Assembly: GCA_002778465.1 (NCBI GenBank)
Contig: PFBV01000003.1
Span: forward strand, 375,053 to 412,978
Origin: Candidatus Magasanikbacteria bacterium CG10_big_fil_rev_8_21_14_0_10_36_32
Lineage (GTDB): Bacteria > Patescibacteriota > Patescibacteriia > Magasanikbacterales > GWA2-37-8
Length of the DNA: 37,926 nucleotides
Reading direction: 5' to 3'
Part shown: positions 1 to 37,926 of the stretch, piece after piece
Position numbering within the stretch: the stretch's first letter is position 1
Layout: the number at the start of each line of letters is the position of its first letter
Notes under the pieces: model-generated
Told to the model about the DNA's origin: nothing
The model's database searches: none
The model's input: the letters and a program-made list of their open reading frames with translations, nothing else
Made by a program: the position numbers and the translations under genes

Positions 1-228
1 CGAGAGGACCGGAGTGTACGAACCTCTAGTGTACCAGTTGTTCCATCAGGGGCACCGCTGGGTAGCTATGTTCGGTACGGATAAATGCTGAAAGCATATA
101 AGCGTGAAGCCGTCTTCAAGATTAACATTCGTTATAGACCCCTTATAGATTATGAGGTTGATAGGCACTAGGTGTAAGTTCCGTTAAGGAATTGAGCCGA
201 GGTGTACTAATCGGTTAAGCGCATGACG
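1..228 (+). rRNA. 23S ribosomal RNA, 3' end (partial)
   Basis: The window opens inside domain VI of 23S rRNA: the sarcin-ricin loop segment with CGAGAGGACCGGAGTG, the conserved GATAAATGCTGAAAGCAT block and the terminal GTACTAATCGGTTAAG segment are all recognisable. The 5' part lies outside the window. The exact 3' end is estimated by aligning from memory to the Bacillus 23S end and could be off by about 10 nt. 5S rRNA follows after roughly 100 nt with no tRNA in between. Confidence 0.95.
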
Positions 229-256
229 ATGGCACTAAGATGTGCTTTGCTTCATT

Positions 257-294
257 TCCCGATGTAAAGTCGGGATCCCGACCTTGCGTCGGGA
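257..294 (+). repeat. 38-bp double-hairpin element, copy 1 (23S-5S spacer)
   Basis: Two adjacent 19-nt hairpins, each with a 7-bp stem and 5-nt loop. The first has stem TCCCGAT/GTCGGGA with loop GTAAA (one G-T wobble). The second has stem TCCCGAC/GTCGGGA with loop CTTGC. A second copy of the same length at 18438-18475 differs at three positions, two of which are a compensatory swap in the first stem and the third a wobble-for-pair change. This pattern indicates selection on RNA or single-strand DNA folding. REP/REPIN-like by architecture; no transposase is nearby. Confidence 0.8.
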
Positions 295-320
295 AAATTT
301 TCAAATATAAAATATAAAAA

Positions 321-456
321 AAGAGACATTGTCTTGGTGGCACAAGCGGTGGGGTCACACCTGTTCCCATCCCGAACACAGCAGTTAAGCTCACCAGCGC
401 CGATGATAGCGGAAACGCAAAAGTAGGCCGCCGCCAGGACAATGTCTCTTTTTTAA
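321..456 (+). terminator. rRNA operon terminator built on extended 5S helix I
   Basis: The pairing of 5S helix I continues outward without a break: bases 321-337 pair with 434-450 (AAGAGACATTGTC with GACAATGTCTCTT), followed directly by a T-run at 449-455. The 5S terminal helix and the intrinsic terminator stem are therefore one continuous helix of about 17 bp. Transcription of the rRNA operon probably ends here. Confidence 0.7.
329..443 (+). rRNA. 5S ribosomal RNA
   Basis: Conserved 5S blocks are present: GGTCACACCTGTTCCCATCC, CGAACACAGCAGTTAAGC, CAGCGCCGATG and a closing GCCGCCGCCAGG. Helix I is formed by TTGTCTTGG with CCAGGACAA. The ends are estimated from helix I; the mature ends cannot be set exactly because the helix continues outward (see the terminator entry). 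Confidence 0.93.
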
Positions 457-497
457 TTGTAATTTTTTTGTTATAATAGCCACATATAAATTATTTT

Positions 498-1322
498 ATG
501 AAACTATCAAACTTTACTAAAAAAGGAAAATATTTAATGTTGGCTTTGGATCATCGTGGAAGTTTTAAGAAATATGTAAACAAGAAAAATCCGGAAGCGG
601 CCGGTAATAAAGAAATTGCCGATGTGAAATCTTTAATTATCAAAGCGTGCGACAACGCTATGAGCGGATTTTTGATTGATCCGGTTTGGGGTTTGCCGGC
701 TTATAAAAAATCAAAAGTCAAAAAACCATATTTATTGTGTCTGGAAAAAACCGGTTATATGGAAACTAAAGGCGCCCGTCTGACTAAGCTTCAATATACC
801 GGTAAACAATTAAAAAAATGGGGAGCCAGCGGAGCAAAAATTTTGTTATATTTTAATCCGGCATTAAAAACCGCTACTGCCAAACAATTAAGCGTGGCTA
901 AAAAAGCGTTGACCGATGCCCACAAAAATAATTTGCCATTATTTTTGGAAATTGTTACTTACGGAAATGAAGAATTGAAAAAAACTCGCGCCGAATGGGT
1001 TTTAAAATCTTTGCAGGCGTTTACCAAAGCAAAAATAAATCCTGATATTTTTAAGTTGGAATATCCGGGCAGTAGTGAAGCCTGTAAAAAAATAACTAAA
1101 TTAATTAGTCCGACACCGTGGATTATATTAACCCGCGGAGAAACCTTTAATGTTTTTAAAAAGCAGTTAAAAAACGCTATTGCCGCTGGCGCAGTCGGAT
1201 TTTTAGCTGGACGAGCGGTTTGGCAGGAGATAGGTGATTTTAAGACAACAGTTGTTAGACAGAAGTTTGCCAAAACAATCACAAAACGTTTTAAAGAATT
1301 GACTAAAATTGCGTTAAAATAA
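498..1322 (+). CDS. Class I (DeoC/LacD-type) aldolase
   Basis: A 274-residue protein of the LacD/DhnA class I aldolase superfamily, a TIM barrel that forms a Schiff base with a sugar phosphate. Visible motifs in order are LALDHRG (residues 15-21), AKILLYFNP (113-121), LEIVTYG (150-156), DIFKLEYPG (183-191) with Lys186 the likely Schiff-base lysine by analogy to LacD, WIILTRG (208-214) and GAVGFLAGRAVWQE (231-244). This is close to tagatose-1,6-bisphosphate or sulfofructose-phosphate aldolases, but the substrate cannot be fixed; a fructose-bisphosphate role in a reduced glycolysis is possible. Monocistronic: 5S terminator in front, intrinsic terminator behind. ATG chosen because the family's first beta strand begins shortly after it. 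Confidence 0.8.
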   Translation: MKLSNFTKKGKYLMLALDHRGSFKKYVNKKNPEAAGNKEIADVKSLIIKACDNAMSGFLIDPVWGLPAYKKSKVKKPYLLCLEKTGYMETKGARLTKLQYTGKQLKKWGASGAKILLYFNPALKTATAKQLSVAKKALTDAHKNNLPLFLEIVTYGNEELKKTRAEWVLKSLQAFTKAKINPDIFKLEYPGSSEACKKITKLISPTPWIILTRGETFNVFKKQLKNAIAAGAVGFLAGRAVWQEIGDFKTTVVRQKFAKTITKRFKELTKIALK

Positions 1323-1349
1323 CTAAGAAATTAAGTTATCCACACAAAG

Positions 1350-1378
1350 CTGTCATAAAAAAATTGACAGTTTTTTTT
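1350..1378 (+). terminator. Intrinsic terminator after aldolase gene
   Basis: CTGTCA/TGACAG stem with an A-rich loop followed by eight T residues, 28 nt after the aldolase stop. Confidence 0.75.
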
Positions 1379-1391
1379 ATTATGATACACT
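1364..1391 (+). promoter_or_regulatory. Candidate promoter for the TrmB-led operon
   Basis: TTGACA (1364-1369) and TACACT (1386-1391) with 16-bp spacing. The -35 box is the 3' arm of the preceding terminator stem, so terminator and promoter overlap. Weaker than the consensus promoters elsewhere in the window. Confidence 0.4.
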
Positions 1392-1454
1392 AAAATTAGT
1401 CAATAATAAGTAAATTAAATAAGGTTGTTGGTAAAATTATGACAAAATAGACGT

Positions 1455-2189
1455 ATGCATATAGAATTACTTAAAAAATTAGGCTTCTCTGACAAAACAG
1501 CACTTACCTATTTAGAGTTATTAAGATTGGGGCCGACTTCAGTGCGTAAATTAGCGGAAAAAGTGGATATGAATCGCGGTGTAGTTTATGAGGCTTTAAA
1601 AACCCTGCGCGAACAAGGTTTGGTTAATTTTTATGAAAAAGATGCTAAACAGTTTTTTGTAGCTGAGGATCCAAGTAGGTTGCAAGATTTAGTAACACGC
1701 CAATCTGAAAAACTCAAAGAAGCTGATAAAAAATTACAAGCTATTATTCCTGAATTGAAATCAGTGTATTATAAAGGCGGTGAGCGACCTGTTTCTCGTT
1801 ATTATAGTCAAACCGAAATCCATTTAATTTTGGAAGATGTGTTAACAGTGGTTGAACGAAGTGAAGAAAAATTATATAGGATTTATTCGGTGGCCGGCAT
1901 TCGTGAGTGTCTTTATGATGATTTTCCGAGTTTTAGTGATGCTCGTGTGGTAAAAGGAATTAAAGTTAAAGCAATTGCTATTGGCGCCGGAGGAGTGTTG
2001 CGTGGTTTGGATGAACGTAAATGGCTCAATTTACCAATTGATAAACCGACTTACATTATTATGTATTCTGGCAAGACAGCGTATATTTCTTTAGATGCAA
2101 AAGATGAACCGATTGGCGTGGTGATTGAAAATGAAGGAATTTACAAAATGCAGCAAGAAATTTTTGATGAACTATGGAAAAAAATATGA
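1455..2189 (+). CDS. TrmB-family transcriptional regulator
   Basis: A 244-residue protein with an N-terminal winged helix (residues about 5-70: LLKKLGFSDKTALTYLELL, then SVRKLAEKVDMNRGVVYEAL and EQGLVNFYEK), a short coiled-coil linker (80-105) and a C-terminal sensor-like alpha/beta domain. This is the TrmB architecture common in archaea and CPR, where the family usually controls sugar metabolism genes. It leads a chain of overlapping genes that includes sugar-phosphate and amino-sugar enzymes, so it may regulate them; that is inference. The stop codon overlaps the next start as ATGA. Confidence 0.82.
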   Translation: MHIELLKKLGFSDKTALTYLELLRLGPTSVRKLAEKVDMNRGVVYEALKTLREQGLVNFYEKDAKQFFVAEDPSRLQDLVTRQSEKLKEADKKLQAIIPELKSVYYKGGERPVSRYYSQTEIHLILEDVLTVVERSEEKLYRIYSVAGIRECLYDDFPSFSDARVVKGIKVKAIAIGAGGVLRGLDERKWLNLPIDKPTYIIMYSGKTAYISLDAKDEPIGVVIENEGIYKMQQEIFDELWKKI

Positions 2190-2824
2190 TGCAATATTGT
2201 TTCGTTGATTTAGATAAAACAATTTATGATACTGATCGCTTGCTAGATGATATGTGGGCGGTGGCGCAAAATTATAATATTAAACGTTCTGATTACGACA
2301 AAGCTTTTATGGAATCCTTGCATACTGTTAACGAAATTCAATACGATTATAGTTTTGAAGAACATTTAAATTTTTTAAAAAAAATTGGATATGATATTGA
2401 AGATGAATTTTTGAATGAATTAAATTCATTGGTTAATAATAATTATTTATTTCCAGAAAGTGAAAACTTCATTAATTTCTTAAAAGAACACAGTAAGCAG
2501 GTGATTTTATTAACAGCTGGCGATACTCATTTTCAAATGAGTAAAATTATTGGTTGTGGAGCTGAAAAGATTTTTGATGAAATTATGGTTTCTGAAATAC
2601 AAAAAGTTGAATATTTTTCTCGGCATTTCAAAGGTCAAGCAAATAAAGCCTTATTTATTAATGATAATTTAAAAGAAAATGAGGCTATTAAATTGATGTA
2701 CCCAGAGTTGAATGTAATTTGTAAATTTAATCCTAAAAAATATTCAGAAGATGAAATGAAACAAAGCGGTTTGCCGTATTTTAAAACTTTATTTGAAATT
2801 AAAAATTATGTTAATCAACTTTAA
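2186..2824 (+). CDS. HAD-superfamily hydrolase
   Basis: About 212 residues. HAD motif I is FVDLDKTIYDTD at the N-terminus (nucleophile Asp and acid/base Asp as DxD), motif II is LLTAGD, and the C-terminal part carries ALFINDNLKENEAI as the motif IV-like acidic loop. The substrate is unknown. ATG at 2186 is chosen because it gives the typical ATGA overlap with the upstream regulator and puts motif I right at the start; an in-frame ATG at 2174 is the alternative. The 3' end overlaps the next gene by 17 nt, supporting co-transcription. Confidence 0.72.
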   Translation: MMQYCFVDLDKTIYDTDRLLDDMWAVAQNYNIKRSDYDKAFMESLHTVNEIQYDYSFEEHLNFLKKIGYDIEDEFLNELNSLVNNNYLFPESENFINFLKEHSKQVILLTAGDTHFQMSKIIGCGAEKIFDEIMVSEIQKVEYFSRHFKGQANKALFINDNLKENEAIKLMYPELNVICKFNPKKYSEDEMKQSGLPYFKTLFEIKNYVNQL

Positions 2825-3569
2825 TAAAATCGGTGTGGTTATTTTGGCCGGGGGACGGGGCGCCCGTCTTAAATGCGCCAATACACCCAAAGCGATGTTG
2901 GAATTATCTGGTCGTCCGATTGTCAGTTATTTGATAGAAACTTTAAAAAAAATAAATTTTAATTCAGACAGAATTTGCGTTGTAGTTGGTAAAAATCGGG
3001 ATAAAATTATGAATTATTTTGGGGATACTGTAACCTATGCCATTCAAGATATTCCCAAAGGTACAGCGCATGCCGCTTATGTTGGTGCGATGGCCTTACC
3101 TCCTGAAGTAGAACAAGTATTGATTATTAATGGCGATGATGGAGCTTTTTATACCGAGCAGACCCTACAGAATTTTATTGAACAACACATTAATTATGGT
3201 GCAACCGTTTCTTTATTATCGGTAATTCCGGATAAGTTTGAATTATACGGGCGTATTACTAAAGATGAAAAAGGCCGAATAATTATTATTGAAAAGGAAA
3301 GTTTAAACGAAGACCAAAAAAAAATAAGAGAAACAAGCTCGGGTACTTTTTGTTTAGATAAAAATTGGTTTGTTAAAATTTTTCCTGATATGCCACCAAT
3401 GAAAAAGTTGGGTGAATATGGATTGCCGACTGTTTTGGAAATGGCCAATGAGCAAAATTTGTCGGTTCAAGTTATTAAATTACAAGATTCATCACAATGG
3501 TTTGGTATTAATACTCCGGAAGAATTGGAAGAAGCTCGTCGGCGTAAAGCGAATAAAAAAAATTATTAA
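2808..3569 (+). CDS. GlmU-like sugar-1-phosphate uridylyltransferase (N-terminal domain only)
   Basis: Nucleotidyltransferase of 253 residues. The signature LAGGRGARLKCANTPK is at residues 13-28, the uridine-recognition GTAHA at 85-89, the metal-binding NGDD at 108-111, and a GRI...EKESLNED segment follows as in GlmU pyrophosphorylase. Full GlmU is about 450 residues with a C-terminal left-handed beta-helix acetyltransferase; that half is absent here. Next gene is glmS, so the likely product is UDP-GlcNAc from GlcNAc-1-P and UTP. ATG 2808 is preferred over an upstream in-frame TTG at 2793 because the strand-loop signature follows soon after. Confidence 0.75.
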   Translation: MLINFNKIGVVILAGGRGARLKCANTPKAMLELSGRPIVSYLIETLKKINFNSDRICVVVGKNRDKIMNYFGDTVTYAIQDIPKGTAHAAYVGAMALPPEVEQVLIINGDDGAFYTEQTLQNFIEQHINYGATVSLLSVIPDKFELYGRITKDEKGRIIIIEKESLNEDQKKIRETSSGTFCLDKNWFVKIFPDMPPMKKLGEYGLPTVLEMANEQNLSVQVIKLQDSSQWFGINTPEELEEARRRKANKKNY

Positions 3570-3640
3570 TTTTTTATTTTATTATATTGGCATTTTTTAT
3601 TAATTTTTAATTTTTACCTTTTGTTTTTTAATTTGTTTAT

Positions 3641-5461
3641 ATGTGTGGAATCGTTGCTTATATTGGTAAAAAACAAGCATCACCGATTTTGATCGGCGGT
3701 TTAAGACGTTTGGAATACCGTGGCTATGATTCAGCCGGAGTGGCGATTTTAGATAAAAACATTAAGCGTATCAGGTCAGTTGGTAAAATTGATAATTTGG
3801 CGGAAAAAATTAAAAATCAAGATTTGTCAGGTAATATTGGTATTGCTCATACTCGTTGGGCAACGCATGGCGGTGTCTCTGAAGTTAATGCTCATCCGCA
3901 TTTTTCTTGTGATGATGATTTGGTTATTGTTCATAACGGTATTATTGAAAATTATCGTGAACTAAAAAATGAATTATTAACTGAACATAATTTTGTTTCC
4001 GAAACTGATACCGAAGTATTGGCGCACTTGATTGAAAAATATTATCAGGGGAATTTGAAAGAAGCGGTGACCGAAGCTTTGTCGCGTGTTCGTGGTACTT
4101 ACGGTTTGGTTGCCATGCACACTAAAGAACCAAACAAGTTGGTGGCGGCGCGATTAGGCAGCCCACTTGTTATTGGTGTTGGCGATAAAGAATATTATAT
4201 TGCTTCAGATACATCGCCAATGTTAGCTTATACAAAAAATGTGATTTTTTTAGATGATGGAGAAGTGGCGGAAATTACACCGGAAAATTTGCAAATTTTT
4301 AATTTACAATCTGAAGCTATTAATAAAAATGTGGAGCAAGTTGATTGGGATGAAGCGCAAGCTCAAAAATTTGGTTTTCCTAATTTTATGTTAAAGGAAA
4401 TTTATGATCAGCCAATTGTTTTTCAGGATGCTATTAGAGGCAGGTATGATTTAGATGGGGGTACGGCGCATTTGGGTGGTTTAAATATGACAATTGATGA
4501 GATGCACTCTATTAAAAAAATTATTCTTTTAGCTTGTGGAACCGCTTCCTACGCCGCTATGATTGGAAAGTATGCTTTTGAACGTTTGGCTGGTATTTCT
4601 ACAGAAGTGGAAATAGCCAGTGAATTTCGTTATAGTGATCCGATTGTTGGACGAGATACTTTAGTTTTTGGTATTACACAATCAGGCGAAACAGCTGATA
4701 CTTTAGCGGCTTTACGCGAAGCTAAAAGAAAAGGTGCCTATATTCGCGGCATCGTTAATGTTGTCGGATCAACTATTGCCCGAGAAACTGATGGTGGGAC
4801 ATATATTCATGCCGGACCGGAATTAGCTGTCGCTTCAACTAAAGCCTATACTAATATGGCAGCAATAATGTTTTTGTATGCTTTACAATTTGGCAGGTTA
4901 AATAGAACGAGTGTGGCCACTGGACAACGTTTACTGGCTGCTTTGTTAGAAATTCCTGAAAAAATGGAAATTATTTTAAAACAAAGTGATAAAATAAAAA
5001 CAATCGCGGAAAAATATAAAGATAATAAAAATTTCTTTTTTCTTGGACGCGGAGTAAATGTTCCTGTTGCATTGGAAGGATCTTTAAAATTGAAAGAAAT
5101 ATCTTATGTTCACAGCGAAGCTTATCCGGGTGGAGAAATGAAACACGGTCCGATTGCTTTATTGTCACCGGATTTTCCGGTTTTTGCCATTATGACAAAA
5201 AATCAGCTTTATGAAAAAATGCGCAGTAACATTGAAGAAGTTCGCGCTCGTAAGGCGCCGGTGATTTTAGTTGCCACCGAAGGAGATGAAATGGCAAAAA
5301 AAATAACTGAAGATGTAATTTATGTTCCGCCGACAATGGAGTTGTTGGAACCGTTGCTAAATACTATTCCACTGCAGCTTTTTGCTTATCATACAGCAGT
5401 ATCGCTTGGACGAGATGTGGATCGTCCAAGAAATTTGGCCAAGTCGGTGACGGTTGAATAA
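3641..5461 (+). CDS. glmS: Glutamine--fructose-6-phosphate aminotransferase (isomerizing)
   Basis: Full-length 606-residue GlmS, which makes glucosamine-6-phosphate from fructose-6-phosphate and glutamine in the cytoplasm, the committed step to UDP-GlcNAc and peptidoglycan. The mature N-terminus MCGIVAYIG provides Cys2 as the glutaminase nucleophile, followed by RRLEYRGYDSAG and HTRWATHG. Two SIS domains follow (ACGTASYAA, TQSGETADTL, VASTKAYTN, then KLKEISYVHSEAYPGGEMKH). The C-terminus DRPRNLAKSVTVE is canonical. No glmS ribozyme is visible in the 70-nt AT-rich gap upstream. Confidence 0.97.
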   Translation: MCGIVAYIGKKQASPILIGGLRRLEYRGYDSAGVAILDKNIKRIRSVGKIDNLAEKIKNQDLSGNIGIAHTRWATHGGVSEVNAHPHFSCDDDLVIVHNGIIENYRELKNELLTEHNFVSETDTEVLAHLIEKYYQGNLKEAVTEALSRVRGTYGLVAMHTKEPNKLVAARLGSPLVIGVGDKEYYIASDTSPMLAYTKNVIFLDDGEVAEITPENLQIFNLQSEAINKNVEQVDWDEAQAQKFGFPNFMLKEIYDQPIVFQDAIRGRYDLDGGTAHLGGLNMTIDEMHSIKKIILLACGTASYAAMIGKYAFERLAGISTEVEIASEFRYSDPIVGRDTLVFGITQSGETADTLAALREAKRKGAYIRGIVNVVGSTIARETDGGTYIHAGPELAVASTKAYTNMAAIMFLYALQFGRLNRTSVATGQRLLAALLEIPEKMEIILKQSDKIKTIAEKYKDNKNFFFLGRGVNVPVALEGSLKLKEISYVHSEAYPGGEMKHGPIALLSPDFPVFAIMTKNQLYEKMRSNIEEVRARKAPVILVATEGDEMAKKITEDVIYVPPTMELLEPLLNTIPLQLFAYHTAVSLGRDVDRPRNLAKSVTVE

Positions 5462-5468
5462 TTTAAAT

Positions 5469-6131
5469 ATGGATAAAAAACCCAAAGCTATAATTTTTGA
5501 TATGGATGGAGTGCTGATAGACAGTATGCTTTATTGGATTGAGCAAGATGGTGAATTTTTACGAACCAGAAATATTATTTTAACTGAAGAAATTATAAAA
5601 AGATTTAGTGGTCGGAGTGAAGAAGAAAATATGAATTGGCTGAAAGAAAACCATGGTTTAAAGGAATCGTTGGCGGAATTACGAGCAGCTCGAGATGTTT
5701 TTACAGAAAAAATTTATACTGATAAAAGTCAGTTGATGCCGGGAGTTCTTGAATTGATGGAAAAAATAAAAAAAATTGGATTGAAAAGAGCGATTGCTTC
5801 CGGCGCGCCGATGAAAAGAATAGAAAAAGTAGTGCAAAGATTTGGTTGGCATGATTATTTTCAAGCTTTAGTTTCGCCGGATTTGGTTGATTTTATCGGA
5901 AAACCGGATCCGCGCGTTTATTTGTATGCCGCTGAATGTTTGCAGGTTGCGCCGGAAGATTGTTTAGTTTTTGAAGATGCGGAAAATGGAGTAATTGCAG
6001 CCAAAAAAGCAGGTATGACTTGTATCGCTATTCCAGATAAACGTTGGAGTTTTGGAGATTTTTCACAGGCCGACTTAATTGTTGAATCTTTGTCCGATGA
6101 AAGGATTAATAAATTTTTGGAGGATATATGA
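5469..6131 (+). CDS. HAD phosphatase/phosphomutase, beta-phosphoglucomutase-like
   Basis: HAD subfamily IA protein of 220 residues. Motif I FDMDGVLIDS near residue 10, motif II around IASGAP, motif III lysine in FIGKPDPRVYLYAAE, and motif IV VFEDAENGVIAAKKAGM. The alpha-helical cap between motif I and II is of the beta-phosphoglucomutase type, so it is either a sugar-phosphate phosphatase or a mutase. ATG 5469 lies 7 nt after the glmS stop and is preferred to a TTG inside glmS. It sits between glmS and yvcK in an unbroken operon, so an amino-sugar phosphate substrate is plausible but unproven. Confidence 0.75.
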   Translation: MDKKPKAIIFDMDGVLIDSMLYWIEQDGEFLRTRNIILTEEIIKRFSGRSEEENMNWLKENHGLKESLAELRAARDVFTEKIYTDKSQLMPGVLELMEKIKKIGLKRAIASGAPMKRIEKVVQRFGWHDYFQALVSPDLVDFIGKPDPRVYLYAAECLQVAPEDCLVFEDAENGVIAAKKAGMTCIAIPDKRWSFGDFSQADLIVESLSDERINKFLEDI

Positions 6132-7084
6132 TTAAAACAAAAATTGTGGTAATCGGCGGCGGCAATGGCAGCGCTATTACATTATCTGCCCTGAAATGTA
6201 ATTTAAAAAATTTTGATTTATCGGCGGTTATTTCCATGAGTGATTCGGGCGGTTCATCCGGCCGTTTGCGCCGTCAATTTAAAACTTTGCCACCGGGCGA
6301 TATTATGAGAGCAGTTTTAGCTTTATCAAAATATGATTACGCGTCATTACGTAAAATTTTTTATCAACCACGTTTTTTGGGTACTGGAAAATTAGACACT
6401 CACAATTTGGGTAATTTATTTTTAACATTAGCAACGCAATACTGCGGAGATTTTTTAAAAGCTTTGAATGCATTGTCACAAAGTGTTGATGCAGTTGGAA
6501 AAGTTTATCCTGTCACTTTAAAATCAGTAGATTTAGTGGCTGAATTAATGAATGGTAAGATTGTTAAAACAGAAGCTTTTATTGATAAGCCAAGGTATAA
6601 TAGAGGTTGGAAAATCAAAAAAGTTTGGCTGGAACCATATTGTTCTATTTATCTAAATGCCGCAAGAACAATCAAAAAATCTGATTATATCATTCTTAGT
6701 CCGGGCAGTTTGTATACCAGTATCATTGCTTCTTTGTTGCCACATGGCATGAAGGAAGCAATTAAAAAATCAAAAGCAAAAATTATTTATGTGGCAGGCA
6801 ATACTTATCGGACAGACGGAGAAACCGGTCCGGAAAAGTTAAGCGAAGTAATTAAACATCTGGAACAATATTTGCCTCGTCCGATTGATACTGTAATTTA
6901 TAATAATCATAAATTAGACAAACAAGAGAAAAAATTTTATAAAATAAGACGTTGGAGTTTGTTGGGATATGATGTGGAAAATCTTTTGCCGAAAAAAATT
7001 TTAAGTTGTGATTTTGAAAAATTAGGCGGTGGATTATGTTCAATTAAACTTAGTAAAATTTTTAAAAAGATATGTCGGAAATAA
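6128..7084 (+). CDS. yvcK: YvcK/GlmR family UDP-GlcNAc-binding protein
   Basis: A 318-residue CofD/YvcK-fold protein. The nucleotide-binding VIGGGNGSA is at the N-terminus, then ISMSDSGGSSGRLRR and LPPGDIMRAVLALS, THNLGNLF, and a late IILSPGSLYTS. In Bacillus subtilis YvcK (renamed GlmR) binds UDP-GlcNAc and stimulates GlmS, linking carbon flux to wall synthesis; this is family knowledge. Here the gene sits two genes downstream of glmS, a context that fits that role directly. It overlaps the upstream stop by 4 nt and the downstream start by 13 nt. Confidence 0.88.
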   Translation: MIKTKIVVIGGGNGSAITLSALKCNLKNFDLSAVISMSDSGGSSGRLRRQFKTLPPGDIMRAVLALSKYDYASLRKIFYQPRFLGTGKLDTHNLGNLFLTLATQYCGDFLKALNALSQSVDAVGKVYPVTLKSVDLVAELMNGKIVKTEAFIDKPRYNRGWKIKKVWLEPYCSIYLNAARTIKKSDYIILSPGSLYTSIIASLLPHGMKEAIKKSKAKIIYVAGNTYRTDGETGPEKLSEVIKHLEQYLPRPIDTVIYNNHKLDKQEKKFYKIRRWSLLGYDVENLLPKKILSCDFEKLGGGLCSIKLSKIFKKICRK

Positions 7085-7425
7085 ATTTTACAAAAGAAAT
7101 CAAGAAAGATTGTTATGCTATTAAAATTATAGCTAAAGAAAATGGTGAAACAGCCGGACGGGCTTATCTTTATATTATTTATAATGATTTACACGATAAG
7201 CCGTATGGTTTATTGGAAGATGTTTTTGTTGAAGAAAAATTTCGCGGTCGTGGTTTAGGTTCGCAACTGCTTCATCAGATTATATCCGAAGCCAAAGAGC
7301 GCAAATGTTATAAATTGATTGCCGACAGCCGATATGAACGTGCGAAAGTTCACACTTGGTACGAAAAGGAAGGTTTTAAAAAATATGGTTTTGAATTTCG
7401 TTTTGATTTTTTCGTTTTAGAATGA
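7072..7425 (+). CDS. GNAT-family N-acetyltransferase, possibly GNA1-like
   Basis: A 117-residue single-domain GNAT. The acetyl-CoA pyrophosphate loop FRGRGLGSQLL is at residues 57-67, preceded by strand LLEDVFVEE and followed by KCYKLIAD and WYEKEGFKKYGFEF. The EDV-V...CYK spacing resembles eukaryotic glucosamine-6-phosphate acetyltransferase GNA1. Since the operon's GlmU-like protein lacks its acetyltransferase half, this protein could supply the missing acetylation step; that is inference from context and a short motif. It overlaps yvcK by 13 nt. Confidence 0.75.
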   Translation: MSEINFTKEIKKDCYAIKIIAKENGETAGRAYLYIIYNDLHDKPYGLLEDVFVEEKFRGRGLGSQLLHQIISEAKERKCYKLIADSRYERAKVHTWYEKEGFKKYGFEFRFDFFVLE

Positions 7426-7484
7426 TTAATTGAAAATTAAAATTTTAATTTGTTAGATTTATATTTATATAATTATAAAAAAAT

Positions 7485-8372
7485 ATGCTTTGCGGATATA
7501 TTAAAAAAGTTCAGCCAAATATTTTAACCGCCTGTCCTGATGAAGATTATGCTTTATTGGATGCCGGCGAAGGAGAAAAATTAGAGCGTTATGGCCGATA
7601 TGTTTTGTCTCGCCCCGATCCACAAGCTTTGTGGAGAAAACATTTGTCGGAAAAAGAATGGCTGAAAGCCGATGCGGTTTTTTTACGCGACGGCCGCTCA
7701 ACCGAATGGAAATTAAAACCCAATACGCCGGCAAAATGGCCGATTAAATTTGGCGGTTTGCAATTATGGATTAAACCGACCGCTTTTAAACATACCGGAT
7801 TATTTCCGGAACAAATCAGCAATTGGGATTGGTTGGGTGAAACTATAAAAAAATCAAAAAGAGAATTATCAGTCCTTAACCTGTTTGCTTACACTGGCGG
7901 CGCTACTTTAGCGGCTGCTCAGGCCGGGGCGAAAGTTTGCCATGTGGACGGTTCAAAATCAGCCATTAGTTGGGCGAGAGAAAATGCCGAATTATCAGGT
8001 TTAGGTGAAAAACCGATTAGATGGATTTTAGATGATGTGGTGGCTTTTGTTAAAAGAGAAATAAAACGCGGACATAAATATGATGGAATAATTTTGGACC
8101 CGCCGGCGTTTGGGCATGGTCCGGAAGGGGAGATGTGGAAAATTGAAGAAAATCTTTTGGATTTGTTGGATTTGTGCAAGAAAATTTTATCAGATAAGCC
8201 GGCTTTTTTTCTGATTAATGGTTATGCGGCAGGTTATTCAGCTATCGCTTATGAGAATGCTTTGAGAGGAATTATTTCGGGTGGTGAATTAGAAATTGGC
8301 GCTTTGACTATTGCTGAAGAAAAAAATGACCGGTTGTTGCCTTGTGGTATATTTGCAAGATGGCATTGTTAG
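7485..8372 (+). CDS. RlmI/RlmK-like class I SAM-dependent RNA methyltransferase
   Basis: A 295-residue Rossmann methyltransferase. SAM-binding LNLFAYTGGATLAAAQAGA (about 131-149), the acidic VDGSKSAISWA loop, and catalytic motif IV ILDPPAFGHGP. The DPPAFG form and the YTGG motif I are those of the RlmI/RlmK family, which methylates 23S rRNA. The N-terminus is a short beta-rich region rather than a clear PUA domain. It follows the GNAT gene after 59 nt and ends in a strong terminator, so it is probably the last gene of the operon. Confidence 0.8.
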   Translation: MLCGYIKKVQPNILTACPDEDYALLDAGEGEKLERYGRYVLSRPDPQALWRKHLSEKEWLKADAVFLRDGRSTEWKLKPNTPAKWPIKFGGLQLWIKPTAFKHTGLFPEQISNWDWLGETIKKSKRELSVLNLFAYTGGATLAAAQAGAKVCHVDGSKSAISWARENAELSGLGEKPIRWILDDVVAFVKREIKRGHKYDGIILDPPAFGHGPEGEMWKIEENLLDLLDLCKKILSDKPAFFLINGYAAGYSAIAYENALRGIISGGELEIGALTIAEEKNDRLLPCGIFARWHC

Positions 8373-8420
8373 TAATGGGCAGATTAAGCAAATAAACAAA
8401 TTATTTATATACGAAAAAAA

Positions 8421-8441
8421 ACGGTCGCAAGACCGTTTTTT
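8421..8441 (+). terminator. Intrinsic terminator
   Basis: Stem ACGGTC/GACCGT with a GCAA tetraloop and a following T-run, 48 nt after the methyltransferase stop. Confidence 0.9.
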
Positions 8442-8479
8442 GGTTTTTTAATTTAGTTAATTTTAGCCAAATTAAACCA

Positions 8480-8508
8480 TTGACAAAATCATCAAAATAT
8501 GATTTAAT
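8480..8508 (+). promoter_or_regulatory. Strong promoter of GC-rich unit 1
   Basis: TTGACA (8480-8485), 17-bp spacer, TTTAAT (8503-8508). The leader of about 80 nt that follows holds a CCGC/GCGG hairpin and a GCCACTG/CAGTGGC hairpin with GGAA loop, and then AGGAGG (8579-8584), 8 nt before ATG 8593. Confidence 0.8.
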
Positions 8509-8592
8509 ACACCGTTCTTTAACAAACTCCGCATTTTGCGGAAAAACCCGGCCACTGGGAACAGTGGCAGAAATAAAAAGGAGGAAAAGTCC

Positions 8593-9330
8593 ATGTCAAA
8601 GCGTGGAACGGTCCCCCCGAGTCAGAAGCAGACGGCAGAGTTTCACTCAACCGTCATTATCGCTCTGCCCGAGCTCACACCCGAGCAGATGCAGACCTGG
8701 ATCGGCAAGAAGAAGGTCTTGCAGAAGAAGTTCCGCGAGCTGTTCATCGGCGCGACCGAGGACAGCGACATCGCCTGGTCCGACGAGTGGACCCGCTTCT
8801 ATCAGGAAGTCTTCGGTCTCAAGGTGAACCTGGCGGATGTCGTCCTTCCGCCCGAAACCGAAGGTTTCGGCTGGACGCTGGCCATCGCCAAGGAGCTCGG
8901 CGACAACCCGATCAACACGGCCATGGCCGCTTGCCGGAAGCTGTTCGGAAACAAGGTCTGGCAGTACGCCGACGACATGGACAAGTCCGTCCCGACCAAC
9001 GACCGCGACCCCCGACGCGACGGTTCCTACGCCATCCGCGTCAGGGACAGAGTGGAAGCCGACGAGGAGAACAAGAATCTTTCGGCCAACACTGTCAAGT
9101 CGCGCAACATGGTCACCGTGACCCTACTGGAGCGCATCGTCCTGGAGCTGTTCCACTTCTGGAAGACCGGCAAACACCTGGACATCCAGAACATCACCCT
9201 CTGCTCCGGTTCGCGCGACTCCGATGGCGATGTTCCGAGGTGCTGCTGGCGCTTCGACGAGTTCGGGGTCTGCTGGGGCAGCCTCGGCTACTGCCGCGAC
9301 AACTTGCGTTCGCGTTCCGCAGTTATCTAA
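8593..9330 (+). CDS. GC-rich hypothetical protein with divergent C-terminal tail
   Basis: A 245-residue soluble protein with no enzyme motif I can name. Composition is sharply different from its surroundings: the sampled line 8821-8880 has 37 of 60 G+C, against 11 of 60 in line 2401-2460. ATG 8593 is set by a perfect AGGAGG. In order: an N-terminal helical part (TPEQMQTWIGKKKVLQKKF), a Trp/Tyr-containing middle, then SYAIRVRDRVEADEENKN and LLERIVLELFHFWKTGKHLD, and a Cys/Trp-rich tail (NITLCSGSRDSDGDVP, then WGSLGYCRDNLRSRSAV). From memory, multi-copy CPR hypotheticals share the RDRVEADEE/GKHLD/CSGSR scaffold and differ in the tail; unverified. Own promoter and terminator. Confidence 0.75.
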   Translation: MSKRGTVPPSQKQTAEFHSTVIIALPELTPEQMQTWIGKKKVLQKKFRELFIGATEDSDIAWSDEWTRFYQEVFGLKVNLADVVLPPETEGFGWTLAIAKELGDNPINTAMAACRKLFGNKVWQYADDMDKSVPTNDRDPRRDGSYAIRVRDRVEADEENKNLSANTVKSRNMVTVTLLERIVLELFHFWKTGKHLDIQNITLCSGSRDSDGDVPRCCWRFDEFGVCWGSLGYCRDNLRSRSAVI

Positions 9331-9357
9331 CCCTTTTCCTTCGCTCTTTAAATCTTC

Positions 9358-9389
9358 GCCCCCTTGCGTCTTGCGCAAGGGGGCTTTTT
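9358..9389 (+). terminator. Strong intrinsic terminator of GC-rich unit 1
   Basis: GCCCCCTTGCG pairs with CGCAAGGGGGC around a short TCTTG loop, followed by TTTTT. It lies 27 nt after the stop. Confidence 0.92.
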
Positions 9390-9425
9390 CGTATAAAATG
9401 ATTTTAGTTAGTATTATCATATAAT

Positions 9426-10073
9426 ATGTCAGTAAAAGTTTTATACGAAGATAATCATTTAATTGCGGTGTTTAAGCCATCTGGTGTTTTAGTTCAAGGC
9501 GATAAGACCGGCGATGTTTGTTTAATGGATGAGGTTAAAGAATATTTGAAAGAAAAATATAAAAAACAGGGTAATGTTTTTCTTGGTTTATTGCACCGGT
9601 TGGACAGGCCGGTATCGGGAATAATTTTGTTTTCCAAAACCAGCAAGGGCGCTTCGCGGTTATCTGAACAAATTCGTAATCATAAAATTAAAAAAGAATA
9701 TCAAGCGTTAGTGGAAGGAAATTTGAAAAAATCAAAAGATATATTGATAAATTATCTTTTACATGATGAAAAAACAAACAAGACGCAAGTTTTAAACAAA
9801 GAGAAAACAGGCGCACAATATGCAGAGTTAGATTATGAAGTATTGGAAAAACGTAAAAAGAATACTTTGCTTAAAATCAATCTGAAAACCGGACGGCATC
9901 ACCAAATTCGCATCCAATTGTCACAGATTGGACATCCGATTGTTGGAGATAAAAAATATGGCGCTAAAACGCCATATCAAGAAGGACAAATCGCTCTTTG
10001 CGCTGTTTCATTGACTTTCCAAACCGCTACCGGAGGCGAGACCAAAACTATTACTACCGAGCCGTCATTTTAA
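9426..10073 (+). CDS. RluA-family pseudouridine synthase
   Basis: A 215-residue protein that isomerises uridine in rRNA or tRNA. The RluA catalytic motif LLHRLDRPVSGIILF is at residues 55-69 with Asp60 the nucleophile. The family's opening ILYEDNHLIAVFKPSG-like strand and the late LKTGRHHQIRIQLSQIGHPI and GDKKYG motifs are all present. There is no S4 domain, so it is the short RluA type. The 3' end overlaps the convergent AlkD gene by 20 nt. Confidence 0.9.
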   Translation: MSVKVLYEDNHLIAVFKPSGVLVQGDKTGDVCLMDEVKEYLKEKYKKQGNVFLGLLHRLDRPVSGIILFSKTSKGASRLSEQIRNHKIKKEYQALVEGNLKKSKDILINYLLHDEKTNKTQVLNKEKTGAQYAELDYEVLEKRKKNTLLKINLKTGRHHQIRIQLSQIGHPIVGDKKYGAKTPYQEGQIALCAVSLTFQTATGGETKTITTEPSF

Positions 10074-10764
10074 GATATTTTTTTCTTTTCTTTTTTGAAA
10101 ATTTCTCAATCGCGTATCTCAATGTGGTGCGCGGTATTTTTTTATAATGAATTTTGAGAAATCGTTCTAAAGTTGTTAAATTTTTTTTTCCAACTTCCCT
10201 CAGCATCCAACCAACCGCTTTGTGTATCAAATCATGTTTGTCAGTTAATAATATTTCAGCAAGTTTAATTGTGTCGTTAAATTGTCCGGTGCGAATGAAA
10301 GCAAAAGTTGAGATGATAGCAATTCGCCGTTTCCAAATGTTTTTTGACTGCGCCAGTTTGTATAATATTTTCCGGTCGTGATTTAAAAGCCACTTTCCGG
10401 CAATATTCGGCGCGGATAAATCCACCAAGTCCCAATTATTAATATGTATTATATTTTTGAGATAAAAATTATAAATATTTTTTTGTTCATTTTTATTCGC
10501 TTTGACAAATTGCATGGTTAAGATAATTAAACCAAGCAGACGTAATTCATGATGAGGATTGTCTAAAAATTTTTGTATATCTTTTAGATTTGTCGATTGA
10601 TAATATTTTTTTGCCATTATCCGCTGTTGTGGCACGGTGATACCCAGAAATTTATCACCGGCGCCGTATTGCCCCTTTTTTGTTTTAAAAAAATTGGCCA
10701 AAATTTTGGCTTTTTCTTTATTTGACAGCCGCCTCATTTCTTTTTCTATTATTTTTACGGTCAT
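10054..10764 (-). CDS. AlkD-like DNA alkylation repair protein
   Basis: A 236-residue HEAT-like repeat protein of the DNA alkylation repair (AlkD) family, which excises alkylated bases. Characteristic segments: FLGITVPQQR, NNWDLVDLSAPNIAG, IWKRRIAIISTFAFI, DLIHKAVGWMLREVGK and RTTLRYAIEKF. The WDxVD and KAVGWxLRE blocks are the family hallmark. It is convergent with RluA and divergent from the EndoQ gene, so two DNA repair genes sit back to back. Confidence 0.88.
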   Translation of the reverse strand: MTVKIIEKEMRRLSNKEKAKILANFFKTKKGQYGAGDKFLGITVPQQRIMAKKYYQSTNLKDIQKFLDNPHHELRLLGLIILTMQFVKANKNEQKNIYNFYLKNIIHINNWDLVDLSAPNIAGKWLLNHDRKILYKLAQSKNIWKRRIAIISTFAFIRTGQFNDTIKLAEILLTDKHDLIHKAVGWMLREVGKKNLTTLERFLKIHYKKIPRTTLRYAIEKFSKKKRKKYLKMTAR

Positions 10765-10765
10765 G

Positions 10766-10794
10766 TTGCGTTTTATTTATGTTTGGTGTAAAAT
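10766..10794 (+). promoter_or_regulatory. Candidate promoter of endonuclease Q gene
   Basis: TTGCGT and TAAAAT with a 17-bp spacer, located immediately beyond the divergent AlkD start and 41 nt before the EndoQ start. Confidence 0.4.
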
Positions 10795-10834
10795 CTAAAA
10801 TTAGTATAAACTTAATTTGTTTTGAACGCAAGAT

Positions 10835-12118
10835 ATGATAAAAAAGATTATTGATTTACATATTCATTCCAAATATTCGCGAGCTTGTTCGCCTGAGTTG
10901 GAATTACCAAAAATTGCTGCCAGTTGTCTTGTTAAAGGAATAAATATTTGCGCCACTGGAGATTTTACTCATCCGCTATGGTTCAATCACATTAAGGACA
11001 GTTTGGAAGAAATTGGTAAAAGCGGATTATATCAATTAAAAAATGGAACGGAAAATTTCAAATTAAAAATGGTTAAATTTATTTTATCTACTGAAGTAGC
11101 CTGTATTTATAAACATAAGGATAAGTGCCGGCGATTACATTTGGTTATTTTGGCGCCAAATATCGCCGCGGTGGAAAAATTTAATATTGAATTGATTAAT
11201 CGTGGAGTGAATTTGAAATCAGACGGACGGCCGATTATGGGTTTGTCGGCCAAAGAAGTGTTGAAAATAATTTTGGCGATTGATGAACGGTTTCTTATGA
11301 TTCCGGCGCACGCTTGGACACCATGGTTTTCTGTTTTTGGATCAAAATCAGGTTATGATACATTAGAAGATTGTTTTGAAGAATTAACCCCGCATATTCG
11401 CGCCATTGAAACCGGTTTATCCAGTGATCCGACAATGAATCACCGCTTGTCTAAATTGGATAACATTATTTTAGTGTCAAATTCAGATGCTCACAGTTTG
11501 GAAAATTTGGGACGTGAAGCGAATATTTTATCATTTGAAAACGAAAAAGATATTTCTTTTGATGAAATCAAACGAATAATTATTTCTGGCGACAGAAAAA
11601 AATTTTTATCAACTATTGAATTTTATCCAGAGGAAGGAAAATACCATTATGACGGCCATTTAGTTTGTGAAGTTTGCTTATCTCCAAAAGAAACAAAAAA
11701 ACAAAAATATCTTTGCCCGAAGTGTAAAAAAAAATTGACAGTTGGCGTTTTGCACCGAGTTGATGATTTAGCTGATCGTGAAGAAAATAAAATACAGAAA
11801 AATAAATTTATTCCACATCGTTATATTGTTCCTTTGAGAGAAATTATTGCCAAAGTTTTTGAAGTTGGTGTAAAAAGCAAAAAAGTAAACATTGAATATC
11901 AAAGTTTGATTAAAAATTTAGGCAGTGAGTTTAAAATTTTATTAGAATCAGATATTGCGGAAATTAATAAATTTTCCAGTGATAAAAATATTGTTTTGGC
12001 CATAAGTAATATGCGCTCCGGTAAAGTTACAGCTCGGCCGGGTTATGATGGAAAATTCGGACAAATAGATGTTTTAGCAAAAGTTTCCCATAAAATCAGG
12101 CAAATAAATCTATTTTAA
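10835..12118 (+). CDS. Endonuclease Q family protein
   Basis: A 427-residue protein with a PHP-type metal-dependent nuclease domain (DLHIHSKYSRACSP at residues 7-20, ICATGDFTHP, IPAHAWTPWF, and VSNSDAHS) followed by a zinc-ribbon (CEVCLSP, then CPKCKKKL, near 278-300) and LHRVDDLADRE. This is the domain order and length of EndoQ, known from Thermococcales and a few bacteria, which nicks DNA 5' of uracil, hypoxanthine and abasic sites. The pairing with AlkD next door suggests a base-damage repair pair. The C-terminal SGKVTARPGYDGKFG segment is also typical. Confidence 0.88.
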   Translation: MIKKIIDLHIHSKYSRACSPELELPKIAASCLVKGINICATGDFTHPLWFNHIKDSLEEIGKSGLYQLKNGTENFKLKMVKFILSTEVACIYKHKDKCRRLHLVILAPNIAAVEKFNIELINRGVNLKSDGRPIMGLSAKEVLKIILAIDERFLMIPAHAWTPWFSVFGSKSGYDTLEDCFEELTPHIRAIETGLSSDPTMNHRLSKLDNIILVSNSDAHSLENLGREANILSFENEKDISFDEIKRIIISGDRKKFLSTIEFYPEEGKYHYDGHLVCEVCLSPKETKKQKYLCPKCKKKLTVGVLHRVDDLADREENKIQKNKFIPHRYIVPLREIIAKVFEVGVKSKKVNIEYQSLIKNLGSEFKILLESDIAEINKFSSDKNIVLAISNMRSGKVTARPGYDGKFGQIDVLAKVSHKIRQINLF

Positions 12119-12131
12119 ATTTAAATAAAAA

Positions 12132-12155
12132 CCCCCCGCTATTAACGGGGAGTTT
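12132..12155. terminator. Bidirectional intrinsic terminator
   Basis: CCCCG/CGGGG stem with TATTA loop, flanked by A-run on one side and TTTT on the other. It serves EndoQ on the plus strand and the Lys-rich gene on the minus strand; the minus-strand T-run is the better one. Confidence 0.75.
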
Positions 12156-12163
12156 TAAAAATC

Positions 12164-12292
12164 TTATCTTTTTTTCTTTTTGGCAACTTTTCTTTTTTTA
12201 GCAACTTTCTTTTTGGCTACTTTCTTTTTTGCCACTTTTTTTACAACTTTCTTTTTGGCCACTTTTTTCTTGGCGGTTTTTTTCTTAGCCAT
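12164..12292 (-). CDS. Tiny Lys-rich histone-H1-tail-like protein
   Basis: A 42-residue protein made almost only of Lys, Ala and Val in tandem (A/V)KKKVAKKK units, ending in KKKKR. It resembles the C-terminal tails of histone H1 and bacterial Hc1/AlgP-like proteins, so a nucleic-acid-binding role in nucleoid or ribosome packing is likely. Real gene rather than a low-complexity accident: a strong AGGAGGT Shine-Dalgarno lies 5-6 nt before ATG 12292, the reading frame is intact from start to stop, and a terminator follows. A short palindrome (ATCTGCTT/AAGCAGAT) sits just upstream of the ribosome site. Missed by length filters because of its size. Confidence 0.8.
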   Translation of the reverse strand: MAKKKTAKKKVAKKKVVKKVAKKKVAKKKVAKKRKVAKKKKR

Positions 12293-12535
12293 AAAGCACC
12301 TCCTTTCAAATCTGCTTAAAGCAGATAGTTTTTATTTTTTCCAATCATGATGATGGAAAAAATGCTCAAGAGATTTATGAAAACAAGCATTGTCACACAA
12401 ACCTTTTGTCAACCTATTTGTATTATAGAACATATTTTTAAAAAGATAAAGGGCAAAAGGGAAAAGTTATTCACACCCTAGTCATAATTTGATTTTTTAA
12501 GATATTTTGATTAAGAAAAAAATGTTAAAATATGG

Positions 12536-12541
12536 TATAAT
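12536..12541 (+). promoter_or_regulatory. Candidate extended -10 box for the LytR_C gene
   Basis: TGGTATAAT gives an extended -10 (TATAAT at 12536-12541). No good -35 is spaced 17 nt upstream. The 12293-12600 gap also holds the minus-strand leader of the Lys-rich gene, with TTGACA and TATAAT-like boxes on that strand (about 12410-12430) that do not pair with ideal spacing. Nothing else is visible in the gap. Confidence 0.45.
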
Positions 12542-12600
12542 TAATTCAGAATCAAATTAACCCCAATTATACGACTATTTTAAATGAAGAAATTAATTTT

Positions 12601-13389
12601 TTGGAACAACCGGCATTGTCGCAGAATAAAAAAATAAAAACAGATGATTTTCAAGTAACGATTTTGCCGTCAATTGCTTATGGACGCCCTCGTCTTAAGA
12701 GAGTTTTGTTGTTTCTTTTGTCTAATGCCGCCGCGCGTCTATTGATAGTTTTGCTTTTAGGCGTGGCGATTGTTTTTGTGTGGTCATGGTTGAATTATAA
12801 ATACGCGGAAAAAGAATTAGAAATTCAGCAAGCTAATTTATCTCCTCAAGCGCAAGTTATACAAAAAGAAACAGGTAATCTATTGGAACGTTTGGGACGG
12901 CATATGTTTTTACCGGTTGATGAAAAACCGGTAGTAGCTTCAATTGTTGATGCTAAGGTATTGGCTCAATCAAACGCTTTTTATAAAAATGCGCAAAATG
13001 GAGATAAAATTATTGTTTATGTTAATTCCCAATTGGCAATTATTTATAATCCGATCGCTGATAAAATTGTTAATGTCGGACCATTAATTGATGAAGAAGT
13101 GATACAGGAAGTGTTGGTTGTGGAAATAAGGAATGGAACAAAAATTTCTGGTTTGGCGGAAAAATTATCCGGACAGTTAAAAATCGATTCCAGTTTCGAT
13201 GTGTTAAGTATCAGTTATGCGGAAAAAAGAAATTATCAGAAAAATATTTTGATTGATTTAAGCGGTGGCTCTAAAAAAGATTTAATTAAAAAATTGGAGA
13301 GTATATTGGGTGTTTCTGCTGTCACCACTACGCCGGTTGGCGAAAAAAATTCAAAAGCTGAAGCAGTTATTATTTTGGGAAACAAATAA
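12601..13389 (+). CDS. Membrane-anchored LytR_C-domain protein
   Basis: A 262-residue protein with a cytoplasmic N-terminus, one membrane helix at about 45-64 (LLIVLLLGVAIVFVWSWL) and an extracytoplasmic region. Residues about 180-262 form a LytR C-terminal-type domain (VVEIRNGTKISGLAEKL, then LIKKLESILGVSAVTTTPVG and SKAEAVIILG). LytR_C domains occur on cell-envelope proteins in CPR without the LCP transferase domain, as here. Function unknown; an envelope role is inferred. The start is uncertain: TTG 12601 gives the longest product, with no good Shine-Dalgarno. Confidence 0.72.
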   Translation: MEQPALSQNKKIKTDDFQVTILPSIAYGRPRLKRVLLFLLSNAAARLLIVLLLGVAIVFVWSWLNYKYAEKELEIQQANLSPQAQVIQKETGNLLERLGRHMFLPVDEKPVVASIVDAKVLAQSNAFYKNAQNGDKIIVYVNSQLAIIYNPIADKIVNVGPLIDEEVIQEVLVVEIRNGTKISGLAEKLSGQLKIDSSFDVLSISYAEKRNYQKNILIDLSGGSKKDLIKKLESILGVSAVTTTPVGEKNSKAEAVIILGNK

Positions 13390-13469
13390 AATTAAGTTAA
13401 GTATTTTTTGCGGCCATTTTGGCTGTTTTTTAATTAAATATTTAATTTTAGTTGTGGACGACACCCCTC

Positions 13470-13498
13470 TTGACAAATTATTTCAAATATGCTATAAT
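13470..13498 (+). promoter_or_regulatory. Near-consensus promoter of a non-coding unit
   Basis: TTGACA (13470-13475), exact 17-bp spacer, TATAAT (13493-13498). This is the best sigma-70-type promoter in the window, yet no substantial gene follows before the terminator at 13846. Confidence 0.88.
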
Positions 13499-13504
13499 GT
13501 TTTT

Positions 13505-13873
13505 TGTAGTCCCTTTTGTGTAGTTGTGTTTCAACAAATAGGCGCCAAAAATGGAGGAAGAATGTTTCGTCGGCTGAAAAAGTGAGCGTTTAGCAATGAC
13601 GCAATAACAAAAATCATTGCTGGGTAATAGACGCCCGTTCGAGCTGAAATACTCGGACAAACCAAATCGGCGAAATCGACCAGTAAGTGCCTTATAAAAC
13701 GGCGCAACATGGTCAACCTCAAACACAGGAGAAAAAATGCAGCTGAAAGCTCTCAACTAAAACGCCAAGCGCTGGCGTGGTAACATAAATAAGCGCAATA
13801 ACACACGAAAAACACTGAGAAACACAAAATGTTCTTTGGAGGATTGGCGGTGACACAAGTCACCGCCTTTTTT
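13505..13873 (+). ncRNA. Candidate structured RNA with SD-led mini-ORFs
   Basis: About 370 nt between a consensus promoter and an intrinsic terminator. Two mini-ORFs have textbook ribosome sites: MFRRLKK at 13562-13585 after GGAGG, and MQLKALN at 13737-13760 after AGGAG. No long frame is continuous. Hairpins include AGCAATGA/TCATTGCT (13592-13620) and ACGCCA/TGGCGT (13762-13778). I looked for tmRNA (no acceptor, TPsiC arm or hydrophobic tag), RNase P RNA (no GAGGAAAGTCC core), SRP RNA and 6S RNA features and found none. It could be a leader-like regulatory RNA, a cluster of micropeptides, or a decayed gene. Confidence 0.5.
13846..13873 (+). terminator. Intrinsic terminator of the 13505 unit
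   Basis: GGCGGTGAC pairs with GTCACCGCC around an ACAA loop, followed by seven T. Confidence 0.93.
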
Positions 13874-13880
13874 ATTTTAA

Positions 13881-13908
13881 AAACCGCTATGTAAACACAT
13901 GGCGGTTT
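13881..13908. terminator. Second hairpin, possibly for the opposite strand
   Basis: AAACCGCTATGT pairs with ACATGGCGGTTT (one T-G pair) around AAAC. The A/T-rich flanks suit termination of minus-strand transcripts coming from the tRNA cluster at 14004. Confidence 0.6.
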
Positions 13909-14003
13909 CTTAAGATAAATTAATTTTTCATCTTACAATCAAAATCCAACTATTTTATTTGATCCGATTTTTGTTTTTATTAACAGCATAATTTTTTAAT
14001 TTG

Positions 14004-14076
14004 TGCCCCCAGAGAGAATCGAACTCCCATCCTCAGGTTCGAAGCCTGATATTTTATCCATTAAACTATAGGGGCA
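14004..14076 (-). tRNA. tRNA-Arg (anticodon TCG)
   Basis: Cloverleaf on the minus strand: acceptor TGCCCCT/GGGGGCA, D-arm AGTTTAATGGATAAAAT, anticodon loop CTTCGAA on a TCAGG/CCTGA stem, T-arm GGGAGTTCGATTCTCTC. No CCA is encoded. It lies downstream of rnc and tRNA-Lys on the same strand. Confidence 0.93.
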
Positions 14077-14080
14077 TTTA

Positions 14081-14115
14081 AAACCCTGAACCGTTTTATT
14101 CCAGTTCAGGGTTTT
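14081..14115 (-). terminator. Hairpin between the two tRNAs
   Basis: AAACCCTGAAC pairs with GTTCAGGGTTT around a 12-nt loop, with T-runs possible on both strands. It could end the rpmF-nusB-rnc-tRNA-Lys transcript before tRNA-Arg or act as a processing stem. Confidence 0.6.
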
Positions 14116-14116
14116 G

Positions 14117-14190
14117 TGGGTCGCCAGGGATTCGGACCCTGGACCTTGTCCTTAAGAGGGACCTGCTCTACCAACTGAGCTAGCGACCCA
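14117..14190 (-). tRNA. tRNA-Lys (anticodon CTT)
   Basis: Minus-strand cloverleaf: acceptor TGGGTCG/CGACCCA, D-arm AGCTCAGTTGGTAGAGC, anticodon loop CTCTTAA, T-arm GGTCCGAATCC. It begins at the very next base after the rnc stop codon, so it is almost certainly co-transcribed with rnc. Confidence 0.93.
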
Positions 14191-14958
14191 TTATATCGGA
14201 TCTCCTTCTTTTCTTTTAATAATATGCTTACTGGTACTTTTCCAATTTTTAATTTTTAAACCCATTTCCGCCGCTTCTGTTTGCGCTTCTTGTTTACTGC
14301 TGCCTTCGCCAACAGCGATTAATTCGTTGTCAAAATAAACTCCAACTTTAAAAATTTTCGCATGATCAGGACCCTCCTCACTTAACACTTTGTAGTTAGG
14401 TGTGAAACCGATTAATTCCTGAGCCGCTTCTTGTAAACGGCTTTTTGCATCCATATATAGACCATTTTCTAAAATATAAGGCAATTTTGTCAATACACAT
14501 TGGCTGATGAATTTTTTGGAAGCTTCATAACCGCCATCTAAATAAATAGCTCCGGTTAATGATTCAAAAGCGTTTGCCATAATAATATCCCGAGCTTTGG
14601 TGCCGGCATCTTTTTCTTCTCCCCGACTCATAAATAAATAAGGTTCTAAACCTAATTCATAAGCAATTCCGGACAACAATTTTGCATTGACTAAGGCGGC
14701 GCGCCAATTGGTTAATTCGCCTTCCGGATTTCCAAATTCATTAAAAAGATATTCGGTTACCACCAACTCTACCACCGCATCGCCTAAAAATTCCAAACGC
14801 TCATTATTGCCCAAAGGGAAATCATGATGTTCATTTAAAAAAGAACGGTGAACAAAAGCTTGAATTAAAAAATTAATATTTTTAAATTTTAAACCCAATT
14901 TTTCTTCTAAAGAAGAAAAATTTTTCTTTTGCACTTCAGGTTTATCAATGATGTTCAT
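14191..14958 (-). CDS. rnc: Ribonuclease III
   Basis: A 255-residue RNase III that cleaves double-stranded RNA in rRNA and mRNA maturation. The signature NERLEFLGDAV is at residues 52-62 with the catalytic Glu and Asp, and a second acidic set appears around ANAFESLTGAIYLDGG. The C-terminal dsRNA-binding domain runs from about DAKSRLQEAAQEL through EGSSKQEAQTEAAEMGL. The gene follows nusB after 3 nt. Its stop abuts tRNA-Lys, so processing of this transcript may involve the enzyme's own substrates; that last point is speculation. Confidence 0.95.
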   Translation of the reverse strand: MNIIDKPEVQKKNFSSLEEKLGLKFKNINFLIQAFVHRSFLNEHHDFPLGNNERLEFLGDAVVELVVTEYLFNEFGNPEGELTNWRAALVNAKLLSGIAYELGLEPYLFMSRGEEKDAGTKARDIIMANAFESLTGAIYLDGGYEASKKFISQCVLTKLPYILENGLYMDAKSRLQEAAQELIGFTPNYKVLSEEGPDHAKIFKVGVYFDNELIAVGEGSSKQEAQTEAAEMGLKIKNWKSTSKHIIKRKEGDPI

Positions 14959-14961
14959 ATA

Positions 14962-15411
14962 TTATTTATCATGTTTTTCCATTGGTTCTTCATCTTGCGG
15001 TTCTAAATTTTTAAAAACCGAACCAAGCACGCCATTTACAAATTTTCCAGATGAATGTCCGCCGTAACTTTTAGCCAACTCAATCGCTTCATTAATGGCG
15101 ACTTTTGGTGGCACTTCTTTGGCAAAAATCAATTCATACAAACCAAGTCGTAAAATGTTGCGATCCACATTGGTAATTTGTTCAATTGGCCAATCTGGCG
15201 CATATTCTGAAATGATTGCGTCTATTTTTTCTGAATTGTCAATCACGCCATTTACCAATTTTATGGTAAAATCTTTTTCTTGCAAACCGTCGCCGAATTC
15301 ATTTAAATTGTGTTCCATAATGCCGGACAGCTGATCAATTTGTCGGCCGCGAAAATCCCATTCAAACAAAGTTTGTAAAGCGATGCTTCTTGCTAAATGA
15401 CGATTGGACAT
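14962..15411 (-). CDS. nusB: Transcription antitermination protein NusB
   Basis: About 149 residues, all-helical NusB. Recognisable: [18 protein letters not shown] at the N-terminus, then [16 protein letters not shown] and [28 protein letters not shown]. NusB binds boxA RNA with NusE and supports rRNA antitermination. ATG 15411 is preferred over an upstream in-frame start at 15432 because NusB proteins normally begin a few residues before the ARxxALQ helix. It lies between rpmF and rnc. Confidence 0.92.
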
Positions 15412-15463
15412 AGAAAAAAATTTAAAATGCAAAAATTAAAAAGTTAACCCGTGACAAATTTTA

Positions 15464-15655
15464 TTATTTTTTGCCTTTTGTTTTAACTTTTAATACTTGA
15501 CGGCCTTTATAAGTGCCGCAAAAATTACAAACATGATGCGCTTTAACCGGCTTTTTGCATTTTGGACAAGTATTATGAGACGCTTCGTCCAATGCAAAGT
15601 GCGCAGCCCGTCGTCTTTTGTGAGATGAAGTTCTGCGATGTCCTGGTAAACCCAT
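15464..15655 (-). CDS. rpmF: 50S ribosomal protein L32
   Basis: A 63-residue bL32. The N-terminus MGLPGHRRTSSHKRRRAA is basic, and the zinc-ribbon CPKCKKPVKAHHVCNFCG has four Cys. It is the first gene of the rpmF-nusB-rnc run with its own promoter. The length and Cys pattern match the Cys-containing form of L32. Confidence 0.95.
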   Translation of the reverse strand: MGLPGHRRTSSHKRRRAAHFALDEASHNTCPKCKKPVKAHHVCNFCGTYKGRQVLKVKTKGKK

Positions 15656-15693
15656 ATGATTTAGATATTAAATATTAAATTAGAATTGGGTTC

Positions 15694-15722
15694 ATTATAA
15701 CATAAAAAAATGGTTTTGGCAA
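15694..15722 (-). promoter_or_regulatory. Promoter of rpmF-nusB-rnc operon
   Basis: On the minus strand TTGCCA, 17-bp spacer, TATAAT. The TATAAT complement is at 15694-15699 and the -35 at 15717-15722. It stands back to back with the plus-strand promoter at 15739. Confidence 0.8.
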
Positions 15723-15738
15723 GAGGTTAATGAAGGGC

Positions 15739-15767
15739 TTGACAAAAGTTTGAAAATGTGGTATACT
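15739..15767 (+). promoter_or_regulatory. Strong promoter of GC-rich unit 2
   Basis: TTGACA (15739-15744), 17-bp spacer, TATACT (15762-15767). Divergent from the rpmF promoter with only 16 bp between the two -35 boxes. Confidence 0.88.
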
Positions 15768-15774
15768 ACTTTGT

Positions 15775-16001
15775 TATGAAATAATGAACGAAAGAGGAAT
15801 AATGGCTTAAATTAGACAAAATAACAGTTTTTGCTCATTAAAAATAAGGGTTTTGCGTTCAAAAAAGGGCTGAATGTGCTAGAGATTCCAGTTTTTGGCT
15901 GAATCTATTGAAAAGTTTTAAAGTACCAGTCCTTTTTTGAGCGCATTGCTCAATCATTTTCCCTGACCCGCAGGGTAAGGCGGGATTTTTTGGAGGATAC
16001 C
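15775..16001 (+). promoter_or_regulatory. Long folded leader with attenuator-like hairpin
   Basis: The 225-nt leader holds three parts. First, a mini-ORF MNERGIMA (ATG 15784) containing an SD-preceded ATG-GCT-TAA. Second, a 90-nt hairpin: 15855-15872 pairs with 15927-15944 over 18 bp (two wobbles), with an inner stem 15883-15906. Third, just before the gene, CCCGC/GCGGG (15967-15984) followed by ATTTTTT looks like an intrinsic terminator overlapping the GGAGG ribosome site, and an upstream CCCTG/CAGGG pairing (15961-15975) would compete with it. This is the layout of transcription attenuation, seen only in sequence. Confidence 0.6.
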
Positions 16002-16490
16002 ATGTCTACCGAGAAGCAGAATGTTCAGGGTTCCGAGAAGTCGAAGTTCGAGCAGGTGACCTGTGTCGCTTGCGGGAAGTCGTTCGACGGCGACCCCGAC
16101 CGGATGTGGCTGATGCCGCTCTCGGTCATCGAGCAGTCCATCCGCAAGGTCGAGGGTTTCGAGCGCTGGGCCAGACCGGAGGACCTGAAGAAGCACGCCA
16201 TGTGCGGCCAGTGCGGCCACCTGGTGCGCGAAACGGGCGGCAAGACCTACAGGCTCTCGGCCACCATGAAGATCGTGGTCGAGCGCAAGGTCAAGGCCGA
16301 GGAAAAGCGTCGGGCGAGGGCGGAGGCGAATTCCGTGGCAGAGCGCGAGGCAGCGAAGGTCAAGATCGGCCAGCTCTACAACCTCGAACTCAGCCAGGAA
16401 CGGAACAAGGGCCGCTTCACCGGCAAGAAGAAGGTGAAGGTCGACCGCGCGGAAGAGTGCGGCGACGACACCAACGACGGCCAGGAGTAG
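16002..16490 (+). CDS. GC-rich zinc-ribbon hypothetical protein
   Basis: A 162-residue protein. Two CxxC pairs form a zinc site: CVACGKSF near the N-terminus and CGQCGHLV about 50 residues later, with a helical insert carrying DRMWLMPLSVIEQS between them. Then a basic helical coiled coil (VERKVKAEEKRRARAEANS) and a lysine-rich, acidic tail. GC content is far above the surroundings: line 16141-16200 has 39 of 60 G+C. ATG 16002 follows GGAGG by 6 nt. No family is recognised; nucleic-acid binding is a fair guess from the zinc ribbon and basic helix. It is one of two such GC-rich outlier genes in the window. Confidence 0.75.
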   Translation: MSTEKQNVQGSEKSKFEQVTCVACGKSFDGDPDRMWLMPLSVIEQSIRKVEGFERWARPEDLKKHAMCGQCGHLVRETGGKTYRLSATMKIVVERKVKAEEKRRARAEANSVAEREAAKVKIGQLYNLELSQERNKGRFTGKKKVKVDRAEECGDDTNDGQE

Positions 16491-16536
16491 TTCTATTCCA
16501 CAAGGGCGCGCGCGGCGGAAACGGTCGGTATTCAAG

Positions 16537-16721
16537 AATCTCTTGACGAAAGAGTGTGTAGCTCTCGCAAAAAGAGATTGAATGAGGTGTGTTAGTGCCT
16601 TTCCTCTGACGTTCTTTACATCACCGGCCACATAACCCGTGGCACTATGATCGTGTACGATCCGAATTCTCAACGTAATTGAGATGCGATGACCGGGCGC
16701 ATGAACCCCGGTCTTTTTTTT
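16537..16721 (+). ncRNA. Serial hairpins and terminator, 3' region of GC-rich unit 2
   Basis: After the zinc-ribbon gene come stems in series: AATCTCTT/AAGAGATT (about 16538-16579), GCCAC/GTGGC around ATAACCC, GATCGT/ACGATC, TCTCAA/TTGAGA, and a terminator GACCGGG/CCCGGTC (16691-16713) with eight T. No frame in it is coding. No promoter is visible inside, so it is either a long structured 3' UTR or a small RNA released from it. Confidence 0.5.
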
Positions 16722-16761
16722 ATTCAAAAATTATTTTTCAAGGTTGGTTTCTCTGTGTATC

Positions 16762-16790
16762 TTTACAAGTTGCCGCAAAAGATGTATAGT
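16762..16790 (+). promoter_or_regulatory. Promoter of small membrane protein gene
   Basis: TTTACA, 17-bp spacer, TATAGT. Leader of about 50 nt to an AAAGGAG ribosome site. Confidence 0.65.
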
Positions 16791-16846
16791 TCAAGGTGGA
16801 TTCATTGTTAATTCTGGATAAAGACAAGCGAACAAAGGAGTCCATA

Positions 16847-17176
16847 ATGCGTTCTTTCAAAAAAATATGGATTTGGGGACAAATAGTTTCAGCTGCCATT
16901 TCAGTCGTTTACGGAATTGTTAATATTATAGCCGGCATTATTTGTTTTTTTTATCAAGAAACTGTCATTACCATTATTTCTTCCGGTTTGTATCAAAAAG
17001 CTGTTTCAGTAATTAGCGACATTTATCCGTCTCTTTATTTTCCGATGTCTAATGCGGATACAATGCAAATTTTTCTTGTGATTGAATCAATCGTGATGGG
17101 AGTATTTAATCTTTGGTTGGCTTGGTTGATATGGAAAAAAATCGGTAAAAAATTTTTTAAACCCCATTTTACATAA
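16847..17176 (+). CDS. Small membrane protein of unknown function
   Basis: About 109 residues. ATG 16847 is chosen because AAAGGAG sits 8 nt upstream; an in-frame TTG-type start at 16796 is less likely. Two predicted membrane helices: VSAAISVVYGIVNIIAGIIC near the N-terminus and IFLVIESIVMGVFNLWLAWL near the C-terminus, joined by a loop with YPSLYFPMSN. The tail is Lys/Phe-rich. No family recognised. It has its own promoter and a GGCGCG/CGCGCC terminator at 17183-17213. Confidence 0.65.
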   Translation: MRSFKKIWIWGQIVSAAISVVYGIVNIIAGIICFFYQETVITIISSGLYQKAVSVISDIYPSLYFPMSNADTMQIFLVIESIVMGVFNLWLAWLIWKKIGKKFFKPHFT

Positions 17177-17182
17177 AATTAT

Positions 17183-17213
17183 GGCGCGTTTTTGGAAACA
17201 AGCGCGCCTTTTT
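17183..17213 (+). terminator. Intrinsic terminator
   Basis: GGCGCG pairs with CGCGCC around a 14-nt loop, followed by TTTTT. Confidence 0.75.
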
Positions 17214-17285
17214 GTTACTCGTTAAATTTGAAGTTTACCATTGATTTATTCATTGTTTTACGGTAAAATACGGTAGATTATACTT

Positions 17286-18284
17286 ATGGAAATTAAAAAA
17301 ATAGATAATAAAGAGACTTGGAATAATTGGTTGAAAAAAATTTCTCAGCCGTCTTTTACCCAATCATTTGAGTGGGGTGATATTTTGTTGCAAGAAGGAA
17401 AAGAAGTGGAAAGATTAGTTTTGGTGGATAATGGAGAAATTGTTGCGGCAGTTTTGATTGAGTATCATAATTTGCCGTTTGGTTGGCGTTATGCGTTTTG
17501 TCCGAAAGGGCCGGTGGTAAGTGAAAAATTAAAAACTGAAATTTTAAAAGTTTTTCAGTCTGCAGGTAGTTATTTAAAAGATAAAAAATGTTTATTTTTT
17601 AGATTTGAATTAGATAATGATTTTAAATTTACTGTTTCTGATTTATTGCTTAAAAAAGCGCCAGATATTAATCCGCGAGCGACAGTGATTTTAAATTTAA
17701 AACAGAGCGACGAAGAATTGCTTGCAAAAATGCATTCCAAAACCCGCTATAATATTAATTTAGCGGAGCGTAAAAATTTGCGGGTGAGCGAAGAAAAAAA
17801 TTTTTTAGTTTTTATAAAATTAATGTCAGACACGGCTAAACGCGACGATTTCCGTTTGCATCAAATGGAACATTATAAAAAAGTGTTAGCTTCGCCGCTG
17901 ACAAAACAAATTACAATTTATAATGACGAACAGGCGATTGCGGTGGGTGTGTTTGTCGGTTTTGGCAATACCTTTACATATTTGTACGGCGCTTCTGACT
18001 ATGATAGTCGTCAGTTGATGGCGCCATATTTAATACAGTGGCAGGGAATAAAAATAGGACGGGAATCCGGGTATGATTTTTATGATTTTTTTGGTATCGC
18101 TCCAACCAAAGAAGCAGATGGAGAATTTAAATATGACAAAAAACATCAGTATGCCGGTGTAACTAGATTTAAGTTAGGATTTGGCGGTTTACCAAAAGAA
18201 AGCGCCGGAACAATAGATATGATTTTATTGCCAACGAAATACAAAATATATAAATTAATGAGAAAAATCAGAAGAATATTTTAA
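17286..18284 (+). CDS. FemAB/FemX-family peptidyltransferase
   Basis: A 332-residue tandem-GNAT-fold protein of the FemAB family, which adds amino acids from aminoacyl-tRNA to the lipid II stem peptide. Typical segments: FTQSFEWGDILLQEG near the start, LLAKMHSKTRYNINLAERK in the middle, RDDFRLHQMEHYKKV, and YLYGASDYDSRQLMAPYLIQ, then DFFGIAP and KYDKKHQYAGVTRFKLGFGG at the end. It probably builds the peptidoglycan interpeptide bridge. It lies 3 nt before a tRNA-Arg gene and may share its transcript. Confidence 0.9.
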   Translation: MEIKKIDNKETWNNWLKKISQPSFTQSFEWGDILLQEGKEVERLVLVDNGEIVAAVLIEYHNLPFGWRYAFCPKGPVVSEKLKTEILKVFQSAGSYLKDKKCLFFRFELDNDFKFTVSDLLLKKAPDINPRATVILNLKQSDEELLAKMHSKTRYNINLAERKNLRVSEEKNFLVFIKLMSDTAKRDDFRLHQMEHYKKVLASPLTKQITIYNDEQAIAVGVFVGFGNTFTYLYGASDYDSRQLMAPYLIQWQGIKIGRESGYDFYDFFGIAPTKEADGEFKYDKKHQYAGVTRFKLGFGGLPKESAGTIDMILLPTKYKIYKLMRKIRRIF

Positions 18285-18287
18285 ACC

Positions 18288-18359
18288 GTCCTCGTAGTCC
18301 AATGGATAGAATATCTCCCTCCGAAGGAGAAGATGCGCGTTCGATTCGCGCCGAGGGCA
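18288..18359 (+). tRNA. tRNA-Arg (anticodon CCG)
   Basis: Acceptor GTCCTCG/CGAGGGC, D-arm AGTCCAATGGATAGAAT, anticodon loop CTCCGAA, T-arm GCGCGTTCGATTCGCGC. No CCA encoded. Starts 3 nt after the femX-like stop. Confidence 0.93.
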
Positions 18360-18367
18360 CAGAAGTC

Positions 18368-18396
18368 TTGACTTTTTCTCTGAAATATAGTACAAT
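18368..18396 (+). promoter_or_regulatory. Promoter of the tRNA-Glu/GIY-YIG locus
   Basis: TTGACT (18368-18373), 17-bp spacer, TACAAT (18391-18396). It lies 20 nt before the first base of the tRNA-Glu fragment, the spacing expected for the native tRNA-Glu promoter. The intact tRNA is now 332 nt away. Confidence 0.8.
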
Positions 18397-18415
18397 GCGT
18401 CAGTAAAGTTTTAAT

Positions 18416-18482
18416 GGCCCCATCGTCTAATGGTTAGTGCCGATGTAAAATCGGCATCCCGACCTTGCGTCGGGAGACACCA
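18416..18482 (+). pseudogene. tRNA-Glu 5' fragment, interrupted by double hairpin
   Basis: The first 22 nt (18416-18437) are identical to the 5' end of the intact tRNA-Glu at 18728. After the 38-bp double hairpin, GACACCA (18476-18482) continues the match exactly where it broke off. The fragment therefore covers 29 nt of tRNA-Glu (acceptor 5' strand, D-arm, start of the anticodon stem), split cleanly by an insertion in the D-arm. It cannot fold as a tRNA. Confidence 0.85.
18438..18475 (+). repeat. 38-bp double-hairpin element, copy 2 (inside tRNA-Glu fragment)
   Basis: First hairpin TGCCGAT/ATCGGCA with loop GTAAA; second TCCCGAC/GTCGGGA with loop CTTGC. The second half is identical to the copy at 257-294. 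In the first half, G2-C18 here is C2-G18 there, and an A-T pair here is a G-T wobble there, which keeps the stem intact. Removing the 38 bp restores the tRNA sequence without gain or loss, so the insertion made no target duplication that remains visible. Confidence 0.85.
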
Positions 18483-18490
18483 TATTAAAT

Positions 18491-18742
18491 ATGTCTTTTA
18501 CTTACATCTTAAAAACTTCTTGTGACGATTATTATATAGGAAGTACAGATGATATAACACAAAGATTAAAGGCACACAATGCTGGAAAAGTAAAAAGCAC
18601 CAAAAGTAAATTGCCGATCAGATTAGTTTTTAAGGAATACTATCATACAAAATCAGAAGCCCAAAAGAAAGAATATAAAATAAAAAATTGGAAAAGTAAA
18701 AAAATGATAGAAAAATTAATAGAACTTGGCCCCATCGTCTAA
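18491..18742 (+). CDS. Stand-alone GIY-YIG endonuclease
   Basis: An 83-residue single-domain GIY-YIG nuclease of the UvrC-N/YhbQ type. The signature is present as TYILKTSCDDYYIGSTDD (residues 3-20), followed by RLKAHNAGKVKSTKSKLP, KEYYHTKSEAQKKEYKIK and KKMIEKLIEL. The catalytic Tyr, Arg, His and Glu positions all look present. The C-terminal residues GPIV and the stop codon TAA are read from the first bases of the intact tRNA-Glu gene, so the gene overlaps the tRNA by 15 nt. No good ribosome site is visible. It lies between a duplicated tRNA-Glu 5' end and the intact tRNA, suggesting homing-type insertion. Confidence 0.88.
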   Translation: MSFTYILKTSCDDYYIGSTDDITQRLKAHNAGKVKSTKSKLPIRLVFKEYYHTKSEAQKKEYKIKNWKSKKMIEKLIELGPIV

Positions 18743-18799
18743 TGGTTAGGACACCACGCTTTCAATGTGGTAATACGGGTTCGATTCCCGTTGGGGCTA
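18728..18799 (+). tRNA. tRNA-Glu (anticodon TTC)
   Basis: Acceptor GGCCCCA/TGGGGCT (G-U first pair), D-arm GTCTAATGGTTAGGAC, anticodon loop CTTTCAA on a CCACG/TGTGG stem, T-arm CGGGTTCGATTCCCG. No CCA encoded. Its natural promoter is separated from it by the GIY-YIG unit. Confidence 0.95.
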
Positions 18800-18851
18800 C
18801 ACAATTGGACAGGTTCAAGTGACCGAGAGGGTTCTTGAACGTTTGGTCATC

Positions 18852-18878
18852 AAAAAGACGGCTTCTGGCCGTCTTTTT
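18852..18878. terminator. Bidirectional terminator between tRNA-Glu and CBASS operon
   Basis: AAAAAGACGGC pairs with GCCGTCTTTTT around TTCTG. It can stop the tRNA-Glu transcript (plus) and the CBASS operon (minus). A second stem, GTTCAAG/CTTGAAC, lies at 18814-18840. Confidence 0.88.
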
Positions 18879-18909
18879 GATTAAATTTATGTTACCATTT
18901 TACTCTAGT

Positions 18910-19533
18910 TTAGAAGTGTCCTATTCTGTCTTTGTTTTCAAGAGCACACACTATTTTACCGTAAGTTCCTCTCTCTCGCGAATCATTATAATATGATCCT
19001 TCCAGCCTTTGAATATCATCTTTAAGCAAATTAAGCATTGCACAACCTTCATGCATTCTCATGTCAATATCCGTAGACATTGTGCGAGGAGTATTTCTGT
19101 ATATATAATTTAACGTCCACCCACCGTGTTCATTTTTTATCAGATTAGCCAGCGCACTGTATGAAGATGATCTCTCTGTAAATAGACTCAAGGAAACATT
19201 CAACAGTGTCTGTCTTATTTCGATCACTGTCGGATATTTTTGTCCACCATTAACGCTTGATTCGATTTCGCCACGATAGCGACCATTTATGTTGGGTACC
19301 CGGTGAATAAATTTAAATGGCCAGATTCGCCAAAGTGCAGACTCGTAGATAAAAAAGAGAAATACTATGATAACAATAGTAGTGGGTGCTTGAATTACGC
19401 CCCACACTGCCAGTTGTTTTATTGCGGACCAAGATGCTTGTTCAAGACCTGATTGCAGCAGGTTGGCCAACCAGACTGCAGGTATCAAGGCGACGAGTAC
19501 AAAGTAAATATAAAATTTAAAATTAATTTTCAT
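18910..19533 (-). CDS. Cap15-like CBASS effector (2TM + beta-barrel)
   Basis: A 207-residue protein with two N-terminal membrane helices (about 6-26 and 42-65) followed by a beta-strand-rich domain starting at NINGRYRGEIESS. The strand pattern VIEIRQTLLNVSLSLFTERS, SSYSALANL, LNYIYRNTPR, MHEGCAMLNL and RLEGSYYNDSRERGTYG matches the SMODS-associated 2TM beta-strand-rich effector (Cap15). Cap15 proteins bind the cyclic nucleotide made by a partner CD-NTase and disrupt the inner membrane (family knowledge). The gene starts 3 nt after the CD-NTase stop, so the two are translationally coupled. Confidence 0.85.
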   Translation of the reverse strand: MKINFKFYIYFVLVALIPAVWLANLLQSGLEQASWSAIKQLAVWGVIQAPTTIVIIVFLFFIYESALWRIWPFKFIHRVPNINGRYRGEIESSVNGGQKYPTVIEIRQTLLNVSLSLFTERSSSYSALANLIKNEHGGWTLNYIYRNTPRTMSTDIDMRMHEGCAMLNLLKDDIQRLEGSYYNDSRERGTYGKIVCALENKDRIGHF

Positions 19534-19536
19534 ACT

Positions 19537-20418
19537 TTAAATGTTAAATGCTCTTTTCCAGTTTTCAGTAGCTCCAATCACCGTGGTCTCTCTTAACGCA
19601 TGCAGGACATAATTATTAGACTCTTGAAGCCGCTGCAAAAATTGATTTCTCTCAGAGGTACCCCAATTTGCTCCGATATCTTCCTGACGACAAACACTTG
19701 GCAAACGCATTGGTAAAACATTACACTGGCAAAGTTTTTGTATTATTGCGTCAGCAATAATATAAAAACCAATCCCGTAGTCATCTCTAAAATTGCTTGT
19801 TTCAACATCATGAACCAGGGCCTCGGTCTTGAAGGAAGATATTATGTTATTATCCGGAAAATGGTTTTTCACCCAATTTTTAAACATACGCACTACGGGT
19901 TTGTATTTTCCGTCGGTAAGATCATTTTTTTGGATGCCATTCTCATAATGATCGCGGGGATAATTTATTTTTTCTCGTCCATCCCGAAAAGAATAAACAG
20001 CAATCGGATCAACAAGATGATCTTGGCCGATCTGGACAGCAGGAACGACGTCGGCATTAAAAGTGCCTCGTATTTTTATACACTTATCACCGCGTGTAAC
20101 AGTCCAAGTATATCTTGTTTGGCTTCTTAATTTTCGTTCAATCTCTGAAAAAATATCCTCCCAAGGTATTGATTGTTCAAAATGCATGGAAGAAAAAGTT
20201 CCGCTATAAGTAGTCAAACGAACAGCAACAATATCGACGTCATTTATATCTGAAATTGCCGTATCATTTTTGTAGGAACCTTGAAGAAAAGTGTGATGGG
20301 TATTACTAAGCAATTCCTGGATATAATTTTGAAGATTCGCAACCTGAGTAGTCTTCGTTGGTGATGGTCCTTTGACAAGGGGTTCGATTAAGTCAGATGG
20401 AATATTATGAATAGGCAT
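19537..20418 (-). CDS. CD-NTase (CBASS nucleotide cyclase)
   Basis: A 293-residue nucleotidyltransferase of the OAS1/cGAS-like CD-NTase family, which senses phage and makes a cyclic oligonucleotide. The active-site motif GSYKNDTAISDINDVDIV has the GS at residues 47-48 and acidic Asp60 and Asp62; the third acidic residue fits Asp123 in FNADVVPA. A helical C-terminal half with YPRDHYENG and KPVVRMFKNW follows as in the family. It is adjacent to the Cap15-like effector, with no Cap2/Cap3 ubiquitin-like genes, so the operon is a minimal type I CBASS. The product nucleotide cannot be predicted. Confidence 0.9.
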   Translation of the reverse strand: MPIHNIPSDLIEPLVKGPSPTKTTQVANLQNYIQELLSNTHHTFLQGSYKNDTAISDINDVDIVAVRLTTYSGTFSSMHFEQSIPWEDIFSEIERKLRSQTRYTWTVTRGDKCIKIRGTFNADVVPAVQIGQDHLVDPIAVYSFRDGREKINYPRDHYENGIQKNDLTDGKYKPVVRMFKNWVKNHFPDNNIISSFKTEALVHDVETSNFRDDYGIGFYIIADAIIQKLCQCNVLPMRLPSVCRQEDIGANWGTSERNQFLQRLQESNNYVLHALRETTVIGATENWKRAFNI

Positions 20419-20484
20419 AGTTTAATAATTTAAGGTTTAAGTTTATTATTTTATGAACAGTTTTTTAATATGTGCACTAATATA

Positions 20485-20718
20485 TTAAAATCTGGTATCC
20501 TTGGTGTTGTGCGGATCGTTCCCGTAAGAGTCCGAGTCACGAATTTTTCCGTGTCGATCATGGATAACAACTTCGGCACGTTGATTGATTGCAATTTCTC
20601 GAGCAATTTCAATTGCTTCACCTTGCGTTTGTGTGTGTGCCGTATCTCTATTATTACCAGCACCCCGCACTGCCCACCCGTCGTCACGTCGGACAACATG
20701 TTGTTGATTCTTTGTCAT
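20485..20718 (-). CDS. DUF2188 domain protein
   Basis: A 77-residue protein with the DUF2188 pattern: QHVVRRDDGWAVRGAGNNRD, a TQGEAIEIAREIA helix, and AEVVIHDRHGKIRDSDSYGND. DUF2188 is a small domain of unknown role, often encoded beside mobile or defence genes. It lies 66 nt upstream of the CD-NTase on the same strand and is probably the first gene of that operon. The region has overlapping open frames on both strands; this one is chosen on the family match. Confidence 0.8.
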   Translation of the reverse strand: MTKNQQHVVRRDDGWAVRGAGNNRDTAHTQTQGEAIEIAREIAINQRAEVVIHDRHGKIRDSDSYGNDPHNTKDTRF

Positions 20719-20823
20719 ATTTTTGAGCTTTGTTTAACATAACCCCGATTGGCGGGGATATTTCTGTTAGAAATAAATTTTGAATATATTCTGACCTTTT
20801 AGTCCTTTAAGGATACGCCGGCA

Positions 20824-20852
20824 TTGACTTATTGTAAAGCCTAGGTTATGAT
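20824..20852 (+). promoter_or_regulatory. Promoter of the XRE-ImmA operon
   Basis: TTGACT, 17-bp spacer, TATGAT. The 20719-20823 stretch upstream holds a CCCCG/CGGGG hairpin (20743-20757) and no gene; minus-strand -10-like TATATT boxes there could serve the DUF2188-CBASS operon. Confidence 0.6.
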
Positions 20853-20859
20853 TACATTA

Positions 20860-20915
20860 TGTAAGCTGTACTTACACATGTTGCTTCCAGTAACAAATTG
20901 TAAGTTATGCTTACA
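20860..20915 (+). promoter_or_regulatory. Two palindromic operators, TGTAAG-N5-CTTACA
   Basis: TGTAAGCTGTACTTACA (20860-20876) and TGTAAGTTATGCTTACA (20899-20915) share the same half-sites with the same 5-bp spacer, 39 bp apart start to start. They sit between the promoter at 20824 and the XRE gene, the usual place for autoregulation. A looser TGTAA...TTACA pair at 20833-20856 may be a third site. Confidence 0.75.
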
Positions 20916-20959
20916 CTCCGTCCACATTGTTTAATTGCACTTAGTAGGTTATAATAAAT

Positions 20960-21298
20960 ATGAAAAATAAAAGTACCGAAAATGAAATTAAAAAAGAAAT
21001 TGGCGAAAACATCAAACGGATTAGGAGAAGTTTGCGTACATTCCTTAGTGCAGAAGTCATTGCAAAGAAATTAGGAATAAGCCGTGTCGCATTTACTCAA
21101 ATTGAAAATGGTCAAAATCATGTTACTGCCGTTACACTTTGGAAGTTGGCAACAATTTTTGGTTGCGACTTCAAAGATTTTTTCCCCACCATTCCGCAAG
21201 GTTTTGCTCTTAGTCAGAAAGACACTCAAGCTATTGGAGCAAAAGACAAGCACGCTCTTGATTGGGCTGTTAAACTCTTTGGAACTATAAAAAAGTAA
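20960..21298 (+). CDS. XRE-family transcriptional regulator
   Basis: A 112-residue HTH_3/XRE protein. The helix-turn-helix lies in RIRRSLRTFLSAEVIAKKLG and ISRVAFTQIENGQNHVTAVT, followed by LWKLATIFGCDFKDFFP. It is probably the repressor that binds the twin palindromes upstream. The stop lies 2 nt before the ImmA-type protease gene, forming a repressor-antirepressor pair. Divergent from the CBASS operon, so it may control that operon too (inference). Confidence 0.88.
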   Translation: MKNKSTENEIKKEIGENIKRIRRSLRTFLSAEVIAKKLGISRVAFTQIENGQNHVTAVTLWKLATIFGCDFKDFFPTIPQGFALSQKDTQAIGAKDKHALDWAVKLFGTIKK

Positions 21299-21300
21299 CT

Positions 21301-21798
21301 ATGTCAAGCATTATTATTCAGGCAAAGGTTCGAAAATTGCTTACTGATTTTGATGTGTCTCGGGCTCCTGTACCTGTTGAACAAATTGCCCAACAATTAG
21401 GTATTCAAGTTAGCTATGCACCCAGTACCGAATATTCTGGTATGCTTATTCGTACTGAAAGTGGAGAAGTTCTGATGGGAGTTAGCAGTGACGAAAGCCC
21501 CACAAGACGACGTTTTACAATTGCACACGAATTAGGACATTTTCATCTAGAAAAAAATAAGGTATCTATAGATTATAGAGGTAATTACCATGGATCAGAT
21601 AAACCAGCATCGGAAAAAAATGCAGATGACTTTGCCGCTAACTTATTAATGCCCCGATCATTTTTATCTAAAGATTTTCATCGAATATCTGGTGGAAAGT
21701 TGTTCTTAGAAGATCAACTTGTGGCTTTGGCAGAACTCTATCAAGTTAGTCGCGAAGCGATGATGTGGCGACTAAAAAATCTTAATCTGACTCCGTAA
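21301..21798 (+). CDS. ImmA/IrrE-family metallo-endopeptidase
   Basis: A 165-residue zinc protease of the ImmA/IrrE (COG2856) family. Zinc motif HELGHFHLE at residues 76-84, and the distal ASEKNADDFAANLLMP block supplies the third ligand. A short N-terminal VEQIAQQLGIQVSYAP segment is typical. Family members cleave a partner XRE repressor after DNA damage or another signal and so derepress mobile elements. Here the partner is encoded immediately upstream. The 3' end converges on the recombinase gene with 6 nt between. Confidence 0.9.
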   Translation: MSSIIIQAKVRKLLTDFDVSRAPVPVEQIAQQLGIQVSYAPSTEYSGMLIRTESGEVLMGVSSDESPTRRRFTIAHELGHFHLEKNKVSIDYRGNYHGSDKPASEKNADDFAANLLMPRSFLSKDFHRISGGKLFLEDQLVALAELYQVSREAMMWRLKNLNLTP

Positions 21799-21804
21799 AT
21801 GGTT

Positions 21805-23157
21805 TTATCTGTTGTTTAAATATATAATTTTGTCTTTGAGTTTGAGGAGACTTTTTAAATTAGCTAACAATTCTCGTTTCTCAAACAACTGCCCTTCTTT
21901 TAATATATACTTCGCATAATTTTTCATGTCAATCTGTTTTTGTTGTTCCTGTTCAGTGTCATTCAACCCAAGTACGCCCATTCTAAATTTATGATAGCGT
22001 TCAATTTCCTTCTCAACTTTTTCTTTCATTCCGAGTTCGTCTAAAGACAGAGTGTCAACAAGCCCCAATATTTGTTCTATCAGGTTGTCTTCTCTGATAT
22101 ATTCGGCCTTACAATTTTTATCTTTTCCCTTGCAACATCCATAGTAAACATAACGGTGCACATTGCCGTTTTTTTGTCTTTTAAATTTTTCATCGGCAGT
22201 AATTCCCGATCCACAGAGGCCGCAGGTAATAAGTTTGGTGAAGGCGAATTCCTTACCCTGTGTTTTGCCTGTTTGGTAGTCCAACATTCTTTTTTGCACT
22301 TGTTCAAAAAGTTCTTTGCTAATAAGCGGTTCATGCACCCCCGTGTACCAATTGCCGCTTTTTCTCGGATATTCAAACGCGCCGTAGAAAAAGCTGTTTC
22401 TAAGTACCAGATATATATTACTTAATGAAAGAAATTTGTCCGTTCTGGTTTTGAATTTCAGATCATTTTTAAGCCAGCCATAAATTTGTCTTCCGCTCCA
22501 TCCTTCATAGGCCACTTTTTCAAATATCTTTTTTATTATCGGCGCGCGGATAGGGTCTAATATCACCTGACATTTGCGATCTATTCGTTTTTCATTTAGA
22601 TAACCCACTGGAGCGATGCCTGGCCAGAGACCCATCTCTACTCTATTACGCATTCCTCGTTTGATGTTCATTCCACGATTATCATTTTCCAGTTTGGCTT
22701 GGCTGCCCAAAATCATCAGTAAAAATTTTTCGTTCGGAGAGTTGGTAAATTTTTGACCGTAAGTTCTAATTTCGTGGAGCAGTCCTTGATCCATCAAATC
22801 TACCAACACTCCAAGATCACCGGCATTTCTGCTTAATCGATCTGGTGCCCAGGTTAATATCCCTGTGAATACCCCTTTGCGGATGTCCTCAATAAGATGA
22901 TTATAGACAGGTCTTTGTCCGGAGGCCTTTGCCGAATGGCTTTCCCGCCGAATCTCTGCTATTGGCAGACTGTCTCTTTCGGCTATCCTGATCATTTCTT
23001 TAATTTGGCTATCTATAGATAAGGCCTGTTTTTCGTCCGCCTCTAATGATTTTCTCGCATAAAGGCAGTAACGTGTTGGTATCACTTCAATTGGCTTGGC
23101 ATTCATGGCTGATAGTGGTCTTTCAATAACCGTTTGATTTGCTCTAAATTGCTCCAT
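21805..23157 (-). CDS. Large serine recombinase (site-specific integrase)
   Basis: A 450-residue large serine recombinase. The resolvase domain has RYCLYARKSLEADE with catalytic Ser37, ESHSAKASGQRPVYN and ILTWAPDRLSRN. Then a recombinase DNA-binding domain (PVGYLNEKR, SGRQIYGWLK) and a zinc beta-ribbon (CGLCGSG, YYGCCKGKDKNC). The last third is helical. It probably integrated the 18.8-23.5 kb cassette. Attachment sites for this class are short and could not be fixed from one sequence. Confidence 0.92.
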   Translation of the reverse strand: MEQFRANQTVIERPLSAMNAKPIEVIPTRYCLYARKSLEADEKQALSIDSQIKEMIRIAERDSLPIAEIRRESHSAKASGQRPVYNHLIEDIRKGVFTGILTWAPDRLSRNAGDLGVLVDLMDQGLLHEIRTYGQKFTNSPNEKFLLMILGSQAKLENDNRGMNIKRGMRNRVEMGLWPGIAPVGYLNEKRIDRKCQVILDPIRAPIIKKIFEKVAYEGWSGRQIYGWLKNDLKFKTRTDKFLSLSNIYLVLRNSFFYGAFEYPRKSGNWYTGVHEPLISKELFEQVQKRMLDYQTGKTQGKEFAFTKLITCGLCGSGITADEKFKRQKNGNVHRYVYYGCCKGKDKNCKAEYIREDNLIEQILGLVDTLSLDELGMKEKVEKEIERYHKFRMGVLGLNDTEQEQQKQIDMKNYAKYILKEGQLFEKRELLANLKSLLKLKDKIIYLNNR

Positions 23158-23192
23158 ATTGTTGTAAATTAATTGTTATTATCCTTACAACA

Positions 23193-23303
23193 TTAATGAC
23201 GCAACCCCTCTAGGGAGTCCAAGACGCTCTGTAGGTAAACTGTTGATAACTCAGCTTCGCACAAATCCCATTCTAAGCTACTATGGACTGGACTTTTAGC
23301 CAT
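23193..23303 (-). CDS. Small ORF upstream of recombinase
   Basis: A 36-residue frame on the recombinase strand, MAKSPVHSSLEWDLCEAE then LSTVYLQSVLDSLEGLRH. It looks protein-like in composition and could be a short leader-gene upstream of the integrase. There is no clear Shine-Dalgarno and I do not recognise the family. It overlaps the plus-strand RNA promoter region. Treated as possible only. Confidence 0.35.
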   Translation of the reverse strand: MAKSPVHSSLEWDLCEAELSTVYLQSVLDSLEGLRH

Positions 23304-23335
23304 TCTTGGGTTAAAATGTAATTGACAATTTAAGG

Positions 23336-23504
23336 CCTAAACCTCGGCTTTTGCTGGGGCATGGTCAAAAAACTCAAAGAAGACACTGATCCCCACGATC
23401 AGCTATTCTTCTTTGAGTCATACTTGGAAACGAGTATGGGGCCGCAAGGCTCGGCTGGCGTGGGGTTTAGTGTTTGAATACCAACCTCACAGAGGTTGTT
23501 TTTT
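23336..23504 (+). ncRNA. Candidate pseudoknotted structured RNA with terminator
   Basis: Many consistent helices on the plus strand: a closing pair CTAAACC/GGTTTAG (23337-23343 with 23464-23470), a hairpin CCTCGGC/GCTGGGG with TTTT loop, a 12-bp stem ACTCAAAGAAGA/TCTTCTTTGAGT (23372-23383 with about 23406-23417), inside it CTGAT/ATCAG with loop CCCCACG, a stem CATACTTG/CGAGTATG capped by GAAA, and GCC-GCAA-GGC. The loop CCCCACG (23391-23397) can pair with CGTGGGG (23459-23465), a 7-bp pseudoknot. Two GNRA loops fix the strand. An intrinsic terminator CAACCTC/GAGGTTG plus T-run follows at 23482-23504. No known RNA family is recognised. Confidence 0.6.
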
Positions 23505-23521
23505 ATTATTATTTAAAAAAT

Positions 23522-24304
23522 ATGTTCAATTTCGTTAAAAATTTTTTAACAAAACGGGAAGGTAAAAATAAATATGGTAAAATGCTCGTAGATTTTTTGT
23601 CTGATGGAAAATTAGACGACAGAGAAAAAGAGGAACTTAAAAAGTTATCCAAGGAATATGGTCTTGAAGCACAAGAATTGTTAAGTGCTCACAAAAAAGC
23701 AAGTTCTTTAACATTCAAAAATATAATTAGTGACAGTAAAATTACTGAAGACGAAAGAAAGTCTCTAGAAGAATTGATGAATTATTTTGGTATAAGCCAA
23801 AAAGATTTTGACTTTGATCAAAAAGCTTTCAACAAATTTTATGCACTGGGTCTTATTGATAAGGGCATCATGCTGGAAATTCAACAACATGATGTTGATA
23901 TTATTTTTAAAAAAGGTGAGGTATTACACTGGGGTTGCCCTGCTGTAATAAAAAAATATAAAAGAATTGCAAATAGAATAAATTATGGTGGTCTTACCGG
24001 TTCTATAAAAATTATGAAGGGGCTCAGATATAGAGTTGGGTCAATTGGATATTCAACAGCATCGAATGAACATTTGATTACCGAAGATGTTGGAATTTTT
24101 TGGCTCACAAATCAGAGAGTAGGATTCAAGGGAAACAGAAAGAACTTTTCTTTTCCTTATTCAAAAATTCATGTTTTTGAATTAACACAAGTGGGACTGT
24201 TGTTTTCCAAGGAAGGTAAGGAAATTCCTTATATTGTAGGTTTGGATGATTATGACGTCCCATGTATGATGATTTCACATATTTTAAATAATAATAAAGA
24301 ATGA
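23522..24304 (+). CDS. Helical TerB-like plus PH-like domain protein (unknown)
   Basis: A 260-residue protein. ATG 23522 is used; an upstream in-frame start at 23474 would lie inside the RNA terminator. N-terminal half: two helical repeats of the type FLSDGKLDDREKEELKKLS and ISDSKITEDERKSLEELMNY, reminiscent of TerB-like domains. C-terminal half: a beta-rich module with GIFWLTNQRVGFKGNRKNFS and PYSKIHVFELTQVGLLF, a bacterial PH/GRAM-like pattern. No catalytic motif seen. It lies next to the integrase cassette. Confidence 0.6.
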   Translation: MFNFVKNFLTKREGKNKYGKMLVDFLSDGKLDDREKEELKKLSKEYGLEAQELLSAHKKASSLTFKNIISDSKITEDERKSLEELMNYFGISQKDFDFDQKAFNKFYALGLIDKGIMLEIQQHDVDIIFKKGEVLHWGCPAVIKKYKRIANRINYGGLTGSIKIMKGLRYRVGSIGYSTASNEHLITEDVGIFWLTNQRVGFKGNRKNFSFPYSKIHVFELTQVGLLFSKEGKEIPYIVGLDDYDVPCMMISHILNNNKE

Positions 24305-24328
24305 ATTTATATATAAAAAATATTTACT

Positions 24329-25090
24329 ATGAAAATAAATCACATTTGCATCGCCGGTTTCAAAGAAAAGATAAACAAAATCACAAAAAAAGAAATATTT
24401 TTAAAAATGTTCGGGATTATCTTAAGTACTGCCATTGCTACGTTTTTGATAATTGTTGTGATTTTATATTTTAAAACACCAACAATAACAATTTTGGAAC
24501 CGCAAAATGATTCTTCCGTGCAAACAACCACTATCATGGTAAAAGGAACAGTTAATCTCGCTACCACCAAACTTCTCGTTAATAATCATATGGTTGAAAT
24601 TAAACGTGGCAAGTTTAATTATAAATGGTTCCTTACCGAAGAAAAAAATATCTTACATTTAGTTGCTACCAACGAAAACAGCAACAAAACAATTGAATCG
24701 GTTTTAAATATTAACCGAATTATGACCGAGGAAGAAAAGATTGCTTTGGAAGTGCAAAAGAAAGCCGTTCTTGAGGCACAGGAAAAAGCCGAGGAGGAAA
24801 GAAAGGCAAAAGAGTTGGCAGAACAAAAAACATGGGAACAATCCAAAGCTGGAAAATTATGTACAAAATATCCGCTGTGGACAAAAGAAGATTGTGAAAA
24901 CATCGCAAATAGAAAACTTTGGATTGGGATGACATATGACATGTTAGTAGAATCTTCTGGAAGCAAACCAGATTCGGCTCATCTTTCGAATTACGGAGAT
25001 GGAACACGTTGGCAATGGTGTTGGTATGATTATAATCCATCTTGTTTTTATGATGATAATAATGATGGTATTATTGATGCCTATAATTAA
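24329..25090 (+). CDS. Membrane-anchored Ig-like/SmpA-like protein
   Basis: A 253-residue protein. One membrane helix near residues 28-48 (IILSTAIATFLIIVVILYF), then a bacterial Ig-like strand domain (TITILEPQNDSSVQTTTIMV then KGTVN), a charged coiled coil (about 130-170), and a C-terminal LWIGMTYDMLVESSGSKPDS module with FYDDNNDGII that resembles SmpA/BLIP-like domains. Topology suggests an outside-facing protein. Function unknown. The 24304-24328 gap is only AT-rich. Confidence 0.6.
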   Translation: MKINHICIAGFKEKINKITKKEIFLKMFGIILSTAIATFLIIVVILYFKTPTITILEPQNDSSVQTTTIMVKGTVNLATTKLLVNNHMVEIKRGKFNYKWFLTEEKNILHLVATNENSNKTIESVLNINRIMTEEEKIALEVQKKAVLEAQEKAEEERKAKELAEQKTWEQSKAGKLCTKYPLWTKEDCENIANRKLWIGMTYDMLVESSGSKPDSAHLSNYGDGTRWQWCWYDYNPSCFYDDNNDGIIDAYN

Positions 25091-25129
25091 ACAAATGGAT
25101 ACATTTTTTATATGCCAAGTTACCTTGCT

Positions 25130-25245
25130 AAAACCACGGCCGTTTAGGCCGTGGATAGAGGGCATGTCCGTTGTTCCTTTTAGAACAACGGATAAGCGTA
25201 GCTTGAAGTGTTAAGAAACCACGGCCGTAAGGCCGTGGAGTTTCA
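25130..25245 (+). mobile_element. IS200/IS605-type MITE (PATE-like), no transposase
   Basis: Two near-identical terminal hairpins, AACCACGGCC-loop-GGCCGTGG at 25134-25154 (loop GTTTA) and 25219-25238 (loop GTAA), face the same way. Between them is a 10-bp perfect hairpin TCCGTTGTTC/GAACAACGGA (25167-25192) and the string GCGTAGCTTGAAGTGTTAAG. Subterminal palindromes in direct orientation are what IS200/IS605 TnpA recognises, and the stretch before the right hairpin resembles the right end of TnpB elements. About 115 bp, with no gene inside, so it must be moved in trans. Confidence 0.65.
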
Positions 25246-25268
25246 TTTTACTTTTTTAGTTTAAAATT

Positions 25269-25487
25269 ATGTTTATTTTACTATGGTTATTTTGCGGCAT
25301 TACAGCCGCGACAATTGGCGCGAAAAAAGGCGAAGGACTCTTGTCGTTTGTTATAGCATTTTTCTTTGGACCATTCGGAATAGTATTTGCTATTTTATGT
25401 AAAGGCAACAGGAAAAATTGTCCATACTGTAAGGAATTAATTAATAAGGAAGCCACACGATGTCCGCGTTGTCAGAGAGAACAATAA
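25269..25487 (+). CDS. Small membrane protein with C-terminal zinc ribbon
   Basis: A 72-residue protein with two short membrane helices (about 2-16 and 23-43: FVIAFFFGPFGIVFAILC) and a C-terminal zinc ribbon NCPYCKELINKEATRCPRCQ. This is a common layout of tiny bacterial membrane proteins of unknown function. It lies just after the MITE and converges with the terminase-like gene. Confidence 0.65.
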   Translation: MFILLWLFCGITAATIGAKKGEGLLSFVIAFFFGPFGIVFAILCKGNRKNCPYCKELINKEATRCPRCQREQ

Positions 25488-25494
25488 AAACATT

Positions 25495-26106
25495 TTAAAC
25501 TTTTTTATTCTCTTGAGGTATTGCAGGTGGTTTATTTGTTTGGGGCTTTGAATCCGTGGTGTTATTAGGCATCTTTGCCTCATCGATTTTTTTCTTTTTG
25601 TACCATTCCTCGATATATGCTTCATAGTGTAATAATTCGTCTTCTGCTATAGGAGAACCGTCGGCTTTGAGAGGTATTTCTACATCTTTATATTGTTCTT
25701 TGAATCTTACCAAGTCCTTTTCATACTCTTCTGTTTCTCTCATCAATATGTCCTCAATGCAAAGCTCATGTTTGCCGGGCATATCTTTTGGTTCTGTTTT
25801 GTGCAAGATAACGACATTACTTGTTTGCTTTTGTTTATATCTTTCCGAATTGTGGTTTAGCACAAATTCTATTGATCTTTGATTTTTGTCTTTTATGTTC
25901 TGCAAAAGGGCATGCTCGGCCACATCGCATATATTTTCCCGTCCCATGTTTTCGGCCTCGTCGGCTTTATCTTTGAAATTTTTATTCTTTTGTTTCCAGC
26001 GGTAATAAGTGGCTTTATCCACTCCAATTTTTAGACAAGACAAATATACATTTCCGAATTTTCGGATTTCATTAAGAAGTTTTTGTCTTGTCTCAGTATC
26101 AATCAT
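25495..26106 (-). CDS. Terminase small subunit-like HTH protein
   Basis: A 203-residue protein. The N-terminus has KFGNVYLSCLKIGVDKATYYRW, a helix-turn-helix as in phBC6A51-type terminase small subunits, followed by FKDKADEAENMGRENICDVA and IEFVLNHNSERY, both usual in that family. The C-terminal half is acidic, then a Pro/Asn/Lys-rich tail. There is no large subunit in the window, so packaging is not supported; it may be a phage remnant or a repurposed DNA-binding protein. It starts 1 nt after the methyltransferase stop. Confidence 0.7.
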   Translation of the reverse strand: MIDTETRQKLLNEIRKFGNVYLSCLKIGVDKATYYRWKQKNKNFKDKADEAENMGRENICDVAEHALLQNIKDKNQRSIEFVLNHNSERYKQKQTSNVVILHKTEPKDMPGKHELCIEDILMRETEEYEKDLVRFKEQYKDVEIPLKADGSPIAEDELLHYEAYIEEWYKKKKIDEAKMPNNTTDSKPQTNKPPAIPQENKKV

Positions 26107-26107
26107 A

Positions 26108-27436
26108 CTAATTTATTTTTATCGGTTTTTTACCCGTTTCTTTTTCCCAACGTTTCAATATTACTTCCACATAAGTTGGACATTTTTCCATCAAGTAGCA
26201 TCGGCGGTTCATTTTAATTGTCGCCATCAAGGTGGATCCGCTACCACCAAACGGTTCAACAATGAGGTCACCACGCTTAGTAAGCACCTTGATATACGGG
26301 ATCAATATCTCAGTTGGTTTAGTTCCGAAGATTACTCCTTGCCCCGATGATTTTTCATCCGCTGCTTTAAATTCTATAAAATCTGTCGGGCAAATCTTTT
26401 TGCCTTTTTCATATGATTCCCAGTGTGGTTTACCACCTATGGCGTATAAAGCCGTTTCATATTCGTTTTCAAGCAGTTCGCCCTCATCCTCAATACTAAT
26501 CTCTTTATTTTCAGTCGCACCGACCATGGCGATGTCGTGCTTGTTGAAGAATCTATATTTAGCTGAGAATCCTTGAACCCGGTTTGGCAGATGCCAGACA
26601 ATCATATTTTTCACTTTCCAATATTTTTCCATTTCATTCCAAATGGTACGGATGTTCTTCCAATTTTCGTAGCAAACAATCGCAAAGTTTTCTTTGGCGA
26701 TTTTACTGATGTTATCCATCCATAATTCAGTGAAGTTATCTGGCAACATATCGGTTTCAAGATAGCGTCTGTTTTTCTTGGCGCCGAAGCCGGTAGTTAC
26801 GCCATCTTTTTGTTTGGTTTTACCTTTTAGATAATCAAGTATGTACGGAGGGTCAGTGAAAACCATGTCGGCTTTTTCCCCATTCATAAGTTTAAGCATA
26901 TCTGCCTCTATAGTTGAATCGCCACAAAGGATTTTTGATCCGTCTAGTTCATAAATATCTCCTTTCTGAACAGTGATATTTTGAATGTTTAATTTTTCTA
27001 ATTCTTTTTCAAGATCAAATTGTTCCGTACTCTCTTCTACTGGGAAGATGTTGTCCAAATCTTGACTGTCAAAACCGACATCAGCAAGAAATGCTTCGTC
27101 AAATTCGGCTAATAATTCCAGGTCAAATTCTCCGGTGTTTTTATTAAGCCGAAGATTTAACTCTTTTTCTTTGGCAATGTCTGTTATTTGAATATATACT
27201 ACTGGCACCGTTGTCATACCGAGTTCTTTGGCCACCTCGGCTCTAAAATGGCCACCAATTATGATATTCTTCCTTTCCGGCGCATTATTACATATCACCG
27301 GATCAACCATACCGAATCGCTTGATTGATTCTTTTAGCTGATCGGTTTGCTCTTTGGAGTGTTTTCTCGGGTTATACTCCGAAGCCCGAAGTTCATTAAT
27401 CGGAACTTCGACGATATTTAATTTTTGGTTGTTCAT
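26108..27436 (-). CDS. ParB-domain DNA methyltransferase
   Basis: A 442-residue fusion. Residues 5-100 are ParB/Srx-like (LRASEYNPRKHSKEQTDQL, IIIGGHFRAEVAKELGM). From about 160 follows a DNA N4/N6 methyltransferase with catalytic DPPY at 195-198 and SAM motif VEPFGGSGSTLMA near 405. This is the typical ParB-methyltransferase of phages and mobile elements. The target sequence is unknown and no restriction enzyme is nearby, so it is likely an orphan methylase for anti-restriction or packaging marks. It forms a two-gene unit with the terminase-like gene. Confidence 0.88.
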   Translation of the reverse strand: MNNQKLNIVEVPINELRASEYNPRKHSKEQTDQLKESIKRFGMVDPVICNNAPERKNIIIGGHFRAEVAKELGMTTVPVVYIQITDIAKEKELNLRLNKNTGEFDLELLAEFDEAFLADVGFDSQDLDNIFPVEESTEQFDLEKELEKLNIQNITVQKGDIYELDGSKILCGDSTIEADMLKLMNGEKADMVFTDPPYILDYLKGKTKQKDGVTTGFGAKKNRRYLETDMLPDNFTELWMDNISKIAKENFAIVCYENWKNIRTIWNEMEKYWKVKNMIVWHLPNRVQGFSAKYRFFNKHDIAMVGATENKEISIEDEGELLENEYETALYAIGGKPHWESYEKGKKICPTDFIEFKAADEKSSGQGVIFGTKPTEILIPYIKVLTKRGDLIVEPFGGSGSTLMATIKMNRRCYLMEKCPTYVEVILKRWEKETGKKPIKIN

Positions 27437-27459
27437 ATGTTTATATTTTTTTAATTAAT

Positions 27460-27528
27460 TTATCTTGATTGATTATTCTCGACCTTGTACGCTTTAATTG
27501 TCTCATTATGAACCCGTCCCTCGTCCAT
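27460..27528 (-). CDS. Possible 22-residue leader ORF
   Basis: MDEGRVHNETIKAYKVENNQ-type frame just upstream of the methyltransferase gene on the same strand. Composition is protein-like, but there is no clear ribosome site and it may be the tail of a deleted gene. Confidence 0.25.
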   Translation of the reverse strand: MDEGRVHNETIKAYKVENNQSR

Positions 27529-27542
27529 AGATTTTGGAAAAC

Positions 27543-27573
27543 AAATAAGAGCTAAAATTAGCCCTTATTTTTT
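27543..27573. terminator. Hairpin terminator, both strands possible
   Basis: AAATAAG-GCTAA pairs with TTAGC-CTTATTT with one internal mismatch, followed by T-run on plus and preceded by A-run. It separates the 27603 gene from the methyltransferase transcript. Confidence 0.6.
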
Positions 27574-27602
27574 GACTTATTAACTCTACTTGGGAGGTAC
27601 TT

Positions 27603-28199
27603 CTATTTTTTTAATTTATATAAACCATTAATGCGATAACCACAACCCAATTTAGATTCAATTAATGGTTGTTTTAATTTTAAACGATACTTACTTTTTT
27701 TATTTATAATACCAACAGCCTTCCTCACCGCTTCGTTACTTGTTGATTCTATTTTTTCTTTAATTTTGTTAGTTTTTATATAGTCATCACCTAAGGTTTC
27801 CAAGATTTTTAAGCGTTTGCCTTCGCTTTTCATGGAGTAGCAATATTTATTTTTTGGATTGCGGTATAAATCGCCGTCAGTTGAAAGTGTTAATAATGTG
27901 CGATTATCTTCATTGTTTTTTCCATCAGTTTCTAATATTTGAATAATTTTGTCTAGAGTTAACATGGCTCCGTTAAACATCGGATTGTCAACTCGCATGT
28001 CAGAAGAATTTTTGAAGAGCATTTTTAAAATATGCGCCGTTTTCAGATCAATTTTATTTTTTTTAAACAAATCTTGATAGGCTTCATCTAATTTTTCGAA
28101 AAACCCTTGTTTTTTAAGGTTTTCAAAAGCATCTTTCTTTATTTGATGCACTTGTTTATATATTTTTAATGCCCTTAATTGATGTGGTAAAATTTTCAT
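27603..28199 (-). CDS. Hypothetical protein with winged-helix-like C-terminus
   Basis: A 198-residue protein, basic and largely helical in the first half (LRALKIYKQVHQIKKDAFEN). The last 60 residues (TNKIKEKIESTSNEAVRKAV, then CGYRINGLYKLKK) resemble the wing and end of an OmpR-type or similar winged helix. No enzyme motif is visible. DNA binding is a possibility only. Flanked by a terminator on the downstream side. Confidence 0.6.
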   Translation of the reverse strand: MKILPHQLRALKIYKQVHQIKKDAFENLKKQGFFEKLDEAYQDLFKKNKIDLKTAHILKMLFKNSSDMRVDNPMFNGAMLTLDKIIQILETDGKNNEDNRTLLTLSTDGDLYRNPKNKYCYSMKSEGKRLKILETLGDDYIKTNKIKEKIESTSNEAVRKAVGIINKKSKYRLKLKQPLIESKLGCGYRINGLYKLKK

Positions 28200-28258
28200 A
28201 TATTTATACTTTACTTTAAACTGAGTTTATTATAAGCTTATAGAAAATAATTCGCAAT

Positions 28259-28462
28259 ATGCCACAGACACATTTAGTACAATTACCAAGTTTAAAGGAA
28301 ATGTTTTTGGGAATTTGGACATGGACATGGGATTTTCTGATATATTTTGGACCGTGGAAAGAAATAATATTTATTGTTATTTTATTATCTTTATATTTAC
28401 TTTTCGGAAGACCCAAATGGATGAGAAAGATATTAAGATTTTTTACAAAGATATTGATATGA
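28259..28462 (+). CDS. Small single-span membrane protein (possible)
   Basis: A 67-residue frame with Trp-rich WTWTWDFLIYFGPWK and a membrane helix EIIFIVILLSLYLLFG, then a basic tail. No Shine-Dalgarno is visible. The composition suits a real small membrane protein, but no family is recognised. Confidence 0.45.
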   Translation: MPQTHLVQLPSLKEMFLGIWTWTWDFLIYFGPWKEIIFIVILLSLYLLFGRPKWMRKILRFFTKILI

Positions 28463-28508
28463 ACAATTAAAATAAAAAATAAGATATTACTTCGAATAAT
28501 AAATATGT

Positions 28509-29309
28509 ATGTATAATGATGTCCTAATAGAGAGGTATGATATAGAGGATCATGTTAAACGTGGAGATGCTCCACAAAAAGACTTTGATTTAATTGATGG
28601 ATATAAAAAAATGATTTCTCCATATATTTATACTAACATTAAATTGACTGATCATACCGAAAGTATACAAAAGGCCTTTCAATCAAGATTACAAGAATTT
28701 ATCAGCGCCACCTTACTGCGTTCTATCAAGTTAAAAAATGGAGCAGCTCAGGCTCTTAACAGTATTAATTTTCCATCATACTACGCAATTCTAAAATCTT
28801 TTTTAGAAATTCCAGCTTTGATGGCTTATGTAGCTGAATCTCTTTTTGATGGGAAAGATGAAAAGGAAATGTGTACAATAATTAGCAAGATATCAATGGG
28901 AACTAGAACAAAAGAAAATGAGATTGTTATGATACCCCATCGTCCAGACAATCAACAAGTAAGTATTTTAACAATGTTTGAAAAGCTCAATAAAATTATG
29001 TATGAAATGGATAAGATATCTGGTGTAGCTGGAGACAAAAATAGTATTGCATCTTCTTATTATTCAGATATATGCAATTTTGGTCACCCAAATTACCCTG
29101 CCCATCTTTGTGTAGGCCGGATTGATAAGGATGGTGTGTGGAAAGCAAAAGATGATAATATTAATTATCGCAATGAATTGTTTTGGTTCTATATGCCACA
29201 TTTTTCTAGTGCAATTTCAATTATATACATACTTTGTTCCCAATTAGTTAGACATCCCAAGGTGAAAAATTTTGATATGTTAAATAATCCTCTTTATTTT
29301 GATAATTAA
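28509..29309 (+). CDS. Hypothetical protein, helical, in front of HEPN-type gene
   Basis: A 266-residue mostly helical protein, no catalytic motif recognised. Distinct blocks: FPSYYAILKSFLEIPALMAY, SSYYSDICNFGHPNYPAHLC, and NELFWFYMPHFSSAISIIYI. The pattern of a Tyr/His-rich helical core (SxYYSDxxNFGHPN) is reminiscent of DUF5677/AbiV-like helical proteins, but I cannot place it firmly. It lies 30 nt before the AbiU2-like gene, so the two may be a unit. Start ATG 28509; an ATG four bases earlier is out of frame and closes at once. Confidence 0.6.
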   Translation: MYNDVLIERYDIEDHVKRGDAPQKDFDLIDGYKKMISPYIYTNIKLTDHTESIQKAFQSRLQEFISATLLRSIKLKNGAAQALNSINFPSYYAILKSFLEIPALMAYVAESLFDGKDEKEMCTIISKISMGTRTKENEIVMIPHRPDNQQVSILTMFEKLNKIMYEMDKISGVAGDKNSIASSYYSDICNFGHPNYPAHLCVGRIDKDGVWKAKDDNINYRNELFWFYMPHFSSAISIIYILCSQLVRHPKVKNFDMLNNPLYFDN

Positions 29310-29339
29310 TATAATAAAAATATTAAAACTGAATAAACT

Positions 29340-29918
29340 ATGAAAAATATTATTAACAAAGATATTATTTCAGTAATAAAGCTTGAATTACATAAAGCCG
29401 TAACAGATTTTTTCTTGGCGGAATATTTTTTTGATAAATCTCATTTGGATATTTTACGAAGATATCAAGTTATTTTACGCGATTTTAGTAATCACTATGC
29501 TTATTTAGCAATGTTAAGCTTGTGTAAAATATTTGAAACCACAGGAGACACTAATAATATTTTTTATGTGGATAGTCAATTGACCGATCTAGCAGAGCGA
29601 GATTTTTATCAAAGACAAGCAAAATCAATAAAGAGTGAAATGGATTTTATTTTTAAAGCCAGACACGAACGAATAGCCCATTCCAGTAGGTCTGGGGGCA
29701 TTGACCCTACTGTCACTTATGCCACGTATTCTCTTGATGAGAGTAAAAAAATTAAGGAAATTAATGATAAAATTATTGATATTTTTTTTCAACTCAAAAG
29801 CAAATTTGGTTTTGATTCAGATGTTGATTATTTGGGCCACGATAAAGTCAATGAGGCACAATTTCTTGTAGATACTTTGATTGAAATGGAAACCAAGAGG
29901 GTGTATCAAACAACTTGA
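29340..29918 (+). CDS. HEPN/AbiU2-like protein
   Basis: A 192-residue all-helical protein. The segment RDFSNHYAYLAMLSLCKIFE, then a later RHERIAHS (residues 108-115), matches the HEPN AbiU2-like layout, with R-x4-6-H as the RNase motif (Arg108 and His114). HEPN proteins are RNases or RNA-binding partners in abortive infection and toxin-antitoxin systems (family knowledge). The neighbouring 28509 gene could be its partner. Activity is inferred from one motif only. Confidence 0.6.
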   Translation: MKNIINKDIISVIKLELHKAVTDFFLAEYFFDKSHLDILRRYQVILRDFSNHYAYLAMLSLCKIFETTGDTNNIFYVDSQLTDLAERDFYQRQAKSIKSEMDFIFKARHERIAHSSRSGGIDPTVTYATYSLDESKKIKEINDKIIDIFFQLKSKFGFDSDVDYLGHDKVNEAQFLVDTLIEMETKRVYQTT

Positions 29919-29962
29919 AGTACTGTCGCGTTTGTCGCATTTTTTTTAAAATTGTTTAAATT

Positions 29963-30092
29963 AACCCCGACCGAGAGGGATTATATAGAAGTGGGAGAGA
30001 CCGCCTTAAAAGCCCCTAATAGCCCGACCTCATTTGGTTCTAGACCGAGATGTTCTACTCTAAAAACTCTGCTTAAATAGCGGGGTTTTTTA
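29963..30092 (+). ncRNA. Candidate RNA or 3' element closed by a terminator
   Basis: AACCCCG (29963-29969) can pair with CGGGGTT (30081-30087), followed by a T-run, enclosing about 110 nt with no reading frame. The string GACCGAGAGGG (29969-29979) also occurs at 18821-18831 after tRNA-Glu. No family is recognised and inner helices are weak. The rest of the 29919-30183 gap shows nothing more than AT-rich sequence. Confidence 0.35.
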
Positions 30093-30183
30093 TATACCTA
30101 ACAAGAAAAGTTTAACTCCTTGTAGAATAATCAATAACAATGTAGTATTGTTATGTAGCATATTAATTATTAAAGTAAATATT

Positions 30184-30585
30184 ATGACTGGAGAAAAATA
30201 TAAAATAAGTCCGGACAATGAATCATCATTGAAAAAAGAAAAATATTTTTTAAAAGAGGAAATTATTAAAAAGATTGAATCAATCGCTCAAACTAATGGA
30301 ATTGAATCCGGTGATTTACAATTAGAGTCAGAAACCGAAAAATATGATAGTGAAGGAAATTTATTATATTTATCAATGCAAGTTACACAAGAACGCGCGC
30401 GCGAAAAAAAGTGTGGAAATATTTGGTATTTGTATATGATTAAAGGGGAACACGGACCAATGGGCGCCAGTGAAGCCACTCTTATTATGAAGGCGGATTC
30501 AACAATAGAAACACCAAATGAAGTAGATTGGGCGGAAATAGTTTTAGAATATAAAGAGGCGGAAGATAAGTGGATTAAACCATAA
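30184..30585 (+). CDS. Hypothetical protein
   Basis: A 133-residue acidic, soluble protein. ATG 30184 is preferred over a non-ATG start 36 nt upstream. Predicted alpha/beta: helix KYFLKEEIIKKIESIAQTNG, then strands LLYLSMQVTQERA, NIWYLYMIKG and ATLIMKADS. No motif or family recognised. It is the last accessory gene before the core region resumes. Confidence 0.6.
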   Translation: MTGEKYKISPDNESSLKKEKYFLKEEIIKKIESIAQTNGIESGDLQLESETEKYDSEGNLLYLSMQVTQERAREKKCGNIWYLYMIKGEHGPMGASEATLIMKADSTIETPNEVDWAEIVLEYKEAEDKWIKP

Positions 30586-30628
30586 TTATTTTAATGTAGT
30601 AATTTTTGTTATGGTTTTATAAAATAAT

Positions 30629-31009
30629 TTATTGAGTTGTTGCCGCCACAAGATTAGAAATAACAAAACCGGTGATGGCGTAAGCGCGTAAGATTATAAT
30701 TAAACCAATAACTTCTCCGGCCGTCACTTTCATGCCACCACTGGTTTTTTGTTCATTGCCTCCAGCAGTCATATACATAAAACCTCCAGCAACCACTCCA
30801 ACTACCGTCACAATACCCAGTAAACCTAAGACTACGCGAATAATTCTGGCGACTGTGGTTCTGACACCGGCGGTGCCTAAACCGGTGGGAGCGCCATATT
30901 GAAGACCGAGATCATTGCTGTCTAGAGCGTCGACCACTTGAGGGGTGGTAATTAAAAATATTAAAAATATTAAAATCAAAAATTTCATTAGTAATTTTCT
31001 TTTTTGCAT
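30629..31009 (-). CDS. VirB2/TrbC-like small membrane (pilin-type) protein
   Basis: About 126 residues. A signal-peptide-like hydrophobic N-terminus (LLMKFLILIFLIFLITTPQV) ends at VDALDSND, followed by two membrane helices: RIIRVVLGLLGIVTVVGVVA and GLIIILRAYAITGFVISNL. The VLGLLGIVTVV...GGFMYMTAGGNE...VIGLIII pattern is the one frequent in CPR pilin-like conjugal-transfer proteins. ATG 31009 is used; an upstream start at 31051 precedes the signal-like part. Possibly a surface pilus or adhesion part. Confidence 0.75.
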   Translation of the reverse strand: MQKRKLLMKFLILIFLIFLITTPQVVDALDSNDLGLQYGAPTGLGTAGVRTTVARIIRVVLGLLGIVTVVGVVAGGFMYMTAGGNEQKTSGGMKVTAGEVIGLIIILRAYAITGFVISNLVAATTQ

Positions 31010-31165
31010 AGTTACTTTAAAATTAATAATTAAATTTTTATTATTTGGCATTGACCAAATTGAGTCATTTGAAAGAATTTGTTAATCGTGTTGAAAAGAA
31101 GATTTTAAAAGTCAATAAAATTATTGAGAAATCAAAATAAATATTGCGACTGAACTATAAATAAA

Positions 31166-31191
31166 AACCACCAGCGAACTGGTGGTTTTTT
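31166..31191. terminator. Intrinsic terminator
   Basis: AACCACCAG pairs with CTGGTGGTT around CGAA, with T-run on the plus side and matching A-run on the other. It lies between the two minus-strand genes. Confidence 0.85.
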
Positions 31192-31201
31192 AATAAAGAG
31201 C

Positions 31202-31807
31202 TTATTTAATTGATTCCGCGAATTCTTTCATCAACTGGGAACATTTGTTGAATCCGCGACCGGTATAAACAACAATTTCGGTTAGTAATTTTCCAGGAGC
31301 GGCGTTGGTTAACATGGCGCAAGTCGGAAAAGCAATTGGAGAATCTTTGGGATTCAGAGTGTAATAAATGTCTTGAAGCGTTTTATCAAATTCTTCCTCG
31401 GTTTTTTCGTTGTCCGTATTCATCAAATTCCAATCCACAAATTGCCAGCCTTCTATGCCGCCGTTTTGATTCCACCAATTTTCGGTAGTGCGACACCAGC
31501 CGCAATTTTCAGTTCCGAACAAAACGATGTTTTTTGGCTGATCATAAATAGTTGTCCAAAATTCTTTGGCTCGGTGAATTTTTTTCCACTCAAGCGATTG
31601 ACGAACATTTATCAGATTGAATGTTTTGTTCAAAGGGGTGGCGTCATTCGGTACAATGTAAGACGATTCGTTGGTCGTGTCGATTTGATTGTGGCCGTTG
31701 ACCGGAGATGTCTTATGGAAAATTATCATTGGCACTATAGCCAAAGTCAATATAATCAAAAAACTGAGGATAAGATAAAAAAGATCTACGCCTTTTTGTT
31801 TCAACAT
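31202..31807 (-). CDS. Membrane-anchored thioredoxin-fold protein
   Basis: A 201-residue protein. N-terminal membrane helix (LILSFLIILTLAIVPMIIF, about 12-30), a linker, and a thioredoxin-like domain with the redox pair in FGTENCGWCRTTENWW. The rest includes a DSPIAFPTCAMLTN cis-Pro region with another Cys, and VVYTGRGF. It probably works outside the membrane in disulfide or quality-control chemistry. CGWC is not the usual CGPC/CPYC dipeptide, so its redox role is open. Confidence 0.75.
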   Translation of the reverse strand: MLKQKGVDLFYLILSFLIILTLAIVPMIIFHKTSPVNGHNQIDTTNESSYIVPNDATPLNKTFNLINVRQSLEWKKIHRAKEFWTTIYDQPKNIVLFGTENCGWCRTTENWWNQNGGIEGWQFVDWNLMNTDNEKTEEEFDKTLQDIYYTLNPKDSPIAFPTCAMLTNAAPGKLLTEIVVYTGRGFNKCSQLMKEFAESIK

Positions 31808-31903
31808 TTTTTCTCCTTTTGTTGTTTGTTGATTTATAATTTGAAAGAACTTTTAACATATTAACATTAAACAATTGTAATTGTCAATATTTTTATTAAA
31901 TAA

Positions 31904-31937
31904 AAAATTCTCCGCCAAGTGGCGGAGAATTTTATTT
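31904..31937 (-). terminator. Terminator after HU gene
   Basis: AAAATTCTCCGCC pairs with GGCGGAGAATTTT around AAGT; the A/T runs make it work on either strand. Confidence 0.85.
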
Positions 31938-31949
31938 TTAAACAGATTT

Positions 31950-32228
31950 TTACGCTTTTAAGGCATCTTTAAGCGCTTTGCCGGCTTTGAATTTTGGAAC
32001 TTTTACGGCCGGGATATTTATTTTTTCAGACGGATTTTGCGGGTTGACACCAACGCGAGCAGCGCGTTGTTTTACACTGAAAGCGCCGAAGCCGGTTAGA
32101 ATAACTTCGTCACCGTTTTTTAAAATGTCAATAATGGTATCAACTGTAGTGTTGACCATTTCTTCCGCTTCTCTTTTTGAGATTTTTAATTTTTCCGCCA
32201 AAACTTGAGCTAATCCTGCTTTATTCAT
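31950..32228 (-). CDS. hup: HU-family DNA-binding protein
   Basis: A 92-residue HU/IHF fold protein that bends and packs DNA. MNKAGLAQVLAEKLKISKRE at the N-terminus, VILTGFGAFSVKQRAARVGV and NPQNPSEKINIPAVKVPKFK carry the arm with the DNA-wedging Pro, and KAGKALKDAL ends it. The ribosome site is GGGGGTGA before ATG. Together with the Lys-rich protein at 12164 it is a candidate nucleoid component. Confidence 0.95.
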   Translation of the reverse strand: MNKAGLAQVLAEKLKISKREAEEMVNTTVDTIIDILKNGDEVILTGFGAFSVKQRAARVGVNPQNPSEKINIPAVKVPKFKAGKALKDALKA

Positions 32229-32383
32229 AATGTCACCCCCTTTCTTTGAGAAAGTATTTTTTAATTTTATTATTTATAGTATACCACGACAGCCTTTTTT
32301 TGGCTATATTATGCGAAGAAAGTTGTCCACAAGCCGTTTGATAATTTATTAAATTAAACAATTAATAAGTTTATAAAATAAAA

Positions 32384-32409
32384 AACCGCCCCGAAGACAC
32401 GGAGCGGTT
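32384..32409 (-). terminator. Terminator after RNase Y gene
   Basis: On the minus strand AACCGC-CCG pairs with CGG-GCGGTT (one mismatch), followed by a T-run. Confidence 0.75.
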
Positions 32410-32422
32410 AATTGTTAATTTA

Positions 32423-33949
32423 TTATTTAGCGTATTCAATAACGCGAGTTTCACGAATTAATGTAATTTTAATTTCACCCGGATATTGCAATTCTTGTTC
32501 TATTTTTCTGGCAATATCTTTGGCTAATTGATAGGCAGCATAATCATCAATTTCACTTGGTTTAACAAAGACACGCACTTCGCGTCCGGCTTGAATAGCA
32601 TAAACTTTTTCAATTCCTGGAAATCCGCCGGCGGCTTTTTCTAATTCTTCCAAACGGGCGACGAATTGTTCGTAAGTATCCTTACGAGCGCCGACGCGAG
32701 CGCCGGAAATAGCATCAGCCGCTTTGACTATAGTGGCATAAATGTTAAATGCTTTGTCTAAGTGGTGAGTCATGGCCGCTTGAGCTATGTCTTCATCCAT
32801 ATTAAATTTTTTCATTATGGTATAGCCGATTTCCGGATGCGAACCTTGAGTTTCTTGATCAATGGATTTTCCAATATCATGGAAGAAGCCGCATTTCTTT
32901 GCTTTGGCCGGATCCAAACCTAATTCTGAGGCGATTAAAGCTGAAAGATAACCCACTTCCATTGAGTGATTTAAAATATTTTGTCCAAAACTGGTACGAT
33001 ATTTTAAACGACCGACAATTCCAACTAATTTTGGATCAATGCCGGTGATACCCATTTTATATAAAGATTCTTCGCCGGCTTTTTTAATATCCAAAGCCAA
33101 ATCTTGTTTGGCTTTATCTACAAATTCTTCAATTCTTGCCGGTTGAATGCGTCCATCTTCCATTAATTTTTCCAATGCCAATTTGGCGATTTGCCGGCGG
33201 ATTGGCGAAAAACCCGAAACAGTGATTGCTTCCGGAGTATCATCAACGATTAATTCGCAGCCGGTTAATTTTTCAATCGCTTTAATATTGCGACCTTCTT
33301 TGCCAATAATACGTCCTTTCATTTCTTCACTGGGTAAAGAAACTGAAGTTGAAGTTGTTTCGGCGGCATGAGAAGATGCGCAACGTTGAATGGCGTTGAC
33401 GATAATATCTCGCGCTTTATCCTCAAAATGTTCGGAAGATTCTTTTTCTAATTTCATTACGCGGCCATATAAATCCTCATGCGCTTCGCGTTCAACTTTT
33501 TCTAATAGGATATTTTTTGCTTGTTCTTGATTCAAACCGGAAATATTTTGAAGTTTAACCATTTCCTGTTCGCGCAATTGTTCAATGTCGCCTTTGATTT
33601 TGTTGACGTGGTCTACTTTATCCTGTAACTTCTGTTGTTTTTCTTGAAGTTCTAAAAGTTTTTGGTCAAACATTGATTCGCGTTTTTCTAAACGCACTTG
33701 TGTATTTAATAAATCTTGACGGATTTTTCTTTCCTCTTTTTTAGCTTCATCGGTAATTTGTGATGATTTTTCTTTTGCCTGTAAAACAAATTCTTGACAT
33801 TTGTTTTTTGTTTCCTGAAGCATTCTTTCTGCCTTAGCCTCAATGGAATTAATATTGGAGCGAGCGATTTTTTTTCGCGCCACATAACCCAAAGCGATGC
33901 CGATAGCCGCGCCTAAACCAATTAGAGCGACCCAGATTACTGTATTCAT
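32423..33949 (-). CDS. rny: Ribonuclease Y
   Basis: A 508-residue RNase Y, a membrane-bound endoribonuclease that starts mRNA decay. N-terminal membrane helix (WVALIGLGAAIGIALGYVA), a long coiled coil (about 30-190), a KH domain around EEMKGRIIGKEGRNIKAIEK, and an HD domain with NHSMEVGYLSALIA and FFHDIGKSID, then MTHHLD. Full length. Its 5' leader is unusually long and holds a terminator-like hairpin (separate entry). Confidence 0.96.
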   Translation of the reverse strand: MNTVIWVALIGLGAAIGIALGYVARKKIARSNINSIEAKAERMLQETKNKCQEFVLQAKEKSSQITDEAKKEERKIRQDLLNTQVRLEKRESMFDQKLLELQEKQQKLQDKVDHVNKIKGDIEQLREQEMVKLQNISGLNQEQAKNILLEKVEREAHEDLYGRVMKLEKESSEHFEDKARDIIVNAIQRCASSHAAETTSTSVSLPSEEMKGRIIGKEGRNIKAIEKLTGCELIVDDTPEAITVSGFSPIRRQIAKLALEKLMEDGRIQPARIEEFVDKAKQDLALDIKKAGEESLYKMGITGIDPKLVGIVGRLKYRTSFGQNILNHSMEVGYLSALIASELGLDPAKAKKCGFFHDIGKSIDQETQGSHPEIGYTIMKKFNMDEDIAQAAMTHHLDKAFNIYATIVKAADAISGARVGARKDTYEQFVARLEELEKAAGGFPGIEKVYAIQAGREVRVFVKPSEIDDYAAYQLAKDIARKIEQELQYPGEIKITLIRETRVIEYAK

Positions 33950-33963
33950 ATATTTATATATTT

Positions 33964-34294
33964 AAAAAACCTCAAAGATTTTTGAGGGTGCAATTGGCAA
34001 CCAAACGCCGTTAGGCGGATTATGACCAATTTTTTAAGAAGAAAAAAATATTATTTTTTATATACCAAAAATCCGACTGGCTGTTCGTCAAACCTTTTGT
34101 TTGTGATTAGTTGTTTCGACATCACTGAACAGAATTTTATTGACATAGCAACTGTGTTTTTTTAGCATATTTTAGCCATTTCTACCGAATATCTTTAGTT
34201 TGGCTAAATTATATTTATTCTCCGAAAAAATACCTCAAAAAGCGTTTTAAATTAATTATGGAAATAATATATCACAAAAAATAAGTTTTGTCAA
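33964..34294 (-). promoter_or_regulatory. Strong promoter and 300-nt leader with terminator hairpin before rny
   Basis: On the minus strand TTGACA (34289-34294 complement), 17-bp spacer, TATATT (34266-34271 complement) form a near-consensus promoter directly after truB. The leader runs about 300 nt to rny. Immediately before rny lies CCTCAAA/TTTGAGG followed by six T (33964-33987), which looks like an intrinsic terminator. Just upstream AATTGG/CCAATT closes over a CGCC/GGCG hairpin. The layout suggests premature termination control or a small RNA ending there, with part reading into rny. Confidence 0.55.
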
Positions 34295-34300
34295 ACCGTC

Positions 34301-34978
34301 TTAGTCTTTTATTTTTTGCGCTCGTTTAATTGAATAATTTCCAATTTTTGTCCGACGCAATTCTAAACAATACCCGCCAACATCAAGTTTTTGTCCAATG
34401 TCATGAGCCAGAGTGCGGATGTATGTTCCAGAAGAACATTTTACTTCAATTGATAAATTTGGCCAATTAAAATCCAGTAATTTTATTTTATAAATTTTAA
34501 TTTTTGACGGCGGTCGTTCAACAGTTTTTCCTTGTCGCGCCAATTTGTAGAGCCGTTGTCCACCTATACTTTTTGCTGAATACATCGGCGGAATTTGTTC
34601 TTGCTCCCCGACAAAAGTTTTAAGTATTTTTTTAATATTTTTTAATTCTACTGTCGGCGAGTCTTTTTTGTCGGATTTTACAGGTTGAATTTTTCCTGTG
34701 CAATCATCCGTGTCTGATGTGGCACCCAGTCTAATGACGGCCTCATAAGTTTTTTCCAAGTTTTTTATTTTATCCAATTGTTTGGTAGCTTGCCGTCCGA
34801 CGCCGATAATTAATAATCCGGTAGCGAAAGGGTCAAGTGTGCCGGCGTGTCCGACGCGGATGTTTTTTTGGTCGGGAAATTGCTGTCGCGCTTGCCGTCG
34901 CAAAAAAGCAACCGCGTCAAAACTGGTCCAATCAATCGGTTTGTCAATCAAAATAAATTTTCCGATTTTTATATCCAT
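34301..34978 (-). CDS. truB: tRNA pseudouridine(55) synthase TruB
   Basis: About 225 residues. Family motifs: FILIDKPIDWTSFDAV, GHAGTLDPFATGLLIIGVG with the catalytic Asp, KTYEAVIRLGATSDTDDCTG, PPMYSAKSIGGQRLYKLAR and SSGTYIRTLAHDIG. It modifies U55 in the T-loop of tRNA. ATG 34978 is preferred over an upstream in-frame start at 35008, because TruB proteins begin shortly before the FxxxDKPxGxTS motif. It is divergent from infB. Confidence 0.95.
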   Translation of the reverse strand: MDIKIGKFILIDKPIDWTSFDAVAFLRRQARQQFPDQKNIRVGHAGTLDPFATGLLIIGVGRQATKQLDKIKNLEKTYEAVIRLGATSDTDDCTGKIQPVKSDKKDSPTVELKNIKKILKTFVGEQEQIPPMYSAKSIGGQRLYKLARQGKTVERPPSKIKIYKIKLLDFNWPNLSIEVKCSSGTYIRTLAHDIGQKLDVGGYCLELRRTKIGNYSIKRAQKIKD

Positions 34979-35048
34979 ATATTTGTATTTATGTTCATCA
35001 TAATACATTGTTATTAATTAAACAATAGCCAGCCGACAGTTATTTAAC

Positions 35049-35077
35049 TTGACTTTTTACCGGTTTTCAGATATACT
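35049..35077 (+). promoter_or_regulatory. Promoter of infB
   Basis: TTGACT (35049-35054), 17-bp spacer, TATACT (35072-35077), 31 nt before the infB ATG. Confidence 0.8.
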
Positions 35078-35108
35078 TTTTAAGATATTTAAGATTTAAA
35101 AATGATTT

Positions 35109-37127
35109 ATGAATGTTACTGATTTAGCTAGACATTTGAAGGTTCATCCGCAGAAACTTTTGCAAATTTTGCCTGAGTTTGGTTTTGATATTGGAGCCAA
35201 AGCGGTGAAGGTTGATGATAGAGTGGCTGAAAGAATTCAAAAAGAATGGCGCAGAATTAAATTTGTTTTACAGGAACGAGAGAAAAAAGAGGCTGAAAAA
35301 CAGCGTGAATTGGAAAAAGAACAGCGCCGATTGACTGGCGCGACTGTTGATATTCCAGACAAGGTGACTGTTAAAGAATTGTCCGCTTTGCTGGGTTTGC
35401 CATTAAACCAGCTGATTTTGGAATTAATGAAAAATGGAATTTTAGCCACTCAAAATGAACATTTAGATTATGAGACGGCTGCTATTTTAGTCAGCGAATT
35501 AGGATTTAATGTCAGTGAACGAAAAAAAACAGAAACATTAGATACTGAACATGAAAAAACTTTGGAAAAAATATTAACCGGTGAAAAAGGAGAAGGGGAG
35601 CGCCGTCCGCCCGTGATAGTTATTATGGGACATGTTGACCACGGTAAGACAAAATTATTAGATGCTATTAGAACCACTAATGTTGTTGATCAAGAGGCTG
35701 GTGGAATTACTCAGCATATCGGAGCGTATCAGGTAATTTGGAATGATCCAAAAACTAAAGATAAAACTCCGATTACTTTTATTGACACTCCCGGACATGA
35801 AGCCTTTACTGTTATGCGCGGACGCGGAGCAAAAGTTGCTGATATTGCTATTTTGGTGGTGGCAGCAGATGATGGAGTTAAGCCGCAGACAGTAGAAGCA
35901 ATTAATATTGCCAAAGCGGCAAAGCTGCCTTTGTTGGTGGTGATTAATAAAATTGATAAGCAGGGGGCTGATCCTCAAAAAACCCGTACCGAATTGGTTC
36001 AGCACGGATTAGTTTCAGACGAATGGGGTGGTGAAATACCAATGGTGGAAATTTCAGCAAAAAATAAAGTTAATATTGATAAATTGTTAGATACATTATT
36101 ATTGATTGCCGATATAAATTCAGAACATATTACAGCAGTGATAAATCGTCCCGCTGCCGGTACGGTAATTGAAGCCCATGTAGATAAAGGAGAAGGTCCG
36201 GTGGCGACTGTTTTGATTCAAACCGGCACTTTAAAGTTGAATGATCCATTAGTAGTAAATGGTGAAATTTACGGTAAGGTTAGGGCAATGAAGGACTATC
36301 GCGGGGTTAATATTTTAGAGGCCGGACCAAGTTGTCCGGTACGAATTTTAGGTTTTAAAGTAGCGCCTCAAGTCGGAGATGTTTTAGATGTTGGCGCGGT
36401 TGGACAGTCAAAAATGATTGATATAAAAGCTAAACACACCCAGCAAACCGGAGCAGAAAAAGTTTTAATTTCCACTACCAATACTGTTGAAGAGGAAGAA
36501 CAGAAAAAGTTTTTTAACGTTATAGTTAAAGCTGACATGCTTGGTTCGCTGGAAGCGATTATTGGTTCGTTGGAAAAAATTAAAAATGATGAGGTAGCGG
36601 TTAAAGTTGTCGGTAAAGGTTTGGGTAATATTACCGCTGATGATGTTTCTTTGGCTGAAACGACTGGCGCGGTAATTTTTGGATTTAATACCGGTGTACA
36701 AACTATTGCCGAACAGATGATACGCGACAAAGGAATTAAATTTTTACAGTATAAAATAATTTATGATTTGTTGGATTTTGTAAAGAAGGAATTGGAGAAA
36801 CTTTTAAATCCGGAGCGGATTGTTACTGAATTGGGAAATTTTAAAGTGGTGGCGATTTTCAGAACTGATAAAGCTTCTATGATTTTGGGTGGAAGAGTGG
36901 AAAATGGAAAAATTCAAAAAGGGGCAAATGCCAGAGTGAAACGACATGGCGAAATTATCGGGTTGGGAAAAATTTCTCAAGTGCAAATGGGTAAACAAAA
37001 TATTAGCGAAGTGCCGGAAGGAAGCGAATGCGGACTGCAATATGAAGGAAAATTAAAAGTTGAAGTTGGAGATATTTTAGAAGCATACAGAGAAGAAGAA
37101 AAAAATAAAAAATTTGTGTTGAATTAA
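35109..37127 (+). CDS. infB: Translation initiation factor IF-2
   Basis: A 672-residue IF-2, the GTPase that places initiator tRNA on the 30S subunit. Two IF2_N modules ([20 protein letters not shown] and [19 protein letters not shown]) are followed by the G domain: GHVDHGKT (G1), [16 protein letters not shown] (G3), NKID (G4) and SAK (G5). The C-terminal domains II, III and IV are complete. The long, variable Gly/Ala-rich region of many IF-2s is missing, giving the short form. ATG 35109 starts the first IF2_N module. Confidence 0.96.
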
Positions 37128-37174
37128 TAAATAATTTTTTAAATAATACTTAAATTTTTATTTTTTAAATAATT

Positions 37175-37492
37175 ATGAATATTTTTACTTCAGAAAATTT
37201 TGATCAAGAAGTTTTGCAATCAAAATCACCGGTGTTGGTGGATTTTTGGGCATCATGGTGTGGACCGTGTCAAATGATGGGTCCGATTATGGAAGATTTG
37301 TTTAAAGAATATTTCGGACAAAATATAAAAATTGGCAAATGCAATGTTGATGAAAGTTCTGATTTAGCTGAAAAGTATGGAATTTTGAGTATTCCGGCGT
37401 TCTTGGTTTTTAAAAGCGGAGAAGTGGTTGATCAGATGATTGGAGGAGTGTCCAAGGTAAAATTAGAAGAATTAATTGGTAGAAATATATAA
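37175..37492 (+). CDS. trxA: Thioredoxin
   Basis: A 105-residue thioredoxin with the classic WCGPC at residues 28-32, preceded by VLVDFWAS, the cis-Pro in GILSIPAFLVF, and GGVSKVKLEELI at the end. Cytosolic disulfide reductant. It follows infB after 47 nt and may share its transcript. 37493-37669 is AT-rich with no other feature seen. Confidence 0.95.
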   Translation: MNIFTSENFDQEVLQSKSPVLVDFWASWCGPCQMMGPIMEDLFKEYFGQNIKIGKCNVDESSDLAEKYGILSIPAFLVFKSGEVVDQMIGGVSKVKLEELIGRNI

Positions 37493-37669
37493 AATAAATT
37501 AAAAAGTAAGTAAAAAATAATTGCGTTTTTAATTTATTATTAGCCAAAAAATGAATTTAATTATTGATTATACTTGTAAACCGTTATTTTTTCAGAAAAT
37601 GAAAAAATAATGTAAAAAATTATCATCAAAATAAAAAAAATTTGGTATAGATATATAGAAAATTACATC

Positions 37670-37703
37670 AAACCGTTTCGGTTCACCACCGGGCGGTTTT
37701 TTT
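37670..37703 (+). terminator. Intrinsic terminator after thioredoxin
   Basis: AAACCG pairs with CGGTTT, with an inner CGGT/ACCG stem, followed by seven T. Confidence 0.8.
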
Positions 37704-37759
37704 GCTTATCCTGTGGATAAAATGGCTGTTTTTACATTCAATAATCATTAAAAAAATGA

Positions 37760-37765
37760 TATAAT
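37760..37765 (+). promoter_or_regulatory. Candidate extended -10 box
   Basis: TGATATAAT (TATAAT at 37760-37765), 34 nt before the last start codon of the window. No -35 with good spacing. Confidence 0.45.
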
Positions 37766-37799
37766 AATATAGTACAAAATTTAATGGTTTAATAATTCT

Positions 37800-37926
37800 A
37801 TGAGCTTGTGTCATAGAGACGTGCAAAAAAATTCCAAAAAACAAAATTCTAATATAATTATATTATCCGGAATAATTTTTGTTGTACTTTCCTTCGCTTT
37901 TTCTTTGGCATTTTGGTTGTCACCGG
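37800..37926 (+). CDS. N-terminus of a membrane protein (cut by window edge)
   Basis: The frame starts MSLCHRDVQKNSKKQNSN and runs into a membrane helix IIILSGIIFVVLSFAFSLAF, then leaves the window. Only 42 residues are visible, so no family can be given. The polar start followed by a helix suggests a single-pass anchor or signal-anchor protein. Confidence 0.6.
   Translation, partial: MSLCHRDVQKNSKKQNSNIIILSGIIFVVLSFAFSLAFWLSP

Follow-up and report, generated by a model that had tools for sequence, protein, structure and literature searches.

A 38-bp palindromic repeat of Patescibacteria interrupts a tRNA-Glu relic beside a minimal GIY-YIG nuclease gene

The 38-bp double hairpin described here is a short palindromic mobile repeat of Patescibacteria. 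It is present twice in the window, i.e., the whole 37,926-nt stretch of contig PFBV01000003.1 of Candidatus Magasanikbacteria bacterium CG10_big_fil_rev_8_21_14_0_10_36_32 that was analysed. One copy, in the spacer between 23S and 5S rRNA, is a solitary insertion. The other lies in what the original prediction called a tRNA fragment, which turns out to be the 5' relic in a cassette with a GIY-YIG nuclease gene, a more informative reading that the prediction had missed. The cassette arrangement recurs at many tRNA isotypes, and the palindrome starts where the relic departs from the tRNA. We put at about even the chance that Slx1-type GIY-YIG nuclease cassettes directed at RNA genes accompany or mediate the spread of palindromic mobile repeats; the anatomy of these cassettes is well supported, and their mechanism is what we infer from sequence. 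The repeated arrangement at some 30 tRNA genes of related bacteria suggests how short palindromes spread.

The two copies were predicted to have equal length and to form two 7-bp stems with 5-nt loops, and both their positions and their form were verified. Positions 257-294 read TCCCGATGTAAAGTCGGGA followed by TCCCGACCTTGCGTCGGGA, positions 18438-18475 read TGCCGATGTAAAATCGGCA followed by TCCCGACCTTGCGTCGGGA, and each half of either 38-mer folds into a hairpin with 7 bp in the stem and 5 nt in the loop. As had been stated, the copies differ at three positions, through a compensated swap (C2-G18 to G2-C18) and the exchange of T7.G13 for T7-A13, and the fold is kept. The stems also covary across species: over 18 distinct sequences, 95.6% of the paired cells were standard pairs and 22 cells had changed on both sides, with a covariation score that was unmatched by 500 shuffles but is inflated by the relatedness of the sequences. 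When as many as 3 mismatches were allowed, the 19-nt unit was matched 3 times in the window and not once in any of 100 shuffles. The right hairpin, when reverse-complemented, matches the left one at all but 3 positions, so the 38-bp unit is an inverted dimer of one 19-nt hairpin. For the copy in the rRNA spacer, one long hairpin is a slightly better fold (-25.5 kcal/mol). This solitary element (257..294, + strand), located by pattern and model search, is bounded by Rfam matches to the 23S end at about 230 and to 5S at 333-439, in agreement with the predicted site. The element was absent from the readable 23S-5S spacers of other genomes of the family, and the spacers of G005 and G004 contain other GC-rich double hairpins.

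Genome copy counts were derived from pattern searches and a covariance model built from five copies. In the host genome (879,704 bases, 97% complete), 16 matches were found at E<0.01, and 16 of 56 relatives gave between 1 and 23, with the highest number in G016. Since most dimers were matched on both strands, matches outnumber copies, and the ~880-kb genome holds at least six dimers. The proposal of a dispersed family is thereby borne out, with further copies in the genome and in relatives; the outcome named beforehand as refuting it, a lack of both, did not occur. The 38-bp pattern was found only in Patescibacteria: when 84,980 species genomes were scanned for the exact pattern, the 18 loci that came up lay in records named as Patescibacteria groups, apart from one record that bears just the name 'bacterium'. 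Viral contigs scanned for the hairpin pattern contained none. For 10 of the 18 pattern loci, a tRNA gene is no more than 300 bp away, compared with 4.4% of the surrounding sequence; this upholds the predicted RNA-gene bias, yet some copies sit in protein genes. The queA copy is an in-frame 13-codon insert with the sequence FPTQGRDSDFTSE; no such insert was present at that point in 22 aligned relatives (some of which have other inserts there) or in Thermotoga QueA. The ileS copy occupies a variable loop of 22 aa, versus 13-16 in most relatives. Copies of relatives are also found in or at dnaK-like, radA-like and ligA-like frames, named by sequence reading. In L042 and L049, nested versions carry a second palindrome, CCTGCCTGCCGG..CCGGCAGGCAGG, inside the loop. 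Single-hairpin matches beside T-runs (L005, L006, L044-L055) are terminator-like and were not counted as members; neither was the RNase P copy (L043/L154), because only one hairpin fits, at the P12 position. In Buchananbacteria 39_17 (L170, L176, L177, L182), the double hairpin is found within a longer repeated palindromic unit that starts with ccgccacaataa and ends with aaggcggga.

The cassette of the window occupies 18416-18800 on the + strand, in the order tRNA-Glu nt 1-22, 38-bp element, tRNA nt 23-29, GIY-YIG ORF and intact tRNA-Glu. Comparison with the intact tRNA delimits a 29-nt relic of the tRNA-Glu 5' end, split by the hairpins into 22 and 7 nt: part A (18416..18437), identical to nt 1-22 of the intact gene; the double hairpin (18438..18475), which breaks the relic between tRNA nt 22 and 23; and part b (18476..18482; nt 23-29, GACACCA). 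No target duplication was seen at the break. The ORF (18491..18742) encodes an 83-aa nuclease with a minimal Slx1-lineage/UPF0213-like domain, and its last codons and TAA stop are encoded by the first 15 nt of the intact tRNA-Glu(TTC) at 18728..18800, the uninterrupted reference for the relic. The conserved tRNA gene is predicted to remain functional behind the ORF. Upstream of the relic, a pattern match to a sigma-70-like promoter (TTGACT-17-TACAAT; 18368..18396, + strand; about one expected by chance in the region) is probably the original tRNA-Glu promoter. With respect to a group I/II intron core, Rfam reported no intron family in the window. The same site, GGTTAG|GAC, carries homologous hairpins in other genomes, with a GIY-YIG ORF in L168, L175 and L180 and without one in L172.

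The recurrence of this anatomy was assessed in a survey set drawn from the family's GIY-YIG loci and from relatives of the window protein across the phylum. Of 113 unique GIY-YIG ORFs, 41 were labelled as tRNA-associated, and the cassettes involve tRNAs for Glu, Ser, Lys, Val, Asp, Gln, Ala, Cys, Leu, Pro, Trp, Phe, Arg and Asn. Relics run from tRNA nt 1, and nearly all that were checked are interrupted by a GC-rich palindrome, which may be single, double or nested. In an automatic break test, a hairpin started no more than 3 nt from the break of the relic in 28 of 31 loci, versus 10% of random positions; the result was 25 of 27 when the four loci found via the hairpin search itself were left out. 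The intact tRNA at the same offset was also positive in 12 of 31, because tRNAs contain stems. Two of the misses, L010 and L180, do have a palindrome a few nucleotides further on or after a coordinate offset, and the third, L257, is truly without a palindrome at the relic break and also without continuation b. The continuation was taken from the locus read-out and the break test, as automatic insert alignment under-called short continuations. A second tRNA cassette of the host genome is L010 (G000:C2:48096-51308), in which a tRNA-Ser relic with a 20-bp palindrome is followed by a GIY-YIG ORF and the intact tRNA-Ser. Other RNA genes are involved as well. Just upstream of an intact 5S gene in L292 (G005:C36), a 5S rRNA 5' relic, a double hairpin and the continuation occur with no nuclease ORF, and in L224 (G007:C1:357100-359145) a GIY-YIG ORF lies in the loop of a long hairpin within the RNase P RNA gene. 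Relic-palindrome duplications that lack the ORF (L172, L192, L253 and the 5S copy in L292) indicate that the ORF is not needed in cis. The break position varies (D-arm, anticodon arm or loop, T-loop), which counts against the cassette reading, and in several Asp and Pro relics a ~17-nt hairpin replaces the anticodon arm. The tRNA-Asp relics of L135, L228 and L231 have a double hairpin in the T-loop, and L135 and L231 also have the 17-nt hairpin replacing the anticodon arm. In L011 (G000:C2:15679-18879), an inverted repeat, ACCCCGTTAGAGA, flanks the GIY-YIG ORF, and L222 is arranged similarly.

The window protein consists of a minimal catalytic GIY-YIG domain whose nearest structure is the UPF0213 protein 1zg2. 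UPF0213 is a bacterial member of the Slx1 lineage (PMC1564403), and eukaryotic Slx1, a structure-specific nuclease, has branched DNA as its substrate (PMC1564403, PMC9071465). Considering this lineage and activity, the protein may be a nuclease that acts on tRNA genes and/or palindromes. No relative of it was confirmed in viral contigs. We propose that the small Slx1-type nuclease would cut a tRNA gene at or near the A|b junction, and that repair of the break would copy the cassette (palindrome-b-ORF-A) into the cut, whereby a whole tRNA would be restored behind the ORF. The palindrome would keep the left-over copy of the target broken and so prevent recutting, and/or may be the end on which the nuclease acts. 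Since A and b still adjoin within the intact tRNA, self-protection requires an extra assumption, for example dependence on the upstream leader. Solitary copies (rRNA spacer, queA, ileS) would be non-autonomous palindromes that were left or inserted elsewhere; those in coding genes have no GIY-YIG gene nearby, which counts against the cassette reading.

A second class of GIY-YIG genes is flanked by palindromes on both sides. Inverted GTCAT..ATCC repeats (CGTC-type REPs) bracket 26 of 112 GIY-YIG ORFs (L124, L238, L243, L237, L268, L134 and others) but 0 of 356 control pairs. On a GIY-YIG tree of 113 proteins and 81 columns with many unresolved forks, the tRNA and REP labels required 1 change, versus 17-25 when shuffled, and 24 of the 26 REP-flanked rows fell within one starred clade of 29. 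Outside Patescibacteria, CGTC-type REPs flank GIY-YIG genes of Shinella, Azospirillum and Planktothrix and, by eye, Sphingobium; these eight hand-picked loci, from genomes possibly rich in such repeats, provide a lead only. In the plasmid search, the query was an ad hoc GIY-YIG sequence that did not come from the window. CGTC-type REPs have been described without a dedicated transposase (PMC3733652). We tentatively suggest, at somewhat less than even odds, that Slx1-type GIY-YIG nucleases mobilise short palindromes, one branch doing so in Patescibacteria at the genes for tRNA, 5S rRNA and RNase P RNA, and another being the partner that has been missing for CGTC-type REPs of several phyla. Published descriptions of short bacterial palindromes, CGTC-type REPs included, give no dedicated mobilising enzyme (PMC3733652), and the way in which palindromes consistently accompany small GIY-YIG nucleases, both in tRNA relics and where inverted REPs flank the gene, points to a candidate that can be tested. 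The same association suggests what some minimal prokaryotic Slx1-like proteins may do, and it offers an explanation of why RNA genes and essential proteins of Patescibacteria contain palindromic inserts.

It is also conceivable, if rather improbable, that the palindromes are independent repeats, mobilised by some trans-acting enzyme or by replication slippage, which gather where they do least harm, the tRNA relics beside nuclease genes being neutral landing pads. This reading would fit the solitary copies, which lie in spacers and in exposed loops of proteins (queA, ileS), as well as the palindromes nested in the loops of others (L042, L049) and the relic-palindrome duplications without the ORF. 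However, neutral landing does not readily account for the fact that nearly every relic is broken, with the palindrome starting where the relic departs from the tRNA, when only ~6-10% of random positions in the same loci have a palindrome, nor for homologous hairpins at the same site in several genomes.

An RNA-level device appears unlikely. Here, the hairpin would block pairing between the 5' half of the relic and the 3' half of the tRNA, or would repress translation of the nuclease. With the probable tRNA promoter upstream of the relic, the relic, ORF and tRNA would be co-transcribed, the hairpin ends 15 nt ahead of the ATG, the stems covary, and hairpins are known to regulate translation of homing endonucleases in T4 (PMC2988022). 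The promoter match, however, is near chance expectation, and palindromes are also seen in duplications that lack the ORF, at solitary sites, and on both sides of the REP-flanked nucleases. Finally, that these are ordinary transcription terminators or rRNA-spacer processing stems is highly improbable, since, although several single-hairpin genome matches lie beside T-runs, the double hairpins have no T-runs, are found in a tRNA relic as well as inside the reading frames of queA and ileS, and do not occur in the 23S-5S spacer of relatives.

The reading of palindromes spreading with nuclease cassettes was compared with known systems. Like REPINs, the element is an inverted dimer of a short hairpin, dispersed and without evident target duplication, and this layout is the part of the predicted REPIN-like character that stands. 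Membership in the RAYT/REPIN system does not: the RAYT partner is a Y1 tyrosine transposase, whereas the gene associated with our element is a GIY-YIG nuclease; PF01797 had 0 matches in the ~97% complete genome, while positive controls matched; and no GTAG tag was present beside the stem of the copies, whose 5' flank is not constant. With no Y1 transposase gene found and no GTAG/CGTC tag, the element is not a RAYT/REPIN member as tested. CGTC-type REPs, including Rickettsia RPE-4/RPE-6 and Neisseria dRS3 (PMC3733652), share 5-nt-loop hairpins, head-to-head dimers, intragenic copies and the lack of a known dedicated transposase. Nevertheless, the unpaired CGTC/TGTC tag, AT-started stem and CCA tail described for them (PMC3733652) were not found in the window element, and true CGTC-type REPs occur in relatives, flanking a separate GIY-YIG clade. 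GC clusters and double-hairpin elements of yeast mitochondria are likewise GC-rich hairpins of ~40 bp that merge and nest and have a proposed endonuclease link, but they are mitochondrial, are flanked by short direct repeats and show no partial tRNA duplication (PMC4478555).

Free-standing GIY-YIG homing endonucleases such as T4 SegB also lie in a tRNA region, but SegB cuts a tRNA intergenic region in intronless homing (PMC2988022), whereas in the window a minimal Slx1-type domain is encoded between a palindrome-broken tRNA 5' relic and an intact tRNA. Two traits of a homing endonuclease cassette are present here, a catalytic GIY-YIG domain and a site in a conserved gene whose intact copy is predicted from sequence. 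The same bacteria are the hosts of the rRNA-gene insertions known from CPR genomes, where GIY-YIG ORFs occur in non-intron insertions of RNA genes; most of these insertions are at the top or base of rRNA stem-loops, and the main text of that study does not mention tRNA genes, palindromes or relics (PMC11270868). A search of literature available without subscription found no paper that connects GIY-YIG genes with REPs or with palindrome-broken tRNA relics. Elsewhere in the window, Rfam reported a LOOT RNA (RF03000) at 23334-23452 with 90.8 bits.

Follow-up and report, generated by a model that had tools for sequence, protein, structure and literature searches.

SegB of T-even phages is a free-standing GIY-YIG homing endonuclease encoded in a tRNA region; the 5' end of the tRNA shares microhomology with the 3' end of segB, and breaks have been mapped within tRNA genes (PMC13096335). 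In fungal mitochondria, mORFs accompanied by a replacement gene end have been described in atp6 of Allomyces and in atp6, atp9, cox2 and nad3 of Glomus (PMC3630166). In CPR bacteria, the rRNA genes contain GIY-YIG and LAGLIDADG insertions, of which the GIY-YIG ones are sparse, at sites located at the top or base of stem-loops; GIY-YIG was judged to lie outside spread by homing, and tRNA is unmentioned in the text of that paper (PMC11270868).

Here, we analyzed a stretch of 37,926 nucleotides (hereafter the window) from Candidatus Magasanikbacteria bacterium CG10_big_fil_rev_8_21_14_0_10_36_32, in which a small GIY-YIG gene adjoins a tRNA-Glu gene, together with its relatives in other genomes. 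As in the case of SegB, a GIY-YIG nuclease is found next to tRNA genes of many isotypes; however, SegB is encoded by phages and acts within their tRNA array, whereas the present protein, a bare domain of 83 aa, is encoded on bacterial chromosomes by a gene that has a tRNA remnant containing a hairpin on its upstream side and a rebuilt tRNA on its downstream side. The likeness to mORFs is an endonuclease gene within an essential gene plus a duplicate, sometimes foreign, part that restores that gene. The mORFs concern 3' ends of mitochondrial protein genes and are mostly LAGLIDADG, whereas the present elements concern mainly tRNA 5' ends in bacteria, belong to one small GIY-YIG clade and are associated with hairpins. 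The CPR rRNA insertions share with them the bacterial group, the GIY-YIG proteins and the stem-loop positions, but tRNA genes are here a main target of the clade, with both filled and empty alleles. The element works like SegB and the mORFs, yet belongs to neither group by the features tested. A full-text literature search, covering few subscription papers or preprints, gave no description of tRNA-targeting GIY-YIG genes in CPR bacteria, and the elements appear to be a widespread and apparently undescribed kind of selfish element.

The unit lies on the forward strand of the window downstream of tRNA-Arg(CCG) (18288-18360, ARAGORN). The native tRNA-Glu promoter (TTGACT-17-TACAAT, 18368-18396, consensus scan) is now ahead of the entire unit and is followed by nucleotides 1-22 of tRNA-Glu (18416-18437), which are identical (22/22) to the re-supplied 5' part of the intact tRNA-Glu (18728-18749). 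At the D-loop/D-stem boundary this remnant gives way to two perfect-stem hairpins occupying 38 nt (18438-18475), namely hairpin 1 (TGCCGATGTAAAATCGGCA, 18438-18456) and hairpin 2 (TCCCGACCTTGCGTCGGGA, 18457-18475), and then resumes with nucleotides 23-29 (18476-18482, 7/7 identical). An AT-rich spacer of 8 nt (18483-18490) leads to the ATG of the GIY-YIG nuclease gene (18491-18742, 83 aa), whose terminal codons, GGC CCC ATC GTC TAA, are nucleotides 1-15 of the intact tRNA-Glu(UUC) (anticodon ttc, 18728-18800, ARAGORN). The insert amounts to ∼312 bp with one GIY-YIG gene, and the duplicated end is the 5' end of the tRNA. Folding of the leader was better than that of 200 out of 200 shuffled sequences (z = -3.2). 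The first-pass annotation of this DNA had correctly recognized the GIY-YIG gene and the intact tRNA-Glu behind it. It had also reported a 29-nt copy of the tRNA-Glu 5' end, which does exist from 18416 and is identical to the intact tRNA at all 29 positions, but which is not continuous, being split by the double hairpin into 22 and 7 nt. An interruption of this kind recurs across the class and seems central. The nuclease gene, described there as nested in the tRNA-Glu locus, does lie between remnant and tRNA, but not as an intron. A second double hairpin of the remnant type, with no strand assigned, was observed at 257-294 between the 23S and 5S rRNA genes; no GIY-YIG gene accompanies it, and the sequence of hairpin 2 recurs there unchanged (276-294).

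Evidence for insertion comes from alleles with and without the gene at one site, which were found within genera for tRNA-Phe, tRNA-Trp and tRNA-Glu, and for tRNA-Arg between one genome (G004) and its family. The empty tRNA-Phe allele (G021 and G017) consists of tRNA-Ala, ∼11 nt, tRNA-Phe, ∼11 nt and tRNA-Pro; in a filled member of the same genus (G023), tRNA-Ala is followed by nucleotides 1-20 of tRNA-Phe, a hairpin, nucleotides 21-30, the GIY-YIG gene, an intact tRNA-Phe and tRNA-Pro, which is ∼306 bp more. At tRNA-Trp the situation is reversed, G021 being filled and its congeners G023 and G017 empty, and one and the same terminator upstream of the site precedes the remnant in the filled allele and the tRNA in the empty ones. 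Among the tRNA-Glu loci, G019 is filled and its congener G012 is empty, and 4 of the 23 genomes of the family with a complete tRNA-Glu(UUC) are filled (the window's genome, G019, G003 and G018). For the window locus itself the empty-site comparison was made at the family level via promoter synteny: empty relatives carry a TTGACTTTTT/TATAAT pair directly before tRNA-Glu, whereas in the window, G016, G019, G003 and G018 it is the remnant that the promoter precedes. In G016 (L342, 1390-1500) a tRNA-Glu remnant is interrupted after nucleotide 22, as in the window, by two hairpins that differ from those of the window, and a GIY-YIG gene is absent, which is likely a scar after gene loss; the tRNA-Glu site of G015 is probably also such a scar. 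In G004, nucleotides 1-36 of the host tRNA-Arg abut the stop codon of a femAB-like gene, and behind them lie hairpins, the nuclease gene and a different complete tRNA-Arg, whereas in a dozen relatives tRNA-Arg follows the femAB-like gene directly or shortly after it. Comparison of these alleles shows, at the level of sequence, that the element inserted inside a tRNA gene, the same place in related genomes being occupied by an intact tRNA without the element. It agrees with the first-pass suggestion that the element is mobile and homing-like, has the tRNA gene as its target, leaves this gene rebuilt and lies behind the native promoter.

The survey covered 57 related genomes and then 287 genomes across the phylum, and the small GIY-YIG genes fell into three clades on the tree, with the tRNA-linked genes forming their own clade. 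With a cut-off of at least 70 bits to the clade profile, 221 genes were assigned to it, and 75 lower-scoring genes were mostly members of the sister clades, one YhbQ/UPF0213-like and one ('NPxWxDLS') flanked by TGTCATTCC palindromes. An intact tRNA on the same strand started between -46 and +59 nt from the stop codon of 88 of the 221 clade genes, which answers the first-pass proposal to look for other tRNA genes abutted by small GIY-YIG genes. In 6 cases out of 221 the intact tRNA preceded the gene, and antisense tRNAs beside clade genes numbered 0 out of 221. The downstream tRNAs carried 30 anticodons and covered all 20 amino acids; tRNA-Glu is the target at the window locus, as had been claimed, but it is not the sole target of the clade. 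None of the 75 lower-scoring genes had a tRNA start within 60 nt, and we rejected the idea that the link to tRNA is general to all GIY-YIG genes, as the sister clades are not at tRNAs. Inverted repeats flanked 48 of 211 genes in the clade and 25 of 75 in the sister clades, and 52 clade genes were without a recognized target. The clearly assigned tRNA-linked members among the named contigs belonged to Patescibacteria (CPR), and relatives in Desulfobacterota, Brocadia and Bacteroidota were mostly located between inverted repeats or in undefined contexts. A phage origin was considered and rejected; the matches were one weak phage record, obtained with a relative of the window protein as the query, and five viral contigs. 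The stop codon within the tRNA, which had been pointed out, is real in the window (TAA, 18740-18742), but it is incidental and was rejected as the key feature since it was found at only 28 of the 88 loci, mostly as a conserved TAG or TAA near tRNA nucleotides 8-16.

The upstream plan was usually the same: tRNA nucleotides 1 to X, one or more hairpins, nucleotides X+1 to Y, a short AT spacer and the ATG, where X falls within the D-, anticodon- or T-loop or at its margin and Y lies a little farther on, in or past that arm's 3' strand. When nucleotides 1-30 of the tRNA were compared with the 160 nt upstream, the longest exact match had a median of 13 at the 88 loci vs 6 at loci of other isotypes, and exact matches of at least 13 nt were present at 49 of 88 loci vs 0 of 322 controls, which exceeds chance. 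For the 31 loci matched exactly on both sides, the insert had a median length of 41 nt and was 73% paired, and the split point was within the loop in 23 of them and at the loop edge or in the adjoining stem in the others; within one arm, the exact position of the insertion differs between loci. Folding was unusually good immediately upstream of the ATG, 76% of the 90-nt stretches there having a z below -2 vs 13% for DNA farther upstream, and the distance from remnant to ATG had a class median of 11 nt. Covariation in the D-loop hairpin was weak (two pairs), conservation being chiefly at the sequence level. At a few loci (L046, L055, L073, L103 and L110) the order was reversed, that is, the intact tRNA, the gene and then a hairpin-bearing copy. 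In the leaders of L185, L288 and L221, hairpins were observed within the loops of other hairpins, as if palindromes target hairpin tips.

The second tRNA copy was identical to the remnant at most loci, including the window, and lineage-specific bases were common to both (A7 of tRNA-Phe, and tRNA-Glu in G016). Such identity would fit transfer between close relatives, gene conversion or a tRNA of the recipient that was itself duplicated. The restored tRNA was clearly unlike the remnant at L130 (the tRNA-Arg locus of G004) and at L103, where the 3' remnant differs from the intact tRNA-Cys, and because of this clear difference both intact tRNAs are taken to have come from elsewhere. At L176 the insertion is in the 5' end of a Rossmann-type gene and is followed by the full, synonymously diverged gene; the assignment 'Rossmann type' for L176 and L200 was based on an MKxLxTGGAGFIGS motif read in the sequence. 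With regard to the arrangement known from mORFs, an endonuclease gene plus a restoring duplicate of the host gene was present in the window and at the 88 loci, and the restored part was foreign at L130 and L103, diverged at L176 and identical in the window. At L176 and L200 (1430-1830), the GIY-YIG gene was seen between palindrome halves at the GGAGF/IG junction of that gene, with the intact diverged copy after it.

The window protein is a GIY-YIG domain protein (PF01541, E = 4.7e-16) with the catalytic residues of the superfamily. Y5, Y15, G17, R25, H29 and E61 were invariant across 42 relatives, and dN/dS values of 0.09-0.13 in related pairs indicated purifying selection; thus, the nuclease has been maintained. 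It is a bare catalytic domain, its 83 aa being almost wholly GIY-YIG, and the domain scan found no DNA-binding region beyond the catalytic domain. When the clade profile was compared with solved structures, UPF0213 proteins (1zg2 and 1ywl) ranked best, followed by the structure-specific SLX1 and then by I-TevI. Although UPF0213/SLX1-type proteins are the nearest solved sequences, the YhbQ/UPF0213-like genes in these genomes group apart from the present ones, in a clade unlinked to tRNAs. The tRNA isotype was clustered on the protein tree (51 changes vs 64.9 in shuffled data; 0 of 200 shuffles as low); it also switches often, and many isotypes are scattered over the tree. No significant clustering was observed for the arm used (D, anticodon or T; 31 rows), and the arm as a clade-specific trait is unsupported for this reason.

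Based on these data, the element is very probably a mobile one that targets tRNA genes, whatever its route, and we favor, with moderate confidence, homing with rescue by a free-standing single-gene mobile element specialized on tRNA genes. Mobility and target are shown by the genome comparison, as is the layout, in which the native promoter is followed, on the same strand, by the remnant (the original 5' part), one or two hairpins, the remainder of the arm, the GIY-YIG gene and a complete tRNA of the same kind. For the cleavage, the repair route and the role of the hairpin, we infer the following course. The protein may cut or nick an unoccupied tRNA gene in or near an arm, and repair would then copy the donor element in, with the matching tRNA pieces on either side serving as homology arms. 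Because the right arm carries the full 5' part of the tRNA or the whole tRNA, the essential gene would work again after insertion, and careless deletion of the unit would harm the cell, whose sole intact copy of this tRNA sits behind the nuclease gene. The remnant is probably inactivated by the hairpin, which may also be what the nuclease recognizes or what blocks it. Transcription of the tRNA most likely starts at the native promoter and runs across the nuclease gene, with RNase P then releasing the tRNA, and where the stop codon sits in the tRNA, such 5' processing would strip the mRNA of its stop. In the window, the co-transcription of nuclease and tRNA-Glu with release by RNase P is plausible, because the assembly yielded a single tRNA-Glu(UUC), that at 18728-18800 (the second tRNA-Glu reads CUC), and because the consensus scan of 18250-18950 revealed no other sense promoter-like site, including between the gene start and the tRNA. 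The promoter at 18368-18396, which the first-pass annotation had taken as native, is weak by consensus alone, but its counterpart stands directly before tRNA-Glu in related genomes. The outcomes by which that annotation expected its reading to fail, such as a separate promoter just before the tRNA, did not appear, promoters being judged by consensus scan only.

It should be noted that several observations count against homing. Remnant and intact tRNA are identical at most loci, so the rescue copy is seldom visibly foreign or recoded, which gives the enzyme no evident reason to spare it; the protein is just the GIY-YIG domain, whereas known homing endonucleases also have a DNA-binding part; and the variable insertion points, the unclustered arm, the spread of isotypes over the tree, the 48 of 211 genes in inverted repeats and the 52 targetless genes point in the same direction. 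Some room, though clearly less than an even chance, is left for hairpin-directed transposition, in which the nuclease would recognize folded DNA (tRNA arms, rRNA helices and palindromes) and the element would enter hairpin tips as folded single-stranded DNA, so that tRNA genes are hit as conserved clusters of hairpins and the second tRNA is a long target duplication. Because of the match to SLX1, which outranks I-TevI after UPF0213, the insertion points in tRNA loops or arms and a copy inside a 16S rRNA gene (L093) with its flanking 17-nt inverted repeat, recognition of folded DNA is a serious rival to recognition of sequence. The hairpins within hairpins, the inverted repeats around clade and sister-clade genes and the lineage-specific bases shared by remnant and intact copies also agree with it. 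However, target duplication does not account for the complete but foreign tRNAs of L130 and L103, the clustering of isotypes on the tree fits sequence-dependent targeting, and no terminal structure is common to all members.

The remaining explanations appear much weaker. It is improbable that the gene is useful to the host, with the nuclease or structured leader regulating or processing the downstream tRNA and the remnant acting as a regulatory leader: the strict same-strand order, shared promoter and purifying selection would suit such a role, but the distribution is patchy even within a genus, several copies per genome occur at unrelated isotypes, and the G016 site is a GIY-less scar. Passive hitch-hiking, by which a common small gene would happen to fall between the copies of frequent tandem tRNA duplications, could account for the tandem copies at L083 and L088; it is already contradicted by the strand and order counts in the clade, with no antisense neighbors, and by the lack of any link in the 75 sister-clade genes, and the hairpin in the remnant is absent from the intact copy, while empty sites have one tRNA and no gene, which makes this explanation very improbable. 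Group I introns and integrase-type islands are both known to use tRNA genes, but either origin is scarcely credible here and is contradicted by the sequence. No Rfam intron family matched 18200-18950 and the tRNA is complete and uninterrupted; the ∼312-bp insert contains a single GIY-YIG gene and no integrase gene, and the duplication restores the 5' end rather than forming an att repeat at the 3' end of the tRNA.

If homing with rescue is true, a ∼300-bp selfish gene has repeatedly invaded the tRNA genes of a very large bacterial group and persists in their streamlined genomes because it rebuilds whichever essential gene it hits; engineered home-and-rescue drives would then have a counterpart in nature. 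Such elements might also have led to the replacement of tRNA genes and to the presence of foreign tRNAs in CPR bacteria. They would explain the many orphan 80-residue GIY-YIG genes in CPR genomes and would provide a nuclease of very small size whose target, a tRNA arm or a hairpin, can be tested. A broader view, which we put forward tentatively and consider rather doubtful as a whole, is that of a phylum-wide natural 'home-and-rescue' class, in which a minimal GIY-YIG nuclease recognizing folded DNA (tRNA arms, rRNA helix tips and palindromes) would move, together with a hairpin, into essential RNA genes that serve all amino acids and would carry or rebuild a rescue copy, the cell then depending on the element's tRNA.

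Several additional observations were made in the course of the analysis. The genome of the window contains a second unit (L001, 1438-1840; C2:49533-49935) with a remnant of nucleotides 1-29 of tRNA-Ser(GCT), a D-loop hairpin (CCTGCCTGCCGGTAGGCAGG), a GIY-YIG gene and an intact tRNA-Ser. Another clade member in this genome (L002, C2:17179) lies away from tRNAs, with the inverted repeats ACCCCGTTAGAGATA and TATCTCTAACGGGGT on either side, and CACCCTGTTAAAT repeats akin to these flank relatives in several other phyla. In G050, the GIY-YIG gene and 17-nt inverted repeat of L093 lie within a variable hairpin of the 16S rRNA gene. Tandem GIY-YIG units were observed at tRNA-Asn in G016 (L083), a partly N-masked locus in which no intact tRNA-Asn was detected. 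Members of the third clade (for example, L028, L038 and L080) encode proteins of ∼96 aa with NPxWxDLS and are located between inverted TGTCATTCCCG..CGGGAATCC palindromes. Finally, with regard to REP/RAYT elements, in which a Y1 (HUH) transposase goes with dispersed palindromes, the palindrome CCCGAC..GTCGGG was present at 10 sites in the genome of the window vs 0 in the control, but the nuclease linked to it is GIY-YIG.
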